Origin: Basidiobolus heterosporus B8920
Taxonomy: Eukaryota; Basidiobolomycota; Basidiobolomycetes; Basidiobolales; Basidiobolaceae
DNA length: 27,480 nt
Assembly (NCBI GenBank): GCA_000697455.1
Contig: JNET01032489.1
Coordinates: forward strand, 1-27,480
Direction: 5' to 3'
Each line of letters begins with the position of its first letter. The first letter of the stretch is position 1. Both the position numbers and the translations under genes were made by a program. Shown in pieces: positions 1 through 27,480 of this stretch. The notes below the pieces were generated by a model that saw nothing but the letters and a program-made list of their open reading frames with translations, was not told the DNA's origin and did no database searches.

Positions 1-1
1 C

Positions 2-970
2 TCAGGCCCAGGAGGTAATGGCGGTGGTGAGGGACCAGGATACGGTGCAGGAGGAAATGGCGGCGATTCTGGCCCTGGATCCGGAGCTGGTGGTAATGGA
101 GGAGCAGGCTCTTATGATACTGGCAACGGTGCTGGAGGAAATGGCAACGGCTCAGGCCCAGGAGGTAATGGTGGTGGTGGTGAGGGACCAGGATATGGAG
201 CTGGCCCAGGTGCTGGAGGTAATGGTGGTGGTGAAGGACCCGGATCCGGAGCTGGTGGCAACGGAGGAGCCGGCTCTTATGATACTGGCAACGGTGCTGG
301 AGGAAATGGCAACGGCTCAGGCCCAGGAGGTAATGGTGGTGGTGAGGGACCAGGTTATGGTGCAGGAGGAAATGGCGGCGGTTCTGGCCCTGGATCTGGA
401 GCTGGTGGTAACGGAGGAGCCGGCTCTTATGATACTGGCAACGGTGCTGGAGGAAATGGTAATGGCTCAGGCCCAGGAGGTAATGGTGGTGGTGAGGGAC
501 CAGGTTATGGAGCTGGCCCAGGTGCTGGAGGTAATGGCAACGGCTCAGGCCCAGGAGGTAATGGTGGTGGTGAGGGGCCAGGATATGGTGCCGGCCCAGG
601 TGCTGGAGGAAACGGTGGTGGTGAAGGACCTGGATCTGGAGCTGGAGCTGGTGGTAACGGAGGAGCAGGCTCTTATGATACTGGCAACGGTGCTGGAAGA
701 AATGGCAATGGCTCAGGCCCCGGAGGTAATGGTGGTGGTGAGGGACCAGGATATGGTGCAGGAGGCAATGGTGGCGGTTCTGGCCCTGGAACTGGCGGCA
801 ATGGATCGGGAGGCGATCAGGATTGCGAGACTGAATCAGGTCCGGGTAATAACGGTAATGGTGCTGGTGGGGGAAACTCAGGCCCTGGCTACGGAGGCCC
901 AGGTAGTGAAGGTACTGGACTTGGAGGGAACATTGGAGGCAATGGAGGCGGAGGAGCGGGATCCTATGAC
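2..970 (+). repeat. Imperfect coding tandem repeat, roughly 150-165 bp period
   Basis: Long near-identical blocks, for example those around 100-200, 265-365 and 415-515, repeat with in-frame length changes. Smaller nested units (CCAGGAGGTAATGGTGGTGG and relatives) recur inside them. All spacings seen are multiples of three, so copy-number changes keep the protein frame. Expect assembly collapse and allele length variation here. Confidence 0.8.
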
Positions 971-988
971 ACTTCCAACCTTCTTTGA
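2..988 (+). CDS. Glycine-rich repeat protein, 5'-truncated
   Basis: The reading frame opens at the window edge at base 2 and runs 328 codons to TGA at 986-988, so the N-terminus is missing. The translation is almost entirely Gly, Asn, Ser, Pro, Ala and Glu, built from modules such as GPGGNGGGEGPGYGAG and GSYDTGNGAGGNGNGS. The SYDTGNG block recurs at about 110, 275, 425 and 671, spaced 165, 150 and 246 bp, and a last degenerate copy (SYDTSN) ends the protein. The only Cys visible lies in a DQDCETES interruption near 823-840. No catalytic domain is visible. Such composition suits an extracellular, wall or matrix protein, but this is inference because any signal peptide is outside the window. 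A second frame stays open across the repeat and encodes a Val/Met/Glu-rich string. I treat it as a shadow, because the Gly-rich frame ends in a unit-matching C-terminus and has codon variation at third positions. Confidence 0.75.
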   Translation, partial: SGPGGNGGGEGPGYGAGGNGGDSGPGSGAGGNGGAGSYDTGNGAGGNGNGSGPGGNGGGGEGPGYGAGPGAGGNGGGEGPGSGAGGNGGAGSYDTGNGAGGNGNGSGPGGNGGGEGPGYGAGGNGGGSGPGSGAGGNGGAGSYDTGNGAGGNGNGSGPGGNGGGEGPGYGAGPGAGGNGNGSGPGGNGGGEGPGYGAGPGAGGNGGGEGPGSGAGAGGNGGAGSYDTGNGAGRNGNGSGPGGNGGGEGPGYGAGGNGGGSGPGTGGNGSGGDQDCETESGPGNNGNGAGGGNSGPGYGGPGSEGTGLGGNIGGNGGGGAGSYDTSNLL

Positions 989-1533
989 GATGGATACTAA
1001 ATCTTTATGTACCTCATTGAATCTACTTCGTGTCTCAATTTGAATTTATCCACCCAATTCTCGTCATTCCCAATTTGTATCGAATATTTCCCAGCTAACT
1101 CATCCCGGAATATATCATAGATATTAATAAAAAAATTGATCTGTTCTAATCCTCTAATACCGCTGTGTGCTTATTTAAATCGGTGGTTTCTAAGGATTTA
1201 CACGTTACTACTTGGACACATACCTACAAAACCTCTTTGGCGTTTGATAAAGTAGGTTTGGGTGATATCTCTTGATGAGCTATTTATTTTAAAGTTAAAT
1301 TAGTGAGCCTCAATGTAGTTACTGGGGTAGATATGATGCTTAAGTATTAACGGAGTTACTGGAGACAAGTTGATGTGGGAGTTCAAATTACATTTGGGGG
1401 ATTAATTGGAAGGTGTGGAGAATATTACAATGTACAAACTGAAAGGACGAAAAGAATATGTGACAAGGGTTATTTTGAGCGATATGTACATAGAATGATT
1501 TGAGTATGCATTAAATGCAGAGGATGTTTTCGG
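989..1533. other. Intergenic, convergent gene ends
   Basis: This AT-rich spacer lies between the 3' ends of the Gly-rich gene (+) and the alpha-arrestin gene (-). AATAAA at 1126-1131, 138 nt past the first stop, is a plausible poly(A) signal for the plus-strand gene. I see no other coding or RNA signal. Confidence 0.5.
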
Positions 1534-2581
1534 TTATGCACTAAACCTATACGGATGGCTCTCAAGGGTGTAGTAACAGGGTGGCGCTTCCAAAGATTGT
1601 TCGTAACATGGTAGTGACTTGGCAACTTTCAATGCTTCCAAGTCAATAAATTGAAGAGATGTTCGAACAATGATTCGCTTTCGAATAGTCTCTCGCTTAA
1701 TGAGAGTGATAACGATATTGAGTTCGTGCTGTACAGTAACATAGTCATTCTCCCGATCGGCAAGAATTTTCTGTGTTCTCTTGTTGGCTGGAAGAACAAT
1801 TGGCTGAACCCACATTTGGCCGCACGATTTGGTATTCCAGTTGCTGGATGTTTCCCTGATCTTAGTTCTTTTACATCTGAGCTTTCCATCTTGAGTTGGG
1901 CATTTTGTTACCTCATAGATTGCTGCTTGAATCTCACTAACTTTCATATCTTCTTTGAAAGAATCAACCCCAATTTGGATAGGGATATCGTCATCGGGGC
2001 TGTACATGATGGATGGTGAAAAGATACAGAAAGCCAATTCTGATTCAAGCTCACCAAATCGAACAAGCGATGGAGATTCCTCAATTTCCGAACTGGGCAA
2101 CGATAGCCGTAGAATCTTTATCTCCTTCGTGTCTTTAAAGTTTTTAGAAAGTCCGCTTCGCTTAGCAACTGTAGTTATGGTGTATCTGATGTGAGAAAGG
2201 GAGGTATACATTGATTCCGGAAGGTCTCCAGAAAGAGGTATCTCGAAGTTGTAGATGTATTGGCCAGGTAAGAAATCCTTAGCCACGTCAATTTTACGTA
2301 AGAACTCCACCTCTTTTTGATAGAATATATCGTTGTTTTGCTTGGAATCTAAGGAATAGGTTAATACACTGCAAATTGCGTTAATCCTAATACTGTGACT
2401 ACTTACTCAAGGTAGATGCTATGCCTTTAAATACAACAGCAATCGATGAGACTTTGGTCCGACTCTGGATATCAAGCGTAACTGAACCTCTCAATAATTG
2501 ACCTGGTGCGGATTCGCTTGTGCCGTTAAGTACGATATTCTCACTTTGGAGACAAAGGTTGATGGAGTTGTTAGACCACAT
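1534..2581 (-). CDS. Alpha-arrestin (ARRDC/ART-type ubiquitin-ligase adaptor)
   Basis: Two exons, 2581..2407 and 2348..1534, encode 329 residues. The intron (2406-2349, 58 nt) has GTAAGT donor and CCTTAG acceptor and keeps phase. Residues 7-150 read as an arrestin N domain (INLCLQSENIVLNG, PGQLLRGSVTLDI, then LPGQYIYNFEIPLSGDLPES). The rest fits an arrestin C domain. The C-terminus carries LPCY (304-307) and PPCY (314-317), the L/PPxY type of motif that in alpha-arrestins recruits WW domains of Rsp5/Nedd4 ligases for endocytosis of plasma-membrane transporters. The ATG at 2581 has A at -3 and directly precedes the first beta-strand. The frame stays open upstream to an in-frame TAA at 2665-2663, so a spliced longer N-terminus cannot be excluded. 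Confidence 0.8.
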
Positions 2582-2662
2582 ATTTAACTTTTCGAGAATA
2601 CCAAGCTGCCAAGGACCATTCTTATATGGCTGATTAAATGAGATGGTGAAGCCGGTCTCAAT

Positions 2663-2695
2663 TTACAGTTTTAATTTGATATAATATTGAGACAT
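2663..2695 (-). promoter_or_regulatory. Ten-codon upstream ORF before the arrestin start
   Basis: ATG at 2695-2693 opens MSQYYIKLKL and closes at TAA 2665-2663, 81 nt before the chosen arrestin ATG and in the same frame. If it lies in the 5' UTR it could lower translation of the main ORF. Transcript extent is unknown. Confidence 0.35.
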
Positions 2696-3029
2696 TTATG
2701 CTTCTTTGGTTATTGTCTATCTAGGATTTGATTCTAGAATGGATCAGTCCTAGAACATATTAGTGTTTGTCCCATTTACAATGCTATATGTTTATATTAG
2801 ACGATATATAGTGACTACAAATGATTCTAGGTGGAACTAATCGATAATATTCAGTGTAACTAAGCCTGATCAAAAATATTTGGTGGGGTTAGCCAGGAAT
2901 CTGGTTTTGAAGTCAGACACAATAGAAGTGTGAAACCGCATTAAACAGTATAAAGGGCTATAGTGGAGTATATATAACTTCTATATTTATTCTATTAAAA
3001 TGGCACATCTAATGATAGCTGGTTTGCGA
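2696..3029. other. Intergenic between two minus-strand genes
   Basis: This is the 5' flank of the arrestin gene and the 3' flank of the HIRIP3-like gene. It is AT-rich and I see no gene. A weak cloverleaf-like patch near 2877-2945 was examined and dropped. Confidence 0.5.
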
Positions 3030-4555
3030 TCATTCTGAGTCACTCTGCTCACTTTGCTCCTCAGCTGACAACACATCCTTCTCATCTACCTCATCGGAGT
3101 CGTCTTCGGAGGATAATTCTGATTCTTGGTCTCCAAGAAAAGAGAAGTCGACCTTATCGCTTGTCTGGAATAGAGGTGATAGTTTAAGAACACATGTATA
3201 TATATCTATTGGTATTGGCATCAGTATCTGGGTACCAACCTCACTCGTAGGTTTATTCGATAGCTGAGTAGTTCTGCGACTGGCTCGCGCGCGTCTTCCG
3301 TATTTTTCATCTTCTTCAATTATATTCTCTTTACTTAGACCTAGATACGAAGCGTGAATTACATTTAATAAACGTCTTATTCAAGCGAAATTATGAACCT
3401 ACTTTCTCTTTCAGCACGTAGCTCACGTGCGGCCTGAATCTTCTTACACTTCTCGATGGTCGGGCGTCCTTTAGGGTGTCATAAACTCGTTGGCTCATTC
3501 GCATTTGAGGTTATAGGGACAGTTGGCTATCTTACCTGACATGCCTAGCTCCGCAAGAATTTCCTTCAGTTTCTTAATTTGGAGCTTTGGCTTGTCTTCA
3601 ATACCTTTGAACTCTCTAAACCTATACCAAAATGGATTTCAACAAGCTATTCAATGGCGGTGTTGCGTAGTAGATATTGTTCTTTACCACATCTTTCTAA
3701 CCCCACACTTCCCGATGTACATTTTTAGGTTTTTGATGGTTTCTTGATCTTTTTCCTGTATAAAACAAATGAAAATCACCGCTGGTGAGTAATTCAGGTA
3801 GTATATAACAACATACGCGTGGATCTTACCGATACAGGCCCGGTGGCTTTTGGAGTAGGGGTGGACTTTTTAGTTGTTGTTTGTTGTTTCTTGGATCGCT
3901 TTTTAGGGGAAATATCCTCAACTTCACTGGCTTCAGATTCTATCGTCTCTTTGGGAATATCTGGATTATTCTTGCAATGACCCTCGCTATCTGAAGTGGA
4001 GACGTGGGAATCCTCAGTCGCAGTTTCTACGGTATTTTCTGGTTGCACAGATTCCTCTTCTTTCTCCTTCTCTTCCTCTTCCTCTTCACTGTCTTCTATT
4101 GTTGCTCCTCTTTTCTTCGGGCGTTTAGGCGTATTTACCTTAGATTCCGAATTTTGGGCTTTACGTTTAGTATCGGGTTTCGTCTTGCTGACCTCTGAGG
4201 TCTCTAAAACCTCCGACTTTACTGATAGAGTTAGAATCTACTCAAGACGTAGTCAAGTATAAAGGTACTGACAGTGATCTGCTCTGCAAGGTCCCGGATA
4301 TACGTTTTCAATTCCGAACTCTCTAGAGCATCTTTTTCTAAGCCGAGATTTACTTGCAAATTATTACGGATTATACGTGGAGTCAGTACGCTTATGTTTT
4401 AAAACCGAACAAGTTTTTAATATAAACAAACGAACTGCAATATCGACTGGAAGATTCAAAGAACCAATTGAACTAACAAACCTTAGGTCGCCATTTCGAA
4501 TGATTTTTTCACACTCTATCTTTAACTTCTCCTTCAAAGCTGTATCCATATTCAT
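3030..4555 (-). CDS. HIRIP3: HIRIP3-like histone-chaperone protein (DEK_C + HIRIP3 C-terminal region)
   Basis: Eight exons on the minus strand: 4555..4482, 4390..4269, 4221..3830, 3755..3688, 3621..3536, 3468..3403, 3340..3240 and 3164..3030. Total 1044 nt, 347 residues; every junction is GT...AG and phase-consistent. Residues 26-63 (VLTPRIIRNNLQVNLG, then LKTYIRDLAEQI) match a DEK_C-type fold. Residues 66-196 are a Lys/Glu/Ser-rich linker. Residues 197-270 (NLKMYIGKCGVRKMW, LKEILAELGMSGRPTIEKCK) follow the pattern of the conserved C-terminal block of animal HIRIP3. The tail is strongly acidic (SSEDDSDEVDE), as expected of a histone-binding segment. HIRIP3 binds histones and the HIRA complex in animals; the same nuclear role here is inference. 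None of its exons exceeds 400 nt and most are under 140, so single-ORF methods would miss it. Confidence 0.75.
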
Positions 4556-5252
4556 GCAATATTTGGTGTAGGTCTAAACAAAAGTGGTAGGGTAAAAACA
4601 TAACATCAGCGCTTGATTTTGCGCCCAACCTACAAACTGAGGTAGGCCCTGAATCGAATCAGATCCCTAATTTTTTGGGATAAATAATCAACATCCTTCC
4701 TATGTCGAAGTGGTTTTAGGTTCGCTAATACCTATGTGTTTAGTACAAAATATAGCAACATAGAGCTATTTAATGGTCCGTTAAGAGTTTGACCACAAGT
4801 AATTCTTTATAGTTCATGGGGATTCACGTAGCGGAGTTCGCTATGCTAACTACGCAGAGTAACACTCATGTGCGTGACTGTTCTAAGGCTATTCATTTCC
4901 ATGAGCCAAATTCAGCAATGGAATTTAAATTTATTTTGATGTGGGAATCCAAATATTCAGTCACTGTTGTGTGAAATTCGGTAGACCAATAGTATGCCGT
5001 ATTCTGTGTTTATCCCTGACGCTTCCACTTTAGAGAGAAAAACAAATGGTTTCGATTAACTACCAGAAATCCCTATTTATCTTGATGTCAGTTCATTGAG
5101 GAGTGAGCCTAGTATTCTTTCGAGTATCAACTTGACCAGCGCACTTCGGTTTATTCAATCGTACCCGTACCCGTATTTGAACTCATACTCCTTAGTTCCT
5201 TCTATACTGCCAGTCTGTTGATAATTCAACTCATTATTTCTTCCTACACACC
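4556..5252. promoter_or_regulatory. Divergent promoter region (HIRIP3-like / CDC27)
   Basis: This 697-bp spacer separates two divergent start codons. TTTTGCGCCC at 4617-4626, about 62 bp upstream of the minus-strand ATG, is one mismatch from an E2F-type TTTSGCGC core. A short repeat, CGTACCCGTACCCGTA, lies near 5160-5175. No clear TATA box and no additional gene are visible. Confidence 0.4.
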
Positions 5253-8205
5253 ATGTCCATATCCTCAGCCGCAGTATCTCAGTTCAAGTCCTTAATATGG
5301 TACCACTTGGACCATGACCTTATAGAAAACGCCACTTTTTTTGCTGAAAGATTACATGCTTATGCGACGTTAGACGAAGAAACACAATACCTTCTTGCCA
5401 AGTGTCTACTCAGAAGTAAAAAGTACCATAGCGCCTATCATGTTTTACGTAATCCACAAACGTTCTCAGGAAAATTCCTCCTCGCCAAATGCTGCATATC
5501 CATAGAAAAGCTAGAAGAGGCCGAGAGGTTGCTCCTTTCACTTTTGGAAGACGAGAGCATCACATACGAAAAATTCAATCTAGGTGAGTCCAGGGAACAT
5601 CATGTTGATGTGTCGAAATAGCTTTATTAACCAGTTGGTTCATTTATCAGATACCATTGATCATCGAAATCGGTTCAATGGTCCCGATCAAAGTGTGGTT
5701 TGTTTTAATCTTGGATTAGTGTACAGGTAGCCGATCACTTTATCTCTCCATATTTTGATCCTTTTCACTTTGATCCCTCTCACCAACATCAATAATCATC
5801 AATAGAAAACTGGAGCGTCAAGCAGATGCCGAGAGGCAATTTTCCAAATGTCTTGAGCTCAATCCATTTCATTGGGCCGCTTTCGAGAATGTGTGCTCTA
5901 TCAAAAAGGGTACGTCGATACTTTAACTGATGATTATAACACGGAACGATGATACTAACACCTAACCCTAATCTAGGGACTGACATAGATATCAACTCCG
6001 TCATCGATTTGAATAAAGCCTTTCAAATACTCAACCAGGAAACGAGTAAACTGGAACAAGGGAGTGTGATACCCGCAGGACAAACTAAACCACACATCAA
6101 AGGGCCCACAATACTCAAACAAAGAATTCCGATACCCAAGGCGGTGTCCAAAAACCCTCTACGATCCAGGTTGGTGGTATTTTTACTTTTCCTAGCCTCA
6201 GTTTGATCCTAACTTATTCATTCTCTCTATTAAGTACGACAACAATTCGACCAAGCAGTCAAATCCTTTCTCGTAGTGTTTCTACCGAATCCAGTTTACG
6301 GAAACCTACACTCCAAAATCCCATATCTCTTCGCACCAAGCAGGAGGCGAACTCGAACACTGTCAAAAAGGTATAGACTCTCTTTCCTTCGAAGCTCACA
6401 CAGGCCAAACTAACATGTTGTATCTAGAACCCTAGCATTAGCAAAAACAAGTCCGGGACGTTGCCACCCAACAATGTAGTTGGATTAAGGACCAGAAAAA
6501 TAGTCACCTCTGTCCTGGCAAATCCATCAGCTTCTCCTACCAAAACTAGACAAACTACCGAACTATCCAAGCTCATGAAGAGCACCGCGATGAATACACA
6601 CAAAGTAAACAACATGAAGCATTACCTTGTATGTCTATTGAATACTCAACTGTTTATTCCAGGGCACCGATATGCTCACTGCTGCGCAGAGAACTAAGCG
6701 AATTCGCTTCGAGGCCGACAAACTTCTGGAAAATGTAGACATCGGGAAGAAAGTCAAAGTTGAAACGGTATTCCAGAGCCATTAGCATTTGATAGTCGAA
6801 ACATTTTATTAATATTTGACTACTCTCAGATCATTCCAGCTGAAGACGATAAACGCAATAGAAGCAGTCTTACCAACTTTGGCAAATCACAAAGCATGAG
6901 CCAGGAAATTCATGACAAAAGAAGAGGCACCGAGATCATTGTCAAATTGTTACGCCAGATTGGACAATCCCTCCTGCATTTACAGAGCTATAGCTGTGCT
7001 AAAGCTTTGGAAGCATTCTCTTTGCTTCCTACCTCCCAGTTTAATACGGGATGGGTGCTTGCCCGTGTTGGAAAAGCTTACTTTGAGCTAGCTAGATACA
7101 AAGAGGTATGAAGATATGTTCACATCTCAACGCTGTTCTTCACCTCACAATCCCTACCCTCCTAGGCTGAAGAAAAATTCGAGCAAATGAGACTTCTTGA
7201 ACCTTATCGTTTAAGTGGCCTTGAGATTTACGCAACTACTTTGTGGCACCTGCGAAAAGAAGTAAACCTCAGTCACCTTAGTCATGAATTAATGGCCATG
7301 GATAGAGAATCCCCACAATCCTGGTTTGCCATAGGAAACTGTTATAGCTTGAAACAAGAGCATCAATCGGCCATTCGATGCTTCAAACGAGCCATTCAAT
7401 TAGATCCAACCATGGCTTATGGCCATACTCTGTGTGGACACGAATGCATTGCGGTGGAAGAATATGATAATGCCATGATTCATTTCAGAAGTGCGCTACG
7501 CTTGGATCCCAATCACTACAATGCCTGGTACAGTCCATTCAATACAACCGCAACCAATCCCCTTTCACTCAACTCCATATTTAGGTACGGTATGGGAATC
7601 ATCGCATTGAAAACCGACAAAGTGCCCACTGCCAAGTACTACTTTTCCAAAGCAGTAGGGATCAACCCCACAAATAATGTCCTTCTCTGTTGTGTTGGCA
7701 CAGTAAGTCCTAGCAAATCCTCCATGTATGCGAATCAACGTATTCTTAGCTATTTTGACTTGGATTTTCTTAGGTTCTAGAGAAATCTGGGAAATTATCT
7801 GAAGCATTACGGTGGTATCAAGCCGCTCAGAAATCCAATCCAGAAAGCCCCTTTCCTAAGCTCAAGATAGCCAAAGCATTGATGGCTCTTGGAAGATGTG
7901 AGGTAACCGCGTGATTTCTAACTGACATTGGAATAGTGATTCGATGCTGACGCTCTTAATAGGAAGCATTGCCTCTCTTCGAACATCTCAAGGAGGTGTA
8001 TCCTCAAGAAGCTGGTATTCGCTACATGATAGGCCAAGCACTCAAAAAATTAGGAAACACTTCGGATGCATTGATGGAATTCACCAAAGCACTTGATATG
8101 GATTGCAAGAATACCAACATCATAAGGAACGCCATAGACACTCTTCCCTTATCGGAGGCTGATATAGGGACCAAGCATGAAGATGGGATGATAAAGGCAT
8201 TTTAA
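5253..8205 (+). CDS. CDC27: APC/C subunit 3 (Cdc27), TPR scaffold
   Basis: Twelve exons: 5253..5583, 5651..5726, 5806..5909, 5977..6169, 6235..6370, 6428..6628, 6663..6767, 6830..7105, 7166..7527, 7585..7702, 7774..7902 and 7963..8205. Total 2274 nt, 757 residues, close to the usual family length. Residues 1-165 are the N-terminal APC3 TPR block (FLLAKCCISIEKLEEAERLL, LGLVYRKLERQADAERQFSK). Residues about 166-400 are a basic low-complexity linker. Residues about 405-745 are the C-terminal TPR superhelix with diagnostic strings CFKRAIQLDPTMAYGHTLCG and LDPNHYNAWYGMGIIALKTD. Cdc27 dimers bind the C-box and IR tail of Cdc20/Cdh1 and Apc10 in the anaphase-promoting complex. Stop is TAA 8203-8205. 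The start ATG at 5253 follows ACACC and is the first in frame. Confidence 0.93.
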
Positions 8206-9426
8206 CATGTAGATTCGACTGTTTATATATTGCTTCCCTACCTGACATTGTTTATACATTCGTTTCATCGCCGGTATTCAATGGTCCAAGCACCTTCGGA
8301 ACTAGCCATTCTTTCCCTTGTGCATATTACCTACTCTGTCGCGAAGTAGATCCCCACGTGTTGTACGATATAGACCTCTCGAACGGCATCATAGGCACTA
8401 ATAAACTATGCTGTCAGCACACACGCAATAGATCCATCAAAGGGTGGCTTGTTTAGTTGGAGTATTCTAGCCTTGTTGCATTAATAGTATCTGTGACACA
8501 ATTCTCAACTGCCTACATCATCATCTGGGTAAGCCTTATTTGGTAAATTATTGACTAACCCAAGTGGGTTTGGCGGTTGGAAGGCGCATTGCTAAATTGA
8601 ACCACTCTGATGAAACGCGAATTATGCTATTCTGGCTTTCAGATATGCTCGGCACATCTGGCCAATCATACGTGGCTAATTTAATGACTAATGTCAGGCA
8701 CTAACAACGTAGGAGTTGAAGATTGCCGTCGGTTTAGTAGCTTCAAGCAGTAGATCCAAGGAATTTCATTATTTCCACAGAGATCTATGACATGCATGAA
8801 TTCAACATCAATTAAGGGATCAACACCTGCAACGAAGGCAGAAGAGTGGTCTCAAAAGGGTCACTGCTCCCTTTAGCGGTTCCACTGACTCGAAAATCCT
8901 ACCAGTTAAAGAATTATGATCGAGCAAATCATATGCAGGGCTATTTTGGCTGTACAATCGAGTATTTTGTTGAGGGCTATTGAACAGATGCTGGAATTAT
9001 AGGGACAATCAGATGCATCATTGCAGCCCATCTCTAACTGTTTCTTTGGGACCGGATTCTAATGTAATGTGTGATAGATAATATGTGATAGATTCTCTTT
9101 CCCTACATCGTTTCTGCTCGAACCTAGTCACATTAAGCTTAAAGTACATCTCAACTGTGCTGATCATGGCTTTGCTATAATGACCCTACGAGACCCAACC
9201 AATCAGACGTGTCATTATCTCTATTATTTGGCGGAATATAATCACCCATCGGCAAACCCCGATTTTTCCCTGAAAGCCTATGATTTCCTATTTACAGGGA
9301 TAATTTATCCTATTTCCAGAGTGATCAAGAGCACGAAGTGTACCAGTTCGGATTCTCTATATATAATGGCCGGAAGTCAAAGGTAGATGTACCGCCCCCT
9401 TCTAAACCACTTCTTCTCAAAGTCCG
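8206..9426. other. Gene-poor spacer upstream of chitin deacetylase
   Basis: About 1.2 kb with no supportable gene. A 68-codon plus-strand ORF at 9180-9386 shows no domain and overlaps the likely promoter. TGTGATAGAT is directly repeated near 9069-9090. The end holds the TATA box listed separately. Confidence 0.5.
9358..9366 (+). promoter_or_regulatory. TATA box of the chitin deacetylase gene
   Basis: TATATATAA lies 60 nt upstream of the ATG at 9427 in a locally AT-rich patch. The position is suitable for a core promoter with a short 5' UTR. Confidence 0.5.
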
Positions 9427-10854
9427 ATGGCGTCTCTATTGTCAAAGTTGGTGACTGTTTTGATTACTCTAGCTTTTGTGGGATATTCGGAAGCTGCGTA
9501 TAATTGCGATGCTTCCGCTTGTGCACTGCCAAAATGTAACTGTGCGTCCGCCAACCCGCCAGGCGGAATAGCTGCTACTAATGCACCACAATTCGTAACC
9601 ATTACATTTGATGATGCCATTCAAGCATATACCTTTCCTGCCGCCCTCGATATTTTATCTAATCATAAGAATCCCAATGGCTGCCCGGCATTGGGAACCT
9701 TCTATGTCAGCACCCAGTATACTGACTACAATCTAGTGACTCAGTGGTACGGTATGGGCCACGAAGTCGCCTGCCATACCATGAACCACGTTGGAAACCC
9801 TTCTAAGGAAGAAATAGGTGGATCACGTATGGCCATCAACTCCTTTGGTGGTATTCCAAGAGGCAAACTAACCGGATTCCGCTCCCCTTTCCTAAATTAT
9901 TCAGCAGCCACTTTCCAGAATGCTGCCGAGCTTGGCTTCGAGTATGACTCCAGTTTGACAGCCTTGGGAACAGACTCATTTTGGCCATACACTTTGGATA
10001 ATGGCATCGCTAATGATTGCTACTCTGGAATCTGTGACACTGGTCTGAAACTTCCGGGTTTCTGGGAGATTCCTATGTACGCCATTATGGACGGTGCTAC
10101 TCCACATCTTATGGATCCAAATCTGGATTCTAAGCCTGAGACCGTTCTTCAGTGGTTAAAGGATAACTTCAATAGACACTACAATGGAAACCGATCCCCA
10201 TTTGGGATATATCTTCATCCTGCGCATATTTCCAAGTCACCTGGATTGAACTACCCCCAAGAGCAGGTCAAGATGCTTAACGAATTCGTCACATGGGTAT
10301 CGCAACAAGCTGATGTTTGGTTCGTGAATAACCAACAGCTATTGTCTTGGATGAAGAATCCTGTAGACAAGTCTAAAATGGGGGGTTTCGCTGCTGTCAA
10401 ATGTCAAACCAAAGCTGAAACCCAGGAAATCTGCAATGGTGTTGCTGATGTAAAAGGAGGCCAGATTGATGCTGGGTTACCAGAGAGATGCAATTTTCCC
10501 GGTGGATCATTCAGCACCTGCTACGGCTGTCCAGCTGCTGAACCTAGCGTGGCCAATCCTGTACCTGGACGTGCCATTACTGCCGGAGCCCCTGGTGCGC
10601 GTTGTCCCGTCCCAGATAACTGCGACACTCTATGGTGGGATCCAGTAGGCTGCAAGTGCTTGTGCCAAAACGATTCATGTAACTACATTGATAACAGCAA
10701 ACCAATTGATTTGAACGGTGGCAACAAAACAGATGGAAAAGGTAATACGGCAGCTAGTGGAAAGAATGGAACAAGTACAGCTGCAAATATCCCAGCATAC
10801 TCGACATTTTTGGCCGTATTGGTTCCTATCACCGCAATACTGAGTAGACATTAA
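9427..10854 (+). CDS. Secreted, GPI-anchored chitin deacetylase (CE4 polysaccharide deacetylase)
   Basis: A single uninterrupted ORF of 475 residues. It has an N-terminal signal peptide (hydrophobic 4-20, likely cleavage after SEA-23). The CE4 catalytic domain spans about 50-310: TFDD at 60-63 supplies the base/metal Asp; H117 and H121 in HTMNH are the zinc-site histidines; R152 in FRSPF is motif 3; H264 in GIYLHP is the acid-site His. It hydrolyses N-acetyl groups of chitin to give chitosan at the wall or plasma membrane. Residues about 335-425 form a Cys-rich module (CNFPGGSFSTCYGC, CKCLCQNDSC) not needed for CE4 chemistry, possibly substrate-binding. A Gly/Asn/Thr-rich spacer and a hydrophobic C-terminus (AYSTFLAVLVPITAILS) indicate a GPI-anchor signal. 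All neighbours with complete models are split genes, so the lack of introns stands out. Confidence 0.92.
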   Translation: MASLLSKLVTVLITLAFVGYSEAAYNCDASACALPKCNCASANPPGGIAATNAPQFVTITFDDAIQAYTFPAALDILSNHKNPNGCPALGTFYVSTQYTDYNLVTQWYGMGHEVACHTMNHVGNPSKEEIGGSRMAINSFGGIPRGKLTGFRSPFLNYSAATFQNAAELGFEYDSSLTALGTDSFWPYTLDNGIANDCYSGICDTGLKLPGFWEIPMYAIMDGATPHLMDPNLDSKPETVLQWLKDNFNRHYNGNRSPFGIYLHPAHISKSPGLNYPQEQVKMLNEFVTWVSQQADVWFVNNQQLLSWMKNPVDKSKMGGFAAVKCQTKAETQEICNGVADVKGGQIDAGLPERCNFPGGSFSTCYGCPAAEPSVANPVPGRAITAGAPGARCPVPDNCDTLWWDPVGCKCLCQNDSCNYIDNSKPIDLNGGNKTDGKGNTAASGKNGTSTAANIPAYSTFLAVLVPITAILSRH

Positions 10855-10946
10855 TCTTATACCTACATAGAATTCAAGATATCGCATACTCAAGATGTAC
10901 TATAATCTCTATCTTACCAAACCATTATTCCCCACATCCCAATACA

Positions 10947-10952
10947 AATAAA
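10947..10952 (+). terminator. Poly(A) signal after chitin deacetylase
   Basis: AATAAA lies 93 nt downstream of the stop codon in an A/C-rich stretch. Assignment is by position only. Confidence 0.4.
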
Positions 10953-11134
10953 CGATTGAGTTTGGTTAAAGTTAGACCAGTCTCTTGAATTTAATCAAGA
11001 AACCCACAAGCTATTAGAATCCTACAGGAATACGATAGGATTCAGCTCCACCGATAATTGATCCAGATTTGGGTAAGATAGCTCAGCCCTGAATTCATTT
11101 CTACTCAATTTACCTTCGAGATATTCCCTTCATT

Positions 11135-13035
11135 ATGTCAGAAAAAGACTTGGACTTGTGGAGAACTTCTCGCCAGGAATTTTCCGAGAGGATTCAACAG
11201 AAGATTCGTAAACGGAATTTGATACATCCTGAAAAAACTAGGAAATACTCGCAACCTAGTTCTGAAGAGGTGGTGGGAGAGAAATCAACTAGGGAATCTC
11301 AGAGAACATGTACACAACAAAGTGTCACTTTACCTGAATATAATATACGTCCAAAATCTACCTTAAAAAACCTGAAATATATCACAAGTTCTATCGAAAA
11401 TGGCGATCTGGTAACCACAATTTTATTCTCCACAAAAGAACTATCTTTTCACAGCAGCCCTTTTATTCTTCCTCCTCGTTCATTTATTAACCTCCCTTCA
11501 ATCTTAGGAAGATCGAATGGCTAACGTGTACAATGATTATGCGCAACATTTCATCGATACAAGCAAAAGACCCCAGAACTTTGTTCGTGACGCGGAGTTG
11601 GCACAACGCTTTGATGAGTTTGTTACTTCTAATGGAAATTTAAACAACCATCTCTCTATTGATCTTCTGTTGCCATAGATACCCTAAACTTAAAGAGCTA
11701 GCAAAGTTGAAGAATCAATTGGTTGCTGACCGTGCAACCCCTCCTATGTATTTACAGGCAGATTTAAGGACGTACGATCTACGGCTGTTGGATACGAAAT
11801 TCGATGTGATTTTGATCGATCCACCACTGGAAGAGTAAGTGGGCGGGTCTTACTTGATAGATCGGCACGATCAGGAATTATTGACCTCTTTCTTCAAACA
11901 GATATTGTCGTAGGTCACCTATGATTGCTGGCACGAATAGGGATTTTTGGACGTATGAGGAATTAATATCCTTTTGGGAACGCATTAGCTCCCCTCTCCC
12001 TTTGGCTTGTTCACTTTCGTATCATGCCTTAACATATATCTAGGCGAGTCTTCGCATCGAGGAGATTGCTGCCAATCCGTCATTTATCTTCATTTGGTCA
12101 GGAAGTGCGGAAGGGCTGGATCTTGGTCGAAGATTACTTTCGAAATGGGGCTATCGTAGATGTGAGGATATTGTCTGGACCAAGACAAATCGAACTTGGG
12201 AGGTATTTTTGTGGGTTGTAATGTATTTTGTATCGTGTATATCGCTCAATCTCCATCACTGTTTAGGGAAGTCGTTTTATAGAAGGAAAATCGGTTTTTC
12301 AGCACACAAAAGAGCATTGTCTCATGGGTATCAAGGGGACGGTACGGAGAAGTACAGATGGGCATTTTATTCACTGCAACGTGGACACGGATATCATCAT
12401 TTCTGAAGAGCCTTCACATGGAAGTCAGTCTTGGTAGCTATCTAGTCCTTCTTTATTTCCGTATGGCTAATCTTCATGTAACACACCAGGCACGGCCAAA
12501 CCCGAGGAAATTTATCACATCATCGAGCATTTCTGCTTAGGTAGACGTAGGCTTGAACTCTTTGGAGAGGTAACGCATCGAATAACTTAATCAGCATATT
12601 GTTCAATTTAATCTTACCGAGTACACGCATTCAGAACCATAACATCCGTCCTGGTTGGGTTACTGTGGGTCAACGGATTACTGGATCAAATTACAACTCA
12701 ACCAAGTACAACTCATATTTTGCAGGCCCAAATGGGCATCTACTCGGTGAAAGCCCAGGTAATGGCCGTTACTGCTTCGGCACTAACTCATGTCTTGCTT
12801 TAATGAGAACCAGCTAACATGAAATTTCATTTATCCAGAAATCGAGGCACTGAGGCCGCGCTCACCACCACCTCGAGATGGTTCAAACAAATCGACACCC
12901 AAGAAAAAGTCCAATAATAACATGAACCCTACAGGAAATCCCAAATTCAATCTCTCACCATTGAATAACTCTGGTCTGTACAAAAATAATCTTGGCAATA
13001 ATATGAATCGGTCTTTTGGTGGGCCTAGATGGTAA
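11135..13035 (+). CDS. METTL14: METTL14-like subunit of the mRNA m6A methyltransferase (MT-A70 family)
   Basis: Nine exons: 11135..11410, 11508..11617, 11679..11834, 11902..11965, 12044..12202, 12267..12423, 12490..12569, 12635..12758 and 12839..13035. Total 1323 nt, 440 residues (human METTL14 is 456). Family hallmarks in order: [42 protein letters not shown] (D176-L179), [74 protein letters not shown], and [14 protein letters not shown]14 pairs with METTL3, forming the RNA-binding groove rather than catalysing; the DPPW catalytic motif of METTL3 is replaced here by DPPL, so this is the structural partner. The C-terminal tail is Asn/Ser-rich with little RGG, unlike animals. The intron between exons 4 and 5 is U12-type and is listed separately. 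Yeast Kar4 belongs to the same lineage. The exon 1 donor (CTG|GTAACC) is the least certain junction. Confidence 0.9.
11966..12043 (+). other. U12-type (minor spliceosome) AT-AG intron in METTL14
   Basis: The 78-nt intron begins ATATCCTTTT, an exact match to the U12-type AT-class 5' splice site, directly after the codon TTA. It contains TGCCTTAAC at 12025-12033, 8 of 9 matching the U12 branch consensus TTCCTTAAC. It ends ATCTAG, 11 nt past the branch A, with no polypyrimidine tract before the AG. Removing exactly this piece joins EEL to [10 protein letters not shown], which aligns residue for residue with human DDIMKLEIDEIAA. No GT-AG choice preserves frame with a normal intron size. Confidence 0.85.
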
Positions 13036-13474
13036 TGACTAGAATCATGTTGTCACTAGTTGAAATTATTTCTGTACTCTCCCATCTATTTTATTTTTTT
13101 GCCTATTTTCGTATCGATCGTAAATATCCCCTGTTTCAATGGCGTAAAATATGTCCAGGAAAAAGACTTCTTTGCATGTTGAGATTGATTTGTGCTATCG
13201 AAAAAGGATTTTCCTGAATTGGAGCAAGCGAGTGAGTGTTGTCGAGGGAAATCACTAGAGTGGATCGAGTCAATGTTAAAATAAACACCCTATATTGCGA
13301 TGGTCAAAGTGGTTGGAGATCTTATTTACAAGCGAAGTGGTGGAGTGGTGGAGTGGTGGATTACTCGTAAGCATGATGGTGTATGTATAAATACAAAAAG
13401 ATGGTTGGTCAGTCTTTTAGCTATGGATTGTAGTGGAGTGCAAGTGTTTTTTCAAAGTCGTTAGGGTCGTGTTT
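13036..13474. other. Intergenic, convergent METTL14 and RSPRY1-like ends
   Basis: AATAAA at 13280-13285 may serve METTL14. GTGGTGGA is repeated three times in tandem at 13337-13360. No gene is seen. Confidence 0.5.
13337..13360 (+). repeat. (GTGGTGGA)x3 tandem repeat
   Basis: Three exact 8-bp copies in the noncoding spacer between convergent genes. Confidence 0.85.
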
Positions 13475-15713
13475 TCATGAGGCGGCCAAGCTCATGTTGT
13501 TTGTACTTTCTACAGAATGAATTTGGCTCTTTTCATCTGTCTCAGCTAGACTTACCCTTTCGTTGATAGGGGTTCTACAGAATGGACAGCTCGTAATGAG
13601 GATGGCACAGAGGGAACACAGTCCATCGTGTTTGCAAGGATATAGGGTGACCGTTGCCTGACCGTCAAAGCATATTGAACAAGGATTAATGTATTCACTA
13701 TGATCAGACTCTGAGATCGCTTGGTTTGTCTGCTTTTCTTGATCCACTTTCGGATATACGCCAGTAAGATACAGACTCTCAGGTAACTTTGCATAGTCAT
13801 TGAATGCTCGGAAGGGTTGAGCGGGTGGATACCTTGGAAATTTTCGAATTTTTGGGTGAGTCAAGAGTAGCCATGCTTGTAGATGTGCGAATCAAATATT
13901 ACCTGAAAGGTTCTTTACCAAAATTTACATTTACATGCTGAAATGAAGTGAGCGATACAGCCGGATAGAAGCCCCCCTCTTCCTCAAATCGCAACAGTTG
14001 TCTAGAACTGAATTCAAAAGCTGAACCAAGATCGACTCCGTTCAGATAGAATCGGATCAGTCCATAATCCATGTCCAGCAAGGCGCCTAAAACATCGCCT
14101 TCACTCCAGGAATTTACGCCGCCATAAGGAACAGGGTAGCCATCAGACTGTGAAAATCAGGTAAGGATCGGATGTTAAATTCTCAGATAATGATAAGTTT
14201 CGGTCTTGTAATGGTTGATATGCTTACCCAGGCCAACTTCCTTCGCCCATCGAAAGCAAATGAGTGATCATCATCACCCACTCCAACCCCTTCTTCAGGT
14301 CTGAAAGCGGTATACCTTGTGGCCCATCCGATTTGCATAATCCCAGAAGTAAGCAAGTGGACCTCGTAATACCAAGAGCCCTCCTTCGCGAACATTGTTC
14401 CTCGCACAGATTCGAAAGTAGTGCTATCATTACGTATCTGCACAACCAATACCATGATCAGAAAGTTATTTTATAAATCTGTAAATGGGAATCATCTTTA
14501 ACCTCCAACCCCGAGGGTACCCATTTTAATCGCGGTGTCGAATCTAACCAGTTTAAGGTAGCATTTACGCCTGACAATGCTTCTCTAGCTTCGCGGACAT
14601 CTTGGTCATAGTAGTAATGTAACTTTTCTCGGTCAGCTAGGATAACATATTAATGAAGATCCATAAATCTATCTCACTACTTTATATCATATCCTTATAC
14701 ATACCAAAAGCATGCCGTAACGACCAGGGAGCACATAACTCTAACTCCCGGAATCGATGCTCTGCTAAAACGCTATTCCTTTCATGTGTTGGTTTGGTTC
14801 GCCTCTTCGCGACGTTGAGAATGTGGTGGACAACCTCAGATCTGAGAATTCTCGCTTTGTTGTCACCTATGATAAAGATATGATATGTGAATTCCATATA
14901 ATTCGTGTATTTGATTTGCTGAGGAATATTACCAGTCATAGCAAATTTCTCTAAAGCAATCAGCGAAGCAAGTTTGACTTTATCATTTTCATCCAGTAAA
15001 CCGTAGATTAAACTGTTCAGAATCTCTTCCGTGAATATCATGGCGCTTACTTTGCCTAGAAAATATTTAGCACCTTCCACCTAAATAATTGACTTTATCT
15101 ACTATGGAAGGGACAACACACCAGCAAGACGTTCAGCTAAAACGCTCCATACAATGTATGCGTTGATCCGATATCTCGTGCGAAGATGTGGTCTAAATAA
15201 AGGGGCTAGAGATTTGGGTTACTTTCGACGCACATATTTGACCAGCTACAGCGCTCCTGCTCACTTACCGGCTTTGGTTTTTTGGAGCAAGTGATAATTG
15301 ATCCTATGTGCTGTTCTCACCGAAGGTAAAGCTGCTAATTCTGTGAGCAAGAAGCATTGAATAAAACGGAAACGTGGGCATATGAGGTGACGAGAAATAC
15401 CTATGATATGACATAAGAAAGCTGAAGATAAAGGATCCTCTTCTTCCAAAACTTCCACCATGGTGAGTACAATCTCAACGAATTCACTTTCTGTAGAACG
15501 TAGGAATTTATCAGTCAATAAAAGGAATAAGACATAAACCAACGGCAGCCTACCATCTTGTGAGAGAGCAATTAGTATGTCGGTAGCCTCTGAGAGGGCT
15601 TCTTTTTCACTTTCAGGGTTCATACTTTTACAAGCCTCTTTAATCAACCGAACATAACGAGTTCGCATGAAGGAACCGATTAGGGTTCCACTTAGTAACC
15701 GTCGAAGACCCAT
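13475..15713 (-). CDS. RSPRY1: RSPRY1-like protein (HEAT-like + SPRY + RING finger)
   Basis: Exons on the minus strand: a first exon ending at 15269, then 15205..15120, 15080..14705, 14636..14503, 14437..14228, 14147..13903 and 13832..13475; phases agree. From the only in-frame ATG of the first exon (15713) the product is 617 residues; human RSPRY1 is 576. The helical N-terminal part has family strings VLAERLAG, ASLIALEKFA and CAPWSLRHAF. The SPRY domain follows (FESVRGTMF, WYYEVHLLTSGIMQIGWAT, GVGVGDDDHSFAFDG, VNFGKEPFRYPP). The C-terminal C3HC4 RING reads CSICFDG, PCKHDGLCSLC, CPFC. A RING of this type suggests E3 ubiquitin-ligase activity. The first exon stays open upstream to 15788 without an ATG, and coding-like segments on the minus strand near 15860-16020 (EDFWVLRRLLYLPEDLLYN, TEGLGILRLPSIYPRIL) may be extra 5' exons, so the N-terminus is unresolved. 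Confidence 0.85.
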
Positions 15714-15785
15714 TCCGGCTCTATATTCAAGTTCAGTGAAGCTTGTGAGCACTAAAGAGTTGTCTGAGTAGCTGTGGTTGCTCAA

Positions 15786-18395
15786 AGGTTAATGGCAATA
15801 TCGGCAAACTCGATAATATAGTCAAGATAAAATAAGAGAGCACTTCAATAAGAACAAGAATCCGAGGATAAATTGATGGAAGCCGTAAGATCCCTAATCC
15901 TTCCGTTACTTCCCTTCACAAACAAAAGGAATAAGAGCAATCAGTACGAGGGACAACCCGATTATATAGCAAGTCTTCAGGTAAATATAGTAAGCGACGT
16001 AACACCCAGAAATCTTCAGTAAACCAAGTTTTAAGTGAAAATAAGGGAATAGTGGAATGAGGAAAAATCGAAATGATGTAAAAGACTAAATCAATATGAA
16101 GGTAAATGCTTTAGAAACCCAAGTGAATAGGATACGTATTTTGTTTGAGGTTTCAGTGATGTGACAAAATCGGGTTAGAAAAGTGACGAAAAGTAAAAAT
16201 GAGAGATTGATCAGGCGGAAGCAGAATAAGTTTGACCAAATCCCCCATAAAATATGGCCAGGTTCTCGTTACTTTTCCAAACAAATCCTCTCCTTCAAAT
16301 CGTTTTAAAAACCGAACCGCAAACTGTCTCAGTGTGCGAAAGCGAAATTACACGAGTACCGGGTGAGCCTTGCGCGATCTATATATACCTAAGCTAGGAC
16401 CCCATCTCCGCCGAGCATTGGCTAACTACAGAGATAGAAGGTCAGGTATGGCTCCATTTGTCACAGGAAAAGCACAAGTGTAGGCTTCTAGATAGAAATC
16501 CCTTGCCTGCGAAGTTATTGGGCAGTAGTGACTATTATAAAACGAAATGAATCGAGATCGGCATTTGCGCGTTCATTTTGATATTAAATTCAGTGATATT
16601 TAATTAATTACGGGCCAATTGTATTCAACGGACTGATTTCATTTATTGATCTTCACCCGTTTTGCGACTCAGTCTTCCTTTTATCGTATGGAGAGGCTTT
16701 TCTGACAAATTCGCTTGTGCCAAAAGCTGGGTGTGTGGACATGGGTGTGGGCGTGGGTGTGAGTGTATAGGTTACCATGGAACATTGATTGTTTATCGAT
16801 TTTTTGTGTGGATGGGCAGACCAATGACATAGAAGAGATAGTACTTTTTAAGGGTCGGATCGCCGTGGATTGATTCTCAGTTTTCTTGGAGTGTTAATGG
16901 TTGACTCGAAAGAATTAGGGAGTAGCCGGTATCCCCGCTACGGTGATATACCGATATTGTGCCACTACCATGTTGCTCCTGTGCCTGAATGAACATAGAG
17001 ATTCTCGTGAAACAGCATCTTGGATTGTGCTCAATACAACTCTCGATATAGCTTTGAATCCAACAATATGTCATGAGGTTTCGTGGAGCATTTAGGCACG
17101 TCGACATCATCCAGAGCCAATTCTGGCTTGTTATCATAGGCAATTAATTGGTCCCATATAATGAAATAATGAAATGGGATGCGTTGATGCGTTGATGCGC
17201 TTGTCTTGAATTTGTTAACCAATTTACGATCGAGCTACCGCAGCAATCGAGATGGATTCTGCATTCATGCTCTCCCACTTCGAAATGACTCTGATTACGC
17301 AAATCCGATGAAATAACTATTTAATATCTGGGATAAAGTGTGTCTAATTAACTCATGTCCATCTGATCTGTATGCACTGAATTTCACCATTGATTGGCAG
17401 TTACGTTCAGGGGTGAGTCATCAGTTCAGTACAACCAGATTTGTTGAAAAAAAAGCCTGACTCTTTGTTGCATAGCTCGTTTTCGTTTGTCATCAGAAGA
17501 CATCCCGTTTTTCTGAAAAGCCTTCTTGAAAGCATCCATTACTCGTTACTTATTCTACCTTTGGCCTAACAGCAAGCTATTTAAGCAACTGTCTTAAACC
17601 TCTTTCGACACTCAGCATATATAAGGTACTTGGTCCTTCTATACCCTATTTTCTTGCTCAAATGGGTTTTCTCTTGATCTCCGTATCATCTTTGGGGCTT
17701 ACCTCACAAGTCCCCTAAGTACTTTCAATTCCTTTGGCTCAATGTTTAGTCTATATACTATGTTATTCCATGATTGGTAGTATTATGGCATTTGAGCACA
17801 CTGTTGTTGTGTCGAGGTGGGGATCTTGAGTAAGGGAGCTGGCCCCTATTCTAAGCCAAGTTACTGTATAACTTGCTAGTTCAAGGGATTTCGATTCCGC
17901 TCTAGTTTGTTGCCAAAGGTCACTTCGATACCTTAAACCCCACTCAATAGCCCCAACCCACTCTCAAGTGGATCTATGGCGTGGACCTCGCATTTAGTCT
18001 TTCTTGATGCATGTCGCGCTAATATAGGTCATCCCATAGATATTGCACACTTTTCCTGATCTGTAATTCAGGTGTCAGTTCCTATATTTAGTGGAGTTTG
18101 AGTATAGTACGGATATATTTGTGCTGACAATATATGGATTGACACGTTACGCACCCATTGCTCAAGTATGCTGTCTGCGATGAAATGACATAGACCTTCA
18201 ACTAGTCGCATGCCTATCTTTTTCAATGAGTCGTTTGTTGAGACAAGAAATTACAGAGTTACTTGTATATTTGGAGTTTCATGAAGAGGAATACCTTTTT
18301 GGCTGCAAGAAAATATCTATTCACCATTTCTTTTTCTCTTGCTCATACATCCTCTTCCGACAATAGATCATTTTATTTTAAGGTCATAACACAAC
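15786..18395. other. Gene-poor 2.6-kb region, possible 5' exons of the RSPRY1-like gene at left
   Basis: Minus-strand coding-like frames at about 15860-16020 may belong to the RSPRY1-like gene. To the right, short ORFs at 16877-17222 (-) show no domain or codon pattern. TATATATA at 16380-16387 is followed by an ATG at 16447 opening only 11 codons. A GT-rich run (gggtgtgggcgtgggtgtgag) spans 16744-16764. GATGCGTT-type units repeat at 17178-17201. I found no tRNA or rRNA. Confidence 0.4.
17178..17201 (+). repeat. GATGCGTT x3 short tandem repeat
   Basis: Two exact and one variant (GATGCGCT) 8-bp copies in noncoding DNA. Confidence 0.75.
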
Positions 18396-19084
18396 ATGCG
18401 TGGACATCCCAACAACAAGAAAGGAAACGTCAATACCGTTAACCGTCGTGTGGTCGCTACCGCAAATGTCCCATCATCCTCTGGAACATCTCTTTCCGAC
18501 AGGTACTGTAGTTCTTAATGGAGTTCCCAAGTCGCCCTTCTAGTACTTAACCAATTCTCGTGAATAGGTTCTCAAAGATTGCTGAGGCTCGTAAAATGGA
18601 GAGTACCGGGGTTAGTACGGACGGACCTCGTTTTAGTGTAAAATTGTCAGGTCGTCTGGGGGCTTTACCAACTGGTTCAACTTCTCGTCAAGATATCCAA
18701 CAAAGACTCGGTAACACTAAGAAGAACGCTGGTGGTATCTTAAGCCGGGTTGGTGGTGGAGTTTCCAAGAAGGCTGCCAACACTCCTAAAGCTCGTGCCA
18801 ACCCCAAGGGAAGTATATCTGTTCGTGGGGCAGCTGGAAATCAAGCACAGCCCCGTAATAATGGAAGAGGAGGGAGACCAGGTCGTGGTGGCCGTGGAGG
18901 ACGCGGAGGTCGTTCCAACAGTAGACCAGGACCTAAATCTAAGGATGATCTTGACAAAGAACTGGACAGTTTCATGATGAAAGATGAGAAAACCGCCAAA
19001 ACGCGTTTGGACGATGAATTAGAAGCATACATGAATACTCGAGAAGCAAACAATGAAGCACAATCAATGGAAACTGATTCATAA
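18396..19084 (+). CDS. FoP/CHTOP-like mRNA export adaptor (FoP_duplication family)
   Basis: Two exons, 18396..18502 and 18568..19084, total 624 nt, 207 residues. Donor GTACTG and acceptor GAATAG restore Arg in SLSDRFSKIAEA. The N-terminal SLSDRF string resembles the SLNERF start of animal CHTOP. The centre is basic (KKAANTPKARANPKG) followed by a Gly/Arg-rich RGG stretch (GRGGRGGRGGR), a likely RNA-binding and arginine-methylation region. The C-terminus holds two copies of the L-D-x-E-L-x-x-[FY]-M helix (LDKELDSFM, LDDELEAYM), the type of motif that binds the DEAD-box helicase UAP56/Sub2 in the TREX complex. It ends in a short acidic tail. The N-terminal exon would be lost if only the long ORF were annotated. 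ATG 18396 is the first in frame. Orthology to CHTOP rather than to another UAP56-binding adaptor is probable, not proven. Confidence 0.8.
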
Positions 19085-19191
19085 ACGAATCACCACCTTG
19101 ATTTCGAAACGTTGGAGATGATTGCAGTTTTTGTTGATTTAATAATTTATTTTTACGGTTGAACATGTATTTTCTTATCTTTTCCTTTGTC

Positions 19192-19197
19192 AATAAA
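19192..19197 (+). terminator. Poly(A) signal after FoP-like gene
   Basis: AATAAA lies 108 nt past the stop codon, in the 281-bp spacer between this gene and the convergent photoreceptor gene. Confidence 0.4.
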
Positions 19198-19365
19198 TGC
19201 GGATCAAAATCTACACTTTCGGAAGTTTACATTTTACGCTTAAACCACATACGCCACATACATATTCAACCATTTTAAGATACAAAGGAAGGCGAAGGAG
19301 GAAAAGCAAGCTGGGGGTCTACCAAAGACTGGATGTTGGGAAATCTACAGGTTGTATGCTGCTTT

Positions 19366-22067
19366 TCAACCCAACTCTTTCTCTCTTTTTTCAGTTAAAC
19401 TTTGTAATTCATCCCTCAGATGTTGGTTAAGAATACGCAGTCGATGAAGTTCATATTGCCATGTAGTATTTCCATCGGGTTCGAGATTTTGGAAAAGGTT
19501 ATCTGCGCCTATAGACTTTTGATTGGTTTGTGGTGAAGGTACGGAAGAAGTAACACTTCTATCATCCAAACACTCATCATCTTCTGATACTTCCTTGGAT
19601 TGACATAAAATAAATGTTGCAGGCTTCCCTTGTGTGGCATCTCCTGGGTAAAAGGTACTAACAATGGCTATCGAATGGCCATTCTTATTGATCATTTTAT
19701 GTCTCAGCTTTACGGTGGTGCCATCCGCCACTTGTTGAAGCGTCTTAGTCAGTACAGTAGCTCTGTCAAATCGGGTTGTCTGATAGAGTGAGGTTCCTAT
19801 CAACTCGTCCGGCGTGAAATCCAGGATCTGCTTGGAGTTTCTCGTGGCGTAAAGGTACATTCCATCCAATGTCAATTTAGACCAGAACTCGTGATTTGAC
19901 AAGCCACCACATAACTGAATTGCTTCCATGGATAGTCGATAAACTGGTCTTGGTCTACCTGTAAGTACAACGCATTTTCTCACTCTGCCATGATCAGTGT
20001 AAAGTTTACCCTGAACTTCGAACCAAAAGTATCCAGAATATCGGTTCTTAATTCGATACACGTAATTAAATGGTTCCGAATTTTCCGACATGTTCATTGA
20101 TTCTCTTAATTCTCGCATAAACAGGGCTAAATCAGTAGGTTCGCAAAGCATGGAGATGTTTTGCCCGATTAGCTCTTCTGCTTTGTATCCCAATAGTTTT
20201 TTGCAACTGTACGAACAGTAAAGAAATATCCCTTTAAGTGATAGGACGTGGATGAAATCATCAGAGTGCTCCAAGAGCATTTGATTCCAGTTCTTGAGTG
20301 TCTCTTCCTGGTTTGATTGCTCATCCACTTCCATAATCTCGTACACTTCTGAAGTAGCAGAGAAATCGGAAGATTCCGTTGAGGAAAGCATGTGGTCAGC
20401 TGAAGGTTTCTGAAATACTCCTGTGAAGATTGCAATCAATTAATTCAATAGATACAGCATCAGTGTAGTTATTGATGCAGACTTTACCAGAGCATAGAGA
20501 CGATGAGCCCATCATATACGTGCCATCTATTCCAAGGATGAATGGATTAATCAATTGCTCATGCGTGGCAGTGGATATGGATGACTTACTTTGCATCTTT
20601 TGGAGTATGCTATTAGGTTGCTCGATGAGGTTCTAAATGGGAGAACGAGTAAGCTGGTTGTATGGATTTACGGTCCTTCTTCAGCCTCAATACTCACTAC
20701 TTGAAATCCAATAAAATGCGTCACATCATCGCCATTTCCGAAAGCGATCGGTATGATGGTCAGTAAGTTCATGAACGGCTACCGAATTAAACTTCATTTT
20801 AGTGTTGGCCATGATGGCAGCGATCAAATCAGAATTGCGTTACCTGGCCTCCTTTCTTGTAGTTAACCAGCGAAATCTGGATTTCTTTTCTTTGGAATAT
20901 ATGCTTTTTGAGGTTGTGCACCGAGCTGTTGTCAGTGTATCGCCTGCGGGATCCACTGGTCACTTGGCCATCAGGTGATTGTAGAAATCGACAGTTTCTA
21001 CCGATTACTTCCACATCCGAATAACCAGTAAGATTCTCAAATGATTTACTAGCGTAGACCAATGGTAAGTCTGAACGACAAGCGTCCACTACACACACGA
21101 AGAATGAAATGAATGAGTGACCATAGGAAGTTCTACCTAACACGACTATTCTTACCCACGACAAAAGAGCAACTCATGTCCACAGGGCCAAGATGGATTT
21201 GCGGATCAGGGCTAAATAGAGGGAAGGTCAATCAATTTGTTGTTAGTCCACTCATTCCCAAAAAAATTATGTTGTATCTGGTAGAAACTAAATGAATAGT
21301 AATACGAACCGATTAGCGACTTTAGCCTAATTCATCAAAATTAGTACTGCTCAAGTGGGTAAGGAAATTAGAAAAAGCTAGTCTTTCTAGATATTTTCTA
21401 TATATACAGTAAATTACAATTCCTACCAGAATACTCAGCACATCAAAACCTGAATTGGAGTATAGTCCCGGAAAGTTACCTAGTGTCGGGATGGCTATTG
21501 GATTCATGGAATTAGAAACAAGGACGTGTATTGACAAGAACTATTCTCGTGACCACTGACATTTCCCAGGATCTGTGCTTATCCCGTTAAAGCTTACTCC
21601 AGCGGGGGCAGAGTAGCTACTATGAAAGTTAGGGCGGCTGTATTGAGAGCTGCACGAAGAGTCTAGGTGATTCATTAGAGACTCTTGAGTAGACTGGTTG
21701 AAAAGTTGGGAAGTCAGATAAGAATAAGAATAGGAGGTTTCTTCAACGTTTTCATTTGTTTTGGAGTTCAACATAGAGGTTTCCCCATTAGAATCTTCAT
21801 TGCTAAGAAGAAAGACAGAAGTGATGAAATTAGCTGTGATGTTTCTATTTAGAAGTACCTCCACAAGTCCTAGTTTTTTGTGCAGACAAGGTTTGCTTAC
21901 TAGTTTGGTTTTGAGAAATCATAAGTTGCTTCAGTTGTATTATGGTTTTTCTCAACTTCGGAGTTAGTCATAGACTGGATATATTGAGAGTTAGGAGTGG
22001 AGGAGTTCATATAATTTACATAATCTATATCCTCCTGCGTAAGATTGTTAAAGGGATTCTCCTCCAT
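19366..22067 (-). CDS. wc-1: White collar-1-type LOV/PAS blue-light receptor
   Basis: Nine exons on the minus strand: 22067..21901, 21802..21598, 21540..21427, 21326..21310, 21211..21156, 21088..20844, 20778..20698, 20632..20488 and 20420..19366. Total 2085 nt, 694 residues. The N-terminal 140 residues are Asn/Ser/Thr-rich. The LOV domain covers about 150-300, beginning PGLYSNSGFDVLSILAKVAN, with the flavin motif GRNCRFLQ (photoactive Cys219) and ending THFIGFQVNLIEQP, closely following fungal WC-1. PAS-B (about 390-490, with FIHVLSLKGIFLYCSYSCKK) and PAS-C (about 510-625) follow. The protein ends with a short coiled-coil-like helix (LHRLRILNQHLRDELQSL). No GATA zinc finger (CxxC...CxxC) is present, unlike Neurospora WC-1; DNA binding would need a WC-2-type partner. 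FAD binding and photoadduct formation are inferred from the intact Cys. Confidence 0.9.
21310..21326 (-). other. 17-nt microexon inside the WC-1-like LOV domain
   Basis: GCTAAAGTCGCTAATCG, flanked by AG (with TACTAAT branch-like sequence about 12 nt upstream) and GTTCGT, encodes AKVAN plus two bases of Arg. Including it yields SILAKVANRPDPQIHLGP, the expected start of the LOV core; skipping it shifts the frame. Confidence 0.8.
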
Positions 22068-23835
22068 CTTGGGTGTTCTTTGGTATTTATATAATGTACC
22101 AACTTCGCAGAAAGTATTCACAGTTTTTAAGCTAAAATATAGAATACGGTTTCACCATAGAAAGAAAGAAAAAGGCTACTTTCAAACTGTCTCTATTACT
22201 AAATCAACTGGTAAGGTAGGTGTTCAAAGAGCTTGGATTAATATAGGGAAAGGGGCTCTTGCCTTAATAATACCAGTTGATCCGATTTTATAGTGAACTA
22301 TTAGTCACAGGACTGATTTGGTTGCCTAGCAGAGCAAACGAGGAAAAACATTTACCTTATCTCCAATATGGCAAGGGCGAGGTGAGGTGAGGTGAAGTGA
22401 GGCTAGAATGACATAGCACTTTCCTGGTTATTTGTCAAGTTCCACTACATGCACTAGTAGGGAGATATGAAGAGTTCTACTTAGTCATGGTGTTTGAGAG
22501 TAAGTTCTCTGACGCTCCAAACCATCTTTTCGGATTCCACCAACGCTCTAGTTTTCGAGTTTAGAGTTGGTTCTGTCAGAGGGTTAGCAAAAGGGTTAGG
22601 ATACATTTAGTATCACCTAATGGTTGTATTAGTTGTGTTTGTCTAGTATCCCTCATATTTGGATCGCGATTCAAGTTCGAAACACACCCGATTGCATTGA
22701 ATGTTTTATCACTCAAATTCAAAGATGTTCGATGAATAAATGTGGACGATAAGAATTCCATAATTATACTGGTTGCTCTATATTCGGTAGTCGATTGGAG
22801 TTTATCACACACATCTTCCTTGAATTCAGAAGAAATGTGGATTTTTACGCTTTCTGTCTCAGAAGCGACCTGAACGCTAGTGAAGATAGAAAAAGCTTAT
22901 GTAGGTTGTATGTTTAGATTCTGGTCGAAATTGGTGGGCCCTTTCTAAGTATTTTGATTAGAATACGGTGGATTTTATTCTTTAACTCAAGGTGACGACG
23001 AGTAGGGAATAAGAAAGGACAAATAAGTTCGTACTTAAACAAACCTGAAATGGCGTATTCTAGGTGCTGAATACAGCTCCTATAGATGAGAATTTCGAAG
23101 TAATGTTTAGAACGCACTCAACCTCCGAAAAGCATTACAGTGAACGGTGAATAATCAAATCAAGAGAATGTTGTGATTAATGAAAGTTTTGTTTATTTGA
23201 TTAGGTAACATTGAGGGTCTGTTGTCAGTACATATAGAGTAGCCATGTGAGCATTACTTGTACTAAACTGGTATTCCCAAGCAATTTTAGCAGTCAAAGA
23301 GGTACCGCCAAGAAAATTATGTATCATGGAAAGATTCAGTCTAACCTACGCTATCTTCGCTCCTGGTTACACCGTATAGCCGAAAAACCAAGTATTCCTG
23401 GCATTTTTATCGTTGTTTCTATTGGTCCTTGAATGTCACCTTTATCTGGGCTAGTACTCATCAAAGTGCTCATTATAATATAGTGCTAATTTTCATGAAA
23501 TAACCTTTAGTCTGCAGTAAAGTCAGCCATATGATCGGCAGGCACCATTGAGTTTGCCAGAACAACGATTCAGAAGCTTCTTTAGTTGAAGAGCAGCCAA
23601 TTCACAATTGATCAATATATTACCTACTAGGCCTGCAATGTCACCAGGAACTACGCAATTCCGTTTGTTTAGGCAGGTAGGACTAATTTGAGTGCATCGA
23701 TCAGTCGAATTGATCCACCCATTGAAAAGATTCATTCCCAGATGATGAAAAAAGTGGATAAATGAGGTGTATTCAATTGAATTGACTTGGGTTTTATTCC
23801 AGTTTTTTCCCTCCATGCTCGGTATAGATGGCTTG
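22068..23835. other. Gene-poor spacer, WC-1-like 5' flank
   Basis: About 1.8 kb. AGGTG units repeat at about 22380-22402. Minus-strand ORFs at 22576-22812 and 23523-23903 have no recognisable domain, and the latter opens only from GTG. Light-response elements cannot be called by eye. No RNA gene is seen. Confidence 0.4.
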
Positions 23836-23844
23836 TATATAAAA
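23836..23844 (+). promoter_or_regulatory. TATA box of the small Ser-rich gene
   Basis: TATATAAAA lies 77 nt upstream of the ATG at 23922, which supports that ORF as a real gene. Confidence 0.5.
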
Positions 23845-23921
23845 GCCAACACTTGGCAATCCCCTACTTTAGTTAAGTTGGTCTTCATCACTGTTTCGCT
23901 CACAGTACCTACTTACGCATC

Positions 23922-24356
23922 ATGTCAGTGTCCCTACGTTTCCACCCTCTTCAACCCAAAATTAACCGGGTCATCAAGGACAGCTTGGAAGAAATACTTA
24001 AAAGGGGCGGAGAAAGTGGATATATCAAAGACTCCAAGCATAGAAATCAGGAACGCCAATTGACTATCCATCAGATAGATGCTTTGTCCAAGTTTCTAGC
24101 GTCGCGCAATGCCTCAAAACCCATTCATGGTAGTCTGATGGATGAGCTCTTTGAGAATTATGATCCAAGTGAATTCTACTCGGAAGACCAACTAAAGCTT
24201 CCTGAACTGAGCTCTAGTAATGACTCCACATCTGATTCTGACACTGATGTTGGTAGTATGTCAAGCTCTACAAGTATAGGGCGAGATGATTTTGTTTCAT
24301 TTGCTAGATCATTGCGTTACAAGCAAGCAGACCCCCTATCTCAGGTCTTGGACTAG
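23922..24356 (+). CDS. Hypothetical 144-residue Ser/Asp-rich protein
   Basis: An intronless ORF with A at -3 of the ATG and a TATA box 77 nt upstream. I do not recognise the family. Residues 1-60 are basic and probably helical (RVIKDSLEEILKRGGESGYI, HQIDALSKFLAS). The middle (SLMDELFENYDPSEFYSED) is acidic. Residues 95-125 are Ser/Thr/Asp-rich (SSSNDSTSDSDTDVGSMSSS), likely disordered and phosphorylatable. The end is RYKQADPLSQVLD. There is no signal peptide or membrane segment. Its TATA box, start context and compositional organisation favour a real gene, but it may be lineage-specific. Confidence 0.6.
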   Translation: MSVSLRFHPLQPKINRVIKDSLEEILKRGGESGYIKDSKHRNQERQLTIHQIDALSKFLASRNASKPIHGSLMDELFENYDPSEFYSEDQLKLPELSSSNDSTSDSDTDVGSMSSSTSIGRDDFVSFARSLRYKQADPLSQVLD

Positions 24357-24498
24357 ATGAGAGCTTCGTTAAATTGTATTTTTATCATTCATCTGTATCG
24401 CTTAGCTCTTCTTACATATCCCAACTATACAAAATTCTACCTAGCCAGCAATAAAAATCAATCCACAACACTAGCACAGTCATCGCGCGGTGGGTAGG

Positions 24499-24534
24499 GT
24501 AAACGCATAGGTAAACGCATGGATAAACGCATCT
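24499..24534 (+). repeat. 12-bp tandem triplicate (GTAAACGCATRG-like)
   Basis: Three adjacent copies share TAAACGCAT with variable flanking dinucleotides, in the 3' flank of the small Ser-rich gene. Confidence 0.75.
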
Positions 24535-25292
24535 CAGGAACAAATCAACAAGTCCGAGTAAATTAAATAAAAGCCCCCACGTTGTAAGACTATACTTATT
24601 GGATTGGAGAGTGAAAATCAATATAACTTCCATAAGAAGCGGCTTCAGTAAACTTTATCGAGCCGATCCTAATAGCTGCACTTGCTGCCTATTGACCGGT
24701 TTGAGGCGTAAACTCATTCGTAACGTTCATATTTCTAGTTGGCTGCATCGCGATAACTAGCACGAATGTGTCATTGTTTAGTTGGTCATCGGAATAAGTG
24801 GCGAAATATGCATATTTGTACAGGTACTCAATCAAAACTTGGACGAATGGTGATTGTCAAGATTTACTAATCTTCCTACTAGCTCTGTGAAAGTGGAATT
24901 CAAGATCTAGAGAAAGTAACGCTGGACAAGATTCGATAGTTTGGATGAGGTCGCCTAACAATATATATTGTGAGAGTTTCTCTATTTTCCTAGCCGCTGT
25001 TGTGATAGTTCTGGTGATTCCGTAATAATATCAAATGCTGATAAAAGGCCAACAAGAGTAGTAATTTCATCAAGGTAACTACACCCTACCGGCTTCCTCA
25101 TGTAGACTTGAGCTTATCTTGGCCAGTATTTGCAAACAAAACTATAAAATTCACGCAGCTATTGAATCATATTCGTTAATTCGAAATCCCATCAATACAT
25201 ACTGACCCACAAGAGTGAGCTGAGTAACCCATGAAGCAGCTTGTGATTCTTTGTCTGATTAGTTGAGTACGCTGTTCTACTCCCCTTCTCGT

Positions 25293-25328
25293 ACAATGTA
25301 AGCCCTAATAATTAACTCTTTACATTGT
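25293..25328. repeat. Perfect 9-bp inverted repeat
   Basis: ACAATGTAA (25293-25301) and TTACATTGT (25320-25328) are separated by 18 AT-rich bases and could form a hairpin. No gene context gives it a role. Confidence 0.45.
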
Positions 25329-26516
25329 TTACTTTATTAATAAATATGAGGTTTAATATACTTTTACTCTAGATGGTCAAATGAATGAATGTAGGCAAGT
25401 ACAATGGCACCTTAGTGGGAAAAGATCCACAAAAACCATGTGGTTTGATAACTTCGATCAAGTCTCCGGTTACTCACAGGCAATGGCGTTCTCAACAAGA
25501 GTGATCGGACCTCGGATAGAGGGTTTTCTGCCCTCTAAATCCATCAAATCAACCTTCTCATCTCTCTAGAATTTCTTTTCACTCTTCGCACTAGCAACAT
25601 GATTCTAATTATTTTGAGCAAGATCTGTTATGAAGCTCTAAAGAAATTCAAGGCCTATGAGGAAAATGAAGTTATATCTTATGAGTGTGGCTCATAATAA
25701 ATATCAAGTCCAAGGGAAATCATTCAGTAGCTAAAAGCATAAGCACCTGAATACAATAGAACTGGTATTAGCGATGATGATAATTGCTTCTTTAGGATTG
25801 CCTAATATGGTGGATGGACTGTAACATTATTTGTATCAAATATAGTTGTGATGAGTAACGAATATTATCTCCAAAGATTTCCATATTTGACTGTGCTAGA
25901 GTACCGGGATTATTGTTCCAATCCTTACATGGTATTATTGCTCCATATTAAGCGGTATAAGAATGACTTATTACAAGACTCGTAGATACCACTTGGAGCT
26001 AGAGGTTTAAAGTACAGAACAGAACATGAACTAACATGCCGTAATATCGATCATTTTCCGGTTAATAAGTCGTTGAACTTATCGATTGAATCGCTGAAAT
26101 CAATCAAGCGCTTGACCAGGCCCTATTGATTGACGCATTCTCGAAGAACACTGTACGAAGGTTTAGGTTTATCAAATGGCTTTTTTGGATTGACCGAGCC
26201 TACGTTGCAATTTTTATGGACTTGATGATCATTTCTCTCTCCGAATACTCATCTCATATAGGAATGATTTGATATTCATCATAGTATCAACTCATCATAA
26301 GAATAAGGAATCTAGAAAGCCAGTTCGGAGAAACCTGCATTGTTGGCCCTATTTTCAAGGTAATCTCAACTAACCTTATGCAGTATAGAAGTTGGATGTC
26401 CAAACCTCTTATGCCTAAGTTGTCTAATCATTTGCACCAGAAACTACGAAGCCCATGTAGAGTGATGGTGACAATTCCTCACTATTCTATTAGCTATAAT
26501 AAAATGTAGTGGTGAT

Positions 26517-26644
26517 GGTAGTAGTGGTAGTAGTAGTGGTAGTAGTGGTAGTAGTAGTGGTAGTAGTGGTAGTAGTAGTGGTAGTAGTGGTAGTAGTAGT
26601 GGTAGTAGTGGTAGTAGTAGTGGTAGTAGTAGTGGTAGTAGTAG
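26517..26644 (+). repeat. Composite GGT/AGT microsatellite with alternating 9- and 12-bp units
   Basis: GGTAGTAGT (9 bp) alternates regularly with GGTAGTAGTAGT (12 bp) for five cycles (21-bp higher-order period), followed by one extra 12-mer and a partial unit. The strand is free of C. The minus strand gives an open Leu/Pro frame that I regard as an artefact. Confidence 0.9.
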
Positions 26645-27035
26645 GGACAAATTAGACCTTTGGTAATTCATTCACGTTCGGTATTAAGAAGGCTCATCAA
26701 ACTTAACGTAATGAGATTAGCCACGATGTCAACCCTGCGTATTCAATCATATTTCCTACAGTATCAATTGATATTTCTTCGGTAAATCTAGACTTGGATG
26801 GCTATCTGCAAGCCAGTTTCTAAGATTTCTTGTCATCTCTGGATTACCCACTATCAGATTACTACCTCGCCCAATAAACTATTTAGTTCCGAATCGCCAT
26901 AAATGTTCATCATGGTTGGACTGGATTTCCTTCAATAAGTTGAAGTAGCAATACCACAAATGGAAAGCATTCTCTAGTTCAGGGATCCTTTGTATGTATA
27001 GCTTGGTGAAGACATTGTGGTTGCTATCAAAATTC

Positions 27036-27043
27036 TATAAATA
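27036..27043 (+). promoter_or_regulatory. TATA box of the NiCoT transporter gene
   Basis: TATAAATA lies 88 nt upstream of the ATG at 27132, with a pyrimidine-rich stretch between them. Confidence 0.5.
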
Positions 27044-27131
27044 CCCGCCTTCTTTCTTCCATGGAGATCACTCAACAAAAGTCCGAGTTGATCTTCTCTC
27101 CCACATTTTACTCCGCTGATATCACTCCATT

Positions 27132-27480
27132 ATGCGTATTGTTGACACGTTTATGCTGGATGAAAACCGCTCGTTCAGGCGTAAGGTAGGCTTCACCTTC
27201 CTTGGGTTAGCTCTCTTCAACATTGGTATATGGGTTGCCGCTGTTATTGCTCTGAGGCATTACGATGGCCTTATCGGGCAGGCTTTATTGGCTTATAGCC
27301 TTGGCCTACGACATGCATTGGATGCTGATCATATCACAGGTACCTAGCTTTTGCTAGCATGTATATATATATGACCCATTAAAGCTAACCTCTATCTTCT
27401 TTTCTGCTTCTCTTAATCTAGCTATTGACAATGTCACGCGTAAGCTAATTCAATCAGGAAAGCGACCATCCTTGGTAGGC
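27132..27480 (+). CDS. Nickel/cobalt transporter (NiCoT/NicO family), 3'-truncated by window
   Basis: Exon 1 is 27132..27339 and exon 2 starts at 27422 and runs off the window; the intron (GTACCT...AATCTAG, 82 nt) splits the Ala codon of the signature. The first 89 residues are visible. They comprise a short cytosolic N-terminus, TM1 (VGFTFLGLALFNIGIWVAAV), a loop, and TM2 carrying RHALDADHITAIDN, the NiCoT signature whose His and Asp bind metal, followed by TRKLIQSGKRPSLVG. The family imports Ni2+ and/or Co2+ with high affinity, feeding urease and other Ni enzymes in fungi. Metal preference cannot be told from this part. Without the splice the frame would end within the intron. Confidence 0.92.

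Follow-up and report, generated by a model that had tools for sequence, protein, structure and literature searches.

Minor (U12-type) introns are known as a class in Basidiobolus and Rhizophagus. Larue and Roy 2023 (PMC10639083) report 249 of them in Basidiobolus meristosporus (0.554%), the highest fungal density to date, and 205 in Rhizophagus irregularis. In humans 84% of A-type introns are AT-AC, and the AT-AN minor introns promoted by CENATAC form a known rare subtype that starts with AT and ends in something other than AC (PMC8280824). AT-AG introns have been called a disfavoured, poorly spliced intermediate (PMC3584512), supposedly an inefficient step between the AT-AC and GT-AG subtypes. 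The intron described here, the fourth of a Basidiobolus METTL14 gene, belongs to the same class as the minor introns of B. meristosporus and R. irregularis, in the same or neighbouring lineages, and shares its AT start and non-AC end with the human AT-AN introns; it differs from the latter in lying in a fungal gene, and CENATAC was not found in the assembly (no candidate scored). The main text of PMC10639083 has no occurrence of METTL14, and 'AT-AG' is absent from the text, although the intron may stand in the supplementary lists of that survey. Among the papers listed on METTL14, minor introns and Basidiobolus, no title or abstract opening concerned the intron of METTL14. Unless it is already in those lists, the METTL14 AT-AG intron adds a new member with unusual termini to a known class, and its AT-AG ends together with the signs of its age raise it above routine.

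The window, which is the whole stretch of 27,480 nt that was analysed, contains a nine-exon METTL14 orthologue with a product of 440 aa (Table 1). The product scored 425 bits against human METTL14 and 121 bits against METTL3, placing it nearer to METTL14 than to METTL3 over the MT-A70 fold, and the METTL14-like identity proposed in the earlier note was borne out. An MT-A70 search of the same assembly for METTL3, a weak search in which two candidates were scored, gave the METTL14 exons only. Seven introns of the gene are GT-AG and intron 4 is the exception, with the coordinates and sequence that the earlier note had given. Our reading, to which we assign a probability of roughly 0.85, is that intron 4 is a genuine U12-dependent A-type minor intron with AT-AG ends, normally spliced and old in its position. 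Its U12-type classification is very likely right. The analysis shows the sequence, the reading frame, the protein family, the assembly-wide class of introns and the broken gene models of relatives; that intron 4 is spliced, that the minor spliceosome is the agent and what the intron sequences of the relatives are is inferred.

Table 1. Features of the METTL14 gene and of the rest of the window
Feature	Position	Strand	Evidence
ANAPC3/TPR	5253-7777	+	Pfam match
Polysaccharide deacetylase	9427-10851	+	Pfam match
METTL14 orthologue, nine exons	11135..13035	+	Gene model; 425 bits vs 121 bits
Intron 1, GT-AG	11411..11507	+	Gene model
Intron 2, GT-AG	11618..11678	+	Gene model
Intron 3, GT-AG	11835..11901	+	Gene model
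Exon 4, end ...FWTYEEL	11902..11965	+	Gene model; conserved with P0001, P0002 and others
Intron 4, very likely U12-type, AT-AG, 78 nt, phase 0	11966..12043	+	Motifs, join test, gene model
Intron 4 5' splice site ATATCCTTTT	11966..11975	+	Sequence; motif common to the other U12-type introns of the assembly
Intron 4 branch site TGCCTTAAC, i.e. TTCCTTAAC with one mismatch	12025..12033	+	Pattern match
Intron 4 3' end ATATATCTAG, ends TCTAG, without AC	12034..12043	+	Sequence
Exon 5, carries first MT-A70 match	12044..12202	+	Gene model and MT-A70 match
Intron 5, GT-AG	12203..12266	+	Gene model
Intron 6, GT-AG	12424..12489	+	Gene model
Intron 7, GT-AG	12570..12634	+	Gene model
Intron 8, GT-AG	12759..12838	+	Gene model
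RING finger	13478-13864	-	Pfam match
FoP_duplication	18560-19081	+	Pfam match

Intron 4 starts directly after a complete codon, and its 5' splice site agrees with the U12-type pattern RTATCCTT. The branch-site motif near the 3' end resembles TTCCTTRAC with one mismatch. The earlier note had placed this motif 11 nt before the terminal AG; the motif itself stood, and its end lies 10 nt before the last intron base, with two candidate branch adenosines 11-12 nt away from that base. The optimal U12 branch-to-end distance has been given as 11-13 nt (PMC3584512). Between the branch site and the AG there is no polypyrimidine tract, as is typical of U12-type introns; the earlier statement that such a tract is lacking holds for this segment, while a C/T-rich stretch is present upstream of the branch site (about 11991-12007). 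Taken singly, neither motif is rare in the window, TATCCTT being observed 4 times (5.6 expected) and TTCCTTAAC with one mismatch 6 times (8.5 expected). The unusual thing is the motif pair at a protein-defined junction. The earlier claim of a U12-type AT-AG intron in an early-diverging fungus is supported. The 5' site of intron 4 scored 16.0, the sole positive value among the eight introns of the gene (the other seven ranged from -2.7 to -23.4), and its branch site scored 13.0, the highest of the eight, with the next at 4.9; the scoring matrix was built from sites picked for the same motifs, so these values show a contrast and are not an independent test.

The junction was examined by exhaustive joins, with the first intron base at 11925-11999, the last at 11990-12099 and a length of at least 25, which gave 1,439 joins that were in frame and stop-free. 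Removal of intron 4 restored the conserved frame, and the resulting protein showed no gap against human METTL14 (WTWDDIMKLEIDEIAA); this AT-AG join scored 217. Three of the joins were GC-AG, the best of them scoring 183, and none was AT-AC. Further joins of 78 nt, shifted a little along the sequence, scored from 212 to 223. Since these were about equal or slightly higher, the protein sets the length and place of intron 4 but not the exact base. The register in Table 1 was chosen because of the U12 motif and because an A residue follows the junction in relatives, namely B. ranarum, Rhizophagus, Entrophospora and Endogone. If intron 4 is retained, the frame meets a TAG stop, which is the 3' splice site itself.

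METTL14 of Basidiobolus ranarum had the highest identity in the list of related proteins: its C-terminal half is 92% identical, and the N-terminal query, 90% of which is covered, gave 70%. The window would accordingly come from Basidiobolus or a close relative. It is divided between two models, P0121 and P0009, on contigs both listed at 40,173. P0121 stops at PPLEE, ahead of exon 4, and P0009 starts within intron 4, opening with MVFIRLIIYALTYVQ. P0009 reads ...ALTYVQ|ASLRIEE at the place where the window reads ALTYI*|ASLRIEE (HALTYI* with the preceding residue). As ALTYVQ matches ALTYI* of the window, B. ranarum appears to have kept the branch site and its 10-nt spacing. Its last intron codon reads Q and would be CAR, giving an AG or AA end and not AC, and the retention stop is absent there. 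As regards AT-AG ends in a second species, the B. ranarum evidence thus covers an AG or AA end, the 5' end lying outside the models seen. The non-AC end seems to be kept between species, so that the idea of a poor intermediate can be put to the test in a gene found in nature. Intron 4 is not the only fault in the B. ranarum record: where the window has intron 2, P0121 contains additional residues (RFDDLEVEK...YPKLKEL), likely an annotation error or a different intron.

More distant relatives were compared using 16 Glomeromycotina models and 8 other fungal models, selected among 140 retrieved proteins on the basis of organism name (we take the organisms of the 16 to belong to Glomeromycotina); N-terminal fragments ending before the junction, such as P0122-P0124 and P0127, were left out, and the count also held 91 other sequences, each of at least 380 aa. 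A junction was called intact when six residues on each side aligned gap-free with at least six positive scores. Junction 4 was intact in 4/16 Glomeromycotina models, one of which, P0015, was borderline and visibly wrong, compared with 8/8 of the other fungal models and 91/91 of the other sequences. At other junctions, the Glomeromycotina models were intact in 7/16 (junction 3, which exon 4 skipping harms too), 8/16 (junction 6), 14/16 (junctions 2 and 5) and 16/16 (junctions 7 and 8); none of the 91 other sequences passed at junction 5, so the rule counts natural length differences as well. These failures elsewhere, like the differing intron 2 of the B. ranarum N-terminal model, weigh against a straightforward reading of the broken models.

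The models of three species, one each of Funneliformis, Gigaspora and Scutellospora, run past DEI as ISF or ISL. In phase 0, ATATCCTT with a T or an A after it would be translated as the residues that follow the bar in DEI|IS[FL], pointing to an A-type U12 intron there. Some further Glomeromycotina models skip or replace exon 4. Acaulospora models read ...LNSLAH|ANLKIED and ...NSSSSIHY|ANLKIED; a final CAC or TAC would mean an AC end, which we take as a weak lead. That models from related fungi are disrupted at this very junction suggests an old intron: an A-type U12 intron is probably present at this METTL14 codon boundary in Glomeromycotina too, and intron 4 is probably ancient, judging from the mis-annotated proteins of these relatives and not from their DNA. 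GT-only annotation seems to cause the broken Glomeromycotina METTL14 models. The non-GT start appears to split or corrupt the METTL14 model of B. ranarum and those in most Glomeromycotina records examined, and hence truncation or absence of an m6A writer in early-diverging fungi should not be read from annotation alone. Models broken or altered near the intron-4 junction were P0003, P0004, P0006, P0010-P0014, P0015, P0042, P0134, P0139 and P0140.

In the established minor-splicing pathway, U11 and U12 recognise the intron and U6atac then replaces U11. At the METTL14 locus, U11/U12 would recognise ATATCCTTTT and GCCTTAAC, with U11 and subsequently U6atac pairing with ATATCCTT at the 5' splice site and U12 pairing with the CCTTAAC branch site. 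Exons 4 and 5 would then be joined in phase 0 to give a normal METTL14 protein, whereas translation of a transcript retaining intron 4 would be expected to stop at the TAG with which the intron ends. Splicing may be less efficient because of the AG end. B. ranarum probably has the intron at this position too, with unchanged distance from branch site to end and with AG or AA as its last bases. As an addition to this scheme, slow splicing of intron 4 could let minor-spliceosome activity gate the METTL14 level and RNA methylation, as the earlier note had proposed. The one footing of this proposal is the in-frame TAG met on retention, which is not kept in B. ranarum. METTL3 was not found in the assembly by the weak search above, and the large survey favours neutral persistence of minor introns and reports that minor splicing is not increased in proliferating Rhizophagus cells (PMC10639083). 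We consider the gating very improbable, and the statement that minor splicing gates RNA methylation is speculation. A broader chain of events, in which the A-type intron predates the split of Basidiobolus and Glomeromycotina, changed in Basidiobolus from an AC end to an AG end, a combination considered poorly spliced, kept that end in more than one species and left METTL14 and m6A sensitive to the minor spliceosome, is slightly less improbable but still quite unlikely as a whole.

The assembly scanned for similar introns comprised 8.1 Mb in 428 contigs. The strict pair TATCCTT...CCTTAAC, with 28-58 bases between the motifs, was found 35 times, compared with 4 times for the reversed pattern; a looser pair, in which the start is AT and the branch motif is shortened, was found 39 times compared with 14 for the reverse, so about one-third of the looser list is expected to be chance. 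The 39 matches represented 38 distinct sites, of which 17 were also within the 35 strict pairs and 37 were examined (the omitted site is on contig C410). The ends of A-type introns were judged by eye from open frames, with G-type introns outside the count. L004, in a frame that we take to be aldose-1-epimerase-like, was rejected since its CCTTAAC appeared exonic by eye, and ten looser sites were dropped as apparent chance (L040, L041, L049, L050, L053, L054, L055, L056, L058 and L072). On this by-eye reading there were 26 plausible A-type introns: an AC end fits 21, four are ambiguous (L009, L018, L062 and L073) and the METTL14 intron is the only clear AT-AG. AT-AG is thus rare among the A-type introns of the assembly.

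Family homology ran over the junction in 10/21 of the AC-fitting introns, in cofilin/GMF, CLP1, GPN-type ATP_bind_1, VPS9, zf-C3HC, RhoGAP, PSP, zf-TFIIIC, BRCT and PI4K-beta frames, and in three GT-AG U12-type introns (Ras/Rab, TCP1 and Arf). Against the best PDB relative, CLP1 and GPN3 were gap-free at the junction; the VPS9 alignment had an indel some residues past the junction and that of PI4K-beta a one-residue gap near it. Among the other AC-fitting introns, L013 and L037 had Pfam matches below the cut-off, L033 matched beyond the junction only, the joined frame of L028 had no match in the Pfam scan, and seven were left out of the homology scan (L001, L012, L036, L039, L042, L043 and L045). 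In the ambiguous group, L009 and L018 had matches below the cut-off, L073 had none in the scan and L062 was outside it. The AT-AC introns of the assembly, such as those in CLP1 and GPN3, share the 5' and branch motifs of the METTL14 intron and are of similar length (64-81 nt versus 78 nt); however, they end in AC, whereas in the METTL14 intron the end is AG and the segment from the branch site to the junction contains no AC.

Several sites lay close together or resembled one another. L033 and L071 (contig C408, 17180-17237 and 18176-18235) are U12-like introns of the A-type that share a strand, are separated by about 1 kb and lie in frames matching MyTH4 and RhoGAP, possibly a single gene with two minor introns. 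In L021 (contig C310, 18905-18962 and 19960-20021) the pair GTATCCTT...CCTTAAC occurs twice on the same strand, at a distance of about 1 kb. In L001 and L043 an AT-AC-type candidate lies within a hydrophobic stretch between S/T-rich and basic parts, and the two are perhaps paralogues sharing a minor intron.

Rfam models of the U12, U6atac and U11 RNAs gave no match in the assembly (42/488, 46/382 and 39/550 candidates were scored), and short patterns allowing up to three mismatches gave none for U6atac or U12. Protein searches scored 0 to 2 candidates: the U11-48K zinc finger and CENATAC were not found in the assembly, and in the case of CENATAC no candidate reached scoring. One sub-threshold match to U11/U12-25K was rejected as its gene reads as another family, presumably ubiquilin; likewise, the one match to U11/U12-65K was rejected, its gene being in our judgement a poly(A)-binding-protein relative. 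The searches had low power, the control genomes that gave a signal being prokaryotes, and the 8.1-Mb assembly may be incomplete. The genome of B. meristosporus is far larger than 8.1 Mb. These negative results are therefore uninformative and do not imply absence, and the dozens of U12 motifs kept in the assembly argue that the machinery exists. Of the genome-wide check suggested in the earlier note, the intron side came out positive and the machinery side, with searches of this kind, negative.

The failure of these low-power searches to find minor-spliceosome parts is what would favour removal by the major spliceosome, intron 4 then being a rare AT-AG intron of the U2-type with a wrong U12 label. 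We regard this as still less probable than the gating, because intron 4 has a perfect U12 5' motif and a near-perfect branch motif at the optimal spacing (PMC3584512), and because the same motifs are common to dozens of introns in the assembly. Equally improbable is that the stretch is unspliced in this strain, the copy being decayed or mis-assembled, as the in-frame stop on retention might suggest; the remaining eight exons are open and preserve the family sequence, and in a near relative the branch site, its spacing and the exon downstream are all retained. Least probable of all is that an ordinary intron of the U2-type runs from a GT donor at 11953 (GTATGAGG) to an AG acceptor at 12048, the U12-like motifs arising by chance: although this was the sole in-frame, stop-free GT-AG join in the tested range, it deletes the six residues YEELAS, a stretch gap-free in animals and other fungi, scores 194 compared with 217 and leaves the tandem U12 motifs without explanation, and it was rejected.

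Elsewhere in the window, a PAS-domain protein is encoded at 19369-20439 on the reverse strand, with a second frame at 20829-21164 on the same strand; together they resemble a white-collar-type light sensor. A 341-codon open frame at 18-1043 on the forward strand consists of a degenerate repeat of low complexity and is probably no ordinary gene.
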